Assembly: GCA_903842455.1 (NCBI GenBank)
Contig: CAIMLX010000205.1
Coordinates: 62,001 to 126,000, forward strand
Length of the DNA: 64,000 bases
Reading direction: 5' to 3'
DNA from: an uncultured Hyphomicrobiales bacterium
GTDB taxonomy: Bacteria > Pseudomonadota > Alphaproteobacteria > Rhizobiales > Devosiaceae
Below are positions 1-64,000 of this stretch, one piece after another (position 1 is the stretch's first letter; each line of letters opens with the position of its first letter). The notes below the pieces were generated by a model that ran no database searches, was not told the DNA's origin, and was given only the letters and a program-made list of their open reading frames with translations. The position numbers and the translations under genes were made by a program.

Positions 1-444
1 CTCGTCCTCGATGATGAGGATGTCGGTTGCCACCTGCCGGGAAATCTCCTGGCTGGCCTCGTCAAGCAGCGTCGCGAAGCTGCCCGAGTCTACACTCAGG
101 ATTTCCGCGGCCTCGTCGTGGGCGAAACCTTCCACCGACACCAGCAGGAAAGCCTGCCGGGCGCGGGGGGTGAGGTTGAGAAGATTGGCGGCGGCGCGGC
201 TTTCCCAAGGGAAGCTCGACACCGGGTCCGGCACCTTCACGGCAGTGCTCGAGAACATGGTCGAGAACAGCCGGTACAGCGAGATCCGGTCGTTGCTCGC
301 TTCGGGGAAGATCGAGAGATCGGCGATCAGCGCTTCGAGCGCCGCGGCCACGTAGGCGTCCCCCGAGGTTTGCGAGCCCGTAACCGCACGCGCGAAACGG
401 CGCAGGTACGGAAGATGCGGGGCGATCCGCGTGGACAATGACAT
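1..444 (-). CDS. phyR: PhyR, anti-anti-sigma response regulator (partial, C-terminus off the left edge)
   Basis: Read from ATG at 444 leftward, the 148 visible codons give a sigma-factor-like N-terminal domain (MSLSTRIAPHLPYLRRFARA at the start, then a region-4-like helix-turn-helix near residues 95-125, LTPRARQAFLLV). The visible end (ILIIEDE) is the first strand of a CheY-like receiver, cut by the window edge. PhyR is the known switch of the alphaproteobacterial general stress response: once phosphorylated on its receiver, its sigma-like domain binds NepR and frees EcfG. It lies divergent to nepR-ecfG, the standard arrangement, and has a perfect EcfG-type promoter upstream, implying positive feedback. 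Confidence 0.93.
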   Translation of the reverse strand, partial: MSLSTRIAPHLPYLRRFARAVTGSQTSGDAYVAAALEALIADLSIFPEASNDRISLYRLFSTMFSSTAVKVPDPVSSFPWESRAAANLLNLTPRARQAFLLVSVEGFAHDEAAEILSVDSGSFATLLDEASQEISRQVATDILIIEDE

Positions 445-489
445 TTATGCACTACTCCCTTGACGCTTCGGCAGCTTACCACGGGCTAA

Positions 490-514
490 AACGGGCGCGT
501 CAAAATAAGGTTCC
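490..514 (-). promoter_or_regulatory. EcfG-type promoter of phyR
   Basis: On the minus strand GGAAC (514-510) is followed by 16 nt and CGTT (493-490). This matches the known EcfG general-stress promoter consensus GGAAC-N16/17-CGTT. It lies about 46 nt upstream of the phyR start codon, giving a leader of roughly 40 nt. Confidence 0.8.
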
Positions 515-523
515 AGCCGCCTC

Positions 524-548
524 GGAACTTTTTTGCCGGCGCTGCATT
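524..548 (+). promoter_or_regulatory. Candidate EcfG-type promoter for nepR-ecfG
   Basis: GGAAC (524-528), 16 nt, then CATT (545-548) on the plus strand, back to back with the phyR promoter. The -10 element has one mismatch to CGTT, so this is weaker than the phyR site. Autoregulation of nepR-ecfG is typical of the family. Confidence 0.45.
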
Positions 549-602
549 AACAAGTGCGCGGTGGAACTGGGGCGTCAAATTTCTGCTGTGGGGCAAGGGC
601 AT

Positions 603-806
603 ATGCGAGACAAGAAGACAATGAACGATATGAGCAGCATCAGGCGGCTACAGGAAGATGGGCTGGGTCCGAACTCGGACATCGGCAACAAGTTGCGCGC
701 GCTCTATGGCGCCGTGCAGGAAGAGGGTATCCCGAACCAGCTTCTCGACCTGCTTGACCGCCTCGACGAAGTCGAACGGCAGAGCAAGTCCGGCAAGGAC
801 GAGTGA
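603..806 (+). CDS. nepR: NepR anti-sigma factor
   Basis: This protein of about 67 residues has the NepR core (IGNKLRALYGAVQEEGIPNQ, then LLDLLDRLDEVE), a short two-helix motif that binds EcfG and, competitively, the sigma-like domain of PhyR. In-frame ATGs occur at 603, 621 and 630. None has an ideal ribosome-binding site: AAGGG sits only 3 nt before 603, and AAGAAG about 5 nt before 621. The N-terminus is therefore uncertain by up to nine residues. The stop is 4 nt before the ecfG start, so the two are cotranscribed and probably translationally coupled. Length and position between phyR and ecfG make the assignment secure. Confidence 0.9.
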   Translation: MRDKKTMNDMSSIRRLQEDGLGPNSDIGNKLRALYGAVQEEGIPNQLLDLLDRLDEVERQSKSGKDE

Positions 807-810
807 GGCC

Positions 811-1398
811 ATGGCTCTTCCAAGCACTATTGCCGGCGCCACGTCCCGCCCCGAGACACCGACCTTCAAGCGCGAGCTGCTCGCTACCCTGCCAAGCCTG
901 CGGGCCTTTGCGGTGTCGCTGTCGGGTCGGCACGACAAGGCCGATGACCTGGTGCAGGACACGGTGATGAAGGCCTGGGCCAAGCAGGACAGTTTCGAGC
1001 TCGGCACCAACATCAAGGCGTGGCTGTTCACCATCCTGCGCAACGAGTTCTACAGCCAGATGCGCAAGCGCGGCCGGGAGGTGCAGGACACCGACGGGGC
1101 GTTCACCGAGCGCATGGCCGTGCACCCCAGCCAGTACGGCATCGTCGACCTCAACGACTTCCGCAAGGCGCTCGACAAGCTGCCGGACGACCAGCGCGAA
1201 GCGGTGATCCTCATCGGAGCCTCCGGCTTTTCGTACGAAGAAGCAGCGGAAATCTGCCATTGCGCCATCGGCACGATGAAGAGCCGGGTCAGCCGGGCGC
1301 GCACCAAGCTGCAGGAACTGCTGCAGGTTGCCGGCGAATCCGACTACGGCCCGGATGCGGTCTCGGCGCAGGTGACTTCTACTCCCAACCTCAGCTGA
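811..1398 (+). CDS. ecfG: EcfG-family general stress sigma factor
   Basis: 195 residues with the two ECF sigma domains. Region 2 is near residues 25-85 (DKADDLVQDTVMKAWAKQDS, then TNIKAWLFTILRNEF). Region 4 is near 125-175 (LDKLPDDQREAVILIGASGF, then a helix-turn-helix ending in SRVSRARTKL). EcfG directs RNA polymerase to GGAAC-N16/17-CGTT promoters when PhyR removes NepR. The ATG at 811 follows the nepR stop by 4 nt, with GAGTGAGG acting as a ribosome-binding site. The last 8 bases overlap the convergent receiver gene at 1391. Confidence 0.93.
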   Translation: MALPSTIAGATSRPETPTFKRELLATLPSLRAFAVSLSGRHDKADDLVQDTVMKAWAKQDSFELGTNIKAWLFTILRNEFYSQMRKRGREVQDTDGAFTERMAVHPSQYGIVDLNDFRKALDKLPDDQREAVILIGASGFSYEEAAEICHCAIGTMKSRVSRARTKLQELLQVAGESDYGPDAVSAQVTSTPNLS

Positions 1399-1750
1399 TA
1401 CGAGCTTTCGCGGCGTCGCAGGCAAGCTTCAAGCGTGCGGCGTCGAACGGCTTTTCAAGCGGCTGGGCATGCGGAAAGTTAGACAGCGACGCCTTGTCTG
1501 CCGACATCACCACGGTAGGAAGGCCAGCCTGAACCAGCCGCTGCGTCAGGGCCACAACTGCCGGCGCCCCCAGTTTCGCTTCGACCAGGGCAAGGTGGAA
1601 GCGCGTGGGGTCGACGGTATGCCCTTCGGCTTCGCTGACGCTGCGGTAGTGGGTGACTTCGACCGGGCAATCCTCCGAGAGCACGTACTCGATGTCGAGC
1701 GCGAGCAGTGTCTCTTCCTCGATGATGAGGATGCAGTGGGTTGAGGGCAT
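1391..1750 (-). CDS. Single-domain receiver protein with substituted phosphoacceptor
   Basis: 119 residues, nearly all one CheY-like receiver domain. The first acidic pocket (ILIIEEETLLALDIEYVLSE), the conserved switch serine (VVMSADKAS) and the lysine (PLEKPFD) are recognisable. At the strand where the phosphorylated aspartate normally sits, the sequence reads FHLALVEAKLG, so glutamate replaces aspartate. Such D-to-E changes can mimic phosphorylation or mark phospho-independent receivers. There is no output domain. ATG at 1750 is chosen because the domain begins right after it; a further ATG lies at 1786. It is convergent with ecfG (8 bp overlap), so a role in stress signalling is plausible but not shown. 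Confidence 0.75.
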   Translation of the reverse strand: MPSTHCILIIEEETLLALDIEYVLSEDCPVEVTHYRSVSEAEGHTVDPTRFHLALVEAKLGAPAVVALTQRLVQAGLPTVVMSADKASLSNFPHAQPLEKPFDAARLKLACDAAKARIS

Positions 1751-1897
1751 GGCAGGTCCGTGACGCGGGTGGAACCCGGCATGCATAACGGCCGCTCACC
1801 ATCGGTCATTTAAAAAAGACACTCTGCAAGCGGGCAACCGGCGGACATCGGCTGGCGTTGACGACAGAATTAAGCAAGGAATCGGCAGAACCAAACC

Positions 1898-2674
1898 GTG
1901 AGCGACGTCCTGTCATCTTCCCTGACTCCCGCAACTTCCACTGCAAGGCGCGTGCCTTGCGAAATGTGCCTGCTGAGAAGCAATCCGAACTTCCGGGCGT
2001 TTACGCCCGAGGAACTGAAGTTCGTCTCGACGTTCAAACGCGGCGAACTGGTGGCGGACGCGGGGTCGATGATCCTCAGCGAAGGGGCGCACAGTGCGCA
2101 ACTGTTTACCCTGCTGTCGGGCTGGGCGTTCCGCTACAAGTCGCTCGAGGACGGGCGGCGCCAGATCCTGAACTACCTGTTGCCCGGCGATCTCGTCGGC
2201 TTGCAGGGCTCCGTGATCGGCGAGATGCAGCATTCGGTCGAATCGCTGTCGCCGGTCGTTCTTTGCGTATTTCAGCGCGATAGCCTGCCGACCCTGTTCA
2301 AGAACCATCCGGGCCTTGCTTTCGACATCACCTGGCTCGCCTCGCGCGAGGAGCGGATGCTGGACGAGAACCTGCTCAGCGTTGGGCGTCGTTCGGCAAT
2401 GGAACGCGCTGCCTACCTGATTGCCTTCATCTACCAGCGGGCGGCGCGCGTCGGGCTGACCGAGGGCAAGCGGCTGCTGATCCCGATCTCGCAGCAGCAT
2501 GTGGCTGACACGCTGGGGCTGTCGATCGTCCATACCAACAAGACGCTGAGGAAACTCTCCGACCGAAAACTGATCCGGTGGCACGGACGGGCCTGCGAGG
2601 TGCTCGACGAGCCGGGTCTGCGAGAGGTGGCCGGATGGGATGGACTCGGCGAACCGAAGCGGCCGCTCATCTGA
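1898..2674 (+). CDS. Crp/Fnr-family transcriptional regulator
   Basis: 258 residues from a GTG start. The N-terminal part is a cyclic-nucleotide-binding-like beta-roll (about residues 30-145: LFTLLSGWAFRY, LLPGDLVGLQGSV). The C-terminal winged helix (about 165-240) has the recognition region VADTLGLSIVHTNKTLRKLS. Cysteines near the N-terminus form a CxxC (VPCEMCLL), but I do not see the full set of cysteines expected for an oxygen-sensing Fnr iron-sulfur cluster, so the effector is unknown. It sits between the EcfG module and the histidine kinase. The Shine-Dalgarno is poor (AAGGA about 17 nt upstream), so the start is tentative. Confidence 0.85.
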   Translation: MSDVLSSSLTPATSTARRVPCEMCLLRSNPNFRAFTPEELKFVSTFKRGELVADAGSMILSEGAHSAQLFTLLSGWAFRYKSLEDGRRQILNYLLPGDLVGLQGSVIGEMQHSVESLSPVVLCVFQRDSLPTLFKNHPGLAFDITWLASREERMLDENLLSVGRRSAMERAAYLIAFIYQRAARVGLTEGKRLLIPISQQHVADTLGLSIVHTNKTLRKLSDRKLIRWHGRACEVLDEPGLREVAGWDGLGEPKRPLI

Positions 2675-2792
2675 TGGCGCGGGTCGTATTGTCGCCACTC
2701 CGGTGTGCTTCAGTATCTTTCGAGCATTTGTGTATTCCCCGGTTGGGTCTCGCCGGGGCGGCTCTTTCCACTCCACGAAGGACCGCGTTTCA

Positions 2793-4184
2793 ATGACCGA
2801 TGCCGCGCAGGGCAGTGTTGTCCGTACATTTCGTTTCGGTCCGGTGCGCCGGGTTGCGATCGTGGTGTCGATGCTGCTCGTGCTGGCGGCGGCCGCGGCC
2901 TCGCTGTTTCTCGTTCGCACCGTTGACAACCAGCTCGTCGATATCGGCAACAACTACGAAGTGCGGCGCCAGGCCAGCGAGTTGAAGCTTGCGGTGGTGG
3001 ATGCCGAAACGGGGCAGCGCGGCTACCTGATCACGCGGGATCCGGCCTACCTTGCCCCGTACAACCGTGCCGTGGCGTCTATGGACAACACTTTCGCGGA
3101 CCTGGTCCGAGTGCTGGGTGACGATCCATCGCAGCAACAGCGACTCGGTTCGCTGGAGCCTGAACTTGCGGCAAAGCGTGCCGAGATGGCGCGCACGATC
3201 GAGATGATGTCGGGCGGCGATGCCGATGGCGCCCTGGCGATGCTGCGCTCGGACGAAGGCAAGTCGCGGATGGATGCGATCCGGGCGACGTTGCAGACCT
3301 TCATCGCCGAGGAAGACGCTCGGCTGGCGGAGCGCAACAGCAGGGTGGAGGGCTACCGGCAGATGCTGGTGCTCGCCATCCTGTCCGCGCTCGGAGCTGC
3401 GGCGATCCTCGCCTATGCCCTGTTCACGCGGGCGCAGCGGCAGGTGGCGCAACTGGCTGAGCGCGAGAACCTGCTGATCACGCAGAACGAGGAGCTCGAG
3501 GCTCACGTGCGGGCGCGGACGGCGGAGGTGGAAGAGGCCCGCACCCGGGCAGAGCGTGAGCGGGCCCGGCTCGAAACGCTGCTGCAGGACACCAACCACC
3601 GGATCGGCAACTCCCTCGCAACGGTCTCGTCGCTGCTGGGCTTGCAACTGGCCCGGTCTCGCTCGGACGAAGTGCGCAACGCGCTCGAGGCGGCGCAGGG
3701 CCGGGTGCATGCGATTGCCTCGGCGCACCGGCGGCTGCGGCTTGGGGCAGACCTCGAGACGACCGACGCCGCGGAGTTTCTTACGGCGGTGGTCGATGAC
3801 CTCACCACCACGGTACCGTCCGACAAGCCGATCGCCTTTCACCAGGACTTCGCGGCCATGGAGATTGCGGCACGCGACGCCACAACGCTGGGTATCGTGG
3901 TGAGCGAGCTTGTCACCAATGCGGTAAAGCACGCCTTCGTGCAAGGGCGCGGCGGGCAGATATGGATCCGCTTCCTCGCGTCCCACGAAGGGGTGCCTGA
4001 ATTGCGGATCGAAGATGACGGGAAGGGCCTGCCGGAAGATGGCGCGATGGGAAACGGCCTCGGCGCGGTGATCATCCAGCAGCTCGCCCGGCAGTTCGGT
4101 GGGGTGCCGCACTACGGTCCACGTGAAGGCGGGGGGACCATCGTAAAGGTACCGTTGCCCAATCTGGCGACGCGCACGGACTGA
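2793..4184 (+). CDS. CHASE3-domain sensor histidine kinase, HWE/HisKA_2 type
   Basis: 463 residues. A first membrane helix near residues 25-45 and a second near 190-210 bracket a periplasmic CHASE3-type helical sensor (VVDAETGQRGYLITRDP). A coiled coil follows (ENLLITQNEELEAH and on), then an HWE/HisKA_2 H-box with the phospho-accepting histidine in DTNHRIGNSLATVSSLLGLQ near residue 269. The ATPase domain carries an N-box (ELVTNAVKHAF) and a G-box (EDDGKGLPEDG). Kinases of this class phosphorylate PhyR in other Hyphomicrobiales, so with phyR, nepR and ecfG just upstream this is a good candidate PhyR kinase. ATG at 2793 follows AAGGA. Confidence 0.88.
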   Translation: MTDAAQGSVVRTFRFGPVRRVAIVVSMLLVLAAAAASLFLVRTVDNQLVDIGNNYEVRRQASELKLAVVDAETGQRGYLITRDPAYLAPYNRAVASMDNTFADLVRVLGDDPSQQQRLGSLEPELAAKRAEMARTIEMMSGGDADGALAMLRSDEGKSRMDAIRATLQTFIAEEDARLAERNSRVEGYRQMLVLAILSALGAAAILAYALFTRAQRQVAQLAERENLLITQNEELEAHVRARTAEVEEARTRAERERARLETLLQDTNHRIGNSLATVSSLLGLQLARSRSDEVRNALEAAQGRVHAIASAHRRLRLGADLETTDAAEFLTAVVDDLTTTVPSDKPIAFHQDFAAMEIAARDATTLGIVVSELVTNAVKHAFVQGRGGQIWIRFLASHEGVPELRIEDDGKGLPEDGAMGNGLGAVIIQQLARQFGGVPHYGPREGGGTIVKVPLPNLATRTD

Positions 4185-4249
4185 CACGGAACCCGCGGCG
4201 GGTGTCGGCCGTTCGGCGGTGGCGGGAGCGCGGGCTTCCGGAGGGCGAC

Positions 4250-5185
4250 ATGCGGTATATCGGGGTCTTCAACAAGGACGGCGGAACGTTCCGCACGCTC
4301 GACATGACCGCGTTCGTCGCCGAGGCCACCGGTATCTTCGCGGAGCGTGGACATACGCTGGATTGCCGGATCGTCGAGGGTCGCAACCTCATCTGGGAAC
4401 TGGAGCGGGCGGCAAGAAGCCCGGACGCCGATGCGCTGCTGGCCGGGGGCGGCGATGGCACCATTTCGGCGGCGGCAGCCAGCTGCTTCAAGCACGCCAT
4501 GCCGCTTGCGGTGCTGCCGGCAGGGACGATGAATCTGTTCGCTCGTTCGCTGAAAGTACCGCTCGACCTCACGGACGCCCTCCGCGCCGTCGCCGGCGGC
4601 GTGGTGGCGCTGGTCGATATCGCGACCGCCAATGGCCGGCCTTTCGTGCACCAATTCTCGGTCGGGATGCACTCGCGGCTGGTGCGCATCCGCAACGGCC
4701 TTTCGTACCACAGCCGTATCGGCAAGATCGTCGCCAGCGTGCGGGCGATGAGCGCGACGCTGTCGCGGCCGCTGGTGTTCGACGCCGAAATCCGTACCGC
4801 GGGTGGGATCGAGAACCGGCGGGCCACGGCGGTTGCCATCAGCAACAACCTGCTGGGCGAGGGGCACATGCCGTATGCCGAGAAGGTCGATCAGGGGGTG
4901 CTCGGCGTCTATGTCGTGCGGCCGATGCCGCCTGCCGAACTGGCCCGGCTCGCCCTGTCGCTTTTGTTCGGGACCTGGAAGCAGCATCCGCTGGTGTCGG
5001 AGCGGCAGGTGGCGCAGGTGACGCTCAGCTTCCCGCGCCGCAAGGCGTCGGCCAAGGCGGTGCTCGACGGCGAACTGATCGACCTCGAGACGCGGGTGGA
5101 ACTGAAAGTGCATCACGGCGCCCTGCGGGTAATCGTACCGAAGGTGGAGGTGTCGACAGCGCCGGCAGACACCGAGGCGGCATAG
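4250..5185 (+). CDS. Diacylglycerol kinase family lipid kinase
   Basis: 311 residues with the diacylglycerol/sphingosine kinase fold. The nucleotide-binding GGGDGT lies at residues 66-71 and is followed by VLPAGTMNLFARSL, the usual second glycine motif. The C-terminal beta domain (EKVDQGVLGVYVVRP) and the late catalytic region (AKAVLDGELIDLETRVELKV) are also present. The family phosphorylates diacylglycerol or related lipids at the inner membrane face using ATP; the exact lipid cannot be told from sequence. ATG at 4250 is preceded by GGAGG at good spacing. It is codirectional with the kinase upstream, 65 nt away. Confidence 0.85.
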   Translation: MRYIGVFNKDGGTFRTLDMTAFVAEATGIFAERGHTLDCRIVEGRNLIWELERAARSPDADALLAGGGDGTISAAAASCFKHAMPLAVLPAGTMNLFARSLKVPLDLTDALRAVAGGVVALVDIATANGRPFVHQFSVGMHSRLVRIRNGLSYHSRIGKIVASVRAMSATLSRPLVFDAEIRTAGGIENRRATAVAISNNLLGEGHMPYAEKVDQGVLGVYVVRPMPPAELARLALSLLFGTWKQHPLVSERQVAQVTLSFPRRKASAKAVLDGELIDLETRVELKVHHGALRVIVPKVEVSTAPADTEAA

Positions 5186-5244
5186 CGGCTGGCCTTTCTC
5201 CGGCGGCTGCGTCTAGGGTTGGTGCTCCCAAAGTGAGTCCCGAC

Positions 5245-6483
5245 ATGGCTGATACCGTTCTCGATCGCTTCCTCCGCTATGTCGTGCTCGACACCCAGTC
5301 CGACGCCAGCTCGCCGAGCCAGCCGTCGACCGAAAAGCAGAAGAACCTCGGCCGGGTGCTGGTGGAGGAATTGCTCGCCATCGGGCTCAGCGACGCGCAT
5401 CTCGACGAGCATGGCTACGTCTATGCGACCGTGCCGGCCAATACCGACAAGGCGGTGCCGGTGATCTGCTGGTGCGCGCACATGGATACGGCGCCGGATT
5501 TCAGCGGCACCAACGTGAAGCCGCAGATCATCCGGAACTACCAGGGCGGCGACATCCAGCTCGTCGGCGATGCCTCGCGGGTCATCCGGATGGACGAGCA
5601 TCGCGAACTCGCCAACCAGATCGGCAACGACCTCATCACAACGGACGGCACGACGCTGCTCGGAGCCGATGACAAGGCCGGGCTCGCCGAAATCATTACG
5701 GCGGCCGACACGCTGATGCGCGACGCCTCGATCAGGCACGGGACGATCAAGCTGCTGCTGACGCCGGACGAGGAGATCGGGCGCGGGGTGGAGAAGGTCG
5801 ACCTCGGCAAGCTGGGCGCGCAGTTCGCCTATACGGTGGATGGTGAGACGGCCGGCGACATCGAGGACGAAACGTTCTCGGCCGATGGCGTGACGATCGA
5901 GATTGCCGGCGTGGCGATGCATCCAGGATTTGCCAAGGGGCGGATGGAGAGCGCGATCAAGATCGCGGGCGGCATCATGGCCCGGCTGCCGGCGGATATG
6001 TCACCTGAGACGACGGACGGGCGGGAGGGGTTCATCCATCCGGTGGCGGTGACGGGCTCCATGGCGGATGCAAGGCTCGACTTCATCATCCGCGACTTCG
6101 AGACGGCCGGACTTCAGGCCAAGGAAGCGCTGCTCGAGGAGATCGTCAGGGAGGTGATCGCCTTCTATCCGGGCTCCACCTACACCTTCACGGTGAAGGA
6201 GCAGTACCGGAACATGAAGGAGGTGCTCGACCGTTACCCGGAGATCGTCGAGAACGCCGTGGAGGCGATAAGGCGGGCCGGGATGGCGCCCAAGCGCGGC
6301 TCGATCCGCGGCGGGACGGACGGCTCGCGGCTGTCGTTCATGGGGCTGCCGTGCCCGAATGTCTTTGCGGGCGGGCACGCGTTCCACTCGCCGCTCGAAT
6401 GGGTGAGCCGGCAGGACATGGAGAAGGCGGTGAGGATGCTGGTTGAGCTGGCGAAGGTCTGGGAGGAGCAGGCGCAAAAATGA
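5245..6483 (+). CDS. pepT: Peptidase T (tripeptide aminopeptidase)
   Basis: 412 residues, the usual length of PepT, a cytosolic di-zinc M20 peptidase that removes the N-terminal residue of tripeptides. Metal ligands and catalytic residues are in place: H-x-D in CWCAHMDTAPDFSG, the bridging aspartate in LLGADDKAGLAE, the catalytic/ligand glutamates in LTPDEEIGRGVEK, the aspartate in YTVDGETAG, and the final histidine in FAGGHAFHSPLEW. ATG at 5245 fits the family N-terminus. The gene ends just before a GC-rich hairpin and is convergent with the small-gene cluster downstream. Confidence 0.93.
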   Translation: MADTVLDRFLRYVVLDTQSDASSPSQPSTEKQKNLGRVLVEELLAIGLSDAHLDEHGYVYATVPANTDKAVPVICWCAHMDTAPDFSGTNVKPQIIRNYQGGDIQLVGDASRVIRMDEHRELANQIGNDLITTDGTTLLGADDKAGLAEIITAADTLMRDASIRHGTIKLLLTPDEEIGRGVEKVDLGKLGAQFAYTVDGETAGDIEDETFSADGVTIEIAGVAMHPGFAKGRMESAIKIAGGIMARLPADMSPETTDGREGFIHPVAVTGSMADARLDFIIRDFETAGLQAKEALLEEIVREVIAFYPGSTYTFTVKEQYRNMKEVLDRYPEIVENAVEAIRRAGMAPKRGSIRGGTDGSRLSFMGLPCPNVFAGGHAFHSPLEWVSRQDMEKAVRMLVELAKVWEEQAQK

Positions 6484-6510
6484 TCCCGCCCGGCTTTTCG
6501 CCGGACGGGA
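6484..6510. terminator. Hairpin terminator between pepT and convergent gene
   Basis: TCCCGCCCGGC (6484-6494) pairs with GCCGGACGGGA (6500-6510) with one mismatch and a 5-nt TTTTC loop. It begins at the pepT stop. There is no clear U-tract, so it may work in both directions or only stabilise the transcript. Confidence 0.6.
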
Positions 6511-6539
6511 CCGAAACTGTCTTGCCATGTCGTCAGCCG

Positions 6540-6773
6540 CTAGAGGCTGGCAGCACCACCTTCGACGGGCTCCTGGCCGAGGCGGCGCAGGGCGTTCTCG
6601 ATGGTCTTGAGGTCTTCGCCATCATCGCCATCGGTGGCGGTCATGCCCTCGGTGGAACTGCGTTCCTTGGAGAGCGAGTCCGCCTCCAGTTGGCGCAGGA
6701 TGATGACTTTTTCATCCTGAGGAATGGCCTCGTCGGTCAGAAGCGTGACGATCTTGCGCTTTATATGGGTCAT
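6540..6773 (-). CDS. Small acidic hypothetical protein
   Basis: 77 residues with no signal peptide or membrane segment. It is charged and helix-prone (DEKVIILRQLEADSLSKERS), with an acidic middle (TDGDDGEDLKTIENALRRLG). I do not recognise a family. ATG at 6773 has an AGGAG ribosome-binding site about 7 nt upstream, which supports translation. It follows the YqjD/YqjE-like pair on the same strand with a 112-nt gap. Confidence 0.65.
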   Translation of the reverse strand: MTHIKRKIVTLLTDEAIPQDEKVIILRQLEADSLSKERSSTEGMTATDGDDGEDLKTIENALRRLGQEPVEGGAASL

Positions 6774-6885
6774 GCTCAAACTCCTGGAAATCCTGTTTCC
6801 GTGGGGTCGTTGCTTTCCCGCGTTTCGTCTGCGGGTACTGAGAACAACCGCTGCGGAAGCCGTTGGTTGCAACGTCGTGATCAGC

Positions 6886-7344
6886 TCAGTCGAGCGTCTC
6901 GTCCTCGGCGCGCGGGTGTCCGCCGGACTTGCTGAGCAGGAAAGCTGCAGCCAGGGCACCGCCAACGGGAATGCCGATCTTTCGCATCAGGGATGACTGA
7001 AGGAGGAGCGGCAGCGCGGTCATCGCAGCGGTGGTTACGAGCGCGGTCTTTTCCTGCGCGTGGCGCTTTTCCAGTGCCTTGCGCCGCGCGATGCCCTCGA
7101 TGATCGCCATGGTGGCCCAGAGCCCGATGGCGATCACGATGGCGACGAGCGCGATGGCCAGGGGGCCGACGATCGGGCCCCAGGCGAGTGTCGCAGCGTT
7201 TGACACGGCAACGAGAATGAAGACGATGCCGATGAGCGCGAAAAGCGCCACTGCCGACCAGGCAATGGCGTTCTTCTTCACGCGGTCCAGCAGCACATCG
7301 ACCTCGATGCCGAGGATCGACGCGAGGGGCAGCAGGAACTGCAT
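6886..7344 (-). CDS. Small two-to-three-helix membrane protein (YqjE-like context)
   Basis: 152 residues. Two strong hydrophobic helices near residues 28-50 (WSAVALFALIGIVFILVAVS) and 58-82 (VGPLAIALVAIVIAIGLWAT) are followed by a charged segment (ARRKALEKRHAQEKTALV) and a weaker hydrophobic C-terminal stretch. The layout resembles YqjE/holin-superfamily proteins that commonly follow DUF883 (YqjD/ElaB) genes, and here it starts 2 nt after such a gene. Coexpression from the EcfG-type promoter at 7783 is likely. Function is unknown; association with the inner membrane under stress is inference. Confidence 0.75.
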   Translation of the reverse strand: MQFLLPLASILGIEVDVLLDRVKKNAIAWSAVALFALIGIVFILVAVSNAATLAWGPIVGPLAIALVAIVIAIGLWATMAIIEGIARRKALEKRHAQEKTALVTTAAMTALPLLLQSSLMRKIGIPVGGALAAAFLLSKSGGHPRAEDETLD

Positions 7345-7346
7345 GG

Positions 7347-7754
7347 CTAGCGGCTGACAACCGCGAGGATATAGCCCAGCGCGATGGCGCCGGCGACGGC
7401 GGTCAGCGGCTTTTCGCGGATGGTATCCTTGATCTGCCGTTCGAGCTGATTGAACTCGTCCTGCGCGTCCTCGATGGCGTTCTGGCCGGCCTTGGCGACA
7501 TTCTTCACTTCGCGCTTGGCGACGGACTGCGCCTCGCTCACCTTGTCTTCAGCGAGACCGGCAAGCGTCTGGGCAATTGCCTTCATGTCGGCCTGGAGCT
7601 GCGAAATCTGCTCGCCCAGTTCGTCCTCACGCGAGGCCGACGAAGCAGCAGCGGCGCGTGCTGCAGCGGAGGCGCGGCGTGCGCCGTTTGCCGGGCTGCG
7701 GCGCGGGGTGGTCGAGGCCGCACGATCTGGGGCCATGTCGGTGGTGGTAGCCAT
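7347..7754 (-). CDS. DUF883 (YqjD/ElaB)-like membrane-anchored protein
   Basis: 135 residues. A low-complexity Ala/Arg N-terminus leads into an amphipathic helical region (QLQADMKAIAQTLAGLAEDK, then QDEFNQLERQIKDTIREKPL). A single C-terminal helix follows (AVAGAIALGYILAVVSR), the pattern of DUF883 proteins, which in E. coli anchor to the inner membrane and bind ribosomes in stationary phase. Whether this one does so is unknown. ATG at 7754 has AGGAG at proper spacing and a perfect EcfG promoter about 30 nt further up, so it is predicted to be a general stress protein. Confidence 0.82.
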   Translation of the reverse strand: MATTTDMAPDRAASTTPRRSPANGARRASAAARAAAASSASREDELGEQISQLQADMKAIAQTLAGLAEDKVSEAQSVAKREVKNVAKAGQNAIEDAQDEFNQLERQIKDTIREKPLTAVAGAIALGYILAVVSR

Positions 7755-7782
7755 TGGACGCTCCTGATGAATTCGGACCGAT

Positions 7783-7807
7783 AACGTACCGGAGCCCTGG
7801 AAGTTCC
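7783..7807 (-). promoter_or_regulatory. EcfG-type promoter of the DUF883 operon
   Basis: On the minus strand GGAAC (7807-7803), 16 nt, CGTT (7786-7783): an exact match to the EcfG consensus, ending 28 nt before the ATG at 7754. The predicted transcript starts near 7776 and would cover the DUF883 gene and the membrane protein after it. Confidence 0.8.
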
Positions 7808-7978
7808 AGTCTTTCGGCAAAGGGCCCCAGTAACCTACGACCAGTTGCCACCAATCAATTGCGCTGCATCAAAAACTGCGTCTTGCGGCAACGGCTCAAG
7901 AAAGCAAGAGACCCCTGGTTCGGGCGCGAACCAGGGGCCGGGGGCGAGCGACAGGGGGGCGACCTGGGCTCGCGAGGC

Positions 7979-8137
7979 TCAGAAGACCCTCATCAACACT
8001 AGGATGATGACGATCACGAGCACGACGCCAAGAATACCGGACGGGAAAGCTCCCCAGGAGCGGGAGTAGGGCCAAGCCGGTATGGCGCCGATCAGAAGCA
8101 GAACAAGCAGGATGATGATAATGGTGCCGATAGTCAT
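7979..8137 (-). CDS. DUF3309-type tiny membrane protein
   Basis: 52 residues, read directly from sequence. It begins MTIGTIIIILLVLLLIGAIP, continues through a Trp/Tyr-containing linker (AWPYSRSWGAFPSG), and ends in a second hydrophobic helix (VVLVIVIILVLM). This two-helix pattern with the central SRSWG-PSG segment is the DUF3309 signature. ATG at 8137 has AGGAG about 7 nt upstream. Function is unknown; members are abundant in Hyphomicrobiales and often stress-linked. Confidence 0.8.
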   Translation of the reverse strand: MTIGTIIIILLVLLLIGAIPAWPYSRSWGAFPSGILGVVLVIVIILVLMRVF

Positions 8138-8146
8138 GGCAGGCTC

Positions 8147-8314
8147 CTAGAGGACGGCCATCAGCAGGGTTCCCGCCACGGCCAGAATGCCGAGGGCCGG
8201 AACAAGTGCGGCGAACAGCCCAGTGAGGTGCGTCTTGCCGTCATAGCCTTCCGGCGACCAGCCAAACGCTGAACGGCTGGCATGTTCCAGATTGGCGATC
8301 TCGATCTGTGTCAT
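8147..8314 (-). CDS. Small hypothetical membrane protein
   Basis: 55 residues: a polar N-terminal half (SRSAFGWSPEGYDGKTHLTG) and one hydrophobic C-terminal helix (LFAALVPALGILAVAGTLLM). It ends 9 nt before the DUF3309 start, so the two form a pair. AAGGG lies upstream of the ATG at 8314. A loose EcfG-like site (GGAAC, 17 nt, CATT on the minus strand, 8386-8361) could drive it, but the match is imperfect. I do not recognise the family. Confidence 0.6.
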   Translation of the reverse strand: MTQIEIANLEHASRSAFGWSPEGYDGKTHLTGLFAALVPALGILAVAGTLLMAVL

Positions 8315-8409
8315 CGCGCTTACCCTTGTAGCCGCGCCGGAAGGCGCTTTCGCAGACTACAATGGTGTTCCCAAGCAGATGGTTCCGGGATGACTTGCAG
8401 ATCGTTCCG

Positions 8410-9288
8410 CTATTCTATGCGGACGACATCCACCGACTGCTTGGCCCGGTGCTGGCCGGAGGTGCGCAATACTCCGACGATGGGGGAGACGTCGGAGTAG
8501 TCGCGGCCATTGCCGATGGTAATGTGGTCGGGGCCGGCAAGCATGGCGTTGGTGGGATCGAACTCCAGCCAGCCGGCGTGCTGGCCACACCAGACGCGGA
8601 CCCACGCATGCATGGCGTCGGCACCCTCGAGGCGGGGCTTGCCCTTGGGCGGGATGGTGCGGAGGAAACCGGAAACGTAGCCGGCCGGGATTCCGGCGCC
8701 GCGCAGGCCTGCAATCATGACATGGGCGAAATCCTGGCAGACGCCGCGCTTGAGCGCGAAGGCCTCGACGGGGCCTGTATCCACCTTGGTGGCTTCCTTG
8801 TCGTACTTGAAATCGCGGTGGATGGCGAGGCAGAGGTCGAACGCGGCGGCGTGGACCGAGGCGGTACGGGCGATCGACTGCCGCGCGTAGGAAGTGATCT
8901 CGGGATCGAGCGGGACCCGCGGCGATGCGGCGAGGAAATGGTGCGGGCTGTCGCCGGAGAGCGACCACATCCCGGCAATCTCCTGCTTCAGTCCATCGAG
9001 GGTGGGGGAGAGGTCGGCCGGAGCGTGGATGTCCTCGACCTGCACGCGCGCCGCCAGCCGGACGTCCAGGTGATCGTGGTAGCCGGAATAGGCGATGGTG
9101 GTGACGGTGTTGCCGAAGAAATCGGTGAAGGTGGTCTCCTGCTCGGGGCGCGGGTCGAAGCGCAGCGAAGAGGCGATAACGCGCTGGACGTGCGGGATGG
9201 AAATCGGCGCGACGCGGACCAGGTGCCGGTCGCCATGGACCGAGGCCTCGTAGTGGTAGTGCAGTTCAAGCCGGACGTCGTAGAGCAC
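8410..9288 (-). CDS. Transglutaminase-like protein (bacterial N-terminal beta region plus core)
   Basis: 292 residues from a GTG start 12 nt after the ATP-grasp/alpha-E stop, so the two are coupled. The N-terminal part (YDVRLELHYHYEASVHGDRH) is the beta region that precedes bacterial transglutaminase-like domains. The core holds the catalytic triad: Cys in ALKRGVCQDFAHVM near residue 184, His in DAMHAWVRVW near 227, and Asp in LEFDPTN. The fold hydrolyses or forms amide bonds. In genomes with the neighbouring ATP-grasp/alpha-E gene it is the usual partner in a proposed peptide-synthesis or tagging system. No signal peptide is seen, so it is probably cytosolic. Confidence 0.88.
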   Translation of the reverse strand: MLYDVRLELHYHYEASVHGDRHLVRVAPISIPHVQRVIASSLRFDPRPEQETTFTDFFGNTVTTIAYSGYHDHLDVRLAARVQVEDIHAPADLSPTLDGLKQEIAGMWSLSGDSPHHFLAASPRVPLDPEITSYARQSIARTASVHAAAFDLCLAIHRDFKYDKEATKVDTGPVEAFALKRGVCQDFAHVMIAGLRGAGIPAGYVSGFLRTIPPKGKPRLEGADAMHAWVRVWCGQHAGWLEFDPTNAMLAGPDHITIGNGRDYSDVSPIVGVLRTSGQHRAKQSVDVVRIE

Positions 9289-9300
9289 GGCCCGGACCCC

Positions 9301-11712
9301 TCAGACGAAATAGGCGTCGGCAATGAGGCCGGCGAGTTTGCCGATCTCGATGCCCAGATGGTTGAGGTGCGCGGTGGTCATGTCCTCCGCCTCGGTGACG
9401 CGCAGATCGGTGTGCAGCTGCAGGGCGTGCCGGGCAGCGGCCGACAGGTGCCCCTCCTCGATGCCACCGGGCAGGCGCTCGATCTGTTCGCGCAGCTCGG
9501 CGATCTGGAAACGCACGGAGCGGGGGTTCAGCGGATCAAGCACCAGCAGGTCGACATAGGAATCGGCGCCGGCGCTTACCGCGTAGCGGCGACGGTGAGT
9601 CATGACGCTGTCGCCGATCTCGAGCAGCATGTCGAGCGAGCCATCGGGCGCGTCCTTGCGGGTGCACCAGGCGACGATGCCGGCGATCTGCAGGCCGCGT
9701 TCGAGCCGGCGGCCGATTTCGAGGAAGCGCCAGCCGGCGAAGCGGTACATGTTCTCGTGCACGAGGCCGGAGAAGCCGGCGAGCTTGCGCAGCAGCACCG
9801 TCATGGCGCGGGTGGCATCGTCGCCAGGCTGGACGCGGGCGGCGAAGTTGCGGGCGGTCTTGCGCAGGTCAACCAGCGCCAGCCAGCCATCGGGCGAGAA
9901 GCGGTCGCGGATCTGCCCCGCACTGTTGACGGCGCTCTCGATGGCGGCGAGCAGTCCGGCGGGCAGGCCCTTTCTGGCATCGACGCCGAGGGTATCGAGG
10001 TAGGCCCGCGTGTCCTTGAGAATGGGCACGTCGGGGTTGGATATTTCGGCGAGGCGGGCATTGTAGGCGCGCAGGATACGCACCGTAGCCTCGCAGCGTT
10101 CGGCGTAGCGGCCCAGCCAGATCAGGTTGTCGGCGGCGCGGCTGGGCAGGCTCCCGGCGGAAACGCGGACCAGCTTCTGGCCTTCCTGCGCCATCAGCGA
10201 AACGCGCTCGACCGGCGACGTGCTCACCACCCAGACATCGGCCGCCTGGCCGCCGCGCTGCATGGCAATGGCGGCGGTATCGGAGGTGGAGCCGACGCGG
10301 GCAAAGCCGCCGGGCATGATGGTCCACCCGTCCTTGGTGCGGGCGGCATAGACGCGCAAGGTGATCGGGCGGGGCTGCAGCGTGCCGTCGACGTAAACCG
10401 GGGCCGTGGAGAGGCGCACCGGCTCCTGCCCGACAAAACTGCCGCCATCCTCGCGGAGCCGCTGCAGCAGGCCGGTGCGCTGCTTTTCGGCCAGGGCGTG
10501 GCCGAGCACCGTGCCATTCGGGTCGTCGATGGCGAGACCGGTGGCGAAGGCCGGACCGACCATCATGGCATCGAAATTATCGATGACGTGCTGGCGCTCG
10601 ACCGGCTGGCCGCACCACCAGGTGGCGATGGTGGGTAGGATGAGTTCATCGGCAGCGAGGGCGCGGCTCAGATTGGGCATGAAGGCGGAGAGCGCGCGGG
10701 TTTCGAGGATGCCCGAGCCGAGCGCGTTGACCATGGAGATCGAGCCCTGGCGCAGCGCCTCGGTCATGCCGGGGGTACCGATATGGCTGTCGGTGCGCAG
10801 TTCCAGGGGATCGGCGAAGCCGGCATCCAGCCGGCGCCAGAGCACGCTGATCGGCTTGTTGCCCGAAACGGTGCGGACCATGACCTGGGCGTTTTCGACC
10901 AGCAGGTCCTCGCCCTCGAGCAGCATGAAGCCGAGGTAGCGGGCGATGTAGGCGTGCTCGAAATAGGTCTCGTTGTGAATGCCGGGCGTCAGGATGCCGA
11001 CCCGGCCGTCGCCGTCGCGGGCGATGCCATTCAGCGCGTCGCGGAAATCGCGGAAGAAGCCGGCGAGGCGATGCACATGCATCTTGCCATAGATATCGGA
11101 CAGCGCGCGGGTCGTGGCGACGCGGTTCTCGAGTGCGAAGCCGGCGCCGGACGGCGCCTGGGTGCGGTCGCCGAGTACCCACCAGCCGCCATCGGGGCCG
11201 CGGCCAAGCTCGAAGGCGCAAAAATGCAGGAAGTGACCCGAGGCCGGCTTGATGCCGACCATGGGGCGCAGGAATTCCTCGTTGCGCGCGATCAGTTCGG
11301 GTGGCAGCAGGCCGCGGCGGACGAGATCGTTGTTGCCGTAGATGTCGGCGACGATCCGCTCGAGCAGTTCGGCGCGCTGGGTGAGGCCGGCGGTGATGTT
11401 GGCCCACTCGGTTTCGTCGAGGATCAGCGGCAGGTGGGCGAGGGGCCAGGCGCGCTCCTTGCCCTCGGCGCCATCGTACTTGCGGTAGAAGACGCCGGCG
11501 TCGCGCAGGTACTGGTCGGCGCGCTCGAAGCGGGTCGCCATCTCTTCGTGGCCGAGATCGTCGAGGCCTTCGATGAGGGCGGTCCAGGCCGGGCGGATGG
11601 CGCCATCGGGTCCGACCATCTCGTCGGGCACGCCGGGAATCAGACGGTAATCGGCCACAAGGCTGGGGCCCCTGCGCTTCTTGACCGGCTGACGCTGATT
11701 CCGCTTTTCCAT
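9301..11712 (-). CDS. Circularly permuted ATP-grasp / alpha-E domain fusion protein
   Basis: 803 residues in two parts. About 1-480 is the circularly permuted type-2 ATP-grasp domain (DUF404/DUF407; ARNEEFLRPMVGIKPASGHF, LTPGIHNETYFEHAYIARYL, VMVRTVSGNKPISVLWRRLD). About 490-800 is the alpha-E domain (DUF403; LIWLGRYAERCEATVRILRA, YRFAGWRFLEIGRRLERGLQ, DPLNPRSVRFQIAELREQIE). In many genomes these are two adjacent genes; here they are one. The ATP-grasp part is predicted to make a peptide-like bond with ATP. ATG at 11712 fits the domain start. It is followed by a transglutaminase gene; the glycosyltransferase upstream is divergent. Confidence 0.9.
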   Translation of the reverse strand: MEKRNQRQPVKKRRGPSLVADYRLIPGVPDEMVGPDGAIRPAWTALIEGLDDLGHEEMATRFERADQYLRDAGVFYRKYDGAEGKERAWPLAHLPLILDETEWANITAGLTQRAELLERIVADIYGNNDLVRRGLLPPELIARNEEFLRPMVGIKPASGHFLHFCAFELGRGPDGGWWVLGDRTQAPSGAGFALENRVATTRALSDIYGKMHVHRLAGFFRDFRDALNGIARDGDGRVGILTPGIHNETYFEHAYIARYLGFMLLEGEDLLVENAQVMVRTVSGNKPISVLWRRLDAGFADPLELRTDSHIGTPGMTEALRQGSISMVNALGSGILETRALSAFMPNLSRALAADELILPTIATWWCGQPVERQHVIDNFDAMMVGPAFATGLAIDDPNGTVLGHALAEKQRTGLLQRLREDGGSFVGQEPVRLSTAPVYVDGTLQPRPITLRVYAARTKDGWTIMPGGFARVGSTSDTAAIAMQRGGQAADVWVVSTSPVERVSLMAQEGQKLVRVSAGSLPSRAADNLIWLGRYAERCEATVRILRAYNARLAEISNPDVPILKDTRAYLDTLGVDARKGLPAGLLAAIESAVNSAGQIRDRFSPDGWLALVDLRKTARNFAARVQPGDDATRAMTVLLRKLAGFSGLVHENMYRFAGWRFLEIGRRLERGLQIAGIVAWCTRKDAPDGSLDMLLEIGDSVMTHRRRYAVSAGADSYVDLLVLDPLNPRSVRFQIAELREQIERLPGGIEEGHLSAAARHALQLHTDLRVTEAEDMTTAHLNHLGIEIGKLAGLIADAYFV

Positions 11713-11885
11713 GACCCGCTAGCGAATATGGCAAGGCGCTGGAATCGCAAGGGGGATTTCGACCGATTGGTCAAGATTTGGCGGATAAGGCCCGGTTCGG
11801 TGTCGCAAGAGGTCTGGAGTCGGAGCAGACGGCATGCCAGTGGAAAGACGCCGCTGCGCTTGCGGACCTGCGGAGGCCAACCATC

Positions 11886-13046
11886 GTGGACAGCATGACC
11901 CACAGAGGCGCGTTGCCGACGGTGTGCGTGGTCGCCGACAACCTGAACCAGCCGAGCGAGACATTCGTCAGGCGGCACGTGCGCGAGTTGAACGGGGGCA
12001 ACACCGTCGCCATGGCGCGGGCGCCGGGCGGGGACGGCGCGGCGGGAAAGCCGTTCCTCATCTGGCAGCGGCCGGGCAAGTTTCGCCAACCGATCGGGCG
12101 CTACGACCGGCGGCCGTTGCTGCCGGGAATGCGGCCAGACCCGTTCGGCGCCGAGTTCGCAGCGTTCGTCGCGGCCCATCGGGTGGGCTTCATGCTGTGC
12201 GAGTTCGGGCCGGTGGGGATAGGGATGCACGAGCTGGCCCGCGCGGCCGGGATACCGATGTTCTGCTACTTTCGCGGCTACGATGCATCGCGGAAGCTGA
12301 GCGACTACGCCTATGTCAACGGACTCCGCCACATGCTGCCGCGCATCGACGGGATCGTCGCGGTGTCGGCCTTCCTGCTCGAACAACTGGCATCGCGGGG
12401 CCTTACGCATCCCAATTCCATGGTCATTCCGAGCGGCGTCGACAGCCGGATGTTCGAGCCGGCGGAAAAAGACCCCAACCTGGTGCTGAGTGTTGGCCGG
12501 ATGGTCGAGAAGAAGGCGCCGCTGACGACGCTCAGGGCGTTTGCACGGGTCGCGGCGCAGCAGCCCGCACTACGGCTGGAAATGATCGGCGACGGCGGGC
12601 TGAGCGCCAGCGCGGCAGCCGAGGCGCGGGTGCTGAACATCGCCGACCGGGTCACCTTCCACGGCAAGCAGGGCCATGAGTTCGTCATCGCGCGGTTGCG
12701 GCGGGCGGCGATCTACATGCAGCACTCGGTGACAGGCGTGAATGGCGAGACCGAGGGCGCGCCCACATCCATTCAGGAGGCAATGATGGCCGGGGCGGCG
12801 GTACTGTCGACGCGGCACGCTGGCATCCCGGAAATCGTGCGCGACGGCGAGCGCGGGCTACTAGTCCCGGAGCACGATCTCGACGGGTATTCCGCCGGGC
12901 TGTCGCAACTTGCGACCGACGGGGCGTTGCGCGAGCGAATGGGAGCGGCAGCCCGCGCCTACGCGCTTGAACAGCTCGACTATCGCAAGCTTTACGGACG
13001 GCTCGAGGCGGCGATGGCCGCCGCCATCGCCACGCGCTCCCGCTAA
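11886..13046 (+). CDS. Glycosyltransferase, family 4 (GT-B fold)
   Basis: 386 residues. Rossmann-like halves are visible: an N-terminal acceptor domain (VCVVADNLNQPSETFVRRHV) and a C-terminal donor-binding domain (LVLSVGRMVEKKAPLTTLRA, HGKQGHEFVIARLRRAAIYM). The nucleotide-sugar signature EGAPTSIQEAMMAGAAVLST contains the E-x7-E pattern of GT4 enzymes. I chose GTG at 11886 because GGAGG lies 9 nt upstream; the next ATG, at 11895, is too far from it. The stop overlaps the convergent transglutaminase stop by a few bases. Substrate is unknown; its place between the two halves of the transglutaminase locus is unexplained. Confidence 0.85.
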   Translation: MDSMTHRGALPTVCVVADNLNQPSETFVRRHVRELNGGNTVAMARAPGGDGAAGKPFLIWQRPGKFRQPIGRYDRRPLLPGMRPDPFGAEFAAFVAAHRVGFMLCEFGPVGIGMHELARAAGIPMFCYFRGYDASRKLSDYAYVNGLRHMLPRIDGIVAVSAFLLEQLASRGLTHPNSMVIPSGVDSRMFEPAEKDPNLVLSVGRMVEKKAPLTTLRAFARVAAQQPALRLEMIGDGGLSASAAAEARVLNIADRVTFHGKQGHEFVIARLRRAAIYMQHSVTGVNGETEGAPTSIQEAMMAGAAVLSTRHAGIPEIVRDGERGLLVPEHDLDGYSAGLSQLATDGALRERMGAAARAYALEQLDYRKLYGRLEAAMAAAIATRSR

Positions 13047-16000
13047 AGCGGGATGCGCATGTCGAGGGTCAGGGGATACTCGGCGGACTGGTCGGCGGGG
13101 CGGGGCCAGAAGGTTCCGGGCGTGTGGTGGGCGGGGACGAAGCGGGCGAGGCGGCGGGCTTCGGCTTCGTTGCCGTTGACCGGGAAGGTTTCGTAGTTGC
13201 GGCCGCCCGGATGCGCGGTGTGATAGGTACAGCCGCCGATCGAGCGATCCGACCAGGTGTCGTAGATGTCGAAGGTCAGCGGTGCATTGACGGGCAGCAC
13301 CGGGTGCATGCCGTTGGCCGGATGCCACGCCTTGTAGCGCACGCCGGCGACCGCGACGCCGGCTTCGCCGGTGGCGGTGAGCGGCACTTCGCGCTGGTTT
13401 ACGGTGACGCGGTAGCGGCCTGGGTTCAGGCCTTCGAGCTTCACCTGAAGCCGTTCAACCGATGAATCAACGAAGCGTACGGTGCCGCCGATAGCGCCGG
13501 TTTCGCCCATGACGTGCCAGGGTTCGAGTGCCTGGTTCAGGGTGAGCTTCATGCCCTGGTACTCGACCTCGCCGCAGAACGGGAAGCGGAACTCGAGCTG
13601 GGCGGCGAACCATTCGGGGTCGATGTCGAAGCCGTGGGTCTTGAGGTCGGCGAGGACGTCGAGGAAGTCGGCCCAGACGAAGTGCGGCAGCATGAAGCGA
13701 TCGTGCAGCGTGGTGCCCCAGCGGGTGAAGGTGCCCTCCTTGGGGGCCTTCCAGAAGCGGGCGATCATGGCGCGGACCAGCAATTGCTGGGCGAGGTTCA
13801 TGCGGGCGTTGGGCGGCATCTCGAAGCCGCGGAACTCGACGAGGCCGAGGCGGCCGGTGGGGCCGTCGGGCGAGTAGAGCTTGTCGATGCAGATTTCGGC
13901 GCGGTGGGTGTTGCCGGTCACGTCGACGAGGAGGTTGCGGAACAGGCGATCGACCAGCCAGGGGTGCGGCGGGGTGCCTTCGCCGGGCAGCGGGACCTGG
14001 CGCAGCGCGATTTCGAGCTCGTAGAGGCTGTCGTGGCGCGCCTCGTCGACGCGCGGCGCCGGTGAGGTCGGCCCGATGAAGAGGCCGGAGAACAGGTAGC
14101 TGAGCGAGGGATGCTGCTGCCAGTGCAGCACCAGCGACTTCAAGAGGTCCGGACGGCGGAGGAAGGGCGAGTCGGACGGCGTGGCGCCGCCGACGACGAC
14201 GTGGTTGCCGCCGCCGGTGCCGGTGTGCTTGCCGTCGATCATGAACTTGTCGGCGCCGAGGCGGGAGGCGCGGGCCTCCTCGTAGACGGCGGTGGTGGTG
14301 GCGACGCATTCCTCCCAGCTTGAGGCGGGGTGGATGTTCACCTCGATGACGCCGGGATCGGGCGCGACGCGGATGACGTTGAGGCGCGGATCGTAGGGCG
14401 GGGCGTAGCCTTCGACGTGGATGGGCAGGTCGATGGTCTTTGCCGCTTCCTCGGCCGCGGCGATCAGCTCGAGATAGTCCTCGACGGTCGAGACGGGCGG
14501 CAGGAAGACGCAGAGGCGGCCTTCGCGCAGCTCGACAGTGATGGCGGTGCGCACCACCGAGTCGATCTCGTCGAGCACCTGCTCGGTGCGTTCCTGATTG
14601 GCGGTGGGGTCGGCAGTGAAGCTCGAGGGCTGGTTGTGGTGGCCGACGCGGACCTCGATGCGGTTCTGCAGCAACGCTTCGACCTCGGGCAGGTCGGCGA
14701 CGGCGATCAGCGGATCGCGCGGCACGACGTGCGGGTAGGCGGTCGGGGTGACGTGCTTGAGCGAACTCAGCGGCAGGCGGTAGCCGACGGGCGAGTCGCC
14801 GGCGGCGAGGAACAGCTTGCCGCGCCGGGTGCGCCACTTCTCGGTGATCCAGCGGTTGGTGCGCGACGGCTCGGCGTTCCAGCGCTGCACCGGGAGGACG
14901 TAGCCGGTGGGGCTGTTGAGGCCGTGGTCGAACACCTTGGCCATGCGGGCGCGGGCCTCGGGATCCGCGAGTTCGGAATTGGCGGGATCGACGTTGGGCG
15001 GCAGCCGGGCTTCCTTGACCAGCCAGTCACCGGGATCCTCGTAGGCGGGGTCGATGGTTTCGGTGCCGACACCGAGGTTGTTGGCGATCTCGACGAGGAG
15101 GCGCTGGTCATCGCCGGGCTTCGCGGCAGTCGGGATGCCCTCGTGGGCGAAGTATTTCTCGTCGCGCCAGACCGGCTGGTTGTCGCGGCGCCAGTAGAGC
15201 GAGAAGGTCCAGCGCGGCAGGGTTTCGCCGGGATACCACTTGCCCTGGCCATAATGCAGCAGGCCGCCGGGAGCGAAACGCTCGCGCAGGCGGCGGATGA
15301 GGTCGTCGGCCTTCTGCCGCTTGGTCGGGCCAACGGCGTCGGCGTTCCACTCGCCGGCCTCGAAATCGTCGATGGAAACGAAGGTCGGCTCGCCACCCAT
15401 GGTGAGGCGGACGTCGTGCTTGATGAGGTCCGCATCGACGGCACGGCCGAGCGCGTTGAGGCGATCCCAGCTTTCGTCGGAGAACGGCTTGGTGATGCGC
15501 GGATGCTCGGCGACGCGGCTCACCCGCATGTCGAAATCGAAGGTGGTGTTGACCTGCCCGGTGGCCGAGAAGGCGCCGGTGATCGGCGCGGCGTTGCGGT
15601 AGTGCGGAGTGGCGGCGAGCGGGATGTGGCTTTCGCCGGTGAGGAGGCCCGAGGTGGGGTCGAGGCCGATCCAGCCGGCGCCGGGGAGGTAGACCTCGCA
15701 CCAGGCGTGCAGGTCGGTGAAATCCTTGTCCGTGCCGGCCGGGCCGTCGAGCGAGACGAGGTCGGGCTTCAGCTGGATCAGGTAGCCGGAGACGAAGCGG
15801 GCGGCAAAGCCGAGATTGCGCAGTGCCTGGACCAGCAGCCAGCTCGAATCGCGGCAGGAGCCTTGCGCGCGGGACAGGGTTTCGTCGGGCTCGAACACGC
15901 CGGTTTCGAGCCGGACGATGTAGCCGATCTCGTGCTGGATGCGGGCGTTCAGGTTGGTGACGAAGTCGACGGTGCGGATCGGGGTGCGATCGACGCGATC

Positions 16001-16393
16001 GAGGAACCTCGAGAGCAGCGGGCCGACCGGCTGCGGCTTCATGTAGATGGAGAGGTCATCCCGCAGGTCTTCGGGATACTCGAACGGCCAGGTCTCGGCC
16101 CGTTCTTCGACGAAGAAGTCGAAGGGGTTGTAGATGGTCATGTCGGCGACGAGGTCGACCTCGATCTTCAGCTCGGTGACCGGGTCGGGGAAGACGTGGC
16201 GGGAAAGGTAGTTGCCGTAGGGGTCCTGCTGGACGTTGACGAAGTGGTTTGACGGGGTGACCCGGAGCGAGTGGCTCAGCACTTTCGTCTTGGACTGCGG
16301 CGCAGGCTGCAGGCGAATGATCTGGGGGGCGAGGATGACCGGACGGTCGTACTTGTAGTGAGTCAGGTGGTAGATGGCGGCTTTGATCGACAT
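13043..16393 (-). CDS. Large transglutaminase-DUF2126 protein
   Basis: 1116 residues. Residues 1-90 are the N-terminal beta region (YHLTHYKYDRPVILAPQIIR). A transglutaminase core follows, with Cys in LSRAQGSCRDSSWLLVQALR near 177, His in FTDLHAWCEVYLPGAGW near 230, and Asp in IGLDPTSGLLTGESHIPLAA. The remaining 800 residues are DUF2126 (VRLTMGGEPTFVSIDDFEAG, GGGNHVVVGGATPSDSPFLR, VEFRGFEMPPNARMNLAQQL), related to glutamine-synthetase/amidoligase-type folds in published predictions. This architecture travels with the ATP-grasp/alpha-E proteins. The convergent glycosyltransferase separates it from those genes here. Ribosome-binding site is weak. Confidence 0.9.
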   Translation of the reverse strand: MSIKAAIYHLTHYKYDRPVILAPQIIRLQPAPQSKTKVLSHSLRVTPSNHFVNVQQDPYGNYLSRHVFPDPVTELKIEVDLVADMTIYNPFDFFVEERAETWPFEYPEDLRDDLSIYMKPQPVGPLLSRFLDRVDRTPIRTVDFVTNLNARIQHEIGYIVRLETGVFEPDETLSRAQGSCRDSSWLLVQALRNLGFAARFVSGYLIQLKPDLVSLDGPAGTDKDFTDLHAWCEVYLPGAGWIGLDPTSGLLTGESHIPLAATPHYRNAAPITGAFSATGQVNTTFDFDMRVSRVAEHPRITKPFSDESWDRLNALGRAVDADLIKHDVRLTMGGEPTFVSIDDFEAGEWNADAVGPTKRQKADDLIRRLRERFAPGGLLHYGQGKWYPGETLPRWTFSLYWRRDNQPVWRDEKYFAHEGIPTAAKPGDDQRLLVEIANNLGVGTETIDPAYEDPGDWLVKEARLPPNVDPANSELADPEARARMAKVFDHGLNSPTGYVLPVQRWNAEPSRTNRWITEKWRTRRGKLFLAAGDSPVGYRLPLSSLKHVTPTAYPHVVPRDPLIAVADLPEVEALLQNRIEVRVGHHNQPSSFTADPTANQERTEQVLDEIDSVVRTAITVELREGRLCVFLPPVSTVEDYLELIAAAEEAAKTIDLPIHVEGYAPPYDPRLNVIRVAPDPGVIEVNIHPASSWEECVATTTAVYEEARASRLGADKFMIDGKHTGTGGGNHVVVGGATPSDSPFLRRPDLLKSLVLHWQQHPSLSYLFSGLFIGPTSPAPRVDEARHDSLYELEIALRQVPLPGEGTPPHPWLVDRLFRNLLVDVTGNTHRAEICIDKLYSPDGPTGRLGLVEFRGFEMPPNARMNLAQQLLVRAMIARFWKAPKEGTFTRWGTTLHDRFMLPHFVWADFLDVLADLKTHGFDIDPEWFAAQLEFRFPFCGEVEYQGMKLTLNQALEPWHVMGETGAIGGTVRFVDSSVERLQVKLEGLNPGRYRVTVNQREVPLTATGEAGVAVAGVRYKAWHPANGMHPVLPVNAPLTFDIYDTWSDRSIGGCTYHTAHPGGRNYETFPVNGNEAEARRLARFVPAHHTPGTFWPRPADQSAEYPLTLDMRIPL

Positions 16394-16472
16394 ACGGCCG
16401 GTTCGCTCTCACTCGGACACAGAAACTTCCCGACAGCGATGCTAGCTTGCTGTCGCCCGCAGGGATAGCCAC

Positions 16473-16497
16473 TACGCGCGACGGCGACCGGGGTTCC
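16473..16497 (-). promoter_or_regulatory. Possible EcfG-like promoter upstream of the DUF2126 gene
   Basis: Minus strand GGAAC (16497-16493), 16 nt, CGTA (16476-16473): one mismatch in the -10. It lies 80 nt upstream of the start at 16393. Weak on its own. Confidence 0.3.
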
Positions 16498-16532
16498 TTG
16501 GCTAGGGCATGCCGACTCTACCGAGGGCGGCC

Positions 16533-16655
16533 CTATTCGGCAGGAGTGTTGCGGTGCCGCTGAAGACTACGACTGTGCAGCCAGGCGCCCGTCACTCCGA
16601 TTGCCACGACGATCACCGGCACGATCACGAAGGCAAATAGCTCCAGAAATGTCAT
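16533..16655 (-). CDS. 40-residue single-helix membrane protein
   Basis: Starts MTFLELFAFVIVPVIVVAIG, has one membrane helix (about residues 3-27) and ends in a basic tail (LHSRSLQRHRNTPAE). A strong Shine-Dalgarno (GGGAGGA, 8 nt upstream) and the ATGA overlap of its start with the preceding gene's stop support translation and coupling. No family is recognised. Confidence 0.6.
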   Translation of the reverse strand: MTFLELFAFVIVPVIVVAIGVTGAWLHSRSLQRHRNTPAE

Positions 16656-16881
16656 TGCGTCAGTCCTCCCAGAACGGATCTGGCAGTCAAATGTAGTACG
16701 ACTGCACCCGAAAGCCAAATGACGACGCCGAGCACCACGACCCATGGATCGCTACTCCACCGAAGTTGTAGAGCGCGGCGGCGAAGGGGGCCACGACACC
16801 GACAGTCAGGCACGCGGTCGATGCTCGATCGAGGGCATTCGCCAACAACTTGGTGCGCTCGTTGTCGATCGGTGGGCTCAT
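16652..16881 (-). pseudogene. Frameshifted small membrane protein gene
   Basis: From ATG at 16881 the frame reads SPPIDNERTKLLANALDRAS, then a hydrophobic helix (TVGVVAPFAAALYNFGG). After that it derails into polar sequence and stops at 16687. In the +1-shifted frame the expected second helix and C-terminus appear (DPWVVVLGVVIWLSGAVVLH, then LTARSVLGGLTQ), and that frame's TGA overlaps the next gene's ATG as ATGA. Both parts look coding, so an indel near 16741-16765 has split one gene of about 76 codons. It could be a real lesion or a sequencing error. Confidence 0.65.
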
Positions 16882-16886
16882 GGACG

Positions 16887-17150
16887 CTACTTCTTCTTTT
16901 TCCGCTCCGCATGCATGGCTTCGCGGGATTCGGTGAGGAACACTTCGACCTCGTCCAGCGTCGCGGAGTACTCGTAGCCGGCGTTGCCGAAGACGATCTG
17001 CTTGGTGTCGTCGTCGCGCAGCATGTAGCCGCCATGCGCCTCGATCTTGGGGTTGAGCTTCTGGGCGACCAGCAGGCTGACGTTGAACGGCCGGCCGAGA
17101 CGGCGGACGCGGCGTTCCATGGAGGTCTGTGTGTGGGCGCGGCTCGACAT
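16887..17150 (-). CDS. Small basic hypothetical protein
   Basis: 87 residues, soluble. A basic N-terminus (SMERRVRRLGRPFNVSLLVA) is followed by a compact region (EAHGGYMLRDDDTKQIVFGN, AGYEYSATLDEVEVFLTES) and a lysine-rich end (ERKKKK). I do not recognise the family. The stop lies 5 nt before the start of the frameshifted gene, and the 40-residue gene follows, so the three form one short operon. Start at 17150 follows GGGGGCTCC-type sequence that is only a fair ribosome-binding site. Confidence 0.6.
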   Translation of the reverse strand: MSSRAHTQTSMERRVRRLGRPFNVSLLVAQKLNPKIEAHGGYMLRDDDTKQIVFGNAGYEYSATLDEVEVFLTESREAMHAERKKKK

Positions 17151-17291
17151 CGGGGGCTCCTTTGCCCTTCACATAGCGAGCCGGGCGCGCGGTTGCAAAG
17201 GGTGCGCAGCGGCGCACGGTGCCGCTAGGCGGAAATGGCCCTTTGTGGTTTGGTCCGCCCGGGAAACGACAACCTTGCAGCGGGCGACGAC

Positions 17292-20200
17292 ATGGCACTC
17301 AACCTCAATCAGCGCATCCACCGGATCGCGGTTCGGCTCGACGAGCTGACCTACTGGCGCGAGCGCGACAGTGTGCCGGTTACCGGCTGGACGGCGAATG
17401 GTGCGCCGATCGAGGAGGGTGCCCCCTGGCCGACCCGCGAGGGGGTGGTCAGCTTCACGGCCAAGGTGGAGGGCGCGGACAAATGGCCGGTTGGCGAGAC
17501 GCGGCTGATGCTCGACCTGGGTGGCGAGGGGTTGCTGACGCTCGACTACGGGGTCGACAGCGCCAGCTTCGGCAACGATCCATACCACAAGGAATACCCG
17601 GTCAAGGCGCTGGCCTTCGGCATCCGGGCAGAGGCGACGGCCCGGCTGCCGTTCGGCCAGCCGGTGCGCAATCCGGTGCTGGTGGGCGGGCGGCTGAGCT
17701 GGGTGGACCTGACGGTGCACCAGCTGCAATTGCGGCTCAAGCAGATCGTCGAGACCTGCGAATTGCTGCAAGGGCACGACGTGGTGCCGCACCTCGTGGC
17801 GGCAGCCGAAGAGGCGCTGTACGCGCTCGACTGGCCGTCGGGCACCGCCGACTACGTGGCCCGGTTCGCGGCGCAGGATGGGCAGCAGCGCATCTGGCAA
17901 TTGCCGGCGCTCAAGGAGAGGCCGGAGGGGCTGAGCGAGGCGCAGCGCGACAGCGTCGATGCGGCGGATGCCAAGCTGATCGCCCGGCTGCGCGACCTGC
18001 AGAAGCGCTACCCGGCACAGGGAGACATCCTGCTCACCGGCCACGCTCACATCGATCTTGCCTGGCTCTGGCCCTACTCGGAGACGCGGCGGAAGATGCG
18101 GCGGACCTTCTCCACGGCGGTACAGCTGATGGAGGGCAGCAACGAGTACGTCGCGAAGTCCGGCTTCCAGTTCAACCAGTCGACGGCGCACTACTACGCG
18201 CAGATCGAGGACGACGACCCGCACCTGTTCGAGCAGATTCGCGCCAAGGCGGCGTCGGGCGGCTGGGAGACGGTGGGCGGCATGTGGGTGGAGCCCGACA
18301 CCAACATGCCGACGGGCGAGAGCCTGACCCGGCAGGTGCTCTACGGGCAGCTGTATTTCGAGCGCAAGTTCGGCACGCGGCACCGGGTGTGCTGGCTGCC
18401 CGACTGCTTCGGCTTCTCGGGCGGGCTGCCGCAGATCCTCAGGCAAGGCGGCATCGACAGCTTCTTCACCATCAAGGTGAACTGGAACGAGACCAACACC
18501 ATCCCCGCCGACCTGTTCTGGTGGGAGGGGATCGATGGGTCGCGGGTGCTGGCGCACACGTTCAACAATCCGCTCGGCGGCTATAACGGCGTGCTGTCGC
18601 CCGAGGCGTATCTGGCGACGTGGCAGAACTTCAAGGACAAGCACCGGCATCCGCAGACGCTGCTCGCGGTGGGCTATGGCGATGGCGGTGGCGGCGTGAC
18701 GCCCGAAATGGTGGAGCGCGAGATGCAGCTGCGTGATTTCCCCGCGCTGCCCAAGGCGCACTGGGGCAAGGTGTCGGACTATTTCGCGGGCGCGCACAAC
18801 ACGGCGTCGCACACCGAGATGCCGGTGTGGCTGGGCGACATCTACCTCGAGCTGCATCGCGGCACGCTGACGACGCAGAGCGCGGTGAAGAAGGCGCACC
18901 GGCAGGCGGAGCGGGCGCTGATCACGGCGGAAACGCTGGCCTCGCTGGCGCATATGCTCGGCGCCGAGCAGCCGGAGAGCCTTGAGCACATCTGGCGCGT
19001 GGTGCTGAAAAACGAGTTCCACGACATCCTGCCCGGCTCGTCGATCGCCGAGGTTTACGAGGACGCCGAGCGCGAGCTGGCGGATGCGCATGGCCGGGCG
19101 CTGGCGCGGCAGCAGATGGCGCTGTCGACGATTGTCGGCAAGCTGCCCGATGGCGACGTGGCCGATGCGGTGGTGGTGGTCAACCCCTCGCTCAGCCGGC
19201 GGCCGGTACGGGTGACGACGACGGACGGGGCGCGGTTTTCGTCGGACCACATGGTGCCGCCGCTCGGGATCAGGGTGTTTTCGCGGGTCGACCTCGCGCC
19301 GCAGGAGGGGCTCGGCGTCTCCGAGGGGCATCTCGAAAACCTGCACCTCAAGGCAACGATTGGCCTCGATGGTTCGGTGACGAGCCTTGTGCACAAGGCG
19401 ACCGGTCGCGAGGCGCTGGCCGGGCGGGGCAACCAGCTCTGGGTCTACACTATCGACAAGCCGCGTAACTGGGATGCGTGGGACATCGAGGACGACTACG
19501 CCAAGCGCGGTGTGGAGCTGAACCGGCCCGAGAGCATCAAGGTGGTCGAGAACACGCCGACGCGCGTGGCGGTGCGGGTGGTGCGGAAGTTCCGTGCCTC
19601 GACGGTAACGCAGACCTACACGCTCGAGGCCAATGGCACGCGGCTCGATATCGCCACCGAACTCGACTGGCATGACCGGCACTGCCTGCTGCGGACGCTG
19701 ACGCCGGTAGTGGTGCGAACGACGCACGCGACGTTCGAGCATGCCAACGGCGTGGTGAAGCGGGCGACGCACGACAATACGAGCTGGGAGCAGGCGCAGT
19801 TCGAGGTGCCGGCGCACCGGTTCATCGACATGAGCGAGCCGGGGTTCGGCGTGGCGCTGCTGAACGACGCCAAGTACGGGCACTCAGCCAAGGGCAACCT
19901 GCTAGGGCTGAGCCTCGTGCGTTCGCCGCTCTATCCCGATCCGCTGGCGGACGAGGGCGGGCAGCGCTTCACCTACGCGCTCTATCCGCATGCCGGCGAC
20001 TGGCATGAGGGGCGGGTGCGCGAGGAGGCCGAGGACCTGAACCAGCCGATGCTGGCGGGCACGGCGAGCGGCGTGGCCTCGGTGTCGCTGGAGCCGATCG
20101 GCACGGAGGGTATTCCGGCCGCCTTGTCGGGGTTCAAGCCGGCCGAGGACGGCAAGGGGCTGATCTTCCGCGTGTTCGAGCCGAGCGGGCGGCGCGGCGA

Positions 20201-20333
20201 TTTTGCGCTGACGGTGCCGGAGGGGTGGAGCGTTTCCGAGCCGCTGTCGATCATGGAAGAGCCGATGGAGCGAGGCGAGGGCGCCGCGCTCAGGCCATTC
20301 GAGGTGCGGAGCTGGAGGGTTAGCCGGGGGTAG
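17292..20333 (+). CDS. Alpha-mannosidase, glycoside hydrolase family 38
   Basis: 1013 residues. The zinc-binding catalytic domain shows LLTGHAHIDLAWLWPYSETR (two metal ligands, near residue 250) and CWLPDCFGFSGGLPQILRQG, which holds the nucleophile-region aspartate. TIPADLFWWEGIDGSRVLAH follows, then the three-helix middle domain and a beta-rich C-terminal half. GH38 enzymes release mannose from alpha-mannosides with retention. There is no signal peptide, so it is probably cytosolic, acting on imported oligosaccharides. ATG at 17292 matches the usual family N-terminus (LNLNQRIHRIAVRLDEL); an upstream ATG at 17235 is possible. No transporter is adjacent. Confidence 0.9.
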   Translation: MALNLNQRIHRIAVRLDELTYWRERDSVPVTGWTANGAPIEEGAPWPTREGVVSFTAKVEGADKWPVGETRLMLDLGGEGLLTLDYGVDSASFGNDPYHKEYPVKALAFGIRAEATARLPFGQPVRNPVLVGGRLSWVDLTVHQLQLRLKQIVETCELLQGHDVVPHLVAAAEEALYALDWPSGTADYVARFAAQDGQQRIWQLPALKERPEGLSEAQRDSVDAADAKLIARLRDLQKRYPAQGDILLTGHAHIDLAWLWPYSETRRKMRRTFSTAVQLMEGSNEYVAKSGFQFNQSTAHYYAQIEDDDPHLFEQIRAKAASGGWETVGGMWVEPDTNMPTGESLTRQVLYGQLYFERKFGTRHRVCWLPDCFGFSGGLPQILRQGGIDSFFTIKVNWNETNTIPADLFWWEGIDGSRVLAHTFNNPLGGYNGVLSPEAYLATWQNFKDKHRHPQTLLAVGYGDGGGGVTPEMVEREMQLRDFPALPKAHWGKVSDYFAGAHNTASHTEMPVWLGDIYLELHRGTLTTQSAVKKAHRQAERALITAETLASLAHMLGAEQPESLEHIWRVVLKNEFHDILPGSSIAEVYEDAERELADAHGRALARQQMALSTIVGKLPDGDVADAVVVVNPSLSRRPVRVTTTDGARFSSDHMVPPLGIRVFSRVDLAPQEGLGVSEGHLENLHLKATIGLDGSVTSLVHKATGREALAGRGNQLWVYTIDKPRNWDAWDIEDDYAKRGVELNRPESIKVVENTPTRVAVRVVRKFRASTVTQTYTLEANGTRLDIATELDWHDRHCLLRTLTPVVVRTTHATFEHANGVVKRATHDNTSWEQAQFEVPAHRFIDMSEPGFGVALLNDAKYGHSAKGNLLGLSLVRSPLYPDPLADEGGQRFTYALYPHAGDWHEGRVREEAEDLNQPMLAGTASGVASVSLEPIGTEGIPAALSGFKPAEDGKGLIFRVFEPSGRRGDFALTVPEGWSVSEPLSIMEEPMERGEGAALRPFEVRSWRVSRG

Positions 20334-20359
20334 GGGGCTGAGGGGTGGAACGTGAGGCC

Positions 20360-20500
20360 ACCCCTCATCCGCCCTTCGGGCACCTTCTCCCACAAGGGGA
20401 GAAGGCGAACACTCCGCGATTTCCCCTCTTCACCATCGGCATGGCGGCTCCATCGCCTTCTCCCCTTGTGGGAGAAGGTGGCGGCAGCCGGATGAGGGGT
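20360..20500. repeat. Large inverted intergenic repeat (RIME-like), copy 1
   Basis: The arms at 20360-20408 and 20453-20500 are near-perfect inverted copies about 48 nt long. Each arm also holds its own hairpin, CTTCTCCC-ACAAGG-GGAGAAG. The loop contains CGAACACTC. Elements of this sort are common between genes of Hyphomicrobiales. It lies between two convergent genes and may end transcription. Confidence 0.75.
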
Positions 20501-20522
20501 TGTCTCGAGTGCCTAGGGACGA

Positions 20523-21359
20523 TCAGCCCGTCACGATTTCGGTGTCGTCCCGGCCACCCCATTCGGCCCACGAGCCGTCGTAGAGGATGACGTCGCGGGC
20601 GCCTGCCTGCTCCAGCGCGAGCTTGAGGGTGGCGGCGGTGACGCCGGAGCCGCAGGTGGTGACGATCGGCTTGGTCAGGTCGATGCCGGCGGCGGCGAAC
20701 TGGGCTTTCAGCGTGTCGGGCGACTTGAGCCGGCCGTTTTCGACGAGGGTCGTGGCGGGAGCCGAGATGGCGTTCGGCATGTGGCCGGACCTGAGGCCGG
20801 GGCGGGGTTCCGCGTCGGTGCCGGCAAAGCGGCCGGCGGGTCGGGCGTCGATGATCTGGCGGTGGCCGGTGCGGACGAGGGCCTGCATGTCGGCGAGCAG
20901 GGCGACGCGACCGGGGTCGAAGTCGGCGTTGAAGCTGGTCGCGGGGCGCGCGACTTCCGCGGTTTCGAGCGGGCGGTTCTCGGCGCGCCAGGCGGGGAGG
21001 CCGCCCGAGAGGATGCGCACGTCTTTGGCGCCCATGACGGCAAAGGTCCAGCGGACGCGGGGAGCCGAGGAGAGGCCGGCGCCATCGTAGACCACGATGG
21101 TATCGGTGTCGGCGACGCCGAGGCGGCCGGCGAGGGCGGCGAAGTCGGCAGGCGGCATCAGCATGTGGGGCAGGGGCGTCGATAGATCAGCGTACTGATC
21201 GACATCGAACCAGATGGCGCCGGGGATGTGGCCGGCGAGATACTCGGCGCGCGGGTCGCGGGCGAGGGCGGGCAGATACCAGCTGCCATCGACGACGACG
21301 ACGTCGGGATCGTTGAGGTGGTCGGCGAGCCAGGCGGGGGTGACGAAGGGGGTGGTCAT
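20523..21359 (-). CDS. sseA: 3-mercaptopyruvate/thiosulfate sulfurtransferase
   Basis: 278 residues with two rhodanese domains. The N-terminal inactive domain is near 10-125 (DGSWYLPALARDPRAEYLAG, HIPGAIWFDVDQYADLSTPL). The catalytic domain is near 150-275, with the active-site loop in VTTCGSGVTAATL; Cys is near residue 234. A CGSGVTA loop is typical of mercaptopyruvate sulfurtransferases rather than thiosulfate-specific rhodaneses. It transfers sulfane sulfur to thiols or cyanide in the cytosol. ATG at 21359 begins right before the first domain. It is divergent from rsgA. Confidence 0.9.
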   Translation of the reverse strand: MTTPFVTPAWLADHLNDPDVVVVDGSWYLPALARDPRAEYLAGHIPGAIWFDVDQYADLSTPLPHMLMPPADFAALAGRLGVADTDTIVVYDGAGLSSAPRVRWTFAVMGAKDVRILSGGLPAWRAENRPLETAEVARPATSFNADFDPGRVALLADMQALVRTGHRQIIDARPAGRFAGTDAEPRPGLRSGHMPNAISAPATTLVENGRLKSPDTLKAQFAAAGIDLTKPIVTTCGSGVTAATLKLALEQAGARDVILYDGSWAEWGGRDDTEIVTG

Positions 21360-21488
21360 GGCGGTGGTCCTGATTTCTGCGCGCAGCGTAGTCAGGTTCG
21401 GCGCCGGACGGAAGGCATCGAGCGGGTTTGACAGGGACGCGGCGCGGGAGTTAACTGGTGCTTCGCCGCGCAACAGAGGAGGCGTCCG

Positions 21489-21533
21489 ATGACAGACATT
21501 GTGAGCAACGCCTTCCGTCGCGCCGCCGCGTAG
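21489..21533 (+). CDS. Possible 14-residue leader peptide upstream of rsgA
   Basis: ATG at 21489 preceded by a strong AGAGGAGG at good spacing opens a frame MTDIVSNAFRRAAA that ends at a TAG 62 nt before the rsgA start. The Shine-Dalgarno is far better than that of rsgA itself, so ribosomes probably load here. A regulatory leader is a guess. Confidence 0.35.
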   Translation: MTDIVSNAFRRAAA

Positions 21534-21595
21534 CTTCCGAACACACGGAATTCCGGCGGGCGCCTTCATGGCCCTGATTTCCAAGGAATTCCATC

Positions 21596-22669
21596 TTGCT
21601 CAAACAGTTTGGCTGGAGCGATGCGCTTCAGCAGCAATTTGCCATGCATGCCGCCGCGGGACTGGTCCCGGCGCGGGTCGTCGTGCAGCAGCGCGGTCTC
21701 TATGAAATCGCAACCGAAGCCGGGGAGCTTCACGCCACGCTAGCCGGCCGGCTCGCCTATGAGGCCGAGGAGGGGGATTACCCCGTCACCGGCGACTGGG
21801 TCGCCGTGCTGGCGCGTCCCGATGAGGGGGGCGCGACGATCCAGCACGTGCTGCCGCGCAGCAGCAGTTTCGTCCGCCGCGCCAGTGGTCCGGGGATGGC
21901 CCGGCAGCAGGTGGTGGCGGCCAATGTCGACGTGGCGCTGCTCGCCGCCTCGATGAATGCCGACCTCAATCCCCGGCGGATCGAACGCTACCTGGCAACG
22001 GCGTGGGAGAGCGGCGCGCAGCCGGTCGTCGTGCTGACCAAGGCCGACATGTGCGCGGACGCAGAGGAGCGCATCGGCGAGATCGAGGCGGTGGCGATGG
22101 GGGCGCCGGTGGTGGCGGTATCGGCAGTGACGGGGGCCGGGCTGGATGAACTGCGCGCCTATCTCAGCCCCGGTCGCACCGCCGTGCTGCTCGGCAGCTC
22201 CGGTGTCGGCAAATCGACGCTGGTCAACGCGCTGGCCGGGCGCTTGCAGATGGCGACGCAGGCGATCCGCGAGGACGATGCCCGCGGCCGCCACACGACG
22301 ACGCACCGCGAACTGGTGTTGCTGCCGGGCGGCGCGCTGATCCTCGATACGCCCGGCATGCGTGAACTCGGCCTGTGGGACGCGGGCGACGGCATGTCGA
22401 CGGCCTTTTCCGACATCGAGGCGCTGGCAGCGCAGTGCCGGTTCCACGACTGCCGGCACGAGAGCGAACCCGGCTGCGCGGTTGCCGCGGCGCTGGAGGG
22501 CGGGACGCTCGATGCGGCGCGCTGGCGTGCCTGGGGCAAGCTGCAGCGTGAGCTGGCGTTTCAGCACAACAAGGACGACCCGCGGGCGCACGCGGCAAGC
22601 CGGAAGGTGTGGGTGCAGCGCAGCAAGCGCAATCGCGCCGAGACGAAGCATCGGCAGCGGTATGAGTGA
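21596..22669 (+). CDS. rsgA: Ribosome small-subunit-dependent GTPase A
   Basis: 357 residues from a TTG start with AAGGA 10 nt upstream. An N-terminal OB-fold (about 1-95) is followed by a circularly permuted GTPase domain: the G4 motif TKAD near residue 148 comes before the G1 motif LLGSSGVGKSTLVNAL near 199, then G3 in ILDTPGMRELGLWDAG. The C-terminal zinc knuckle is CRFHDCRHESEPGC. RsgA acts late in 30S ribosomal subunit maturation. The basic C-terminus (KVWVQRSKRNRAETKHRQRY) is usual. All key motifs are intact. Confidence 0.94.
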   Translation: MLKQFGWSDALQQQFAMHAAAGLVPARVVVQQRGLYEIATEAGELHATLAGRLAYEAEEGDYPVTGDWVAVLARPDEGGATIQHVLPRSSSFVRRASGPGMARQQVVAANVDVALLAASMNADLNPRRIERYLATAWESGAQPVVVLTKADMCADAEERIGEIEAVAMGAPVVAVSAVTGAGLDELRAYLSPGRTAVLLGSSGVGKSTLVNALAGRLQMATQAIREDDARGRHTTTHRELVLLPGGALILDTPGMRELGLWDAGDGMSTAFSDIEALAAQCRFHDCRHESEPGCAVAAALEGGTLDAARWRAWGKLQRELAFQHNKDDPRAHAASRKVWVQRSKRNRAETKHRQRYE

Positions 22670-22694
22670 GGGAGTGGTGGGGCGTGTGGTCGTT

Positions 22695-22765
22695 GTGCCT
22701 GTACCGTACTGCCCCCTCCACCAAGCTTCGCTTGGTCCCCCTTCCCCGCCAACGCGGTGGAGGAC
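22695..22765. repeat. Short palindromic intergenic repeat
   Basis: CCCTCCACC, the small hairpin AAGCTTCGCTTGG, and GGTGGAGG further on form an imperfect inverted repeat between the convergent rsgA and sulfatase genes. It resembles fragments of the larger repeats at 24.4 and 51.7 kb. Confidence 0.45.
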
Positions 22766-22779
22766 CACCAGTGGCCCCG

Positions 22780-24297
22780 TCAGGGCTTTGTCGTGACAAC
22801 GCCCTCGGGCGTCAATTCCTTCAGGGCGAGGGTCTGGTCGAGGTGGGTGGCGCGCCAGCGCAGCAGGCGCTCGGCCATCTCGATGCGGGTGCGGAGGTGG
22901 GCCGGGTCCTCGGCGAGGTTCACACGGTTTTCGGGGTCGCGCTCGAGGTCGAAGAGCAGTGGGGGCAGGGTGGGGAAGTGGACGTATTTCCACTTCGCGG
23001 TGCGGGTGACGGAGAGGTTGAGTTCGGTGGAGCGGGCTTCAAACCAGCTTTCGGCAAACTGGCTGGCAACCTCGCGGAAGTCGAACTCCCAATGCACGGC
23101 GTCGCGCCAGCGCGGCGGGGTCGCCGCATCCTGCAGGAAGGGTTCGAGGGATCGGCCGTCGGGCTGGTGCAAGGCCTCGACGTCCATCGCTTCAAGCAGG
23201 GTGGGGAAGAGGTCGACGGCCTCGGTGAAGTCGGTGACCTTGCGGCCGAGCGCGTCCTGCCGGGGGTCGCGGATGATCAGTGGGATGTGCTGGGACTGGT
23301 CAAAGTAGCCGCCCTTGCCGAGGGCGAAGTGGTCGCCGAGCATTTCGGCGTGATCGGAGGTGAAGACGATGAAGGTGTCGTCCCACTCGCCGCGCTCGGT
23401 GATGGCGTCGAAGACGCGGCCGAGCTGGGCGTCCACCTCGGCGATCATGCCGTAGTAGGTGGCCTTGATCTGGCGGAACTCGGCGTCGGTGATTTTGGCA
23501 ACGCGGCTGGTGGCGCCGGGGATGAAGTGGTCGGTGGTGGCGGTATCGAGGAAGTAATCCATCAGCGGATGGCCGCTGGCCTCGGCGCGGCGGCTTTCGG
23601 CGCGGGCGAAACCATCGACTTCGTCGGGCGCGAACAGGGTGTTGTAAGGCGCGGGCACGATGAAGGGCGGGTGCGGGCGGATGTAGCTCAGGTGGGCGAA
23701 CCAGGGGCGCTCGCCGACCTGTTCCTCGAGCCAGCGCAGGAACTCGCCGGTGAGGAAGGCGGTCTGGGTCTGGTCGGCGCTGTAGGCAGGCGGGGCGCTG
23801 GTGATGCGGCCGGGTTCGACGCCGACGGGCAGGTGAGCTTCGGCGTTGTCGCCGAACTTCAGGCCCTGCGGGGCGAGCCAGCTGAGCCAGGGCCGCTCGT
23901 GCTCGGGCAGCTTCACCCGTGTGGTGAAGCCGGGGAGGACGCATTCGTAGGAGGTGAGGTCGGGATCCTTGGGGTATCGGCCGGTGGGATCGAGCGAGAC
24001 GTCGGTGTAGCCGAACAGCGTCGGATCGTAGCCGGCGCGGCGGGCGGCCTTGGCGATGTTGTCGAAGCGGTTCGCCAGCGGAGTGCCGTTGCGGACCACG
24101 CGGTTGTTCATCTGGTAGAGGCCGGTATAGAGCGCGGCGCGGGCCGGCGAGCACGGGGCGGCCTGAGAGAAGTGGTTCAGGAAGGCGACGCCGTCGGCGG
24201 CCAGCGCATCAAGGTTCGGGGTCCTGACGTGCGGGTGGCCGGCATACCCGGTGGCGGAACCGCGCCACTGGTCGGCTGTGATGAAGAGGATGTTCAT
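22780..24297 (-). CDS. Sulfatase-superfamily hydrolase, phosphonate monoester hydrolase (PehA)-like
   Basis: 505 residues. The formylglycine motif CSPAR is at residues 49-53 (SQAAPCSPARAALYTGLYQM). Metal ligands lie in FITADQWRG at the N-terminus and IVFTSDHAEMLGDH in the middle. Sequence features shared with rhizobial and Burkholderia phosphonate monoester hydrolases include RRAGYDPTLFGYTD, HLSYIRPHPPFIVPAPYN, and near the end KYVHFPTLPPLLFDLERDP. These enzymes cleave phosphonate monoesters, phosphodiesters and some sulfates. No signal peptide is seen, so substrates would be imported. It is the last gene of the ABC importer unit that begins with a PhoB box, which favours phosphorus over sulfur esters. 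Confidence 0.8.
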   Translation of the reverse strand: MNILFITADQWRGSATGYAGHPHVRTPNLDALAADGVAFLNHFSQAAPCSPARAALYTGLYQMNNRVVRNGTPLANRFDNIAKAARRAGYDPTLFGYTDVSLDPTGRYPKDPDLTSYECVLPGFTTRVKLPEHERPWLSWLAPQGLKFGDNAEAHLPVGVEPGRITSAPPAYSADQTQTAFLTGEFLRWLEEQVGERPWFAHLSYIRPHPPFIVPAPYNTLFAPDEVDGFARAESRRAEASGHPLMDYFLDTATTDHFIPGATSRVAKITDAEFRQIKATYYGMIAEVDAQLGRVFDAITERGEWDDTFIVFTSDHAEMLGDHFALGKGGYFDQSQHIPLIIRDPRQDALGRKVTDFTEAVDLFPTLLEAMDVEALHQPDGRSLEPFLQDAATPPRWRDAVHWEFDFREVASQFAESWFEARSTELNLSVTRTAKWKYVHFPTLPPLLFDLERDPENRVNLAEDPAHLRTRIEMAERLLRWRATHLDQTLALKELTPEGVVTTKP

Positions 24298-24317
24298 GGG
24301 TCGCCCGTGTTCGATTG

Positions 24318-24502
24318 CATCCGATAACCCCCTCTCCTCAGTTTCGCTAGGCGGCAAGCCGCCAAGCTTCACTATCCTCCCCCGCCGAGGGGGAGGAGAC
24401 GAACACTCTACGTGGCGCCTCCATCACCTCCTCGCCCCTTGCGGGAGAGGATAGCGGAGCTTGTGAGCGTAGCGAGCTAGCGAAGCTGAGGAGAGTGGGC
24501 CA
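24318..24502. repeat. Large inverted intergenic repeat (RIME-like), copy 2
   Basis: CCCCTCTCCTCAGTTTCGCTAG at the left pairs imperfectly with CTAGCGAAGCTGAGGAGAG at the right. Inner arms around 24372-24392 and 24424-24450 are also inverted. The loop again reads CGAACACTC followed by CTCCATCACCTCC, as in the copy at 20.4 kb, so the two belong to one family. It lies between the sulfatase and the ABC ATPase, both on the minus strand. Confidence 0.7.
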
Positions 24503-24508
24503 TAGCGC

Positions 24509-25576
24509 TCAACTGCCGAGAACGAGGACGTCGGACGACGCGATGCCAAGGCGGACAGGGGTGCCGTGAGTGGGCGGTGGCGTGCGCTGGTCGTTGAAGG
24601 TGTCGAGGCTGATGGTGTTGCCGCCGAGGTCGACCTTGAGGCGGATGACGGAGCCGAGGAAGTGGACTTCGGCCACCCTGCCTTCGAGCTGGATGTCGCG
24701 GCCGGTGACGTCGGACAGCGAGACGGCCTCGGGGCGCATGGTCAGCGCGATCGCCTCGCCGGTGCGGGCGGTTGCCGGCAGGGCGGGGATGGTGACGGTG
24801 GAGGCGCCGATCTGCACCGACTTGCGGCCGGCATCGGCGACGGTGGCGTTCAGCGTGTTGAGCTGGCCGACGAAGGTGGCGACGAAGCGGGTCTGCGGGC
24901 GGTTGTAGATCTCGAACGGCGCGCCGAACTGCTCGACATTGCCGGCATTCATCACGACGATGCGGTCGGAGATCGACAGCGCCTCTTCCTGGTCATGTGT
25001 GACGAAGACGGTGGTGATGCCGAGCTCGCGCTGGATCTCGCGGATCTGCTCGCGCAGCGAGACACGAATCTTGGCGTCGAGGGCGGAAAGCGGCTCGTCG
25101 AGCAGCAGCATGCGCGGGCTGGGCGCCAGGGCACGGGCGAGGGCGACGCGCTGCTGCTGGCCGCCCGACAGCTCGAACGGGAAGCGTTTGCCGTAGCCGG
25201 TGAGGCCGATCAGCTTCAGCATCTCCTCGACCCGGGCCTCGCGTTGCGCCCGGGGCACGTTGGCGATCTTCAGCCCGAAACCGACATTGTCGGCGACGTT
25301 CATATTGGGGAACAGCGCGTAGGCCTGGAACACCATGCCGATCTGGCGCTTGTTCGGCGCCAGCGTAGTGATGTCGTGCCCGTCGACGGTGATGCTGCCG
25401 CTCGTCGGCTTCTCGAAGCCGGCGATCATCCGGAGGATCGTGGTCTTGCCGCAGCCCGACGGGCCGAGCAGCGTGACGAACTCGCCCTGGTTGAAGCTCA
25501 CGTCGACGCCCTTCACCACCTGGTTTGTCCCGAAGGCCTTCACCAGCTTGTCGATGCGGAGAAACTCTGCGGCCAT
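24509..25576 (-). CDS. ABC importer ATP-binding protein (PotA/FbpC/PhnT class)
   Basis: 355 residues. The nucleotide-binding domain has Walker A LLGPSGCGKTTILRMIAG near residue 37, a Q-loop (GMVFQAYALFPNM), signature LSGGQQQRVALARALA, Walker B MLLLDEPLSALDAKIR and an H-loop (VFVTHDQEEALSISDR). The C-terminal TOBE-like region (about 245-355) is typical of importers for spermidine, ferric iron and aminoethylphosphonate. It follows the second permease after 20 nt. The neighbouring hydrolase and PhoB box suggest an organophosphorus substrate; the class alone cannot tell. Confidence 0.9.
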   Translation of the reverse strand: MAAEFLRIDKLVKAFGTNQVVKGVDVSFNQGEFVTLLGPSGCGKTTILRMIAGFEKPTSGSITVDGHDITTLAPNKRQIGMVFQAYALFPNMNVADNVGFGLKIANVPRAQREARVEEMLKLIGLTGYGKRFPFELSGGQQQRVALARALAPSPRMLLLDEPLSALDAKIRVSLREQIREIQRELGITTVFVTHDQEEALSISDRIVVMNAGNVEQFGAPFEIYNRPQTRFVATFVGQLNTLNATVADAGRKSVQIGASTVTIPALPATARTGEAIALTMRPEAVSLSDVTGRDIQLEGRVAEVHFLGSVIRLKVDLGGNTISLDTFNDQRTPPPTHGTPVRLGIASSDVLVLGS

Positions 25577-25596
25577 TCGATCGGTCCTTGCGGGCG

Positions 25597-26400
25597 TCAC
25601 TCTTTGCGAGCGGTCTTGGGGGCGAAACGGGCGAGCAACTGGATCATGCCCATCGCGCCCCAGGTGATGACAAAGGAGATCACGGCCAGCGCCGCAGGCT
25701 CGAAGGCCCGGTTGGCGCCGACATTCTGCATGTAGACGCCGAACACCTGCTGGTTGAGCAGGCTCGCGATGGTGAATTCGCCGATGACGATGGCGAGCGT
25801 CAGGAACGCACCGGACAGCACCGCCACGACGATGTTGGGCAGGATCACCTGCGCCAGGATGGCAAACTGGTTGGCGCCGAGGATGGTGGCCGCTTCGGTC
25901 AGCGTCTGGACGTCGATGGTGCGGAGGCCGGTGTCGATGGCGCGGTACATGTAGGGCAGGCCGAGGGCCACGTAGGCGAAGGTGAGCAGGATCGGGCCGC
26001 CGATATACTGACCGCCGACCTGCCAGCCCAGCAAGGGCAGCCAGGAGCTCGAGCTGTAGAGCCGGATATAACCGAAGACGAGAATGATGGCCGGGATGAT
26101 CAGCGGCAGCAGCGTCACGAACTCGACCAGCGGGCGCAACTGCGGCAGGCGCAGGCGCACGTAGTAGGCGGCGGGCAGCACGATGAAGATGCCGACAAGG
26201 ATCGTCGTCAGCCCGATGAAGATCGAATAGGAGAACGTCTGCTGGAAGCGCGGATCGGCCAGCACGTTCAGGTAGGCATCGAGCGAGTAGGTGCCGCGGC
26301 GGATGCGCAGCGAGAAATCGACAGTGGCGATCAGCGGCAGCAGGAAGTAGAGCGCCGCCAGCCCGAACACGACCCAGGCCCATGGCTTGCCGCGGGTCAT
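25597..26400 (-). CDS. ABC importer permease (PotC/PhnV class)
   Basis: 267 residues with about six membrane helices, beginning WAWVVFGLAALYFLLPLIAT. The EAA loop that contacts the ATPase is recognisable (TLTEAATILGANQFAILAQV). The start ATG overlaps the stop of the upstream permease gene as ATGA, so the two are translated together. It forms the second half of a heterodimeric channel with the protein encoded at 26397-27308. Confidence 0.9.
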   Translation of the reverse strand: MTRGKPWAWVVFGLAALYFLLPLIATVDFSLRIRRGTYSLDAYLNVLADPRFQQTFSYSIFIGLTTILVGIFIVLPAAYYVRLRLPQLRPLVEFVTLLPLIIPAIILVFGYIRLYSSSSWLPLLGWQVGGQYIGGPILLTFAYVALGLPYMYRAIDTGLRTIDVQTLTEAATILGANQFAILAQVILPNIVVAVLSGAFLTLAIVIGEFTIASLLNQQVFGVYMQNVGANRAFEPAALAVISFVITWGAMGMIQLLARFAPKTARKE

Positions 26401-27308
26401 TTCAGCCACCTCTCGGCCCGCGCCCGGATAACGAGGTAGATGACATTGGCCAGTGCCGTGACGACGATCATGCCGAGGGCCAGCGCTGCGCCGAGGCCCG
26501 GGTTTTGCAGCACGTCGCCGCGGATCTGGGCGTAGAGCAGGATGGGAACGATGTTCAGCGACGAACCGGTCAGCGCGTAGGCGGTGGCGATGGCGCCGAA
26601 GGCGTTGGCGAACAGCAGCGACAGCGTCCCGAGCAGGTTCGGCCACAGCACCGGCAGCCCGATATAGCGCCAGAACTGGTACGGCGTCGCGCCCAGGGTG
26701 GCGGCCGCCTCGCCCCATTCCTTCTTCAGCCCGTCGATGGCGGGCGCGATGATCAGGACCATCAGCGGAATCTGGAAGTACAGGTAGGTGATGGTGAGGC
26801 CCCAGAAGCTCAGCAGGTTGAAGCCCGACCGGTAGAGGTCGATGCCGAACACGGTCTTGAGGATCACCGTCACGAGGCCAAGCCGGCCGAGCGTCGAGAG
26901 GAAGGCGAAGGCGAGCGGAATGCCGGCGAAGTTGGAGGCGACGCCCGAGAAGGTCATCACCGTCGAGCGGATCGATTCGGGCAGTTTTCCGCGAATGATG
27001 GCGAGCGCGATGATCAGCCCGATCACGGCGCCAATGGCGGCCGAGGCGGCGGAGATGCGCAGCGAAATCGAGAAGGAGCTGACGATCTGCGGCTGACTCA
27101 GATCGACGATGTTCTGCAGCGTGAAGCCGCCGTCGGGACCGACGAACGCCTGCACGACGAGGCCGAGGGTCGGCAGGATCAGGAACAGGATCGCGAAGGC
27201 GACAAAGGGCGCAACGCCCAGCAGCGCCGTCAGCGTGCCGCCCGACAGGCCGGAGCGGACACGCCGCCAGAATGGCATGGCCGGCCCGGTTTGCACCGGG
27301 TCGGCCAT
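26397..27308 (-). CDS. ABC importer permease (PotB/PhnU class)
   Basis: 303 residues, six predicted helices; the first is TALLGVAPFVAFAILFLILP and a periplasmic loop follows. The EAA loop reads WGEAAATLGATPYQFWRYIG. ATG at 27308 is 19 nt after the binding-protein stop; a second in-frame ATG at 27278 (MPFWRR) would shorten it by ten residues. It partners the other permease. Confidence 0.9.
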   Translation of the reverse strand: MADPVQTGPAMPFWRRVRSGLSGGTLTALLGVAPFVAFAILFLILPTLGLVVQAFVGPDGGFTLQNIVDLSQPQIVSSFSISLRISAASAAIGAVIGLIIALAIIRGKLPESIRSTVMTFSGVASNFAGIPLAFAFLSTLGRLGLVTVILKTVFGIDLYRSGFNLLSFWGLTITYLYFQIPLMVLIIAPAIDGLKKEWGEAAATLGATPYQFWRYIGLPVLWPNLLGTLSLLFANAFGAIATAYALTGSSLNIVPILLYAQIRGDVLQNPGLGAALALGMIVVTALANVIYLVIRARAERWLK

Positions 27309-27327
27309 TGCGGCTTGGGTCAAGCCG

Positions 27328-28437
27328 TTATTCGGCAACGTTGGCCCCAACGACTGCGTCCCACTGGCCGGTGATCACGGCCTTGGCGGCATTCTGTTCC
27401 TCGATCGAGGGGAACACGGCCTTGGCGTAGTTCTCGGCGGGCGGCAGGGCGTCGAGCAGATCCTGCGGGATCTTGCCCTGCTCGGCGAGCGCGTTGAAGC
27501 GGATCGGGTGGCAGTAGCCCTTCAGCCAGCCGAGCTGGCCTTCGTCGGAGTAGAGGTATTCCATCCACAGCTTGGCGGCGTTCGGATGCGGCGCGTAGGC
27601 GCTGATGGCCTGCACGTACACACCGGCGACGACGCTGTCGGTCGGCACCACGACTTCGGCAGCGGGGTTGCCCGCAAAGCCATCGCGCCAGGCGAGGACG
27701 TTGTAGTCCCAGGCGACGACGATCGGGGTGGTACCCTGGGCGACGGATGCCGCCTTGCCGATGACAGGCACGAAGTTGCCCTTGGCGTTCAGGTCCTTGA
27801 AGTAGGCGAGGCCGGCATTGGCCGCCGACTCGGCATCGGTACCGCCATTGGCGAGACCGGCGCCGTAGACGCCCTGGATGGCCTGGTTCGAGGCGCGCGG
27901 ATCACCGGCGAGGGCGACCGAGTTGGCGTATTCGGGCTTCTGCAGGTCGGCCCAGCTGGTGGGGACGGCCGAAACCAGATCAGTGTTCACGAGGAACGAC
28001 AGCACGCCGTAGTAGTCGCCGTACCAGAAGCCCTCTTCGTCCTTGGCCTCGGCCGGGATCTCGTCCCAGGTCGATACCTTGTAGGCCTGCAGCAGGCCTT
28101 CTTCCTTGGCCTGCGGGCCGAAGCTGAGGCCGATGTCGAGGACGTCGGGCGCCTGCGGACCGGTATTGTCCTTGTTGGCGCGCACGGCCTCGAGTTCGTC
28201 GGCGGAGCCGGCGTCGGGGTTCAGCTCGTTGACGGTGATGCCCGGATACTTGGCCTTGAAGCCGGCGATGACTTCGCCGTAGCCGCACCAGTTGTGGGGC
28301 AGGGCGATGGTGGTCAGCATGCCTTCGGCCTTGGCTGCCTCGTAGAGGGCGGCGAGGTCGGTCTGCGCCATCGAGGCGGTCGAAGCGAGCATCGCGACGA
28401 CGGACACCGAGGCGGCAAACGCGTTCTTCATGATCAT
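27328..28437 (-). CDS. Periplasmic substrate-binding protein of a phosphate-regulated ABC importer
   Basis: 369 residues with a clear signal peptide (residues 1-25, ending ASTASMAQ). The mature part is a family-1 solute-binding protein of the PotD/AfuA/PhnS kind (LPHNWCGYGEVIAGFKAKYP, WYGDYYGVLSFLVNTDLVSA, MEYLYSDEGQLGWLKGYCHP). ATG at 28437 has AGGGAGA 6 nt upstream; another ATG lies two codons in. It is the first gene of the unit, with a PhoB box about 80 nt upstream. Ligand is not known; phosphonates or phosphodiesters are the best guess from context. Confidence 0.88.
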   Translation of the reverse strand: MIMKNAFAASVSVVAMLASTASMAQTDLAALYEAAKAEGMLTTIALPHNWCGYGEVIAGFKAKYPGITVNELNPDAGSADELEAVRANKDNTGPQAPDVLDIGLSFGPQAKEEGLLQAYKVSTWDEIPAEAKDEEGFWYGDYYGVLSFLVNTDLVSAVPTSWADLQKPEYANSVALAGDPRASNQAIQGVYGAGLANGGTDAESAANAGLAYFKDLNAKGNFVPVIGKAASVAQGTTPIVVAWDYNVLAWRDGFAGNPAAEVVVPTDSVVAGVYVQAISAYAPHPNAAKLWMEYLYSDEGQLGWLKGYCHPIRFNALAEQGKIPQDLLDALPPAENYAKAVFPSIEEQNAAKAVITGQWDAVVGANVAE

Positions 28438-28514
28438 TTGCGTCTCCCTGGAGATTTAGGCTTCTGTCCCGCCTTGCGGAGGCCCCAAAGCCGCGCTCCA
28501 CCTAGTTCGGCCAT

Positions 28515-28532
28515 GTGACAGGCACATGACAG
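28515..28532 (-). promoter_or_regulatory. PhoB box upstream of the ABC importer/hydrolase unit
   Basis: On the minus strand CTGTCAT (28532-28526), spacer GTGC, CTGTCAC (28521-28515): two 7-bp direct repeats with a 4-nt spacer, one base from the rhizobial Pho box CTGTCAT-N4-CTGTCAT. It lies 78 nt upstream of the binding-protein start, in the correct orientation for activation. Confidence 0.75.
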
Positions 28533-28589
28533 CCCCCGGCGCCGTCCCACGGGCGACGAGGCTGAAAGCGGCGCAGGCGCGCGGCTTTA

Positions 28590-28774
28590 CCCGGTGTTGC
28601 GGCTGTGTCAGGCCCCCCAAGCCGATTGTGACAATTGTGACAGTGCCCGGTTTGACATCGGGAGTCGAGATGGGCCGCTTGCCAGAGATTAGAGCGGTTC
28701 CAGACTGCGACGATATTTCTTGATGACCGTACTCCACTTTGATAGGCCGCCCGGTATTGCGGCTGTGACGGGCC
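28590..28774 (+). repeat. 25-nt direct repeat pair in the importer/irpA intergenic region
   Basis: CCCGGTGTTGCGGCTGTG followed by TCAGGCC (28590-28614), and CCCGGTATTGCGGCTGTG followed by ACGGGCC (28750-28774), match at 22 of 25 positions, 160 bp apart. They flank the Irr-like box. The rest of this 355-bp gene-free stretch holds only the PhoB box and a TTGTGACAA-TTGTGACA tandem at about 28624-28641. Confidence 0.6.
28690..28706 (+). promoter_or_regulatory. Irr-box (iron control element)-like palindrome upstream of the imelysin operon
   Basis: TTAGAG-CGG-TTCCAGA resembles the rhizobial iron control element TTTAGAA-N3-TTCTAAA at 10 of the 13 fixed positions compared. It lies 87 nt upstream of the imelysin start at 28793. 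Confidence 0.5.
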
Positions 28775-28792
28775 GGCTTGGAGATTCCATAC

Positions 28793-30046
28793 ATGAAGAC
28801 GATCAGCACACTGGCCCTCGCCGCAGGTATGGTGGCGGCCGGGGCGGGCGCGGCTTTCGCGCAGGGGGCGAGCAGCGACGCTATCCTCAGGACTTACGCG
28901 GACATTGCGCTGGCCGGCTACGAGGACGCGCTGACGACCGCCAGGGCGCTCGACGCGGCAACCAATGCACTGATCGCTAATCCGTCGGACGAGACGCTCT
29001 TGGCGGCGCGTGCGGCGTGGATCGCCTCGCGGCCGAGCTACCAGCAGACCGAGGCGTTCCGCTTCGGCAACGCCGTTGTCGATGCGTGGGAGGGCAAGGT
29101 GAACGCCTGGCCGCTCGACGAGGGGCTGATCGACTACGTGGATGCCAGCTATGGCGCCGAGAGCGACGCGAACGGGCTCTACACCGCCAACGTGATCGCC
29201 AACCCGAAGCTCAGCATCGACGGGCAGGAGGTCGACGCGACCGAGATCACCCCCGAGTTCCTCGCCAGCACGCTGCAGGAAGCGGGCGGCATCGAGAGCA
29301 ACGTGGCGACCGGGTATCACGCCGTCGAGTTCCTGCTGTGGGGGCAAGACCTGAACGGCACGGGGCCGGGGGCCGGGCAGCGGCCGTTCACCGACTATTC
29401 GACCGAGGCGAACGCAGCGCGGCGCGGGCAATATCTCGACGCGGCGACCGACCTGCTGGTGACCGATCTCGAGGAGATGGTGGCCGCATGGGCCGAGGGC
29501 GGCGAGGCGCGGACGGCGCTTGGCGAGTCAGGGCTGTCGACCATCCTCACCGGCATGGGCTCGCTGTCGTTCGGCGAACTGGCGGGCGAGCGGATGAAGC
29601 TCGGCCTGCTGCTGCATGACCCGGAAGAGGAGCACGACTGCTTCTCGGACAACACCCACGCCTCGCACCTGAACGACGGCATCGGCATCCGCAACGTTTA
29701 CCTCGGCCGGTATGTGCGGGTGGATGGGTCGGTGGTGGAAGGCCCGTCGATCTCGGCGCTGGTCGCGGCCAAGGACGCGAAGCTCGATGCGGAAGTCCGG
29801 TCGCAGCTCGACGACTCGGTCGCCAAGCTGCAGGCGGTGGCCGACCGGGCCGCTGGCGGCGAGGCCTATGACCAGCAGATCGGCGAAGGCAATGTCGAGG
29901 GCAACGCTACCGTGCAGGCCGCGATCGATGCGCTGATCGCACAGACGCGCGGCGTGGAGCGGGCGGTGGCGCTGCTCGACCTCGGCGATGCCGTGACGAT
30001 CGAACAATCCGACAGCCTGACCAATCCGGATGCGGTGTTCGAGTAA
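28793..30046 (+). CDS. irpA: Imelysin-family (M75) periplasmic protein, IrpA-like
   Basis: 417 residues with a signal peptide ending AGAGAAFAQ. The M75 signature GYHAVEFLLWGQ (GxHxxE) is near residue 173. Further family stretches are QTEAFRFGNAVVDAWEGKVN and EEEHDCFSDNTHASHLNDGI. Imelysin proteins are iron-regulated periplasmic or outer-membrane proteins; binding of iron or haem at the GxHxxE site is suspected, and peptidase activity is doubtful. It is the first gene of a four-gene iron-linked operon. ATG at 28793 has TTGGAGA about 10 nt upstream; an in-frame TTG at 28778 would remove that site. Confidence 0.88.
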   Translation: MKTISTLALAAGMVAAGAGAAFAQGASSDAILRTYADIALAGYEDALTTARALDAATNALIANPSDETLLAARAAWIASRPSYQQTEAFRFGNAVVDAWEGKVNAWPLDEGLIDYVDASYGAESDANGLYTANVIANPKLSIDGQEVDATEITPEFLASTLQEAGGIESNVATGYHAVEFLLWGQDLNGTGPGAGQRPFTDYSTEANAARRGQYLDAATDLLVTDLEEMVAAWAEGGEARTALGESGLSTILTGMGSLSFGELAGERMKLGLLLHDPEEEHDCFSDNTHASHLNDGIGIRNVYLGRYVRVDGSVVEGPSISALVAAKDAKLDAEVRSQLDDSVAKLQAVADRAAGGEAYDQQIGEGNVEGNATVQAAIDALIAQTRGVERAVALLDLGDAVTIEQSDSLTNPDAVFE

Positions 30047-30072
30047 CGCAGGTTTTCCAGAGCTTTGTGCGT

Positions 30073-30098
30073 GCCGCGGGCTTGAAAGAATCCGCGGC
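30073..30098 (+). terminator. Hairpin between irpA and the di-haem gene
   Basis: GCCGCGG (30073-30079) pairs with CCGCGGC (30092-30098) around a 12-nt loop, followed by GCCGTCTTTCC. With no real U-tract it is more likely an attenuator or an mRNA 3'-end stabiliser that favours irpA. Confidence 0.45.
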
Positions 30099-30145
30099 GC
30101 CGTCTTTCCTCCCGGCGTGGCCGGGCATTTGCCTAGAGTGCTGAC

Positions 30146-31657
30146 ATGCACATGCGCTTGACCGCGATCCTGGCCATAACGCTTCTCGCGGGTCTCGCCT
30201 TCGGCAATGAAGGCGGGACCCGCACCGATCTTTCGGCCGATGACCTGGCCCGCGTAGATCGCGTCACCGCGCCGACGACCGATTTCAGAAAGCCCGAGAA
30301 TTTCGAGCAGTTGCCCGGCGGCAAGGCCACGGTGAAGAAGCGCATCAACGGCGACATCTTCTCGTCCTCGTCGGCCAACCTGAGTTTCGAGCAGGAAGAG
30401 CAGTTCAAGCTCGGCAATGCGCTGTTCCGCAAGCTGTGGGTCTCTTCGCCGTCATCGACGCAGGCGTCCGATGGGCTGGGCCCGCTGTTCAATGCGCGCG
30501 GCTGCCAGAACTGCCACCTCAAGGATGGGCGCGGGCACACGCCATCGGGCGCCGACGACGATGCGGTGTCGATGTTCCTGCGGCTCTCGGTGCCGGCACA
30601 CACCGACGCCGAGAGACAGGCGCTGGCGGACGGTTCCGCGAAGGTGATCCCCGAGCCGACCTATGGCGGGCAGTTGCAGGACTTTGCCGTGCCGGGGCTG
30701 CAGGCCGAGGGGCGGATGGTGATCGACTACACCGACGTGCCGGTGACGCTGGGCGATGGCACCGTGGTGACGCTGAGGAAGCCGAGTTACTCGGTGGCCG
30801 ATCTGGGCTACGGGCCGATGGCGCCCGACGTGATGCTGAGCCCGCGGGTCACGCCGCAGATGATCGGGTTGGGGCTGATCGAGCAGATACCGACCGAGGA
30901 CATCCTGGCGCACGCCGATCCGGACGATGCCGACGGCGACGGCGTATCGGGGCGGGCAAACAGGGTGCTCGACCCGGTGACGGGTGAGCTCGCGCTCGGG
31001 CGGTTCGGCTGGAAGGCCGGGGCGGCGTCGATCCGGGCCCAATCGGCGGATGCGTTCGCGGGCGACCTCGGGATCTCGACGCCGCCGGCGATGATGCCGC
31101 ACGGCGACTGCATGGCGGCGCAGGCCGAGTGCCTGGCACTGCCGACCGGCGAGCAGGAGCGGCTTGGGCCATCCGAGGCGCCCGATCCGGTGCTCGACCT
31201 CGTGACCTTCTATTCGCAGAACCTTGGCGTGCCGCAACGGCGCGGGGCGGATGATCCGACCGTGCTGGCCGGCAAGGCGGCGTTCTATGGCGCTGGCTGC
31301 GCCACGTGCCATGTGCCGAAATTCGTGACGTCGCGGGCGGGGGACAATCCGGCGCTGCGGTTCCAACTGATCTGGCCGTACTCGGATTTCCTGCTGCACG
31401 ACATGGGCGATGGGCTCGCCGACCATCGACCGGAAGGGCAGGCGGATGGCTTTGAGTGGCGGACGGCGCCGCTCTGGGGGATTGGGCTGACCGAGACGGT
31501 GTCCGGGCACACCGAGTTTTTGCATGACGGGCGGGCGCGCAACCTGACCGAGGCGATCCTGTGGCATGGCGGCGAGGCGCAGGCGGCGCGCGATGCGTTC
31601 GCGGCGATGCCGAAGCTGGAGCGCGAGGCGCTGCTGAAATTCGTGGAGTCGTTGTGA
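30146..31657 (+). CDS. Di-haem c-type oxidoreductase, DUF1111 family
   Basis: 503 residues with an N-terminal signal peptide (LTAILAITLLAGLAFGNEGG). Two haem-binding motifs are seen: CQNCH near residue 120 (LFNARGCQNCHLKDGRGHTP) and CATCH near 385 (FYGAGCATCHVPKFVTSRAG). Other family features are ISTPPAMMPHGDCMAAQAEC and LWGIGLTETVSGHTEFLHDG. The family is distantly like bacterial di-haem peroxidases and regularly sits between two imelysin genes. Periplasmic electron transfer linked to iron handling is inferred. The stop overlaps the next start as TGATG. Confidence 0.88.
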   Translation: MHMRLTAILAITLLAGLAFGNEGGTRTDLSADDLARVDRVTAPTTDFRKPENFEQLPGGKATVKKRINGDIFSSSSANLSFEQEEQFKLGNALFRKLWVSSPSSTQASDGLGPLFNARGCQNCHLKDGRGHTPSGADDDAVSMFLRLSVPAHTDAERQALADGSAKVIPEPTYGGQLQDFAVPGLQAEGRMVIDYTDVPVTLGDGTVVTLRKPSYSVADLGYGPMAPDVMLSPRVTPQMIGLGLIEQIPTEDILAHADPDDADGDGVSGRANRVLDPVTGELALGRFGWKAGAASIRAQSADAFAGDLGISTPPAMMPHGDCMAAQAECLALPTGEQERLGPSEAPDPVLDLVTFYSQNLGVPQRRGADDPTVLAGKAAFYGAGCATCHVPKFVTSRAGDNPALRFQLIWPYSDFLLHDMGDGLADHRPEGQADGFEWRTAPLWGIGLTETVSGHTEFLHDGRARNLTEAILWHGGEAQAARDAFAAMPKLEREALLKFVESL

Positions 31658-32727
31658 TGCGGGTTTGGCTGGCATTGCTGATCGGGTTGCTGGCGACACC
31701 GGCCTTCGCGCAGCTTCATCCAACGGCGCGGACAGTAATCACGCAGGCGGTCGAGGATGTGATCCGGCCGGGGTTTGCCGGGTTCGCGACGGAGACGGAG
31801 CGGCTGGCAGCGGCGCAGGCTGAGCTTTGCGCCGGGCCGTCGGCGGATGCCCTTGCGGTGGTGCGCGGACAGTTCGGTGCGGTGGTGCAGGCGTGGTCCG
31901 GGATCGAAGTGTACCGGTTCGGGCCGCTGATGACGGATAACCGCACCGAGCGCATCCTGTTCTGGCCCGATCGCAAGGGCATCGCGCTCAGGCAGGTGCA
32001 GGCGATCCTCGCGACCGAGGACGAGACGGCGACCGATCCGGCGACGCTTTATGGCAAGAGCGTCGCGGTGCAGGGGCTGGGCGCGCTGGAGTTCGTTCTG
32101 TTCGGCACGGGGGCGGAAACACTCGGGACGGCAGAGGGTGATTTCCGCTGCAGCTATGGGTCGGCAATCGCCGCGCTGCTTTCGAGCACTGCAGCCGAGA
32201 TGAGCAGCGAGTGGGCAGACCCCGCCGGGATATCGGCGCGACTGATCCGGCCGGACGAGTCCGACCTCGACTATCGCGACAATGCCGAGGTGCTGCAGGA
32301 ACTCGTCGGGGTGATGGCGCATGGGCTGGAGATGATCCGCGACCAGCGTATCCTGCCGTTCCTCGGGCGTGGCGGGGCGGAGCCGAAGCCGAAGTCAGCG
32401 CTGTTCTGGCGTTCGAACCAGACGATGCCGTCGATCCTTGCCAATTTCGCCGCGCTGCGGGCGCTGCTGGTCAACTCCGACATCTGGGAATATGCGCCGA
32501 CCGAGCAGTTCTGGATCGGCGAACAGGCCATGGCCGAGTTCGACAGTGTCGCGATCTACGGCTCCGGCGTGACCGGGACGGTGGAGGAGGCAATGGCCGA
32601 TCCAGCGCAGGTGGACCAGGTGGCAAACATCGTGATCTCGAGCCAGGTGATCGGCAAGCTGGTGGGTGAAGATCTGCCGGCGGCGCTGGGGCTGTCGGTG
32701 GGGTTCTCGTCGCTCGACGGAGACTGA
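31657..32727 (+). CDS. Imelysin-like protein (second paralogue, altered motif)
   Basis: 356 residues with a signal peptide (VWLALLIGLLATPAFAQ). The overall pattern follows the imelysin fold (QAWSGIEVYRFGPLMTDNRT, GVMAHGLEMIRDQRILPFLG). At the site matching GxHxxE it reads GLGALEFVLFG, so the histidine is absent, as is common for this second paralogue of the cluster. It may be a structural or binding partner. Starts within the stop of the di-haem gene (TGATG), so it is translationally coupled. Confidence 0.84.
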   Translation: MRVWLALLIGLLATPAFAQLHPTARTVITQAVEDVIRPGFAGFATETERLAAAQAELCAGPSADALAVVRGQFGAVVQAWSGIEVYRFGPLMTDNRTERILFWPDRKGIALRQVQAILATEDETATDPATLYGKSVAVQGLGALEFVLFGTGAETLGTAEGDFRCSYGSAIAALLSSTAAEMSSEWADPAGISARLIRPDESDLDYRDNAEVLQELVGVMAHGLEMIRDQRILPFLGRGGAEPKPKSALFWRSNQTMPSILANFAALRALLVNSDIWEYAPTEQFWIGEQAMAEFDSVAIYGSGVTGTVEEAMADPAQVDQVANIVISSQVIGKLVGEDLPAALGLSVGFSSLDGD

Positions 32728-32728
32728 T

Positions 32729-33820
32729 ATGTGGCAGCGGCGGGCGTTCCTGAAGGCGGCGGGGGCTGGGTTCGTCGCGAGCTTGTTGCCGCGTCGGGCC
32801 GAGGCGCTGGAGCGCGCGGAGCTGTTGTTCGCCTCGTCGATCCAGAAGACCGCCGGCGGCTATGCGGCGGCGCTGGTGAGCGAGGCGGGGACGCTGATCG
32901 CGAGCGTCGACCTGCCGGAGCGCGGGCATGACCTGACCTTTTCGCCGGTGACCGGGCAAGCTGTGGTGTTTGCGCGGCAGCCGGGGACGTTCGCGGTGGT
33001 GTTCGATCCAGCGGGGGCAGTGGCGCCGCAGACCATCACCAGCATCGAGGGCCGGCATTTCTTCGGGCACGGGGCGTTCTCGCCGGATGGCAGGCTGCTC
33101 TATGCGACAGAGAACGATTTCGAGAACGCACGCGGGGTGATCGGCATCTACGACGTCGCCGGCGGATTCCGGCGGATCGGCGAGTTCGACACCTTCGGGA
33201 CGGGGCCGCACGAGATGTTGCTGATGCCGGACGGCGAGACGTTCGTCATAGCCAACGGTGGGATCGAGACGCATCCGGACTACGGGCGGGCGGAACTGAA
33301 CCTCGAGACGATGGACCCCTCGGTGGCGTTCATCGACCGGCGGACGGGGGACCTGATCGGGCAGTTGCGGCTCGCCGCCGGGCTGCACAAGCTGTCGATC
33401 CGGCACATGGCGTTCGACCGTCAGGGTCGGGTGTGGTTCGGCTGCCAGTTCCGCGGCGATCCGGGCGACCGGCCGCAACTGGTCGGCTACGCAACGCGAG
33501 AGGGCGAGATCAGGCTGATCGAGCTGCCGGAGGGGACGCTCGGAGACCTGCGCAACTATGTGGGTTCAGTGGCGGCTTCGTCGGATGGGGCGGTCATCGG
33601 GGTCAGCTCGCCCGAGGGGAACACCATCCTGGCGCTGGATGCGTCGACGGGCGGGGTGATCGAGGCGCTGTCGATGCGCAACGGGTGCGGGATCGCCGGG
33701 GATGCGGCGGGACTGCTGGCATCGTCGGGCGACGGCGAGCTCGGCGGGTTCGCCGGGTCGGCGGCCGAGCGGCTGAGTGTGCCGGTGCTGTTCGACAATC
33801 ACTTGCGGCGCGTGCCCTAG
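32729..33820 (+). CDS. DUF1513 protein with Tat signal (beta-propeller-like)
   Basis: 363 residues. The N-terminus MWQRRAFLKAAGAGF is a twin-arginine signal (RRAFLK), so the protein is exported folded. The rest has repeated beta-propeller-like strands (GHGAFSPDGRLLYATENDFE, GTGPHEMLLMPDGETFVIAN, KLSIRHMAFDRQGRVWFGCQ). DUF1513 proteins are the usual last member of the imelysin/di-haem operon; their activity is unknown. It starts 1 nt after the previous stop. Confidence 0.85.
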   Translation: MWQRRAFLKAAGAGFVASLLPRRAEALERAELLFASSIQKTAGGYAAALVSEAGTLIASVDLPERGHDLTFSPVTGQAVVFARQPGTFAVVFDPAGAVAPQTITSIEGRHFFGHGAFSPDGRLLYATENDFENARGVIGIYDVAGGFRRIGEFDTFGTGPHEMLLMPDGETFVIANGGIETHPDYGRAELNLETMDPSVAFIDRRTGDLIGQLRLAAGLHKLSIRHMAFDRQGRVWFGCQFRGDPGDRPQLVGYATREGEIRLIELPEGTLGDLRNYVGSVAASSDGAVIGVSSPEGNTILALDASTGGVIEALSMRNGCGIAGDAAGLLASSGDGELGGFAGSAAERLSVPVLFDNHLRRVP

Positions 33821-33846
33821 CTGCCCACCGAGCCCCAGGGGTGGAC

Positions 33847-33875
33847 CCTGCCGAGAACCGAGTGTTCCCGGCAGG
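33847..33875. terminator. Convergent hairpin terminator
   Basis: CCTGCC (33847-33852) pairs with GGCAGG (33870-33875), and inside it GAAC (33855-33858) pairs with GTTC (33864-33867). It lies between the DUF1513 gene and the fasciclin gene, which converge. Confidence 0.6.
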
Positions 33876-33881
33876 ATTGCC

Positions 33882-34376
33882 TCACGGCAGCAGAACGGCG
33901 TCGATGACGTGGATCACGCCGTTGTCGGCCTTCACATCGGCGCTGACGACGTTGGCGGTGTTGGAACCCGACACCGTAACGCCGCTGGCTGTCGCCGAGA
34001 TGGTGAGGCGTTCCGCGGTGTTGAGCGTCTTCACGTGGAAGGGCTTGTCGAGGAGCTGATGGGAGGTCAGCACCCGCGGAAGGACATGCAGGGTGAGAAT
34101 GGCAACCAGCTTGTCCTTGTTCTCGGGCTTCAGCAGGTCTTCGACAGTGCCGGCGGGCAGAGCCGCGAAGGCTTCGTCTGTCGGGGCGAAAACGGTGATG
34201 TTCTCGGTAGTCGACAGCGCATCGGCCAGCCCCGCTGCCGTGGCGGCAGCCAGCAAGGTCTTGAACGTGCCGACCGAGTCCGCGGTTTCCACGATGTTCG
34301 CGGCATAAGAAACAGTGGCTCCGAACGAGCCGAGGGAGAGGGCGGCTACCAGAGCCAGGGCCTTCAGAGTCTTCAT
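33882..34376 (-). CDS. Secreted fasciclin (FAS1) domain protein
   Basis: 164 residues: signal peptide (residues 1-25, LALVAALSLGSFGATVSYAA) and one FAS1 domain with both conserved boxes, H1 (ENITVFAPTDEAFAALPAGT) and H2 (NGVIHVIDAVLLP), plus the central LTLHVLPRVLTSHQL. Bacterial FAS1 proteins are periplasmic or surface adhesion-type proteins; in other bacteria some are under ECF sigma control, but I found no convincing ECF promoter here. ATG at 34376 has GGAGG closely upstream. Confidence 0.9.
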   Translation of the reverse strand: MKTLKALALVAALSLGSFGATVSYAANIVETADSVGTFKTLLAAATAAGLADALSTTENITVFAPTDEAFAALPAGTVEDLLKPENKDKLVAILTLHVLPRVLTSHQLLDKPFHVKTLNTAERLTISATASGVTVSGSNTANVVSADVKADNGVIHVIDAVLLP

Positions 34377-34536
34377 TGGATCCTCCATTTTAGACCAGCT
34401 CTACTGAGTGATCGGCCGGAGATACGTAGCGTTGCGTAACCGGGTTTCGGTTGGTTGGCTGCGACAACTCGCCGCACCGGCCTCGGAGGCGATGTGACGG
34501 ACGGTCGGACCCGGGGCGGCTGGTGTTATTGGCGGC

Positions 34537-35559
34537 TCACCCGATGACCGGCCCCGTGCTCTCGCGCAGCACCAGTTCCACCGGCCACAGTTCGTGGATC
34601 GTCGCCGGGTCCTTGCCCTCCTGCATCTGCAGCAGCAGGTCGGCGATGCGGGCGCCGGCGGCGCGGATCGACGAGCGGGTGGTGGACATGGAGGGCACCA
34701 TGTTGTCGGCGTTGAGATAGGGGAAGACGTCGTCGTGCGCGATCATCGAGACGTCCTTGCCCAGTTCGAGACCGGCGGCGCGAATGGCGCGGAAGACGCC
34801 GAGCGCGGTCATCATCGAGCCGGCGAGGAAGGCCGTGGGGCGGGGCCGGCGCTCCAGGAACGCCTGGGCGAGGCGGAAGCCGTTCTCGTCGGTGAAGCGG
34901 CCGCCACCGATCAGGCCGGGGTCGACGGGCAGGCCGCGGGCGGCGAGCGCGCCGCGGTAGCCACGGTCGCGGTGGATGGCGAAGGTCTGGTCGAGCGGGC
35001 CGCTGATCATGGCGATGCGGGTGTGGCCGAGGTCGATCAGGTGGCTGGTCGCCCGGCGGAAGCCGCCCTCGTTGTCGATATCGAGCCAGGCATGCGGAAT
35101 GGTCACCTCCTCGGCGCGGCCGTGGAGCAGGAAGGGCATGCCCAGTTCGGTGAGGGCAGCGATGCGCTGGTCGTTCGGGGTGGGGGCAGAGAGCACCAGG
35201 GCATCGACCCGCTTGCTGGCGGCGAGCCGCTTGAACACCGGTATCTCGTCGTCGGCGTCGATCGGGGTGACGACGATATCGATCTCGTGGTGGGCGAGCC
35301 GCTCGGAGATTCCCGACAGGAACTCGGAGGTGTGCGGGCCGAAGTGCAGTGAGCGCTGCAGGGGCAGGGGAACGCCGATGGCGCCCGAGCGGCCGGTGGC
35401 CAGACGGCGGGCAGACACGTTGGCGCGATAGCCGAAGCGGCTCGCCGCCTCGGCGACCCGGGCGCGGGTCTCCTCGTTGACCTCGGGAAAGCCATTGAGG
35501 GCGCGGCTCACGGTGGTCTGCGAGAGCCCCAGCTCGTTGGCCAAGTCTTTGAGTTTCAT
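34537..35559 (-). CDS. LacI-family repressor (AglR/ThuR-like)
   Basis: 340 residues. The N-terminal helix-turn-helix and hinge (LKDLANELGLSQTTVSRALN, then FGYRANVSARRLATGRS) precede a periplasmic-binding-like effector domain (about 60-330; ALVLSAPTPNDQRIAALTEL, TRIAMISGPLDQTFAIHRDR). It is divergent from the alpha-glucoside transporter genes. Four copies of a LacI-type operator lie in the shared 427-bp intergenic region, so it very probably represses both units until a sugar or derivative binds. ATG at 35559 is the domain start; an upstream ATG at 35628 lacks homologous sequence. Confidence 0.88.
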   Translation of the reverse strand: MKLKDLANELGLSQTTVSRALNGFPEVNEETRARVAEAASRFGYRANVSARRLATGRSGAIGVPLPLQRSLHFGPHTSEFLSGISERLAHHEIDIVVTPIDADDEIPVFKRLAASKRVDALVLSAPTPNDQRIAALTELGMPFLLHGRAEEVTIPHAWLDIDNEGGFRRATSHLIDLGHTRIAMISGPLDQTFAIHRDRGYRGALAARGLPVDPGLIGGGRFTDENGFRLAQAFLERRPRPTAFLAGSMMTALGVFRAIRAAGLELGKDVSMIAHDDVFPYLNADNMVPSMSTTRSSIRAAGARIADLLLQMQEGKDPATIHELWPVELVLRESTGPVIG

Positions 35560-35627
35560 TACCAAATCGTCACATCTACGGCGGCGTTGATGCCGCTTCG
35601 GTAGATGCCTCCTCCCAGAGGCAATCA

Positions 35628-35897
35628 TTCAAAGCGATTTGGAGAACTGTTGCAAGCGGTTTGGAAAGCACCCCTGCGCTGAGGTTCGTACCTCACATCG
35701 AAACCGGCCCGGAAATACCGGTCTGACAGGGTTACTGACCCAAGTTGCTGTTTTTAATGCGATAATTCTGACCGTGCGGCGGCCAGAGATGAACGAATGC
35801 TGAATCCCGCTTGACAGTATTTCCCACCAAAGTCTAGGTTTCCGTTCAAAGCGCTTTGGGAACTGCGGTGCAATCCGTCAGGGCGAAGCGTTTTGGC
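35628..35897. promoter_or_regulatory. Four LacI-type operators between the repressor and aglE-like gene
   Basis: TTCAAAGCGATTTGGA (35628-35643), TGCAAGCGGTTTGGA (35651-35665), TTCAAAGCGCTTTGGGAA (35845-35862; core AAAGCGCTTT is a perfect palindrome) and GCGAAGCGTTTTGG (35882-35895). All share the LacI core with central CG. The rest of the 427-bp gene-free stretch holds only the promoter below. Confidence 0.75.
35811..35840 (+). promoter_or_regulatory. Probable sigma-70 promoter of the alpha-glucoside operon
   Basis: TTGACA (35811-35816), 18 nt, TAGGTT (35835-35840). The perfect operator begins 5 nt downstream, at the expected transcription start, a classical repression position. Confidence 0.55.
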
Positions 35898-35986
35898 GGG
35901 AGGGGGTAACGGTACCGGCGGCGTCGCGAGACGTCGGGCGCCACGCTTAGTCCTCCCAGTCACAGCTTTCCCGTGGGAGGAAGACA

Positions 35987-37351
35987 ATGAAACTGAAGTT
36001 TTTCATGGCCGCGCTGCTCGCCGGCGCGACGCTTGGTGTGGTGGCCGCTCAGGCCCAGGAACTCAAGTATCCGAAGGGTGAGGGCGCGTTCAGCTGGGAC
36101 GCGCTGCAGGCATTCGCCGACGCACACACCGATCTCGCCGGCCAGACGCTGTCGATCTGGGGTCCGTGGCGCGAGGGTGGTGACCAGGAGCAGTTCCTGA
36201 CCGTGCTCGCCTACTTCGAAGAAGCGACCGGCGTCGACGTCCAGTATGCCTCCTCGGAGAACTACGAGCAGCAGGCGCAGATCGACGCCGCGGCCGGCTC
36301 GTCCGCCAACATCACCATCCTGCCGCAGCCGGGCCTGCTCGCCAACATGGCGTCGCAGGGCTATCTCGTGCCGCTCGGCGAAGAGATGGCAGCCCGCGTC
36401 GAGGCCGAACACGCCGCCGGCAGTTCGTTCGTCGACCTGGGCACCTATGCCGGTGCCGATGGCGCCGAAGCCTTCTACGCGGTGCCCTACAAGTCCGACC
36501 TGAAGTCCCTGGTCTGGTACTCGCCGGACAACTTCGCCGATGCCGGCTACGAAGTCCCGCAGAGCTACGAGGCCCTCAAGGCGCTGACCGAGCAGATGGT
36601 GGCCGACGGCAATACGCCGTGGTGCATCGGGCTGGGTTCGGGCGGTGCGACCGGCTGGCCGGCGACCGACTGGGTCGAGGACATCATGCTGCGCATGTAC
36701 CCGGCCGAGGATTACGATGCGTGGGTGTCGAACGAGCTGAAGTTCAACGACCCCAAGGTCGTGGCCGCGATCGAGGAATTCGGCTGGTTCGCCAAGAATG
36801 AGGCCCATGTCGCCGGCGGCACTGCCGCGGTCGGCACGACCGATTTCCGCGAGAGCCCGCTGGGCCTGTTCTCGGTTCCCCCGGCGTGCTTCATGCACCA
36901 CCAGGCCTCGTTCATCCCGTCCTTCTTCCCCGAAGGCACCGTGCTGGGTGAGGATGCGGACTTCTTCTACTTCCCGGCCTCGACCGAAGCCGACCTCGGC
37001 AACCCGGTGCTCGGCGCCGGCACGCTGGCGACCATCACCCGTGATACGCCGGCCGCCCAGGCCTTCATCGACTTCCTGCTGAACCCGATCTCCAACGAGA
37101 TCTGGATGGCGCAGTCGGGCTTCCTGTCGACGCTCAAGGCGGCCAATGTCGAGACCTACGGCAATGACACGCTGCGCGGCGAGGGCGAAATCCTGCTCAA
37201 CGCCACCACCTTCCGCTTCGACGCGTCCGACCTGATGCCCGGTGCCATCGGCGCCGGCAGCTTCTGGACCGGCATGGTGGATTTCGTCGGCAGCAAGTCT
37301 GCCCAGCAGGTCGGCGACGAAATCCAGGCCAGCTGGGACGCCATCCAGTAA
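35987..37351 (+). CDS. aglE: Alpha-glucoside-type periplasmic binding protein
   Basis: 454 residues with a signal peptide (FFMAALLAGATLGVVAAQAQ). The mature start ELKYPKGEGAFSWDALQAFA, with GEGAFSW, is the AglE hallmark. Sugar-binding family-1 features follow (ILPQPGLLANMASQGYLVPL, GSGGATGWPATDWVEDIMLR). AglE proteins deliver alpha-glucosides such as sucrose, maltose and trehalose to an AglFGK channel. ATG at 35987 has GGGAGGA upstream. Repression by the divergent LacI regulator is likely. The gene is followed by two small hairpins that probably protect its mRNA, giving more binding protein than permease. Confidence 0.88.
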   Translation: MKLKFFMAALLAGATLGVVAAQAQELKYPKGEGAFSWDALQAFADAHTDLAGQTLSIWGPWREGGDQEQFLTVLAYFEEATGVDVQYASSENYEQQAQIDAAAGSSANITILPQPGLLANMASQGYLVPLGEEMAARVEAEHAAGSSFVDLGTYAGADGAEAFYAVPYKSDLKSLVWYSPDNFADAGYEVPQSYEALKALTEQMVADGNTPWCIGLGSGGATGWPATDWVEDIMLRMYPAEDYDAWVSNELKFNDPKVVAAIEEFGWFAKNEAHVAGGTAAVGTTDFRESPLGLFSVPPACFMHHQASFIPSFFPEGTVLGEDADFFYFPASTEADLGNPVLGAGTLATITRDTPAAQAFIDFLLNPISNEIWMAQSGFLSTLKAANVETYGNDTLRGEGEILLNATTFRFDASDLMPGAIGAGSFWTGMVDFVGSKSAQQVGDEIQASWDAIQ

Positions 37352-37397
37352 GCGGCAAATCCGCTTTACGAAATCGGGGCCGGCGCTAGTGTGCCGG
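37351..37397 (+). promoter_or_regulatory. Two intercistronic hairpins after aglE
   Basis: AGCGG-CAAAT-CCGCT (37351-37365, beginning at the aglE stop) and CCGGC-N8-GCCGG (37380-37397). Hairpins between binding-protein and permease genes usually stabilise the upstream message; there is no U-tract. Confidence 0.5.
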
Positions 37398-37437
37398 TTC
37401 CGTTTCTGCGATCAAGCGGCATAGGGGAGGCCGGCGC

Positions 37438-38457
37438 GTGGACGATGTCCTGCAGCAACTGGTAGGCGCCATACTCGCGATCGTCATCGCGCTCGCGGCC
37501 TGCGTCGCTTATTTCTGGGGCACCAACTGGCTGCTCGACCGCGTACTGTCGAGCGGCAGTTCCAGCGGCGATGCGATGACCAAGCGCGACAACCTGCGCA
37601 GCAGCATCCGGCCCTGGCTGTTCCTGTTCCCCGCTCTGCTGTTTCTCTCCGTCTACCTCATCTACCCGGTGTTCGAGACCGTGCGGCTCAGCCTCTTCGA
37701 CGGCTCGGGTCGGACCTTCGTGGGTTTCGGCAACTATGCCTGGGCGCTGGGCGATCCGAACTTTCAGCGCTCGGTGCTCAACAATGTGCTGTGGCTGATC
37801 ATCGTGCCGTCCATGGCGACGGGCTTCGGGCTGGTGATCGCGGTGCTCGCGGACCGGTTGTGGTGGGGCAACATCGCCAAATCGCTGGTGTTCATGCCGA
37901 TGGCGATCAGCTTCGTGGGCGCTTCGGTGATCTGGCGCTTCGTCTATGACTATCGCGGCGAGGGCGACCTGCAGATCGGCCTGCTCAACGCCATCGTCAC
38001 CGGCCTCGGCTTCCCGCCGCAGGCCTGGATCACCATGCCGTTCTGGAACTCGATCTTCCTGATGGTGATCCTGATCTGGATCCAGACCGGCTTCGCCATG
38101 GTGATCCTGTCGGCGGCGCTGCGGGGCATTCCTGAGGAAACGCTGGAGGCGGCGCGGATCGACGGCGCCAATGATTTCCGCATCTTCTTCGACATCATGA
38201 TCCCGCAGATCTGGGGCACCATCGTCGTGGTGTGGACGACGATCACCATCGTGGTGCTCAAGGTGTTCGACATCATCTTCGCGATGACCAACGGGCAGTG
38301 GGACACCGAGGTGCTCGCCAACCTGATGTTCAAGTGGATGTTCGTGAACTTCGACTATGGCCGCGGCTCGGCGATCGCCGTGGTGATCATGCTGGCGGTA
38401 CTGCCGATCATGATCTGGAACATCCGCCGGGCCAACGCCGAACAGGGGACACGCTGA
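37438..38457 (+). CDS. aglF: Alpha-glucoside ABC permease, AglF-like
   Basis: 339 residues from GTG. An extra N-terminal helix (LVGAILAIVIALAACVAYFW) comes before the six-helix permease core beginning WLFLFPALLFLSVYLIYPVF. The EAA loop is EETLEAARIDGANDFRIFFD. Pairs with AglG to form the channel. Stop and next start overlap (TGATG). Confidence 0.88.
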   Translation: MDDVLQQLVGAILAIVIALAACVAYFWGTNWLLDRVLSSGSSSGDAMTKRDNLRSSIRPWLFLFPALLFLSVYLIYPVFETVRLSLFDGSGRTFVGFGNYAWALGDPNFQRSVLNNVLWLIIVPSMATGFGLVIAVLADRLWWGNIAKSLVFMPMAISFVGASVIWRFVYDYRGEGDLQIGLLNAIVTGLGFPPQAWITMPFWNSIFLMVILIWIQTGFAMVILSAALRGIPEETLEAARIDGANDFRIFFDIMIPQIWGTIVVVWTTITIVVLKVFDIIFAMTNGQWDTEVLANLMFKWMFVNFDYGRGSAIAVVIMLAVLPIMIWNIRRANAEQGTR

Positions 38458-39659
38458 TGACCACTGCTGTCGAACAGGCTCCGGCCATTCCCCGCGCCTC
38501 TACAGGGCGGCCGAGCTGGCTGGCCGGGCTGACCCTCGGCCGCGCCCTGACGCACCTGGCACTGCTGGTGCTGGTGCTGATCTGGACCCTGCCGACCGCC
38601 GGCCTCCTGATCTCGTCGCTGCGCGACAAGGACCAGCTGGCGGTGTCCGGCTGGTGGACCGCGCTGACCACGTCGGAGACGCAGGGCGTCACCCGCATCG
38701 GTACAGCCGAAGCACAGGTGGAGGAGGGCGGCCGCTACTTCATCCGCGGCAACGTCTTCGGCACCGATACCAACAAGACGGTTACCGCCTTCGGACTTTC
38801 CAACGCGGCTCCGGGTGCGGAGCCGGCGGGTGGCAGTGTGGAAATGACGGATGGCGGCGCCATCACCGTCCAGGCTGACGGGGCTTTCGAATGGGCCTCC
38901 GATGCGCCGTTCGCCCATACGCGTGGTCCGCGCATATTCTATGTCTCGGCCATCGCCCCGCGCTTCACCATCGACAACTACATCGAGGTGCTGACGGCGA
39001 GCGGCGTCGGGCGGTCGTTCATCAACTCGTTCACGGTGACGATCCCGGCAACGATCATCCCGATCCTGATCGCGGCGTTCGCAGCCTATGCGCTCGCCTG
39101 GATGCGCTTCCCGTTCCGCGGGCTGATCGTGGCGCTGGTCGTCGGCCTGCTGGTCGTGCCGCTGCAGATGTCGCTGATCCCGCTGCTCAGCCTCTACAAC
39201 GACATCGCCAAGCTGTTCGGGGCAACTGACGGCAAGACCTATCTCGGCGTCTGGCTCGCGCACACGGCGTTCGGCCTGCCGCTCGCCATCTACCTGCTCC
39301 GCAACTACATGGCCGGGCTGCCGCGCGAGATCATGGAGTCGGCCCGCATCGATGGCGCCAGCCACTTCAAGATCTTCACCACCATGGTGCTGCCGCTGAG
39401 TTTTCCGGCGCTGGCCTCGTTCTCGATCTTCCAGTTCCTGTGGGTCTGGAACGACCTGCTGGTGGCGATGGTGTTCCTCGGGGCGCAGCAGGACAAGCTG
39501 GTGCTGACCGGCAAGCTGGTAAGCCTGCTCGGTTCGCGCGGCAACAACTGGGAAATCCTGACGGCCGGCGCGTTCGTCACCATCGTGGTGCCGCTGATCG
39601 TGTTCTTCGCCCTGCAACGCTACTTCGTGCGTGGCCTCCTGGCCGGCTCGGTGAAATAG
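38457..39659 (+). CDS. aglG: Alpha-glucoside ABC permease, AglG-like, with large periplasmic insert
   Basis: 400 residues. After the first membrane helix (LALLVLVLIWTLPTAGLLIS) comes an insert of about 110 residues, beta-rich and periplasmic (SETQGVTRIGTAEAQVEEGG, SVEMTDGGAITVQADGAFEW), before the remaining five helices. This insert is the known mark of AglG relative to other sugar permeases. EAA loop: REIMESARIDGASHFKIFTT. Coupled to aglF by TGATG. Confidence 0.88.
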   Translation: MTTAVEQAPAIPRASTGRPSWLAGLTLGRALTHLALLVLVLIWTLPTAGLLISSLRDKDQLAVSGWWTALTTSETQGVTRIGTAEAQVEEGGRYFIRGNVFGTDTNKTVTAFGLSNAAPGAEPAGGSVEMTDGGAITVQADGAFEWASDAPFAHTRGPRIFYVSAIAPRFTIDNYIEVLTASGVGRSFINSFTVTIPATIIPILIAAFAAYALAWMRFPFRGLIVALVVGLLVVPLQMSLIPLLSLYNDIAKLFGATDGKTYLGVWLAHTAFGLPLAIYLLRNYMAGLPREIMESARIDGASHFKIFTTMVLPLSFPALASFSIFQFLWVWNDLLVAMVFLGAQQDKLVLTGKLVSLLGSRGNNWEILTAGAFVTIVVPLIVFFALQRYFVRGLLAGSVK

Positions 39660-39725
39660 GCCGCGGCGCGGCGACGTCGAACAACACTGCGCCCCGGGGA
39701 GGGGTGCAAGAAGAGAGAAGCTCGG

Positions 39726-40733
<1,008 letters not shown>

Positions 40734-40767
40734 CCGAAGCGCCGGTTTCAGCAATTACCACCGTTTC

Positions 40768-40793
40768 AAGGCCGGCAGTCACGCCGGCCTTTT
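40768..40793 (+). terminator. Intrinsic terminator after aglK
   Basis: GGCCGGC (40770-40776), loop AGTCAC, GCCGGCC (40783-40789), then TTTT. A textbook rho-independent terminator ending the transporter transcript before thuA. Confidence 0.8.
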
Positions 40794-40914
40794 CCACGAC
40801 CGGCACTTTACCGTCTCATTGATGCGGTCGAATGCTTCACCTATCCGATTATCGCGTTTTCGAGCCGGAACAGCCGGCACCCTCCAGAAAACGCTCTAGC
40901 CAAGGAGTGCCCGA

Positions 40915-41685
40915 ATGCCGATCAGAGCCACCGTATGGGGCGAAAACGTCCACGAGCAGAAGAACAAGGCCGTTGCCGACAACTACCCGATCGGCATGCA
41001 CGGGCAGATCGCCAAGCTGCTCGGCGAGGACAGCAACATCGTCGCCTCCACCGTGACGTTGCAGGATCCCGAGCACGGCATGACCGTGGCCAAGCTCGAC
41101 GAGACCGACGTGCTGCTCTGGTGGGGCCATGCCGCGCACAAGGACGTCGATGACGCCATCGTCGAGCGCGTGGTCGAGCGCGTGTGGCAGGGCATGGGGC
41201 TGATCGTGCTCCACTCGGGCCACCACTCGAAGGTTTTCAAGCGCCTGATGGGCACCCCGGCGAACCTGCACTGGCGCGAAGCCGGCGAGCGCGAGCGCAT
41301 CTGGGTGGTGAACCCGGGTCACCCGATCGCCAAGGGCCTCGGCGAGTATTTCGAGCTCGAGTTCGAAGAGATGTACGGCGAGCCCTTCTCGGTGCCCGAG
41401 CCGCTCGAGACGGTGTTCGTGTCGTGGTTCCAGGGCGGCGAGGTGTTCCGCTCGGGCCTCACCTATCGTCGCGGCGCCGGCAACATCTTCTACTTCCGTC
41501 CCGGCCACGAGACCTATCCGACCTATCACGACGCCAATGTGGGCAAGGTGCTGCGCAACGCCGTGAACTGGGCGTTCAACGCCGACCGGCACGCCGAGCT
41601 GATGAAGGCGCCGAACACCCCGGTGGACAAGGCGATCGAGCACATTGTCGAGCGCGGCGCCAAGCTGTCGCATCACCCGAAGTAA
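40915..41685 (+). CDS. thuA: ThuA-like trehalose/sucrose utilisation protein
   Basis: 256 residues, no signal peptide. ThuA fold features: [20 protein letters not shown] at the start, [40 protein letters not shown], and [20 protein letters not shown] near the end. In Sinorhizobium and Agrobacterium ThuA works with ThuB to convert disaccharides to 3-keto derivatives. The next gene is ThuB-like, so the same pathway is proposed. ATG at 40915 follows CAAGGAG. It has its own upstream space after the aglK terminator, so it may be transcribed separately. Confidence 0.88.
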
Positions 41686-41696
41686 GGGGGCTCCCA

Positions 41697-42746
41697 ATGC
41701 GGCTTCTCGTGGTTGGAACGGGCAACATGGCCGGGCTTCAGGTGGAGCGCGGCTGGAGCAAGATCGAAGGGGTGACGCTGGCGGGCGCCGTCGATCCGGT
41801 ATCGGCCAACCTCGAGGCGTTTGCAGCGACCTATGGCGTGCCGAGAACATTCGGCACGCTCGAAGCGGCCATCGCCTGGGGCGAGTTCGATGCGGCGACG
41901 GTCGTCGCATCGGATGCCTGGCACCATCCGCTGGTGATGCAGCTGATCGCGGCGAACAAGGCGGTCTTCTGCGAAAAGCCGCTCGCCACCAACTATCCGC
42001 TGGCGATGGAGATGGTGGAGGCGGTGGAAGCAGCCGGTCTCATCAACATGGTCAACCTCACCTATCGCAATGTCGCCGAACTGCACGCGGCGCGGGAACT
42101 GGTCGCCTCGGGGGCGCTCGGCGAGGTGAGGCATGTCGAGGCCAGCTACCTGCAGCACTGGCTGGCGCAGCGCGACTTTACCGACGAGGCCGGCCTCGAC
42201 GGACGCTGGCTGTGGCGGCTGAGCAAGGGGCATGGCTCGAACGGCACGCTGGGCGATATCGGCATCCACATTCTCGATTTCACCACCTTCGCGATCAACC
42301 AGCCGATCCGCTCGATGAACTGCCGACTGCAGACCTTCCAGAAGGTCCCGGGCGACAGGATCGGGGAATACGTCTTCGACGCCAATGACAGCTTCATCAT
42401 CTCGGCCGAGTTCGCCAATGGCGCTATCGGGACGATCCATTCGTCGCGCTGGGCCTCGGGGCACTCGAACGACCAGAAGCTCCGCATCTACGGCAACAAG
42501 GGCGGCCTCGAGCTCAGCCATGGGCACTGGGGCTCGCTTCTAAAGGTCTGCGCGGGCGAGGATGTCGGGACCTCGACCTGGCGCGAAATCACCGCAGAGC
42601 CGGTGAAGACCAACTACGAGCGCTTTGCCGAGGCGGTGCGAACGGGCCGGCAGGACGACCCCGACTTCCGCCACGCGGCGGGGCTGCAGAGGGTGCTGGA
42701 TCTGGCGCTTGTCGCCGATCTAGACCGCAACGAACACAGGGTTTAG
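41697..42746 (+). CDS. thuB: Gfo/Idh/MocA oxidoreductase, ThuB-like
   Basis: 349 residues. The N-terminal Rossmann fold (LLVVGTGNMAGLQVERGWSK) binds NAD(P). The EKP motif (KAVFCEKPLATNYPLAMEMV) holds the catalytic-site lysine near residue 93. The C-terminal alpha/beta domain carries the substrate side (GHGSNGTLGDIGIHILDFTT). It would oxidise the sugar C3-hydroxyl in a ThuAB pathway. ATG at 41697 has AAGGGGG 6 nt upstream and lies 11 nt after thuA. A close paralogue of equal length follows. A terminator hairpin starts at its stop codon. Confidence 0.85.
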   Translation: MRLLVVGTGNMAGLQVERGWSKIEGVTLAGAVDPVSANLEAFAATYGVPRTFGTLEAAIAWGEFDAATVVASDAWHHPLVMQLIAANKAVFCEKPLATNYPLAMEMVEAVEAAGLINMVNLTYRNVAELHAARELVASGALGEVRHVEASYLQHWLAQRDFTDEAGLDGRWLWRLSKGHGSNGTLGDIGIHILDFTTFAINQPIRSMNCRLQTFQKVPGDRIGEYVFDANDSFIISAEFANGAIGTIHSSRWASGHSNDQKLRIYGNKGGLELSHGHWGSLLKVCAGEDVGTSTWREITAEPVKTNYERFAEAVRTGRQDDPDFRHAAGLQRVLDLALVADLDRNEHRV

Positions 42747-42767
42747 CCGCGAGGGCGCGGCTGTTTT
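42745..42767 (+). terminator. Intrinsic terminator between the two oxidoreductase genes
   Basis: AGCCGCG (42745-42751), loop AGGG, CGCGGCT (42756-42762), then GTTTT. The stem overlaps the TAG stop of the first gene. It should lower or end readthrough into the paralogue. Confidence 0.7.
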
Positions 42768-42806
42768 CACGGGCGGCATCGCCCAGACAAAGGACAGGAC
42801 TAACAC

Positions 42807-43856
42807 ATGCGCATGCTCATCCTCGGGACCGGCGGCATGGCCAAGCAGCATGCCACCCATTTCGCCGCTATCGATGGCGTGACGGTGGTGGCCGGCGTGG
42901 ACGTTGACCCCAACCGGCTCGAGAAGTTCAACACAGCGCACAACATTCCGAACGGCTTCGCGTCGCTCGACGCCGCGATCGCCTGGGGCCAGTTCGATGC
43001 GGTGGCCAACGTGACGCCGGATTCGATCCATCACGCGACCTCCATTGCGGCGTTGAAGGCGGGCAAGCACGTGTTTTGCGAGAAGCCGCTCGCCACGGAC
43101 GCGATCAAGGCGTTTGAGATGGTCGAGGTGGCCGAGGCCTCGGGGCTGATCAACATGGTCAACCTGACCTATCGCAACGTGGCGCAGCTGCAGAAAGCGC
43201 GCGAGATCGTGATGTCGGGACAGATCGGCTCGGTGCGGCATGTCGAGTCGAGCTACCTGCAGAGCTGGCTGGTGAGCAAGGCCTGGGGCGACTGGCGCAC
43301 GGAGTCGCAGTGGCTGTGGCGGCTGTCGCGCAAGCATGGGTCGAACGGAGTGCTGGGCGATATCGGCGTGCACATCCTCGACTTCGCCTCGTTCGGTTCG
43401 GGACTCGAGATCGACCACGTGTTCGCGCGGCTAAAGACATTCGACAAGGCGCCCGGCAACAAGATCGGCGAGTACGATCTCGATGCGAACGACAGCTTCA
43501 CGATGAGCGTCGATTTCAACAACGGCGCGCTCGGTGTGATCCACGCCACGCGCTGGGCCACCGGCCACATGAACGAGCTGCGGCTGCGGGTCTATGGCGA
43601 CAAGGGCGCCGTCGAAGTGCAGCACCGGCATGACGGTTCGCGGTTGCGCGTCTCGCTGGGCGACGATGTCGAGACGGGGAGCTGGCAGGAGATGGAAGTG
43701 CCGCCGGTGCCGACCAACTACCAGCGCTTTGCCGAGGCGGTGAAGACCGGCAATATGCAGGAGCCGAGTTTCCGCCATGCCGCCGAGTTGCAGACGGTGC
43801 TCGACCTGGCGCTGGTCACCGAACTCGAACGCCGCGAACTCCCGACGCACGGTTGA
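42807..43856 (+). CDS. Gfo/Idh/MocA oxidoreductase, tandem paralogue
   Basis: 349 residues, the same length as its neighbour and clearly its paralogue: shared stretches include CEKPLAT, LINMVNLTYRNVA, KHGSNG versus GHGSNG, and a matching C-terminus (FRHAAELQTVLDLALV versus FRHAAGLQRVLDLALV). The Rossmann start is LILGTGGMAKQHATHFAAID. It likely acts on a related sugar or on the reverse step. AGGACAGGA before the ATG is a fair ribosome-binding site. Confidence 0.86.
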   Translation: MRMLILGTGGMAKQHATHFAAIDGVTVVAGVDVDPNRLEKFNTAHNIPNGFASLDAAIAWGQFDAVANVTPDSIHHATSIAALKAGKHVFCEKPLATDAIKAFEMVEVAEASGLINMVNLTYRNVAQLQKAREIVMSGQIGSVRHVESSYLQSWLVSKAWGDWRTESQWLWRLSRKHGSNGVLGDIGVHILDFASFGSGLEIDHVFARLKTFDKAPGNKIGEYDLDANDSFTMSVDFNNGALGVIHATRWATGHMNELRLRVYGDKGAVEVQHRHDGSRLRVSLGDDVETGSWQEMEVPPVPTNYQRFAEAVKTGNMQEPSFRHAAELQTVLDLALVTELERRELPTHG

Positions 43857-44000
43857 GGTCCGACCAGCGTCGGCGGCTATCGTGGCGGCTTTGCCCGGCT
43901 GCAGCAGGATGTGAGCCAATGCCCTCGCCGCCTGAGCGCGGCGTTGCAACCGGCTCGCGCGGTAGCCATTTACTGCGCGAGCATTTGCAGGAGAAGCGTC

Positions 44001-44252
44001 ATGAGTGTGATCGGTGCCATCATCATCGGGCTGATCGTCGGGTTCATCGCCAAGCTGATCACGCCGGGCGGGCCGAAGCCGCGCGGCTTCATCCTGGCAG
44101 CGGTGCTGGGCATCGTCGGCGCGGTGGTGGCGCAGTTCCTCGGGCAGGCCGTCGGCTGGTTCCAGCCGGGCGAGCCGGCCGGCTTCCTCGGGGCGGTCAT
44201 CGGCGCGGTGATCGTGCTGCTGATCTGGCGGCAACTGGCGCGGCCGCGCTAA
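44001..44252 (+). CDS. GlsB/YeaQ/YmgE-family small membrane protein
   Basis: 83 residues, three hydrophobic helices rich in glycine (VIGAIIIGLIVGFIAKLITP, GFILAAVLGIVGAVVAQFLG, GFLGAVIGAVIVLLIWRQLA). This is the transglycosylase-associated (GlsB) family, often stress-induced, of unknown function. ATG at 44001 has AGGAGAAG upstream. No EcfG promoter was found nearby. Confidence 0.88.
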   Translation: MSVIGAIIIGLIVGFIAKLITPGGPKPRGFILAAVLGIVGAVVAQFLGQAVGWFQPGEPAGFLGAVIGAVIVLLIWRQLARPR

Positions 44253-44262
44253 GCTCCAACCC

Positions 44263-44778
44263 ATGATTCCAACCCTTGAAACCGAGCGACTGCGGCTCAG
44301 GCCGTATGCGCTGAGCGACTTCGAGCCGTATGTGCAGATGTGGTCGGACCCCGATGTGGTCCGCTTCATCGGCGGCAAGCCGTTCGAGCGCGAAGCCAGC
44401 TGGAGCCGCTTCGTGCGCCAGCAGGGCATGTGGACGTATATGGGGTTCGGGTTCTTCGCCATCGAGGAGAAGGCAACGGGCCAGTTCGTCGGCGAGGCGG
44501 GGTTTCACGAGGCGCGCCGCGCCATCACGCCGTCGATCGAGGGAACGCTGGAGGCGGGCTGGGCCCTCAACACCGCCGGGCAGGGCTGGGGCTACGCGAC
44601 CGAAGCCATGACGGCGGCCATCGGCTGGGCCGAAACCGCATTCGGCGGGCAAAAGATGACGGCAATCATCGACCCGGACAACCAGACATCGGTGCGCGTC
44701 GCGAAAAAGCTTGGCTTCGCGGAAGTGGCGCGAACCACTTACGCCAACACACCCATCGTGGTGTTCGAGCGGGGATAG
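44263..44778 (+). CDS. GNAT acetyltransferase, RimJ/RimL-like
   Basis: 171 residues. The N-terminal strand TLETERLRLRPYALSDFEPY and the acetyl-CoA loop in GWALNTAGQGWGYATEAMTA, followed by TSVRVAKKLGFAE, are standard for the RimJ/RimL branch. Substrate (ribosomal protein N-terminus, or a small molecule) cannot be told. It starts 10 nt after the GlsB-like stop. Confidence 0.87.
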   Translation: MIPTLETERLRLRPYALSDFEPYVQMWSDPDVVRFIGGKPFEREASWSRFVRQQGMWTYMGFGFFAIEEKATGQFVGEAGFHEARRAITPSIEGTLEAGWALNTAGQGWGYATEAMTAAIGWAETAFGGQKMTAIIDPDNQTSVRVAKKLGFAEVARTTYANTPIVVFERG

Positions 44779-44837
44779 TCCCCCGGCAGTTGATCTTGAC
44801 CCGGGTGCATGCTCGATAACCGGCAAGGGGGATCGTC

Positions 44838-46694
44838 ATGCTGCGCAGGGCTCTGCAACTCGGGCTCGAGATCGACTGGCGACGGGGCACGCCGGTGCTG
44901 CTGTTGACGGCGCTCGCCGCGATCCTGCCCGTAGGGCTGCCGATACTGCTCGGCCGGGCCATTGACGCGGCCCTGCAGGGGGCCGAGTTCGGCCAGTTGC
45001 TGCCCCTGCTTGGACTGGTGGCGCTGATCGCCGTGGCCGGGGCGGTGGCCGAGCTGCTTGCCAATGCCCTCGGCGCTTGGGTGGGCTATGCGCTGTCGTG
45101 GCAACTGGCGAGGCGGCTCTACGGCGCGCTGCTGCGCCTGCCGTTGCTCAGCTACTTCACCATCAACCCGGGCGTGCTCGGCAGCCGGCTGACCAATGAC
45201 ATGCGGCTGATCGATCCGCTGTTCGCCACCGTGCCAATGGCAACGGTGCATGGGTGGGTTGGTCTTGCAGCGGTCGCCGTAGGGCTGGGGCTGATCAACC
45301 TGTGGTTCCTTGCCGCCTTCGTGCTGGTGCCGCTGGCGCTGCTGGCGGTGCGGTTCGCCGAGGGGCGGATCAACGCCACCATCCGCGAATCCTACGAGGT
45401 GAATGCCCGGGCAGCGCTGCAGATCGAGAGCACCACCACCGGCGATGCGGTGAGCCTCGTGCGGCAGGCCCGGGCGACGGCGGCGGAGGAGGCGCGGTTT
45501 GCCGAGATCGCCGACCAGTCGGTGAAGATCGCGGCCGCGATGGACAACTGGCGCGCGGTGATCGTGGTGGCCTATCGCCTCTGCTTCGACCTCATCACCG
45601 TGGTATTTCTCGGTATCGGCGTATCGTTGGCCTCGGTAGGGCAGGTGTCGATCGGCAGCGTGGTATCCGCGCTGTTCTTCGTTGGCCTCGTGCGGCAACC
45701 GCTGGGCGAGGTAGTGGGGCAGCGTTATCCGCTGGTGCGGGCGGGGATGGGGCTGGGGCGGATCGAGGACGTGCTGCAATCGCCCAATGCGGGGCTGGGC
45801 AGCGTTGCCGCCACGGCCAAGGCACCGGCGCCGCAGGCGACGGACGTCGTGCTGGCGTTCGAGGGCGTGAGCTATGCCTATCCGTTGCGGGCGCAGATCG
45901 CGGTCAAGAGCCTGTCCGACGTCGCTGCCGCCAATGCGAGCATGAGCGGGTTCCTCGCTGGGGTGTCGCTGACCGGCCTCGAGCAGTCGGCGGTGGAGGC
46001 CCAGGGCGACGCGCCCTCGGCGATTATCGAGGATGTGTCGTTCGAGGTGCGGCGCGGCGAGACGGTCGCGATTGCCGGGCAATCGGGCTCGGGCAAATCG
46101 ACGATCATCAGCCTCGCCTGCGGCATCGTGCGGCCGCGCGCCGGCCGCGTGCTGGTGGCGGGGAACGATACGCGGGAACTGGCCGAGGAAGATGTCTGGC
46201 GTTCGGTGTCGCTGGTGAGCCAGGACGTCTACCTGCGCGACGCGTCGCTGCGGGACAACCTGAGATACGGTCTCGACGAGGCGACTGACGCGCAACTGAC
46301 GGAGGCCCTCGAGCGGGCCGGGCTCGGCGCGTTGCTGGCGCAGCTTCCAGAAAAGCTGGACACCAATGTCGGGCAGCGCGGCAAGCGCTTCTCGGGCGGC
46401 GAGAGGCAACGCATCGCCATTGCACGGGCCATCCTGCGCGACCGGCCGCTGCTCATTCTGGATGAAGCGACCTCGCACCTCGATACCGAACGCGAAGAGA
46501 GCGTGCTGGATGCGATCGAGGCCATTGCGCGCGACCGCGCGGTGCTGGTGGTGGCGCACCGGCTATCGGCGGTGGAGCGAGCGGATCGGGTGGTCATGCT
46601 GGAGCGCGGGCGGATCGTCGAGCGCGGATCGCATGCCCAACTGCTTGCCTCAGATGGAGCCTACGCCCGGATGCATCGCCGGGGGACCGCCTGA
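44838..46694 (+). CDS. ABC exporter, fused membrane and ATPase domains
   Basis: 618 residues. The membrane domain occupies about 1-310 (LLLTALAAILPVGLPILLGR as first helix). The ATPase domain has Walker A AIAGQSGSGKSTIISLA near 414-422, signature RFSGGERQRIAIARAIL near 519, Walker B PLLILDEATSHLDTE and an H-loop (VLVVAHRLSAVERADRVV). Between the first ATPase strand (FEGVSYAYPL) and the Walker A strand there is an insert of about 40 residues (ANASMSGFLAGVSLTGLEQS and on), unusual for the family. As a half transporter it should dimerise. Substrate is unknown. Confidence 0.86.
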   Translation: MLRRALQLGLEIDWRRGTPVLLLTALAAILPVGLPILLGRAIDAALQGAEFGQLLPLLGLVALIAVAGAVAELLANALGAWVGYALSWQLARRLYGALLRLPLLSYFTINPGVLGSRLTNDMRLIDPLFATVPMATVHGWVGLAAVAVGLGLINLWFLAAFVLVPLALLAVRFAEGRINATIRESYEVNARAALQIESTTTGDAVSLVRQARATAAEEARFAEIADQSVKIAAAMDNWRAVIVVAYRLCFDLITVVFLGIGVSLASVGQVSIGSVVSALFFVGLVRQPLGEVVGQRYPLVRAGMGLGRIEDVLQSPNAGLGSVAATAKAPAPQATDVVLAFEGVSYAYPLRAQIAVKSLSDVAAANASMSGFLAGVSLTGLEQSAVEAQGDAPSAIIEDVSFEVRRGETVAIAGQSGSGKSTIISLACGIVRPRAGRVLVAGNDTRELAEEDVWRSVSLVSQDVYLRDASLRDNLRYGLDEATDAQLTEALERAGLGALLAQLPEKLDTNVGQRGKRFSGGERQRIAIARAILRDRPLLILDEATSHLDTEREESVLDAIEAIARDRAVLVVAHRLSAVERADRVVMLERGRIVERGSHAQLLASDGAYARMHRRGTA

Positions 46695-46698
46695 CAGC

Positions 46699-46785
46699 AA
46701 AAAGGGCACCTCATGGGCGCCCTTCGCGTTTGCGGGTGTAGCAGACACCGCTCGATCAACGGGACGGGGCCGCCGGAGCGGCCCC
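46699..46785. terminator. Two convergent terminator hairpins
   Basis: AAGGGC (46702-46707) pairs with GCCCTT (46719-46724) and has five A's before it, giving a U-tract on the minus strand. A second stem, GGGGCCGC-CGGA-GCGGCCCC, spans 46766-46785. They separate the exporter from the convergent binding-protein gene. Confidence 0.65.
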
Positions 46786-46796
46786 GCAGGGTTCGA

Positions 46797-48278
46797 TCAG
46801 AGGCCGCCGCCGGCCCGCATGTTGCGGACCTTTTCTGCCGCGTCCTTGGCCGCTTCCTCGACGGTCATGGCGCCGGTGAGAGCGTTCTGCATCATGTCGG
46901 GAACGATGATGTTCATGATCTCGGGCGCTTCGGGCAGGGCCGGGAACGGGATGCCGTTAGGCAGCATCGAGGTCGTGACATCGAGGAACTTGATGGTATC
47001 GAGGCGTTCCTTCATCCACTTGGTCTTGAAGCCGTTGACGTTGCCGGGGTTGGAGCCGGCCCACGCGAGCTTCAGCGACCATTCGGGGCTGGTCCACATG
47101 CAGATCAGCGCCTTGGCAGCGGGCTCGTCGACCTTGCCGCCTTCGACGAACTCGGACTTGACGATGTGGATGTTGGAACCGCCGAACACCACCGCACGCT
47201 TGCCGTCAGGACCGGTCGGGATCAGGCCGTAGCGCATGTTCTCGAGAACGGTGTCGGCGACGACCTTGTCGGCACCGGTGGCCTGCCCCGAGAGTTCGAC
47301 CATGCGGGCGTACTCGGATGGGTGCGAGATCATCATGGCGAGCTGCCCGGAGATGAACGGCGCCTGGTTCTCGCCCTGCGTGTTGGTCAGTGCCGAGACG
47401 GGCACCGACTTGTCCTTGACGTACATGTCGTAGGACGCCTGCAGCGAGCGGATGCTCTCCGGGCTGTCGAGGCGGACCTCACCATAGGTGGGGTTCGCGT
47501 CGGCCTCGTCAAAGACGCCACCACCATAGCCCCACAGCTGCGGCATATAGCGGTAGGGTGTGTTGCCGGCGTTCTGCTTGGCGACCATGCCGTAGCCGGA
47601 GATGCCGAGCGTGTCGTGGATCTTCTTGGAGTAGGCGACCACGTCGTCCCATGTCGCGGGCGGGCTCTCGGGATCGAGACCTGCGCGCTTGAAGATATCG
47701 GCGTTCCAGATGAGCGCCATCGTCTCGTTGTTGGTCGGAATGCCGTAGGTCTTGCCTTCCCAGGTCACGGCCTTCATGGCGCCGGGCCAGAAGTCTTCGG
47801 TGGCGTAGCCGACGTCGGCCGGTTCCAGTTCTTCGAGATAGCCCTTGGCCGCAAATTCGGTGCCGCCGAGGATCTGCAGGCGGATGGCCATCGGAGCGGC
47901 ATTGCCGAGCAGCGCAGTGCGGAACTTGTCCAGCAGCTCGTTGTAGGTGATGCCCTGCTCGACCAGCTCAATGCCGGGGTAGGCGGCGCGGAAAGCCAGG
48001 AAGAAGTCGCGGTAGTTGTCGCGGGCGATCTGCGGATCGGCCTCGAACATCCCCTGGTACCAGAAGGTCAGCTTGCCCTTGTAGTCGGTGGGCGTGATCG
48101 AGTTGCAGTGGCCGACAGTGTCGAATTCCTCGGTGCCGGCGATCGAGAGCACATACTCGGGCGACCACTTGGAGATATCGACTCCGGCGGCGAATACAGT
48201 CGTCGCCGGCAGTGAAGCGGCGAGTGCTGCGGCCGTCAAGCCATGCGCAAGCGCACGGCCAAGTCCGTGTTTAGACAT
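46797..48278 (-). CDS. Orphan sugar-type ABC substrate-binding protein
   Basis: 493 residues with a signal peptide (TAAALAASLPATTVFAAGVD). The mature region is a family-1 (MalE/UgpB-like) binding protein (KLTFWYQGMFEADPQIARDN, GIPTNNETMALIWNADIFKR, GQLAMMISHPSEYARMVELS). It is longer than usual (about 430). No permease or ATPase lies beside it, so it must share a channel encoded elsewhere. It is divergent from a GntR regulator and a sugar-acid dehydratase cluster, which suggests an acid-sugar or its oligomer as ligand. Confidence 0.85.
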   Translation of the reverse strand: MSKHGLGRALAHGLTAAALAASLPATTVFAAGVDISKWSPEYVLSIAGTEEFDTVGHCNSITPTDYKGKLTFWYQGMFEADPQIARDNYRDFFLAFRAAYPGIELVEQGITYNELLDKFRTALLGNAAPMAIRLQILGGTEFAAKGYLEELEPADVGYATEDFWPGAMKAVTWEGKTYGIPTNNETMALIWNADIFKRAGLDPESPPATWDDVVAYSKKIHDTLGISGYGMVAKQNAGNTPYRYMPQLWGYGGGVFDEADANPTYGEVRLDSPESIRSLQASYDMYVKDKSVPVSALTNTQGENQAPFISGQLAMMISHPSEYARMVELSGQATGADKVVADTVLENMRYGLIPTGPDGKRAVVFGGSNIHIVKSEFVEGGKVDEPAAKALICMWTSPEWSLKLAWAGSNPGNVNGFKTKWMKERLDTIKFLDVTTSMLPNGIPFPALPEAPEIMNIIVPDMMQNALTGAMTVEEAAKDAAEKVRNMRAGGGL

Positions 48279-48393
48279 TCAGATTCCCTCCACGTTTCCG
48301 CGATCCGACGCCCTCCGCGTTCGATCGGGAACTCTCGTCCGGCATGTAGCCGGTCGAATGATTATCCCCCACATTTTAGAACAGGCAATCGAA

Positions 48394-48405
48394 ATTTTGC
48401 AAAAT
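48394..48405. promoter_or_regulatory. Perfect palindrome, candidate GntR operator
   Basis: ATTTTGCAAAAT is a perfect 12-bp palindrome, flanked by AGGCA and TGCCT that extend the dyad imperfectly. It is in the 202-bp region between the divergent binding-protein and GntR genes, 75 nt from the regulator start. Confidence 0.5.
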
Positions 48406-48480
48406 CTGGTCTGCCTGTCTGGAATTCCTGCGCGGAAACCGGCAAAGCTTGCTGACGCAGTGACCACGGATGGGGGATTG

Positions 48481-49182
48481 ATGAGCGCGTTCAAGGCCCG
48501 GCCGCCCGTGGGGATCGATCCGACCGGTGTGTCCGAGGAGGGGGGCGTGGTCTACGAGCTCATCCGCGACGACATCATTTCCGGCCGTCTCGAAGCCAAT
48601 TCCCGGCTGGTGGTGGCGGAGCTGTCGGAGCGTCATCGGTCGCCGGCGAACGCGGTGCGCGAGGCGCTGCAGCTGCTGCGCTCGCAGGGCTTCGTGCTGC
48701 TGGTGCACAACAAGAGCGCCCGGGTGCGTCCCATCGATCAGGAACTGGTGCGCGACGTGTACGAGATCGGCGTGCTGATCGAGCCCTCGATGGTGCGCTG
48801 GTTCGTCGACATGGCCACGGCCGGCGACATCGCCCAGCTCGAGGATATCCAGGGGCAGATCGAGGCCAACAATTTCGACGACCCGATCCTGCACAGCGAG
48901 CTCGACACGCAGTTTCATACGCTGATGTACGACCGGCACTACAACCACCTCGCGGCGGAACTCTGGTGGAAGCATCGCGAACTGCTGCGGGCGCTGGCGC
49001 GCCGCTACAGCTACACCCTGTCGCGCCGCGCGCAGGTGATCCGCGACCACCGCGATCTCATCCGCATGGTCAAGGAAGGCGACGCGGCAAGTGCCGCTAC
49101 ACTGATTTCGGCGCATGTCGAAGGGGCAGGGCGGCACGTGCTGGAGCAGATGCGGGCGGCCAGTTCGGCGCGGGCCAGCTGA
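48481..49182 (+). CDS. GntR-family regulator with FCD domain
   Basis: 233 residues. The N-terminal winged helix is VVYELIRDDIISGRLEANSR followed by LSERHRSPANAVREALQLLR. The C-terminal all-helical FCD effector domain (about 95-225) carries the metal-binding-type histidines (HSELDTQFHTLMYDRHYNHL). FCD regulators often respond to sugar acids such as gluconate, galactonate or mannonate, consistent with the two dehydratase genes that follow. ATG at 48481 follows GATGGGGGATTG. It probably regulates itself and its neighbours. Confidence 0.87.
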   Translation: MSAFKARPPVGIDPTGVSEEGGVVYELIRDDIISGRLEANSRLVVAELSERHRSPANAVREALQLLRSQGFVLLVHNKSARVRPIDQELVRDVYEIGVLIEPSMVRWFVDMATAGDIAQLEDIQGQIEANNFDDPILHSELDTQFHTLMYDRHYNHLAAELWWKHRELLRALARRYSYTLSRRAQVIRDHRDLIRMVKEGDAASAATLISAHVEGAGRHVLEQMRAASSARAS

Positions 49183-49215
49183 GGCAGTTTCAAGAACACT
49201 TTGGGGAGGAATTTC

Positions 49216-50364
49216 ATGAAGATCACGAGCGTAGAGCCTTGGCTGGTGAAAGCCTCCAGCTCCTATTGGGGCGAGTATCTGTTCGTCGAGGTGAAGACCG
49301 ACGCCGGCATCTCGGGCTGGGGCGAGATCACCTCGACCACCAAGATCGCCAACCGGGCGCTCTGCGCCATCCTCAAGCAGATGGGCGGCCAGATCGCGGG
49401 GGAGGACCCCAGCAAGATCGAGCGGCTGTGGCACAAGATGTTCCGCAGCTTCACCTACATGGGCAGCCGCGGCGCGGCCTGCGAATGCGTCTCGGCGATC
49501 GACATCGCGCTCTGGGACATCCGCGGCAAGGTGCTGGGCCTGCCGGTCTACGAACTGCTGGGCGGCGCGGTGCGCGACGAGATTTCGCTCTACACCCACC
49601 CGGATCAATCCAAGTTCACCTCGGAGCAGGGGGTGATCGACGAGATCACCGACATCGTGAAGTCGGGCCACAAGGCGCTGAAGTTCGATCCGTTTCCCTA
49701 CCAGGGAAGTCGCGAGCAGCGGGACGGCTATCTCGACGGCATGATGAGCCGGGCGGACGAGAGGAAGGCCGCGGACCTCACCGCGCTGATCCGCAAGACG
49801 GCCGGGCCGGAGATCGAGGTGCTGATCGACGCGCATGGCCGCTTCGACGTGCCGACGGCGATCCGGCTCTGCCGCTCGCTCGAGGAGGCCGGGCAGATCG
49901 ACTGGTTCGAGGAGCCGGTGCCGCCCGAGAGCTACGGAGCGCTGAAGCAGGTGCGCGAGAAGGTGAATGCGGCGATTTCGGTCGGCGAGCGGGCGCACAC
50001 CAAGTGGGATTTCGTCCGCATCCTCGAGGACAAGCTCACCGACTACATCATGCCGGACGTCACCTGGACCGGCGGCATCACCGAGATGAAGAAGATCGCG
50101 ACGCTGGCGGAGGCGTTCTACGTGCCAATCTCGCCGCATGACGCGGGCGGCCCGATCAACATCCTTGCCGGCGCCCACGTGATGATGACCGTGCCGAACT
50201 TCTACCGGCTCGAGACCTCGCGCTGGAACCTCAACTGCTACAACGAGCTGATGCATACGCGGTTCGACAACTCGAACGGTGAGCTGAAGCTGCCCAAGGT
50301 GCCCGGCCTCGGCATCGAGCTCGACCGCGACTACCTCGAAAACAACAAGATCGAAACGGCCTGA
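49216..50364 (+). CDS. Enolase-superfamily dehydratase (mandelate racemase subgroup), copy A
   Basis: 382 residues. The capping domain starts MKITSVEPWLVKASSSYWGE. The barrel shows the D-x-H-G-R ligand/base motif (VLIDAHGRFDVPTAIRLCRS), glutamate ligands in IDWFEEPVPPE and ISVGERAHTKWD, and the final base region ISPHDAGGPINILAGAHVMM. This matches sugar-acid dehydratases of the galactonate-dehydratase type, which make 2-keto-3-deoxy sugar acids. Substrate stereochemistry cannot be read from sequence. ATG at 49216 follows GGGGAGGA. The stop is 10 nt before copy B. Confidence 0.85.
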   Translation: MKITSVEPWLVKASSSYWGEYLFVEVKTDAGISGWGEITSTTKIANRALCAILKQMGGQIAGEDPSKIERLWHKMFRSFTYMGSRGAACECVSAIDIALWDIRGKVLGLPVYELLGGAVRDEISLYTHPDQSKFTSEQGVIDEITDIVKSGHKALKFDPFPYQGSREQRDGYLDGMMSRADERKAADLTALIRKTAGPEIEVLIDAHGRFDVPTAIRLCRSLEEAGQIDWFEEPVPPESYGALKQVREKVNAAISVGERAHTKWDFVRILEDKLTDYIMPDVTWTGGITEMKKIATLAEAFYVPISPHDAGGPINILAGAHVMMTVPNFYRLETSRWNLNCYNELMHTRFDNSNGELKLPKVPGLGIELDRDYLENNKIETA

Positions 50365-50374
50365 GGGGGCGACC

Positions 50375-51550
50375 ATGAAGATCACCGGCATCGAAACCGT
50401 CGTCGTCAACGCGGTGCACCGCAACTGGATTTTCGTGAAGGTGCTGACCGACCAGCCCGGGTTGTGGGGCTGGGGCGAGGCGACGCTGGAGTGGAAGACC
50501 CGCGCCATCAAGGGCACCATCGAGGACCTCGCGCCGTTCCTGATCGGGCAGGACCCGATGCGGATCGAGCACCTCGTCAACACCATGACCCGGTTCAGCT
50601 TCTGGCCGCTCGGCTCGATCGGGCTCACCGCCGTATCGGGCATCGAGCATGCGCTGTGGGACATCAAGGGCAAGGCGCTCGGCGTGCCGGTGTGGCAGCT
50701 GCTCGGCGGCAAGGTGCGCGACCGGGTGCGGGTCTACACCCACCTGAAGCGCGGTTCGTCCTCGGCGCGGGTGTCGAACCTCGACATCCCGGCCTTCGTC
50801 GATGCGGTGCAGGAGACGGTGGAGATGGGCTATGACGCCATCAAGCTCGGCTTCGTGCCCTATACCGGCTACGACGCGCCACTGCCATCGGTGCGGCATG
50901 TCGAAAAGCTCGCCGCAGCGGTGCGCGAACGGGTCGGCGACGGCGTCGACATCATGACCGACTTCCACGGCCGGCCGGATTCGCTCGAGGCGGCGATCGC
51001 CTACATCAAGGCGATAGAGCCGATCAAGCCGCTGTTCTGCGAGGAAGTGATCCAGCCCGGCGACGCGGCTGCGATGGCCGATATCGCACGGCGGGTCGAT
51101 TGCCCGCTGGCGACGGGCGAGCGGCTATTCACGCCGCGCGAGTTCGCCGAAATCGCCGAACTCCGGGCAGTGGCCTACATCCAGCCCGACCTCGCGCATT
51201 GCATGGGGATTTCGGGCGGGCGGAAGATCGCGGCGATTGCCGAGGCGGCGCATCAGGGCGTCTGCCCGCACAACCCGATGGGACCGGTGGCCGGCGCCGT
51301 GGCGCTGCAATTCGATGCGGCGACGACGAACTTCGTGATCCAGGAAGAGGCCGTCGGCATCGTGCCGTGGTTCGAGGAAATCTGCTCGGTCTATCCGCTG
51401 CAGCTCGACCAGGGCTCGTGGCTGATCCCGGAGACACCGGGGCTGGGCATCGAGATCGACGAGAAGGCCGCGGCGAAATACCCGTTCGCACAGGAAGTGA
51501 TCCCCGCGACGGAGTCGGTGCTGAAGGATGGGCGGATAGCGAACTGGTAG
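50375..51550 (+). CDS. Galactonate-dehydratase-like enolase-superfamily protein, copy B
   Basis: 391 residues. The DgoD-type motifs are all visible: DIMTDFHGRPDSLEAAIAYI, FCEEVIQPG, LATGERLFTPREFAEIAELR, IQPDLAHCMGISGGRKIAAI, VCPHNPMGPVAGAVALQFDA. These supply the Mg ligands (Asp, two Glu) and the acid/base histidines. It probably dehydrates D-galactonate or a related aldonate. It follows copy A directly, with GAGGGGGCGACC upstream as ribosome-binding site. Confidence 0.85.
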   Translation: MKITGIETVVVNAVHRNWIFVKVLTDQPGLWGWGEATLEWKTRAIKGTIEDLAPFLIGQDPMRIEHLVNTMTRFSFWPLGSIGLTAVSGIEHALWDIKGKALGVPVWQLLGGKVRDRVRVYTHLKRGSSSARVSNLDIPAFVDAVQETVEMGYDAIKLGFVPYTGYDAPLPSVRHVEKLAAAVRERVGDGVDIMTDFHGRPDSLEAAIAYIKAIEPIKPLFCEEVIQPGDAAAMADIARRVDCPLATGERLFTPREFAEIAELRAVAYIQPDLAHCMGISGGRKIAAIAEAAHQGVCPHNPMGPVAGAVALQFDAATTNFVIQEEAVGIVPWFEEICSVYPLQLDQGSWLIPETPGLGIEIDEKAAAKYPFAQEVIPATESVLKDGRIANW

Positions 51551-51599
51551 CGTTCTGATCGTCGCTGGGTGAGGATCCCGTACGGACCGCCGGTTCAGA

Positions 51600-51783
51600 C
51601 CACTGGCCACCCTCCCCCTTGCGGGGAGGGTACCGAAGCTTAGGCGCGGAAGCGCCTTAGCGAGAGGTAGGGAGGGGGTTCTACCGAGCTAGGATTCGGC
51701 CACCCCCGGGCCATACCCCCCTCCTAGCTCTGCTACGTCGCTGACGCTCCTAGCGGCGCTACCTCCCCCGCAAGTTGGGAGGT
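51600..51783. repeat. Complex inverted intergenic repeat, copy 3
   Basis: CCACCCTCCCCCTTGCGGGGAGGG at the left and GCTACCTCCCCCGCAAGTTGGGAGGTGG at the right are imperfect inverted or tandem hairpins. Between them are GAAGCTTAGGCGCGGAAGCGCCTTAGCGAGAGG and CTCCTAGCTCTGCTACGTCGC-type segments like those of the 24.4-kb element. It fills most of the 312-bp gene-free stretch between convergent genes. Confidence 0.6.
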
Positions 51784-51862
51784 GGGCAGCGGCCAATATC
51801 GTCATAGGCGATTGCCCCGCGCGCCGGAGGCGGTGGTGCTCCTTGAACAGTTGCGGATCCGC

Positions 51863-52618
51863 TCAATCCGCCAGCAGCCGGTGCGCCTGCGGGCGCCAGC
51901 CGATGAGGCGTTCGGCTTTGCTCAAGTCGTGCTCGACACCCTTCTCGTCGCCGACGATGTAGATCGACTCGTAGCGCGGCTCGTTGCCCAGCGCGTTGAC
52001 GGCGCCCAAGTACGCGTTTGCCATGTCTTCCTCGTCGAGCGGGTGGACGAAGCTGCCGTCGCCGGCGCGCTTGGGGTCGGCGCGCTGGGCCAGGAAGTCG
52101 GCGCGCTTGCGTGGGCCGCTGATGCGCAGCCCGAGGATATCCATGCCGAACCAGCGGGCGAAGTAGGCGCAGATCTGTTCGCCGAGGCCCTTGGTGAGCC
52201 CGTAGACCGAGGGAGAATCGAGCGGCACGGTCTCTTCGGCAGGATAGAAATCGCGGCCGCGGAAATGCACGCTCATCGACGTGGTGTAGACGCCTCGCTT
52301 CACCCCCGCCTCCTGCGCCAGATAGAGGAACAGGTGCAGGGCCTTGGTGTTGAGGTCGTAGTTGTTGAGGATGGCCTCCACGTCCTGGTGCGTGGACATG
52401 CCGCCCTGGCCGCTGCGCATGGCGAGCCAGACGAAGGCATCGACGCCGACGAGGGCCTTGCGGATCGCCTCCGGGTCCATCGCGGAGCCCTGCACGAACT
52501 CGACATCGGGTTCGGCAGGTGGGGCAAGGTCGAGCACCCGCAGGCTGTGCTGCTGCTTCAGGTAAGGCGTTATGAGCTTGCCGACATGGCCGGCGCCGCC
52601 GACGAGGAGGAGTTTCAT
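51863..52618 (-). CDS. NAD-dependent sugar epimerase/dehydratase (short-chain extended type)
   Basis: 251 residues. The nucleotide-binding glycine motif LLLVGGAGHVGKLITPYL starts at residue 3. The catalytic YxxxK is in SPSVYGLTKGLGEQICAYFA, and serine is in VYTTSMSVHF. Length and layout resemble uronate dehydrogenases or short UDP-sugar epimerases. Given the sugar-acid genes around it, oxidation of a uronate or aldose is plausible. It starts 1 nt after the TIM-barrel gene's stop. Confidence 0.82.
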   Translation of the reverse strand: MKLLLVGGAGHVGKLITPYLKQQHSLRVLDLAPPAEPDVEFVQGSAMDPEAIRKALVGVDAFVWLAMRSGQGGMSTHQDVEAILNNYDLNTKALHLFLYLAQEAGVKRGVYTTSMSVHFRGRDFYPAEETVPLDSPSVYGLTKGLGEQICAYFARWFGMDILGLRISGPRKRADFLAQRADPKRAGDGSFVHPLDEEDMANAYLGAVNALGNEPRYESIYIVGDEKGVEHDLSKAERLIGWRPQAHRLLAD

Positions 52619-52619
52619 C

Positions 52620-53498
52620 TTACGCCTTCTCGCCCGTATCGAGGACACGCATGCCAAGCCGCTTCGCGGTGGCGTGGAACAGGGCGCCGACCTCCGGGAG
52701 TTCCTCCGACGAGTTGCCCTCGGCGATGATCGGGTAGTCCGGATCGAGGGCTTCGAGCCGCTGGAACAGGGTGCCGAAATCCATCAGGCCCTTGCCGGGG
52801 CAGCCGTCCTGTAAGTGGATGGCGAGGCGGTTTTCGACCCAGATATCCTTGGCGTGGGCGCTGCAGATGTGGTTGCCGAGCACGTCGAAGTGGTCGTTCA
52901 GGGCGCCGTTGGTGTCGTAAATCGTGTCGAGCGTGATCCAGTTGGCGCTGTCGTAGTCGCAGCGGACCCAGGGGGAATCCACCGCGTCGAGGATGCGCAG
53001 CGCGATTTCGGGGGTACGCGGGGTGACCAGTGAGTGGCACTCGAGGCTCAAGAAAACTCCAGCGTCTTCAGCGGCCTTGGCGCATTCCCTGAGTGACAGA
53101 ATCAACTGCGCCTCGGCCTTGGCCGTCCAGTTGTCGGGGTGCGGGAACCACGGGCCGGCGGGGTTCATCGAGCCGGGGCCGGTGTCGATGCCGCGCGCGC
53201 CCATCCAGCCGGCGAGTTTCAGCGCCGCCTGCAGGGTGCGGACCGACTGGGCGCGAGCCGTCTCGTCGGAGGTGATGAGGTTCTGCCAGTAGCCGGTGCA
53301 CTGGAAGAAGGACACGCCCTCGTCCGCGAGCAGCGCCTTCAGTCGCTCGGCATCGGCGCGCGGGGTGGTGTGCGGGTCGTTGTCGCGGAAGCGGGTGAAG
53401 ATGCCGGAAAAGCCGGCGTCGCGGACGCGCCTGCACATCGCGGAGTCGACGTCGTTCATGTTGGCGGGAAGGAAACACCCGCTCATACCAAATCGCAT
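52620..53498 (-). CDS. Sugar phosphate isomerase/epimerase (xylose-isomerase-like TIM barrel)
   Basis: 292 residues. Barrel strands with the usual metal ligands are seen: FLSLECHSLVTPRTPEIALR (Glu), VRCDYDSANWITLDTIYDTN (Asp), NHICSAHAKDIWVENRLAIH (His) and YPIIAEGNSSEELPEVGALF (Glu). The family includes hydroxypyruvate isomerases, inosose dehydratases and 3-keto-sugar processing enzymes, so function stays open. It lies between PhyH and the epimerase gene in a four-gene minus-strand unit. Confidence 0.82.
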   Translation of the reverse strand: MRFGMSGCFLPANMNDVDSAMCRRVRDAGFSGIFTRFRDNDPHTTPRADAERLKALLADEGVSFFQCTGYWQNLITSDETARAQSVRTLQAALKLAGWMGARGIDTGPGSMNPAGPWFPHPDNWTAKAEAQLILSLRECAKAAEDAGVFLSLECHSLVTPRTPEIALRILDAVDSPWVRCDYDSANWITLDTIYDTNGALNDHFDVLGNHICSAHAKDIWVENRLAIHLQDGCPGKGLMDFGTLFQRLEALDPDYPIIAEGNSSEELPEVGALFHATAKRLGMRVLDTGEKA

Positions 53499-53552
53499 TG
53501 TGGTCCCCTCGAACCGCGGTGGAGGAGGCGGCCCGAAGGCCGCCCCGATGTT

Positions 53553-54443
53553 TCAGGCGGTGCTGTGGCCGATGACGCTCCAGCGCTCCTCGCGGGGCAT
53601 GGTGGGGCGGAAATCGTAGCGCTCCTTGCCCAGCGCGTGCAGCGTGGCGCGCTCGATGAGCGAGAACTCGGCCGGGTCTTCGCGGTTGAGGTTCATCGGC
53701 TCTTTCAGCACCACCGGCGGGTTGGTCATGAAGCGCACGTTGCCGGAGTGGTTGTTACTCGAGGCGTGCAGCATGAAGGGGTGGAGGATGATGAAGTCGC
53801 CGACTTCGCCGGTGATTTCCTCGAACTCCTTGCACTCGTTGACCAGGTTGCCGAACGCGTCGCCGTCATCGACGCCTTCGGGGTGGGCGGCGAGGTATTC
53901 GGCCACCACCTTGATCGAGTCCGGCGCAACGAAGGTGCCGCCGCCTTTGTGGACGACGTCACTCCAGTAAACGATGGTGAGCAGGCCCTGCTCGCGGCTG
54001 TCGAGGAAGTGGCGAAAGAAGCTGCCATCCTTGTGCCAGCCGCCCGATGCAGGCGACGGCGGATCCCACGGCTTGTCGGCGCCGCGCTTGAAGTTGACGA
54101 CGAACGCATCGGACCACTCGGTGGAGTCGATCGTGGTGAAGTGCTGGGACTCGATCTCCATGATCTTGTGCTCGATGCGGTCTTCACCGCCCGTCACGTC
54201 ACAGAGCGCGGCCCAGCCGCGGGGGGAAATGTTTTTGATCGCCGCCTTGTTGTGGCGGTCCATCCAGACGATGTCCTTGGTCCAGGTGGAGCGGTCGGCG
54301 GGGTCGTAGCCGAGGCGGGCATAGGCCTCGTCGGTCCATTTCTTCGCCAGGTCGGGATCGACGCAGTTCTTGACGCGGACATAGCCCTTCTCAATGAAAT
54401 GCTGCGCGTCGGCTTCGGACAGTACCTGCAGTGTGCGGGTCAT
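53553..54443 (-). CDS. Phytanoyl-CoA dioxygenase (PhyH)-family Fe(II)/2-oxoglutarate oxygenase
   Basis: 296 residues. The double-stranded beta-helix supplies the iron triad: H-x-D in SGGWHKDGSFFRHF near residue 130 and the distal His in IILHPFMLHASSNN, followed by an Arg (GNVRFMTNPP) for 2-oxoglutarate. PhyH-like bacterial enzymes hydroxylate small molecules. Here it is embedded among sugar-acid enzymes, so an ether or branched sugar derivative could be its substrate; this is inference. Confidence 0.85.
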   Translation of the reverse strand: MTRTLQVLSEADAQHFIEKGYVRVKNCVDPDLAKKWTDEAYARLGYDPADRSTWTKDIVWMDRHNKAAIKNISPRGWAALCDVTGGEDRIEHKIMEIESQHFTTIDSTEWSDAFVVNFKRGADKPWDPPSPASGGWHKDGSFFRHFLDSREQGLLTIVYWSDVVHKGGGTFVAPDSIKVVAEYLAAHPEGVDDGDAFGNLVNECKEFEEITGEVGDFIILHPFMLHASSNNHSGNVRFMTNPPVVLKEPMNLNREDPAEFSLIERATLHALGKERYDFRPTMPREERWSVIGHSTA

Positions 54444-54473
54444 GTGATTGGTCCTCCAGAGACTCTTGATTGC

Positions 54474-55688
54474 TTAGGGCCGGACGATGGCGCCGTCGCG
54501 GCGCCGGTCTTCCGCCATGAAATAGGACTTTGCGGCCTTCTCGGGATCGAGCAGTGCCTCGGCCTTGGCGACATCGATATCGATGCCGAGGCCGGGCTGC
54601 TCGTTGCCGTAGAGGTAGCCGCCCTCAAGGATCGCGTGGCCGGGGAACAGGTCGTATTCCTCGGGGGCGAAGTGGTTCTCCTCCTGGATGCCGAAGGCGG
54701 TCGATGCGAGGTCGACATGCATGGCGGCCATCTGGTTCACCGGATCGTTGTCGCCGCCCTCCTGCCAAGCGGTCTGGACACCGAACCATTCGCACAGCGT
54801 CGCAACCTTGCGGGCGGGGGTGATGCCGCCGCCTTTGGAGATGCGGATGCGGACGAAGTCGATGAGCCGCTCGGTAACTAGCGGCAGGTATTCGTGCGGG
54901 TTGATGAACAGCTCGCCCATCGCCTGCGGGGTGGCGCATTGCTGCCGCACGAGCCGATACCACTGCACCTGCTCGGGGGAGAGCAGGTCCTCGAGGAAAT
55001 ACAGCCGATAGGGCTCGAGCAGCTTCGCCAGTTGCACGGCGTTGTGCGGCGCGAGGTGCTCGTGCACGTCGTGGGTGAATTTCGGACCCCAGCCGAGTTT
55101 TTCGCGCAGGTGAGCGAACATGGCAGGGATGGCCTGCAGGTAGGCGTCGTCGTCGAAGGCCTTGTCCTGCGGCCAGTGGTTCTTCGGGCCGCGGGCGTTC
55201 TCGCGATCGAGGAACCCGCCGCCGCCGTAATTGCCCAACTGGCAGCGGATGACAGTGTAGCCTTCCTCCCAGTAGCGGCGCACGTCGTCCTCGAGTTCCG
55301 TGATCGAGTTGCCGCCAGCGTGGGCGTAGGCGGCCACCGCGCTGCGGGTCTTGCCGCCGAGCAACTGGTAGACCGGCATGCCGGCTTCCTTGCCCTTGAT
55401 GTCCCACAGCGCCATGTCGATGCCGGCCTGCACGGTGTTGAGGGTGGAATCGTTGCGCCAGTAGCCGCAGGTGTAGACCGACTGCCAGATGTCCTCGATG
55501 CGGCTGACATCGCGGCCGATGATGAGCGGCGCGATGGTCTCGATGGCCGTCTGGATGACCTTGCAGCGGTAGTGGTCGGAAGCCGAGCCGATGCCGTAGA
55601 GGCCCGGCTGGTCGGTCAGGACCTTCACGAACAGCCAGGTGCCGTTGGCGCGCGTGCGAATGGTCTCGATCCCGGTGATCTTGGTCAT
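54474..55688 (-). CDS. Enolase-superfamily dehydratase, ManD/RspA-like
   Basis: 404 residues. ManD-type signature KFTHDVHEHLAPHNAVQLAK (Asp-x-His) follows a long loop characteristic of this branch (GPKNHWPQDKAFDDDAYLQA). Glutamates are in LYFLEDLLSPEQ and QAMGELFINPHEYLPLVTER. At the place where mannonate dehydratases have a catalytic histidine (SHGAT-like), this protein reads TAWQEGGDNDPVNQ, so its substrate or activity may differ. First gene of the unit with PhyH, TIM-barrel and epimerase genes; gaps of 30, 54 and 1 nt. Confidence 0.83.
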   Translation of the reverse strand: MTKITGIETIRTRANGTWLFVKVLTDQPGLYGIGSASDHYRCKVIQTAIETIAPLIIGRDVSRIEDIWQSVYTCGYWRNDSTLNTVQAGIDMALWDIKGKEAGMPVYQLLGGKTRSAVAAYAHAGGNSITELEDDVRRYWEEGYTVIRCQLGNYGGGGFLDRENARGPKNHWPQDKAFDDDAYLQAIPAMFAHLREKLGWGPKFTHDVHEHLAPHNAVQLAKLLEPYRLYFLEDLLSPEQVQWYRLVRQQCATPQAMGELFINPHEYLPLVTERLIDFVRIRISKGGGITPARKVATLCEWFGVQTAWQEGGDNDPVNQMAAMHVDLASTAFGIQEENHFAPEEYDLFPGHAILEGGYLYGNEQPGLGIDIDVAKAEALLDPEKAAKSYFMAEDRRRDGAIVRP

Positions 55689-55823
55689 CTCATCCCTTGA
55701 AGCATGATTGTTGGCCGCTTGGAGTCGGCCTTATCGGATCGCTGCAGGCCTGACCTTCGCAACGGCGCGGGCCAGAGGCAAGTTGGGCGAAAGGTGGAGA
55801 TTGAGCGCAGAGATGCCGGACGC

Positions 55824-55851
55824 AAAGAGGGCGCCACCGGGGCGCCCTCTT
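55824..55851 (-). terminator. Strong terminator hairpin after the 5'-nucleotidase gene
   Basis: AAGAGGGCGCC (55825-55835), 5-nt loop, GGCGCCCTCTT (55841-55851): a perfect 11-bp stem, with TTTGCG after it on the minus strand. It separates the nucleotidase from the dehydratase unit. Confidence 0.75.
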
Positions 55852-55873
55852 CGTCTCAGCGGAAACGTTGCGG

Positions 55874-57742
55874 TCAGTTCGCCGCGGGAGCCGCAGGAGC
55901 GGCCTCCGGTGCGGACATGGCCGGAGCTTCCATGGCGGGAGCCTCCATTGCCGGGGCCTCCATTGCGGGAGCTTCCATAGCCGGAGCGGCTTCCGGAGCA
56001 GGGGCTGCGGCCGGAGCTTCGGTCGCGGGAGCGGCAGGAGCCTCGGCCGGCGGCGCGGTCGGGGTCTCGGCGGCCGGAGCCTCAGCCGGGGCCACGGGCT
56101 CAGCCGGGGCCTCGGGCTCGGCCGGAGCTGCCGGCGAGGCGTCGGTGATGCGGCCGTCGGTGTAGGGCGTGTAGGTGCCGCCCTGCTTGGCGATGTAGTC
56201 GGCCAGCACCTGCTCGAGCGGCGGGCCGAAGTCGTAGGCGTCGATCGCATCGGTGGCGAAGATGTCGTAGCCGTCTCCGCCGCCACGGACATAGTTGTTG
56301 GTCACGACGCCATACTCGGCTGCCGGGTCGATCGGCACCCAGTTGTCACCGTCCTTGACCAGCACGTCGCCGACGAGGCGCGAGCCCGCAGCTGCGGTCT
56401 TGTCGAAGCTGTACTTGAGGCCGGCGACCTGCGGGAAGCGGCCGGCGACGTCCTCGATCTGGCTGAGGCCGTTCTCGAGCGCCGCAATGACGCCCGCACC
56501 GCTGATCTTGAAGGTTGCGAGGGTGTTGGAGAACGGCAGCACCGTCAGCACTTCACCCATCGTGATGTCGCCGGCATCGATCGAGGCGCGCAGGCCGCCC
56601 GAGTTGGCGAACGAGATGGTGACGCCCTGGTCGGCGACACGGTCGAGCTGGGCATCGGCCACGAGGTTGCCCATGCCGCATTCCTGCACGCGGCAGACAT
56701 TGCGGTCACCGACGATCATCTCCGTGGCGCTGCCGACGACTTGCGACTTGAGTTCCTCAAGCGGCTCGCCGAGTTCGGCCAGGCGCTCGACAAAGGCCTG
56801 ATCGGGCGTGATCGAGGCGTCGAGCAGGATCGGGCCACCGCTGGCGAGGGTCACCTTGCCTTCGTCGTCCCAGGTAACCTTCAGGTCGCCCAGCACCTTG
56901 GCGTACTGGCCTGCCTGCACGACAGGAACGTCGATGCCGTCGGGGTTCTTCACGAAGGTCGGGTAGGGACCGCCCTCGCCTTCGCCGGTGCCGAGGAAGG
57001 TGTGGGTGTGGCCACCGATGATCAGGTCGATGCCGGACACCTCGGCAGCGAGCTGCTGGTCGACGTTGTAGCCGATGTGCGAGAGCACGATGATCTTGTT
57101 GATGCCGGCCGTCTCGAGGGCGCCGATGGCGCCGCGCACGTACTCGCTGACGCTCTGGAACTTCACGTCACCGACTGACGCGATCTCCGGGGTATCCTCA
57201 GTTGTGGCGCCGACTACCGCGACCTTTTCGCCGCCGATGTTGAGCACGATGACGCCGCGCGGGCGGCCCTGCAGGTCGGGGTCGGCCGAGGTGTCGAAGT
57301 TGCCGCCGATGATCGGGAATTCGGCCGCGGCGAGGAAGCGGGCGTATTCGGCCGGGCCGTCGTCGAATTCATGGTTGCCGGTAGCGACCACGTCGAAGCC
57401 GATGCCATTCATGAATTCGGCGACGATCTGGCTCTTGTACTGGGTGTAAAACAGCGAGCCCTGGAAGTTGTCGCCTGCCGAGACGACGACGACATTGTCA
57501 CCGGCGTCCTGCGAAGCCTTGCGCTCCTGGTCGATCGCCGTCTTCAGCCGCGCCACGCCACCAAAGCACTCACCCTTCTGCTCGCCTTCGGCGTCGCAGG
57601 TGGAATCGGAGCCGGTGATGGATTCAAAGCGTGAATGGAAATCGTTGATGTGCAGGATCCTGAGCGAGAACTCGGCCTGCGCCGCGCCGGTAAAGCCGAC
57701 GGTTAGTGCCAGCGCCGAGGCGCCCAGCAGAAGTCGTTTCAT
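55874..57742 (-). CDS. Secreted 5'-nucleotidase/metallophosphatase (UshA-like) with Ala/Pro/Glu/Met-rich tail
   Basis: 622 residues with a signal peptide (ALALTVGFTGAAQAEFS). The N-terminal metallophosphatase has SLRILHINDFHSRFE, VVVSAGDNFQGSLFY, VATGNHEFDDGPAEYARFLA and DLIIGGHTHTFLG, giving the di-metal site. The C-terminal nucleotidase domain (about 340-535) shows GVTISFANSGGLRASIDAGD and NNYVRGGGDGYDIFATDAID. The last roughly 85 residues are low complexity, with AMEAP repeated in tandem. It releases phosphate from nucleotides in the periplasm. AGGACAGGA precedes the ATG at 57742. No PhoB box was found upstream. Confidence 0.88.
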   Translation of the reverse strand: MKRLLLGASALALTVGFTGAAQAEFSLRILHINDFHSRFESITGSDSTCDAEGEQKGECFGGVARLKTAIDQERKASQDAGDNVVVVSAGDNFQGSLFYTQYKSQIVAEFMNGIGFDVVATGNHEFDDGPAEYARFLAAAEFPIIGGNFDTSADPDLQGRPRGVIVLNIGGEKVAVVGATTEDTPEIASVGDVKFQSVSEYVRGAIGALETAGINKIIVLSHIGYNVDQQLAAEVSGIDLIIGGHTHTFLGTGEGEGGPYPTFVKNPDGIDVPVVQAGQYAKVLGDLKVTWDDEGKVTLASGGPILLDASITPDQAFVERLAELGEPLEELKSQVVGSATEMIVGDRNVCRVQECGMGNLVADAQLDRVADQGVTISFANSGGLRASIDAGDITMGEVLTVLPFSNTLATFKISGAGVIAALENGLSQIEDVAGRFPQVAGLKYSFDKTAAAGSRLVGDVLVKDGDNWVPIDPAAEYGVVTNNYVRGGGDGYDIFATDAIDAYDFGPPLEQVLADYIAKQGGTYTPYTDGRITDASPAAPAEPEAPAEPVAPAEAPAAETPTAPPAEAPAAPATEAPAAAPAPEAAPAMEAPAMEAPAMEAPAMEAPAMSAPEAAPAAPAAN

Positions 57743-58058
57743 GTCCCTGTCCTTTGCTTTTGAATCCGATTGGCCCGGATGCTTCTCGCACCGGATTGCT
57801 ACGTTGCCGTAACATCCGCCCGTCATCGCCATGCGACGAGGGCGCACTTCCAGTGGAAGGGGGAGCTTAGCAAGTTCACGCGCGACGGGAAGGGGGTCAT
57901 CTTCAGTTGTCGTCGTGCAGGGGCTCGAGGCTGCGGCGAATCCATTCGCAGGCGCTGCGCCTTTGCCACGCACACCACCGCCTGAATGCCGACTTCCGGA
58001 CTGGACTATGGATTCGTTTCGGCTACTCTCCGCGCCGTTTTAGGCGGGAGTTATTCCG
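57743..58058. other. Gene-free stretch between divergent genes
   Basis: 316 bp between the nucleotidase start and the ThuA-like start. I see no recognisable operator, PhoB box, ECF promoter or repeat in it, and no short frame with a good ribosome-binding site. Confidence 0.5.
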
Positions 58059-58709
58059 ATGCGCAGTGCTTTGATCGTCTGGGGTGGGTGGAGCGGGCAT
58101 GACCCCGAGGAATGCGCGGCCATCTACCGGCGCTGGCTGCACGAGGACGGTTTCTCGGTGCGCGTCGAGACCGACACCGCGGTATTTGCCGACCCGGCGA
58201 TCCACGACCTCAGCCTGATCATCCCGATCTACACTATGAGCAAGATCGAGAAGGAGCCGCTCGCCAACCTCGTCAAGGCGATCGAAGGCGGCGTTGGCCT
58301 CGCCGGTCACCATGGCGGCATGAGCGATGCGTTCCGCGATGCCGTGGACTATCAGTTCGTCGTCGGCGGCCAGTGGGTGGCGCACCCCGGCAACATCATC
58401 GACTACACGGTCGACGTGACGAAGCCCGAAGACCCGATTATGCAGGGGATCGCCGCGTCCTTCCCCTACACCTCCGAGCAATACTACATGCACATGGACC
58501 CGTCGGTCGACGTGCTGGCGACGACCACGTTCTCGGGTCTGCACGCCGCGTGGACCAAGGGCGTGGTGATGCCGGTGGTGTGGAAGCGGATGTACGGTGC
58601 CGGCCGGGTGTTCCACTCGACGCTTGGCCACCGCGCCACTGAGTTCGAGAACTCCAACATGGCGACCATCCTTCGCCGCGGTATCAACTGGGCAGCGCGG
58701 GCGGAGTAG
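58059..58709 (+). CDS. ThuA-domain protein (lone)
   Basis: 216 residues, the short ThuA/glutamine-amidotransferase-like form (RSALIVWGGWSGHDPEECAA, VGLAGHHGGMSDAFRDAVDY, PVVWKRMYGAGRVFHSTLGH). ThuA-like proteins of this length are widespread and usually act in sugar catabolism. It is only distantly similar to the ThuA at 40.9 kb. No oxidoreductase partner is adjacent. GGGAG precedes the ATG at 58059. The stop nearly touches the convergent nrsF stop. Confidence 0.85.
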   Translation: MRSALIVWGGWSGHDPEECAAIYRRWLHEDGFSVRVETDTAVFADPAIHDLSLIIPIYTMSKIEKEPLANLVKAIEGGVGLAGHHGGMSDAFRDAVDYQFVVGGQWVAHPGNIIDYTVDVTKPEDPIMQGIAASFPYTSEQYYMHMDPSVDVLATTTFSGLHAAWTKGVVMPVVWKRMYGAGRVFHSTLGHRATEFENSNMATILRRGINWAARAE

Positions 58710-58712
58710 GCG

Positions 58713-59351
58713 CTACCAGCGCAGCGCCCATCTCCCGAGGATCGCGCCGATCCCCGCCGCGATCAGGATGCCCGTCGTGTACCAGATGGCGAGGAACGGC
58801 ATGCCGTTTTCGCCGCAGTGGAACGCATAGACCCAGGCGGCGGCGCTGCCGGCGAGCAGCCCTGCCGCGAATCCGGCGGCTGCAAGGTTGGTGGGGGCCA
58901 GTCGGCGCATCATGAGGGCTGTCGCGGCATAGACCGGGACGGCCAGCCCGACGATGTAGAACGGGCAGAGCAGGGCCGTTCCGCCCATCACCAGTTCGTA
59001 CGACATGCCCGGCGGCATGATGACCAACTGCGCGATGCCCAGCACCCCGGCGAAGGCGATCAGGGCAAACAGCCCGACCATAGGGCGGCGCATGCTGCCG
59101 CCGGGGCGGGCCAGGCGGATCGTGGCCCACAGGGCAATGGCGCTGAAGATCGCGGTGTAGGTAAACTTCCACCAGAAGATCATCGTCCCGGTGGCTTCCA
59201 TCAGGTCGGGTCGCAGGCCCAGCCACGCAATCATGACCAGCATGGCGACGGCCGACCCGATGGCAACGGCGAGGCCGAGCAGCATCGGCAGCCGGGCGCG
59301 GGGAACCGGTGTCGCTTCGGCGGCGAGGCGATCGAGCAGGTCGTCGCTCAT
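58713..59351 (-). CDS. nrsF: NrsF membrane anti-sigma factor (DUF1109)
   Basis: 212 residues, six predicted helices after a cytosolic N-terminus (SDDLLDRLAAEATPVPRARL). It has exactly two cysteines in the membrane part, at residues 129 (GTALLCPFYIVG) and 179 (YAFHCGENG). In Caulobacter two cysteines at nearly the same positions (about 131 and 181) are needed for NrsF to sense chromate or cadmium and release SigF. The start overlaps the sigF stop as ATGA. Its role as the SigF inhibitor is well supported by family and position. Confidence 0.9.
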   Translation of the reverse strand: MSDDLLDRLAAEATPVPRARLPMLLGLAVAIGSAVAMLVMIAWLGLRPDLMEATGTMIFWWKFTYTAIFSAIALWATIRLARPGGSMRRPMVGLFALIAFAGVLGIAQLVIMPPGMSYELVMGGTALLCPFYIVGLAVPVYAATALMMRRLAPTNLAAAGFAAGLLAGSAAAWVYAFHCGENGMPFLAIWYTTGILIAAGIGAILGRWALRW

Positions 59352-59896
59352 CGGGCGCCTCCTGTGAAACGGGCGGCCAGCGCCTTGAGGCCGCGGTGGA
59401 TGGCTACCTTGGCCGCCGTTTCAGTCATGCCGGCGCGACCGGCGGCCTCGGCGATCGACGAGCCCTCGAGCTTCACCTGCCGGATCAGCGCCGCGGGGCG
59501 GTCGGGGAGGGTGGCGAGCACAGTATCGACATCCATGCGGGCGGTCGCATCACCGGCATCGTCGGCGGCGAAGATGGCGGCGTCGTCTTCGAGCGGCAGG
59601 GTCTGGCGCAGCTTCGAGCGGCGGAAATGGTCGATCAGCTTGTAGCGGGCAATGGCATGCAGCCAGGCCGTGAACGGCTGGGTCACGTCGTAGGTCAGCC
59701 TTCGGGTGTGAATTGCCATCAGGGTTTCCTGCACCAGGTCGTCGGCGGCGGCCGGATTGGTCAGCCGCCGCGCGTAATACCGGACGAGATGCGTGCGCAG
59801 TTCGGCCAGCAGCGCGCGATAGGCGCGTTGATCACCGGCGAGCGCAGCGAGCATCAGGGGCTTGAGCCGCGCTTCGTTGTCCGCCGTCGGGTTCAT
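59348..59896 (-). CDS. sigF: ECF sigma factor SigF
   Basis: 182 residues: region 2 (RLTNPAAADDLVQETLMAIH, TAWLHAIARYKLIDHFRRSK) and region 4 (VLATLPDRPAALIRQVKLEG, then GMTETAAKVAIHRGLKALAA). Coupled to nrsF by a 4-bp ATGA overlap. SigF of this type responds to heavy metals or oxidants in Caulobacter. ATG at 59896 is chosen; a longer frame to 60034 would run over the SigF-type promoter and lacks sigma-like sequence. A GTAACC-N16-CGTA element upstream suggests autoregulation, with a very short leader. Confidence 0.9.
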   Translation of the reverse strand: MNPTADNEARLKPLMLAALAGDQRAYRALLAELRTHLVRYYARRLTNPAAADDLVQETLMAIHTRRLTYDVTQPFTAWLHAIARYKLIDHFRRSKLRQTLPLEDDAAIFAADDAGDATARMDVDTVLATLPDRPAALIRQVKLEGSSIAEAAGRAGMTETAAKVAIHRGLKALAARFTGGAR

Positions 59897-59906
59897 CTGT
59901 GCTCTA

Positions 59907-59932
59907 TACGGGTGAGGCCGGCACAAGGTTAC
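59907..59932 (-). promoter_or_regulatory. SigF-type promoter of sigF-nrsF
   Basis: Minus strand GTAACC (59932-59927), 16 nt, CGTA (59910-59907). Caulobacter SigF recognises GTAACC-N16-CGAA, so there is one mismatch in the -10. It ends 10 nt before the sigF ATG. Confidence 0.65.
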
Positions 59933-59997
59933 ACGCAGATCAGCCCGCTGTCTCGCGGGGGCGCAAAGACCGGCCCTCATCACTTGGCTGTGATCGG

Positions 59998-60023
59998 GTA
60001 ACCGACCTGCGACCTGCGCCGAA
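59998..60023 (+). promoter_or_regulatory. SigF-type promoter of the Met/Asp-rich protein operon
   Basis: GTAACC (59998-60003), exactly 16 nt, CGAA (60020-60023): identical to the known Caulobacter SigF consensus. It lies 42 nt upstream of the ATG at 60066. Confidence 0.82.
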
Positions 60024-60065
60024 CTCCCCTGCATGCCGCGTTGGGCGGCTTACGGGAGACTGAAC

Positions 60066-60407
60066 ATGAAGACGCTGATTTCCACCCTCGCCCTCGTGGC
60101 ATGCCTTGGTTTCACCGGCACCGCGCTGGCCCAGGACGCAATGGCGCCTGCCACCGATGCGATGGCGAGCGACGCGATGGCCCCAATGGCAGACGATGCC
60201 ATGGCGGCGATGACGCCGGACGAGATGCTGGCCGCCTGCCTCGAAAAGGCCGGCATGGAAATGGACGCCATGAAGAAGGACGAGGCCGGCAAGGCCTGCC
60301 ACGACGCCCACAACATGGCCGCTCCGATGGCAACCGACAGCATGGCTGCGCCGATGGCCACCGACAGCATGGCCGCCGACCCCGCTGCAACGGCACCGGC
60401 GATGTAA
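60066..60407 (+). CDS. Secreted pentapeptide MXKDX-like repeat protein
   Basis: 113 residues: signal peptide (LISTLALVACLGFTGTALAQ), then a mature part built from degenerate DAMA/DSMA units (DAMAPATDAMASDAMAPMAD, and MATDSMAAPMATDSMAADPA). A single central segment holds two cysteines (LAACLEKAGMEMDAMKKDEA, GKACHD). Proteins of this composition (MXKDX family) are common beside SigF/NrsF. Metal binding by Met, Asp, His and Cys is plausible but untested. GGGAG is 8 nt before the ATG. First gene behind the perfect SigF promoter. Confidence 0.82.
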   Translation: MKTLISTLALVACLGFTGTALAQDAMAPATDAMASDAMAPMADDAMAAMTPDEMLAACLEKAGMEMDAMKKDEAGKACHDAHNMAAPMATDSMAAPMATDSMAADPAATAPAM

Positions 60408-60433
60408 TACAACTCTCCGTGAAACACTGACAT

Positions 60434-60479
60434 CGCGCCCCGAACGGCCGTTCCTTAATGGGACTGCACTCGGGGCGCG
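60434..60479 (+). terminator. Hairpin between the repeat protein and cytochrome b genes
   Basis: CGCGCCCCGA (60434-60443) pairs perfectly with TCGGGGCGCG (60470-60479) over a 26-nt loop containing the smaller dyad AACGGCCGTT. No U-tract. It may reduce readthrough so that the small protein is made in excess. Confidence 0.5.
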
Positions 60480-60494
60480 GCAAGAGGGGTAAAC

Positions 60495-61373
60495 ATGACG
60501 GACCAGGCGATGGACTCGGCGACGGTGGCTGAAAAGCCCGCCAAGCCGAAAGGTCCGCTGATCTACCGGCAATCGATCTTCACGCGGGTGACCCACTGGG
60601 TGTGGGCGATCGCGATGTTCTTCCTGTTGCTGACGGGCCTCCAGATCTACAACGCTCACCCGACGCTCTACATCGGCGAGCAGTCGGGCTTCGAGTTCGA
60701 CAATGCTGTGCTGCGGATCGGCGCGGAGAACACCCCGGAGGGCCCGCGCGGCTTCACCACGATCTTTGGCCAGAAGTTCGACACGACCGGCGTGCTCGGG
60801 ATGAGCGAGTTGCGTGGCAATACGAACTTCATCGGCTTCCCCAGTTGGGCGACAATTCCCAGCGTCCGCGACCTCGCGACGGGACGCGTGGTACACTTCT
60901 TCTTCGCCTGGGTGTTCGTCGCTGCGCTGGCGGTGTGGTTCGTGGCCTCGCTGCTGAACCGGCACCTGTGGCGTGACATCATCCTGAAGCCCCGCGACAT
61001 CCGCGACCTGCCCAAGGACATCTGGGACCACATCACCTTCCGCTTCCACCACCGGCGCAGCTACACGCCGCTGCAGAAGGTGGCGTATTTCGGGGTGTTC
61101 GCGATCCTCTTTCCGCTCATCATCCTCACCGGGCTCACCATGTCGCCGGCAATGAATGCCGGTTGGCCCTGGCTGGTCGACATCTTCGGCGGACGGCAGA
61201 CGGCGCGCACCATACACTTCGTCGTCATGGTGCTGCTGGTGCTGTTCTTTGTGGTGCATGTCGCCATGGTGGTGCTCGCCGGGCCGATCAACGAACTGCG
61301 CTCGATGATCACCGGCTACTACCGCACGAGCCCCGGGACCGAACCCGATGCGAAGGACAAGTCCAATGGCTAA
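60495..61373 (+). CDS. Membrane cytochrome b (b561/HydC-like)
   Basis: 292 residues. Helices begin with TRVTHWVWAIAMFFLLLTGL; His in VTHW, VVHFFFAWVF, TIHFVVMVLL and FFVVHVAMVV are candidate haem ligands at family-typical positions. A periplasmic loop of about 70 residues lies after helix 1 (NAHPTLYIGEQSGFEFDNAV). It should pass electrons between the quinone pool and the periplasmic molybdoenzyme encoded next, whose start overlaps its stop by 8 bases. Confidence 0.87.
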   Translation: MTDQAMDSATVAEKPAKPKGPLIYRQSIFTRVTHWVWAIAMFFLLLTGLQIYNAHPTLYIGEQSGFEFDNAVLRIGAENTPEGPRGFTTIFGQKFDTTGVLGMSELRGNTNFIGFPSWATIPSVRDLATGRVVHFFFAWVFVAALAVWFVASLLNRHLWRDIILKPRDIRDLPKDIWDHITFRFHHRRSYTPLQKVAYFGVFAILFPLIILTGLTMSPAMNAGWPWLVDIFGGRQTARTIHFVVMVLLVLFFVVHVAMVVLAGPINELRSMITGYYRTSPGTEPDAKDKSNG

Positions 61374-62163
61374 CTTGATCTACAATCGCAGGCGACTGCT
61401 GGGACTGGGCGCTGCCGGGGCGGGGTCCATGTTGCTCGCCGGCTGCGACAGCTTCGATTTCCTCGGCCAGCGCAACCATCCGGTGCGCGACTTTCTCGAG
61501 CGCGCCAACGGGCTGACCTACGCGGCGCAGCGGGCGCTGGTGGGCGACCAGGCGCTGGCGCGGGAGTTTTCCGAGAGCGAGATCCGGCAGGGCCAGCGGC
61601 CGAACGGCACCACCGATCCGCGGACCAACGTGGCGGAATACAGCCAACTCGTCGAAACCAACTTCGCGGCCTACCGCCTGCGGATCACCGGGCTGGTGGA
61701 AACGCCGAAGGAATATACCCTCGCCGAACTGCAGAACATGCCAAGCCGCACGCAGATCACCCGGCACGACTGCGTCGAGGGCTGGAGCTGCATCGCCAAG
61801 TGGACCGGCGTGCCGCTTAGCCGGCTGCTCGACGAGGCGAAGGTGAAGCCGCAGGCGAAATTCGTGCTCTACCACTGCTACGACCAGTATGGCGGCGGGC
61901 TATCGGCGGCGGTGAACTACTACACCAGCTCCGACCTCATCGACGCCTTCCACCCGCAGACGATCTGCTCGTACGGACTGAACGGCGCGGCCCTGCCTGT
62001 CGCCAACGGCGCGCCGGTACGGGTGCGGATCGAACGGGCGCTTGGCTACAAGCAGCCCAAATACGTCCACACGATCGAGCTGGTCGATGGCTTCTCGACC
62101 GTCGGCCGGGGGCAGGGCGGCTACTGGGAAGACAACGGCTACGACTGGTACGGCGGCATCTGA
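61366..62163 (+). CDS. Periplasmic molybdopterin-dependent oxidoreductase (sulfite oxidase-like fold)
   Basis: 265 residues. The N-terminus has a twin-arginine motif (YNRRRLLGLGAAG) with a possible lipobox just after (LLAGC), so it is exported folded and perhaps lipid-anchored. The catalytic domain carries the molybdenum-ligand cysteine region TRHDCVEGWSCIAKWTGVPL and YHCYDQYGGGLSA. It is smaller than MsrP and its partner is a b561-type cytochrome. Repair or oxidation of sulfur or metal-stressed substrates is a guess from its SigF context. ATG at 61366 overlaps the cytochrome gene. Confidence 0.86.
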   Translation: MANLIYNRRRLLGLGAAGAGSMLLAGCDSFDFLGQRNHPVRDFLERANGLTYAAQRALVGDQALAREFSESEIRQGQRPNGTTDPRTNVAEYSQLVETNFAAYRLRITGLVETPKEYTLAELQNMPSRTQITRHDCVEGWSCIAKWTGVPLSRLLDEAKVKPQAKFVLYHCYDQYGGGLSAAVNYYTSSDLIDAFHPQTICSYGLNGAALPVANGAPVRVRIERALGYKQPKYVHTIELVDGFSTVGRGQGGYWEDNGYDWYGGI

Positions 62164-62458
62164 GGCTGCCAACCGAACGCCAGGGATACGGCTCGCATGC
62201 CTCCCATGCGGGCATTCCGCTTGCGTTATCGTGGGTTATGGCTCATATGAGCGCCATTCGCCCTCAGCGGTGATGGACTTCTCTTCTTACTGGCCAATGC
62301 GGTGAGCGGCGAAGTGCCCCGAGGGATCGATCCCCGGGTAAATCGCAACCGCGCGGCAATCCCTGTCGCCATTGCTTTGATGAACCGGCTCCGCCGCGAT
62401 TATTCGCGCGGGCCCTCAAGCGCTCCGATTGGCCCGGCGCGCCAAAAAGGACTTACCT

Positions 62459-64000
62459 TTGACCAATACCTTTACCGCACTCGGCCTGCCGGCGCCCATC
62501 GTGGCTGCCCTCACCGCTGCCGGGTTCGATACGCCGACGCCGATCCAGGCCAAGGCCATCCCGCCGCAGCTGCAGCGCCGTGACATCATGGGCATCGCCC
62601 AGACCGGCTCGGGTAAGACCGCGGCGTTCGGCCTGCCGATCCTCGCCGGCATTGCCGAGCTCACCGGCCGCGCCGCGCCGATGACGACCCGCGCCCTGAT
62701 CCTCGCTCCGACCCGCGAACTCGCGGTGCAGATCGATGAAGTGCTGCACAAGCTCGACGGCTCCAAGCGCCTCTCGACCGTGCTGGTGCTCGGTGGCACC
62801 TCGCGCCACGCGCAGGTGACCAAGATCGCCCGTGGCGTCGATGTGGTGGTTGCCACTCCGGGCCGCCTCAAGGACCTCATCGACGACCGCAAGCTCAAGC
62901 TCGACCAGACCCGCTGGCTGGTGCTCGACGAAGCCGACCGCATGCTCGACATGGGCTTCATCGGTGCGGTCAAGCAGATCGCCGCCCAGATCGGCCCGCG
63001 CCGGCAGACAGCGATGTTCTCGGCCACCATGGCCCCCGAGATCGCCGAGCTGGCCAAGGGCCTGCTGAACGATCCGGTCCGCGTCGAGGCCAATCCGGCA
63101 GCGACGACCGTCGGCACCATCGAGCAGCGCGTGATCTTCTCGGGCTCGAAGGAAAAGCGTGCGGTGCTGAACACCCTGCTCGCCGACAAGTCGCTCGAGC
63201 GCGTCATCATCTTCTCGCGCACCAAGCACGGCGCCGATCGCGTGGCCAAGAACCTTGCGGCCGACGGGCATGTCGCGGCGGCGATCCACGGCAACAAGAG
63301 CCAGAACGCCCGCCAGGCGGCGCTCAAGGGCTTTGCCTCCGGTCAGGTTCGCCTGCTGGTCGCCACCGATATCGCGGCGCGCGGCATCGACGTGCCCAAC
63401 ATCACGCACGTCATCAATTTCGAACTGCCGGACGATGCCGAGAACTACGTGCACCGCATCGGCCGCACCGCGCGCAACGGCGCTTCGGGCTTTGCCATCT
63501 CGCTGGTCGACGGCACCGAGACCGACAAGCTGCGTGACGTCGAAAAGCTGATCCGCAAGACGCTGCCGGTTTCCGGTGAGTTGAAGGGCGCAGGCGGCGA
63601 GGCTATTCCCGCGGCAGACGCGCGGCTCCGTCGCGCCCCGCCGAAGGCCCAGCCGGCCCGGCCGAACGGCCAGCGCAAGCAGGCCAATGCCGGCCGTCAT
63701 TTCTCCGGCGCCAAGAAGGCCGCGATCATGGGCGAACGTCGCGACCATGGCGGTCCGGGCGCCGGTGGCCAGGTGCAGCGGACGCGTACCCCAGAGGCTG
63801 GCGTCAGCGCCCGTCCGGCGCGTGTCGAAGGCGGCAACGCCCAGCAGGTCCGTGGCGGTGCCAGCACCGCCAGCAACGTGTCGCGCAATGGCGGCGCGCC
63901 GCCGACGGCGTCGGCATGGTGGGAAAAGCCGACGGGTTCGGGTCCGGCCGCTCCCAATGGCAACAAGCCGCGCTGGGACAAGAAGCAGAAGGACGCCGGC
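62459..64000 (+). CDS. DEAD-box RNA helicase (3' end beyond window)
   Basis: 514 codons visible from TTG at 62459, with AAGGA 7 nt upstream. Motifs in order: Q motif (GFDTPTPIQAKAIP), I (MGIAQTGSGKTAAFGLPIL), Ia (LAPTRELAVQID), II (LVLDEADRMLDMGF), III (AMFSATMAP), V (VATDIAARGIDVPN), VI (YVHRIGRTARNGASG). After about residue 375 comes a long basic, disordered tail (PPKAQPARPNGQRKQANAGR and on) that runs off the edge. RhlE-type helicases of this form act in ribosome assembly and cold adaptation. The 295-bp region upstream could hold a long leader. Confidence 0.92.
   Translation, partial: MTNTFTALGLPAPIVAALTAAGFDTPTPIQAKAIPPQLQRRDIMGIAQTGSGKTAAFGLPILAGIAELTGRAAPMTTRALILAPTRELAVQIDEVLHKLDGSKRLSTVLVLGGTSRHAQVTKIARGVDVVVATPGRLKDLIDDRKLKLDQTRWLVLDEADRMLDMGFIGAVKQIAAQIGPRRQTAMFSATMAPEIAELAKGLLNDPVRVEANPAATTVGTIEQRVIFSGSKEKRAVLNTLLADKSLERVIIFSRTKHGADRVAKNLAADGHVAAAIHGNKSQNARQAALKGFASGQVRLLVATDIAARGIDVPNITHVINFELPDDAENYVHRIGRTARNGASGFAISLVDGTETDKLRDVEKLIRKTLPVSGELKGAGGEAIPAADARLRRAPPKAQPARPNGQRKQANAGRHFSGAKKAAIMGERRDHGGPGAGGQVQRTRTPEAGVSARPARVEGGNAQQVRGGASTASNVSRNGGAPPTASAWWEKPTGSGPAAPNGNKPRWDKKQKDAG

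Follow-up and report, generated by a model that had tools for sequence, protein, structure and literature searches.

What could an ABC importer, preceded by a Pho box and followed by a hydrolase of the sulfatase family, do for the bacterium that carries it? The question is raised by five genes in the window, the stretch of 64,000 nucleotides from an uncultured Hyphomicrobiales bacterium of the Devosiaceae that we analysed. The organism is described as a soil bacterium, and hydrolases of this type are usually labelled sulfatases. All five genes lie on the minus strand, in the order binding protein, permease A, permease B, ATPase and hydrolase. The first encodes a periplasmic solute-binding protein (SBP) of the SBP_bac_6 family (27328..28437; PF13343, 98 bits), with an N-terminus that by inspection resembles a signal peptide. 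It is followed by two ABC permeases (BPD_transp_1): permease A (26397..27350) has an open reading frame beginning at TTG 27350, but by inspection it more likely starts at an internal ATG near position 27308, and permease B (25597..26400) overlaps it by 4 bp. The ATPase (24509..25579) carries a TOBE_2 domain. The initial annotation placed the importer in the class that includes aminoethylphosphonate (AEP) systems. The best model names for the SBP and the ATPase are indeed those of AEP transport, but all the scores are below the cut-offs: 62.9 bits against 310 for the SBP with the best AEP-transporter model of NCBIfam, and for the ATPase 426.6 of 457.7 bits with PhnT2, its best model, and 316.7 of 499.15 bits with PhnT.

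The Pho box CTGTCAT-GTGC-CTGTCAC (CTGTCATGTGCCTGTCAC; 28515..28532, minus strand) has the same orientation as the SBP gene, with 77 bases between it and the ATG at 28437. It was first described as near-exact, and it turns out to be exact: it has no mismatch to the searched pattern and is the sole such site in the 4.56-Mb genome. The SBP gene thus has a box in activating orientation and at promoter distance, as looked for in a member of the Pho regulon, and the genome encodes PhoB (349 bits with the family profile, cut-off 296). A scan of the window at up to 3 mismatches gave one further site, with 3 mismatches. The hydrolase gene has no Pho box of its own in the 400 bp searched, where the best site has 4 mismatches. 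At up to 2 mismatches the genome has 27 sites and the reversed-pattern control 14, which means that about half of the sites at this level are noise. Of the two sites with 1 mismatch, one adjoins an MFS gene; the other was dropped, as the gene after it, at first taken for phytase-like, had no match in Pfam and in NCBIfam only a sub-cut-off match to choice-of-anchor I.

Comparison with relatives shows that the box is conserved in most of them, a check that had been suggested from the outset. Among 80 orthologous SBP loci it is found with at most 2 mismatches in 49 and with at most 3 in 65, while shuffled controls gave 0.03 and 1.4 and the opposite strand 2 and 5, respectively. In 48 of the 49 loci the box lies 50-89 bp before the aligned start. 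The reversed pattern was found at 3, 6, 10 and 28 of the 80 loci at up to 0, 1, 2 and 3 mismatches, but it is not an independent control here, because the tandem 11-bp units fit the reversed pattern too. Fifteen loci, one of them from Devosia (L030), have no Pho box even at 3 mismatches. Three loci (L037, L038 and L053) are duplicates of L170, L171 and L173 and are left out of the locus counts. Eight loci of the hydrolase clade of the window hold both the SBP promoter and the hydrolase (the window, L170, L171, L173, L174, L176, L177 and L178), and in each of them a single site, located at the SBP promoter, has no more than 1 mismatch. The importer-hydrolase pairs outside this clade are more varied: L190 has a box with 2 mismatches, though at a distance of 263 bp, L191 one with 3 mismatches at 74 bp, and L182 has none at the SBP, where the best site has 6 mismatches. 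Distant relatives of the SBP have 2 mismatches (L239, with 1 on the other strand), 3 (L235 and L241) or 5 (L238 and L240).

The hydrolase (22780..24297) has 505 amino acids counted from an ATG, in an open reading frame that opens at GTG 24372, and by inspection it has no signal peptide. The formylglycine motif of a sulfatase-family enzyme, noted from the start, is there: the protein belongs to PF00884 and reads C-S-P-A-R from C74 to R78. Its active site consists of D34, Q35, C74, R78, N95, Y122, D124, H234, D340, H341 and K353. According to the available text of PMC5488252, the positions Lys-A and His-A are occupied by Lys and His in arylsulfatases, by Tyr and Thr in T-type phosphonate monoester hydrolases (T-PMHs) and by Tyr and Asp in the D-type (D-PMHs). 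The window enzyme has Y122 and D124 there, and D34, Q35, D340 and H341 are the Asp, Gln, Asp and His of the D-PMH metal site, so that its predicted active site fits the D-PMH signature given in that text. The Asp at His-A recurs in 62 of 64 aligned rows, three of which are duplicates. We accordingly list the protein as a putative D-type phosphonate monoester hydrolase/phosphodiesterase, a formylglycine enzyme of the AP superfamily. The earlier label "PehA-like" was loose, since the PehA equivalog model NF045661 gives 525.3 bits with a cut-off of 900; judged by its sequence the enzyme is not PehA itself, and the signature residues sharpen the class to D-PMH. The choline sulfatase and arylsulfatase models are likewise below their cut-offs (161.5 of 433 and 216 of 481 bits). 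A member of the FGE-sulfatase family PF03781 is encoded in the genome (119.6 bits, cut-off 23.3), which supplies a candidate formylglycine maturase.

The nearest solved enzyme is 4uph (616 bits, with a match that spans almost the full length), a PMH of the AP superfamily named ArPMH in the available text of PMC12421950, and the alignment gives it the same Tyr and Asp at Lys-A and His-A. The parts of PMC5488252 and PMC12421950 at hand mention neither a transporter nor regulation for ArPMH. As T-PMHs we compared PehA / RlPMH (pRL90232, 2VQR) and BcPMH (2W8S). The checked catalytic residues of BcPMH agree with those of the window enzyme (position 57 is the formylglycine, printed G) except Thr107, where the window enzyme has Asp, which sets it apart from the T-PMHs. 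The R. leguminosarum PehA proteins are about 40% identical to the window hydrolase, and the pehA gene of pRL9 is also located between ABC transporters, much as the window hydrolase lies beside an importer.

Between the ATPase and hydrolase genes is a stretch of 211 nt (24298..24508, minus strand) with a long hairpin repeat, recognised by its inverted repeats and fold energy (-122.6 kcal/mol, z -8.4), and with no terminator-like or promoter-like match. The repeat seen there in the initial annotation is real, but its proposed RIME identity is not confirmed, since within 22400-28800 all Rfam families stay under their gathering scores. The same gap is only 1-39 bp in 9 of 11 same-strand relatives (L170, L173, L174, L175, L176, L177, L178, L182 and L191), and the 211-bp hairpin of the window looks like a later insertion.

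We consider it likely that the five genes are an operon under the control of PhoB, by which an organophosphorus ester is imported and then hydrolysed in the cytosol. Such a unit for phosphate starvation was the original proposal, and it gains support from the conservation of the box, the D-PMH residues, the tight packing of the ATPase and hydrolase genes in most same-strand relatives and the pairing outside the Devosia clade; the gene order and the presence of FGE-family and PhnJ genes, also read from sequence, belong to the same picture. When phosphate is low, PhoB would bind at 28515-28532 and switch on all five genes, from the SBP to the hydrolase, presumably as one transcript. In the periplasm the SBP would capture an organophosphorus ester that is small and anionic; as its best reading we infer a small phosphonate monoester or phosphodiester. 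The importer would then move the ester to the cytosol, where the formylglycine D-type hydrolase, lacking a signal peptide, would cleave it. A phosphonate ester would yield a free phosphonate, to be broken by the C-P lyase of the genome (PhnJ is above its family cut-off), and a phosphodiester would yield a monoester for ordinary phosphatases.

The relatives of the SBP also suggest another cargo. Its nearest solved structure is 5t1p, followed in the fold search by 4r6y, 8x1a, 6wce and AfuA, with AEP, glucose-6-phosphate, pyridoxal-phosphate and sugar phosphates as their named ligands, and iron binders come only further down. By sequence, however, the second and third matches are 6hhb and 6fjl, whose chains are named Fe3+ transport components. 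The importer could then be of the FbpA type and carry ferric iron or an iron chelate, with the hydrolase as an unrelated neighbour, and the surroundings lend this some colour: an imelysin M75 gene and then a di-haem oxidoreductase lie divergently, and in S. meliloti Ak57 a TonB siderophore receptor is found downstream of the importer. S. meliloti has an orthologous importer operon (L064, L235), with no hydrolase alongside, unlike the window. SMc04316/SMc04317, annotated as iron transport, are likely orthologs of the window importer genes, and SMc04317 is described as iron transport in the available texts of PMC8829014 and PMC2848018. The former also reports a Pho box for this operon and names the two genes as highly induced core phosphate-stress genes of S. 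meliloti. The 6hhb and 6fjl matches cover chiefly the first half of the SBP, the imelysin gene occurs in just 12 of the 80 SBP loci, and the conserved Pho box, the organophosphate binders ahead by fold and the recurrent pairing with AP-superfamily phosphodiesterases all speak against iron, so we rank iron import below the organophosphorus operon and find it improbable. We also rank below it, as very improbable, the import and cleavage of a sulfate ester for sulfur nutrition, to which the sulfatase fold and a neighbouring gene for a 3-mercaptopyruvate sulfurtransferase-like (rhodanese) protein (20523..21416, minus strand; Pfam/NCBIfam) might point. Of the 80 SBP loci 19 contain this gene, as do 9 of the 60 hydrolase loci. 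It is syntenic in Devosia, however, where 14 loci that lack the hydrolase have it immediately after the ATPase, so we treat it as synteny and not as a partner. Against a sulfate ester are also the Tyr/Asp signature in place of the Lys/His of arylsulfatases, the conserved Pho box, and the occurrence of PhnX beside related enzymes.

A different view is that the importer serves general uptake of phosphate monoesters or free phosphonates, like AfuA or PhnS, and that the hydrolase was added later in a small number of lineages and acts on another substrate of the regulon. The hydrolase is present in only 3 of the 80 orthologous SBP loci, and in the order sample the pair was found only in G252, G386 and the window among 32 genomes having both genes, so the importer does not need the hydrolase; in G102 a close hydrolase sits apart from the importer. 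The nearest SBP structures with a named function bind monoesters or AEP. AepXVW is an importer of aminoethylphosphonate, and it and PhnSTUV have the same classes of SBP, permease and ATPase, but the window SBP and ATPase are under the cut-offs of the PhnS/PhnT-type models. The SBP of the hexose-phosphate importer AfuABC (4r72-4r75) is alike in fold and sequence, although the two are only about 21-22% identical where the structures match. Against general uptake stand the pairs in L182, L190 and L191, besides those of the Devosia clade, the close ATPase-hydrolase spacing in relatives, and two distant SBP relatives that have a phosphodiesterase of another family, PF01663, in their operon. These two operons, on one P. 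aeruginosa plasmid and one E. faecium plasmid, have the order SBP, PF01663 phosphodiesterase, permease, permease, ATPase, the former with and the latter without a HAD phosphatase; their SBPs are 36-39% identical to that of the window, and their AP-superfamily enzyme is PF01663 where the window has a formylglycine enzyme. General uptake is in our opinion unlikely.

The fate of the product may differ between lineages. We compared 60 of the matched hydrolase loci (20 from the family search and 40 from the order search), and PhnX adjoins 11 of them, compared with none of the 80 importer loci. In the tree, from which the split hydrolase of L179 is left out, the clade of the window (10 rows) forms one group with a set of 17 rows (support 100/98) that holds 9 of the 11 PhnX-associated enzymes, the set itself having a support of only 83/58. 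PhnX was rejected as a partner in the genome of the window (best match 44.8 bits, cut-off 220); among 19 genomes from the genus, one has a PhnX above the cut-off. The genome G090 has the pair, yet neither PhnJ nor an above-cut-off PhnX, which speaks against an obligatory phosphonate product there. No report of the importer-hydrolase pairing was found in the open-licence papers searched.

We tentatively hypothesize, with rather more doubt than confidence, that there is a route by which phosphonate monoesters are first imported and then hydrolysed, and that D-type PMHs carry out its cytosolic step; 2-aminoethylphosphonate esters derived from phosphonolipids or phosphonoglycans would be examples of the substrate. 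The Devosia form of the route would lead from a PhoB-controlled importer, with relatives annotated as iron transport, to C-P lyase, and in related lineages from other importers to PhnW/PhnX. In the available text of PMC5488252, PMHs serve as an example of catalytic promiscuity, examined with nitrophenyl model substrates; the route, if true, would provide a class of natural substrates for these promiscuous "sulfatases". A phosphate-regulated importer beside a PMH, and genes for AEP degradation beside its relatives, point to a real and testable nutrient. Two annotations would then change: the "iron" importer is probably a phosphate-stress operon of rhizobia, and the "sulfatases" would be hydrolases of organophosphorus esters.

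The unit lies on the minus strand and runs from the binding protein (28437-27328) through permease 1 (27350-26397), permease 2 (26400-25597) and the ATPase (25579-24509) to the hydrolase (24297-22780, in an ORF that opens at 24372). A Devosia equisanguinis MAG has a binding protein 99% identical to that of the window. The initial annotation had placed a near-exact Pho box in activating orientation upstream of the binding-protein gene, and this is borne out: CTGTCATGTGCCTGTCAC at 28515-28532 reads on the minus strand, the operon's own direction, 77 bases from the ATG, and a scan of the whole genome found it to be the sole site without a mismatch. By inspection only, CTAGGT nine bases past the box is a possible weak -10 element. 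With up to two mismatches the genome has 27 sites against 14 for the reversed pattern, so the weak ones are largely noise; one of them (L012) precedes a gene for a PhoR-like kinase (308 bits against a cut-off of 334), and phoB is on the same contig. Three tandem Pho-box half units (L003/L026, G000:C271:10229-10257) stand upstream of a gene whose product matches choice-of-anchor I weakly. Between the binding-protein and imelysin genes there is also a direct repeat, TTGTGACAATTGTGACA, at 28626-28642, where another regulator might act on the divergent imelysin gene; its other-strand form CTGTCACAATTGTCACAA recurs in L028, L036 and L041.

Comparison of orthologous loci, which the initial annotation had proposed as a check, speaks for the box. 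In the 250 bp upstream of 80 orthologous binding-protein genes, same strand, it was exact in 6, and present with at most one mismatch in 23, at most two in 49 and at most three in 65, against 0, 0, 0.03 and 1.4 in dinucleotide shuffles and 0, 1, 2 and 5 on the opposite strand. Its position is 50-89 bp before the aligned start in 48 of the 49 loci with up to two mismatches, and runs of at least two units spaced at 11-bp periods were seen in 48/80 upstream regions vs 3/80 in one shuffle. The 15 regions without a box at three mismatches are, judged by record title, mostly Rhodobacterales-, Kaistia- or Bosea-like, and Devosia geojensis (L030) is among them. Each of the eight loci of the window's hydrolase clade that hold both genes has one site with at most one mismatch, at the binding-protein promoter, and none elsewhere in the locus. 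The three pairs outside this clade fare worse: the box has three mismatches at 74 bp in L191 and two at 263 bp in L190, and L182 has none before the binding protein.

The hydrolase had been called PehA-like, which stands in so far as PehA is its best NCBIfam model and its closest PDB relatives are phosphonate monoester hydrolases (PMHs), but the model scores 525 of 900 bits, the nearest structure is 4uph (616 bits) and the signature is that of a D-PMH. After 4uph come the PMHs 2w8s (397), 2vqr (396) and 4upk (346), and lower down 4upl (230), 4upi (196) and choline sulfatases (about 116 or less). Alignment to the catalytic positions of 2w8s, Y105 and T107 among them, gives D34, Q35, C74, S75, P76, R78, N95, Y122, D124, H234, D340, H341 and K353 (minus 25 for numbering from the ATG at 24297). 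The 4UPH enzyme is named ArPMH (PMC12421950). Two positions are described as telling the families apart: Lys and His in arylsulfatases, but in PMHs Tyr and mostly Asp, or Thr as in RlPMH (PMC5488252); the window enzyme has Tyr and Asp, and is thus by signature a D-PMH. Among 64 aligned rows, three of them duplicates, the His-A-type position is Asp in 62, Thr in one and a gap in one. On inspection the protein begins with its first strand and no signal peptide is visible, so that it should be cytosolic, and the window's genome has an FGE-family gene.

In nine relatives only 1-39 bp separate the ATPase stop from the aligned hydrolase start (L170 30, L173 3, L174 24, L175 39, L176 5, L177 2, L178 1, L191 29, L182 11), while L179 (125 bp), the window (211) and L171 (265) have wider gaps with apparent repeat sequence inside. 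In the window the 211-nt gap folds, at -122.6 kcal/mol and z -8.4, as a long hairpin, and no terminator-like or promoter-like match was found in this stretch. It seems that the genes were ancestrally packed as a tight operon and that the hairpin is a late insert, which might modulate transcription and probably does not end it. The hydrolase of the nearest relative, L179 (G085:C167:499-2014), is split into two pieces that overlap and differ in frame; this genome is fragmented, and either a frameshift or an error of assembly would account for it.

The predicted binding-protein model (pLDDT 87) is nearest to 5t1p of Campylobacter jejuni, which we take to be Cj0727, followed by 4r6y (named AEP-binding), 8x1a (glucose-6-phosphate), 6wce (named pyridoxal-phosphate-binding) and AfuA (hexose phosphates), and polyamine, iron and citrate binders come after or among these organophosphate binders. 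By sequence the picture is less clean: the second and third matches, 6hhb and 6fjl, are named as components of Fe3+ transport and align with the first half of the protein at about 50 bits, with 6wce and AfuA just behind. A comparative table for C. jejuni heads the block Cj0727-Cj0755 'Phosphate regulated genes; iron uptake; ...' (PMC2292242). The S. meliloti genes SMc04316/SMc04317 are predicted to act in iron transport; they have a Pho box and are listed with the strongly induced core genes of phosphate stress (PMC8829014). On one plasmid of P. aeruginosa and one of E. faecium, where the relatives are 36-39% identical, a PF01663 phosphodiesterase gene sits between binding protein and permeases (binding protein, PF01663, two permeases, ATPase; L239 1047-6237, L240 5875-10466), with an additional HAD phosphatase in the P. 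aeruginosa operon but not in the other. A PF01663 gene is also near the R. leguminosarum relative (58%), on the opposite strand, and absent beside those of Meiothermus (48%) and S. meliloti. PF01663 matches the window hydrolase weakly, as a superfamily member (27 bits), and BLAST of the R. leguminosarum protein against it found no significant similarity. Two distant branches of the alkaline phosphatase superfamily beside one importer family are a strong sign that the cargo is a phosphorus ester. Of the plasmid records with a binding-protein match, 177/280 are Enterococcus.

Within phosphorus esters, phosphonates are suggested by the neighbours of related hydrolases. Phosphonoacetaldehyde hydrolase, PhnX, is present in 11 of 60 hydrolase loci (L189, L198, L200, L203, L209, L212-L215, L217, L220), all with a second gene, PhnW in six and the FAD oxidase TIGR03364 in five; seven carry a dipeptide-type permease, and L203 a PotD-like importer. 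When the 80 binding-protein loci were searched in this way, neither PhnX nor PhnW was found. In the tree, which has a midpoint root, the clade of the window groups with a set that holds 9 of the 11 PhnX-associated enzymes (support 100/98), the set itself being weakly supported (83/58). PotD-like importers occur in six hydrolase loci, two of them with a one-mismatch Pho box, 49 bp before the hydrolase in L201 and before the importer gene in L222. In the genome of the window, C-P lyase is represented by PhnJ while no PhnX passes the cut-off, and PhnJ or PhnX is found in nine of ten genus genomes with a close hydrolase. Phosphodiesters are a live alternative, because the tenth genome, G090, lacks both despite its close hydrolase.

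Among 136 genomes of the family a hydrolase relative is found in 36 and the binding protein in 76 (both E up to 1e-30). Eight of the 11 hydrolases of at least 63% identity adjoin the binding protein; in L175 and L179 the ATPase adjoins the hydrolase with the binding protein on a separate contig, and in L172 the hydrolase is away from the importer. In eight genomes whose best hydrolase is just 47-49% identical it is not beside the orthologous importer, and in one of this class (G091) a hydrolase adjoins a binding-protein paralog of 32-34%. Some Devosia hydrolases of this class (L181, L184, L185) have as neighbours the genes of a dipeptide importer and one for a HAD-IIA phosphatase (TIGR01459). 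Across 397 genomes of the order the hydrolase is found in 69 (E up to 1e-110), the binding protein in 117 (E up to 1e-30) and both in 32 (odds ratio 2.5, p 0.001, uncorrected for relatedness), and the two genes are adjacent in the window, in G386 within the same operon and in G252 in divergent orientation. The binding-protein label changes at least four times on starred branches of the hydrolase tree, which implies either more than one origin of the pairing or repeated loss. The importer usually occurs without the hydrolase, since only 3/80 binding-protein loci contain it. In 14 Devosia-type loci without hydrolase (L032, L034, L035, L036, L039, L040, L046, L051, L057, L058, L066, L067, L076, L090) a 3-mercaptopyruvate sulfurtransferase gene is directly 3' of the ATPase.

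The regulon, the importer class and the enzyme class are already known. The orthologous S. meliloti operon (L064, L235) lacks the hydrolase, unlike the window. For marine polysaccharides it has been postulated that their phosphonate esters are opened by alkaline-phosphatase-like enzymes, and a PMH-annotated gene was pointed out in 7 of 8 Sulfitobacter genomes (PMC5649143). We found no report in the open-licence literature searched of a PMH linked to an importer or to phnWX. In Hyphomicrobiales the D-PMH-like 'sulfatases' and the PhnX genes beside them make up a candidate cluster for the utilisation of AEP esters. What is new, as far as that literature was searched, is the union of regulon, importer and enzyme together with the natural role that it implies.
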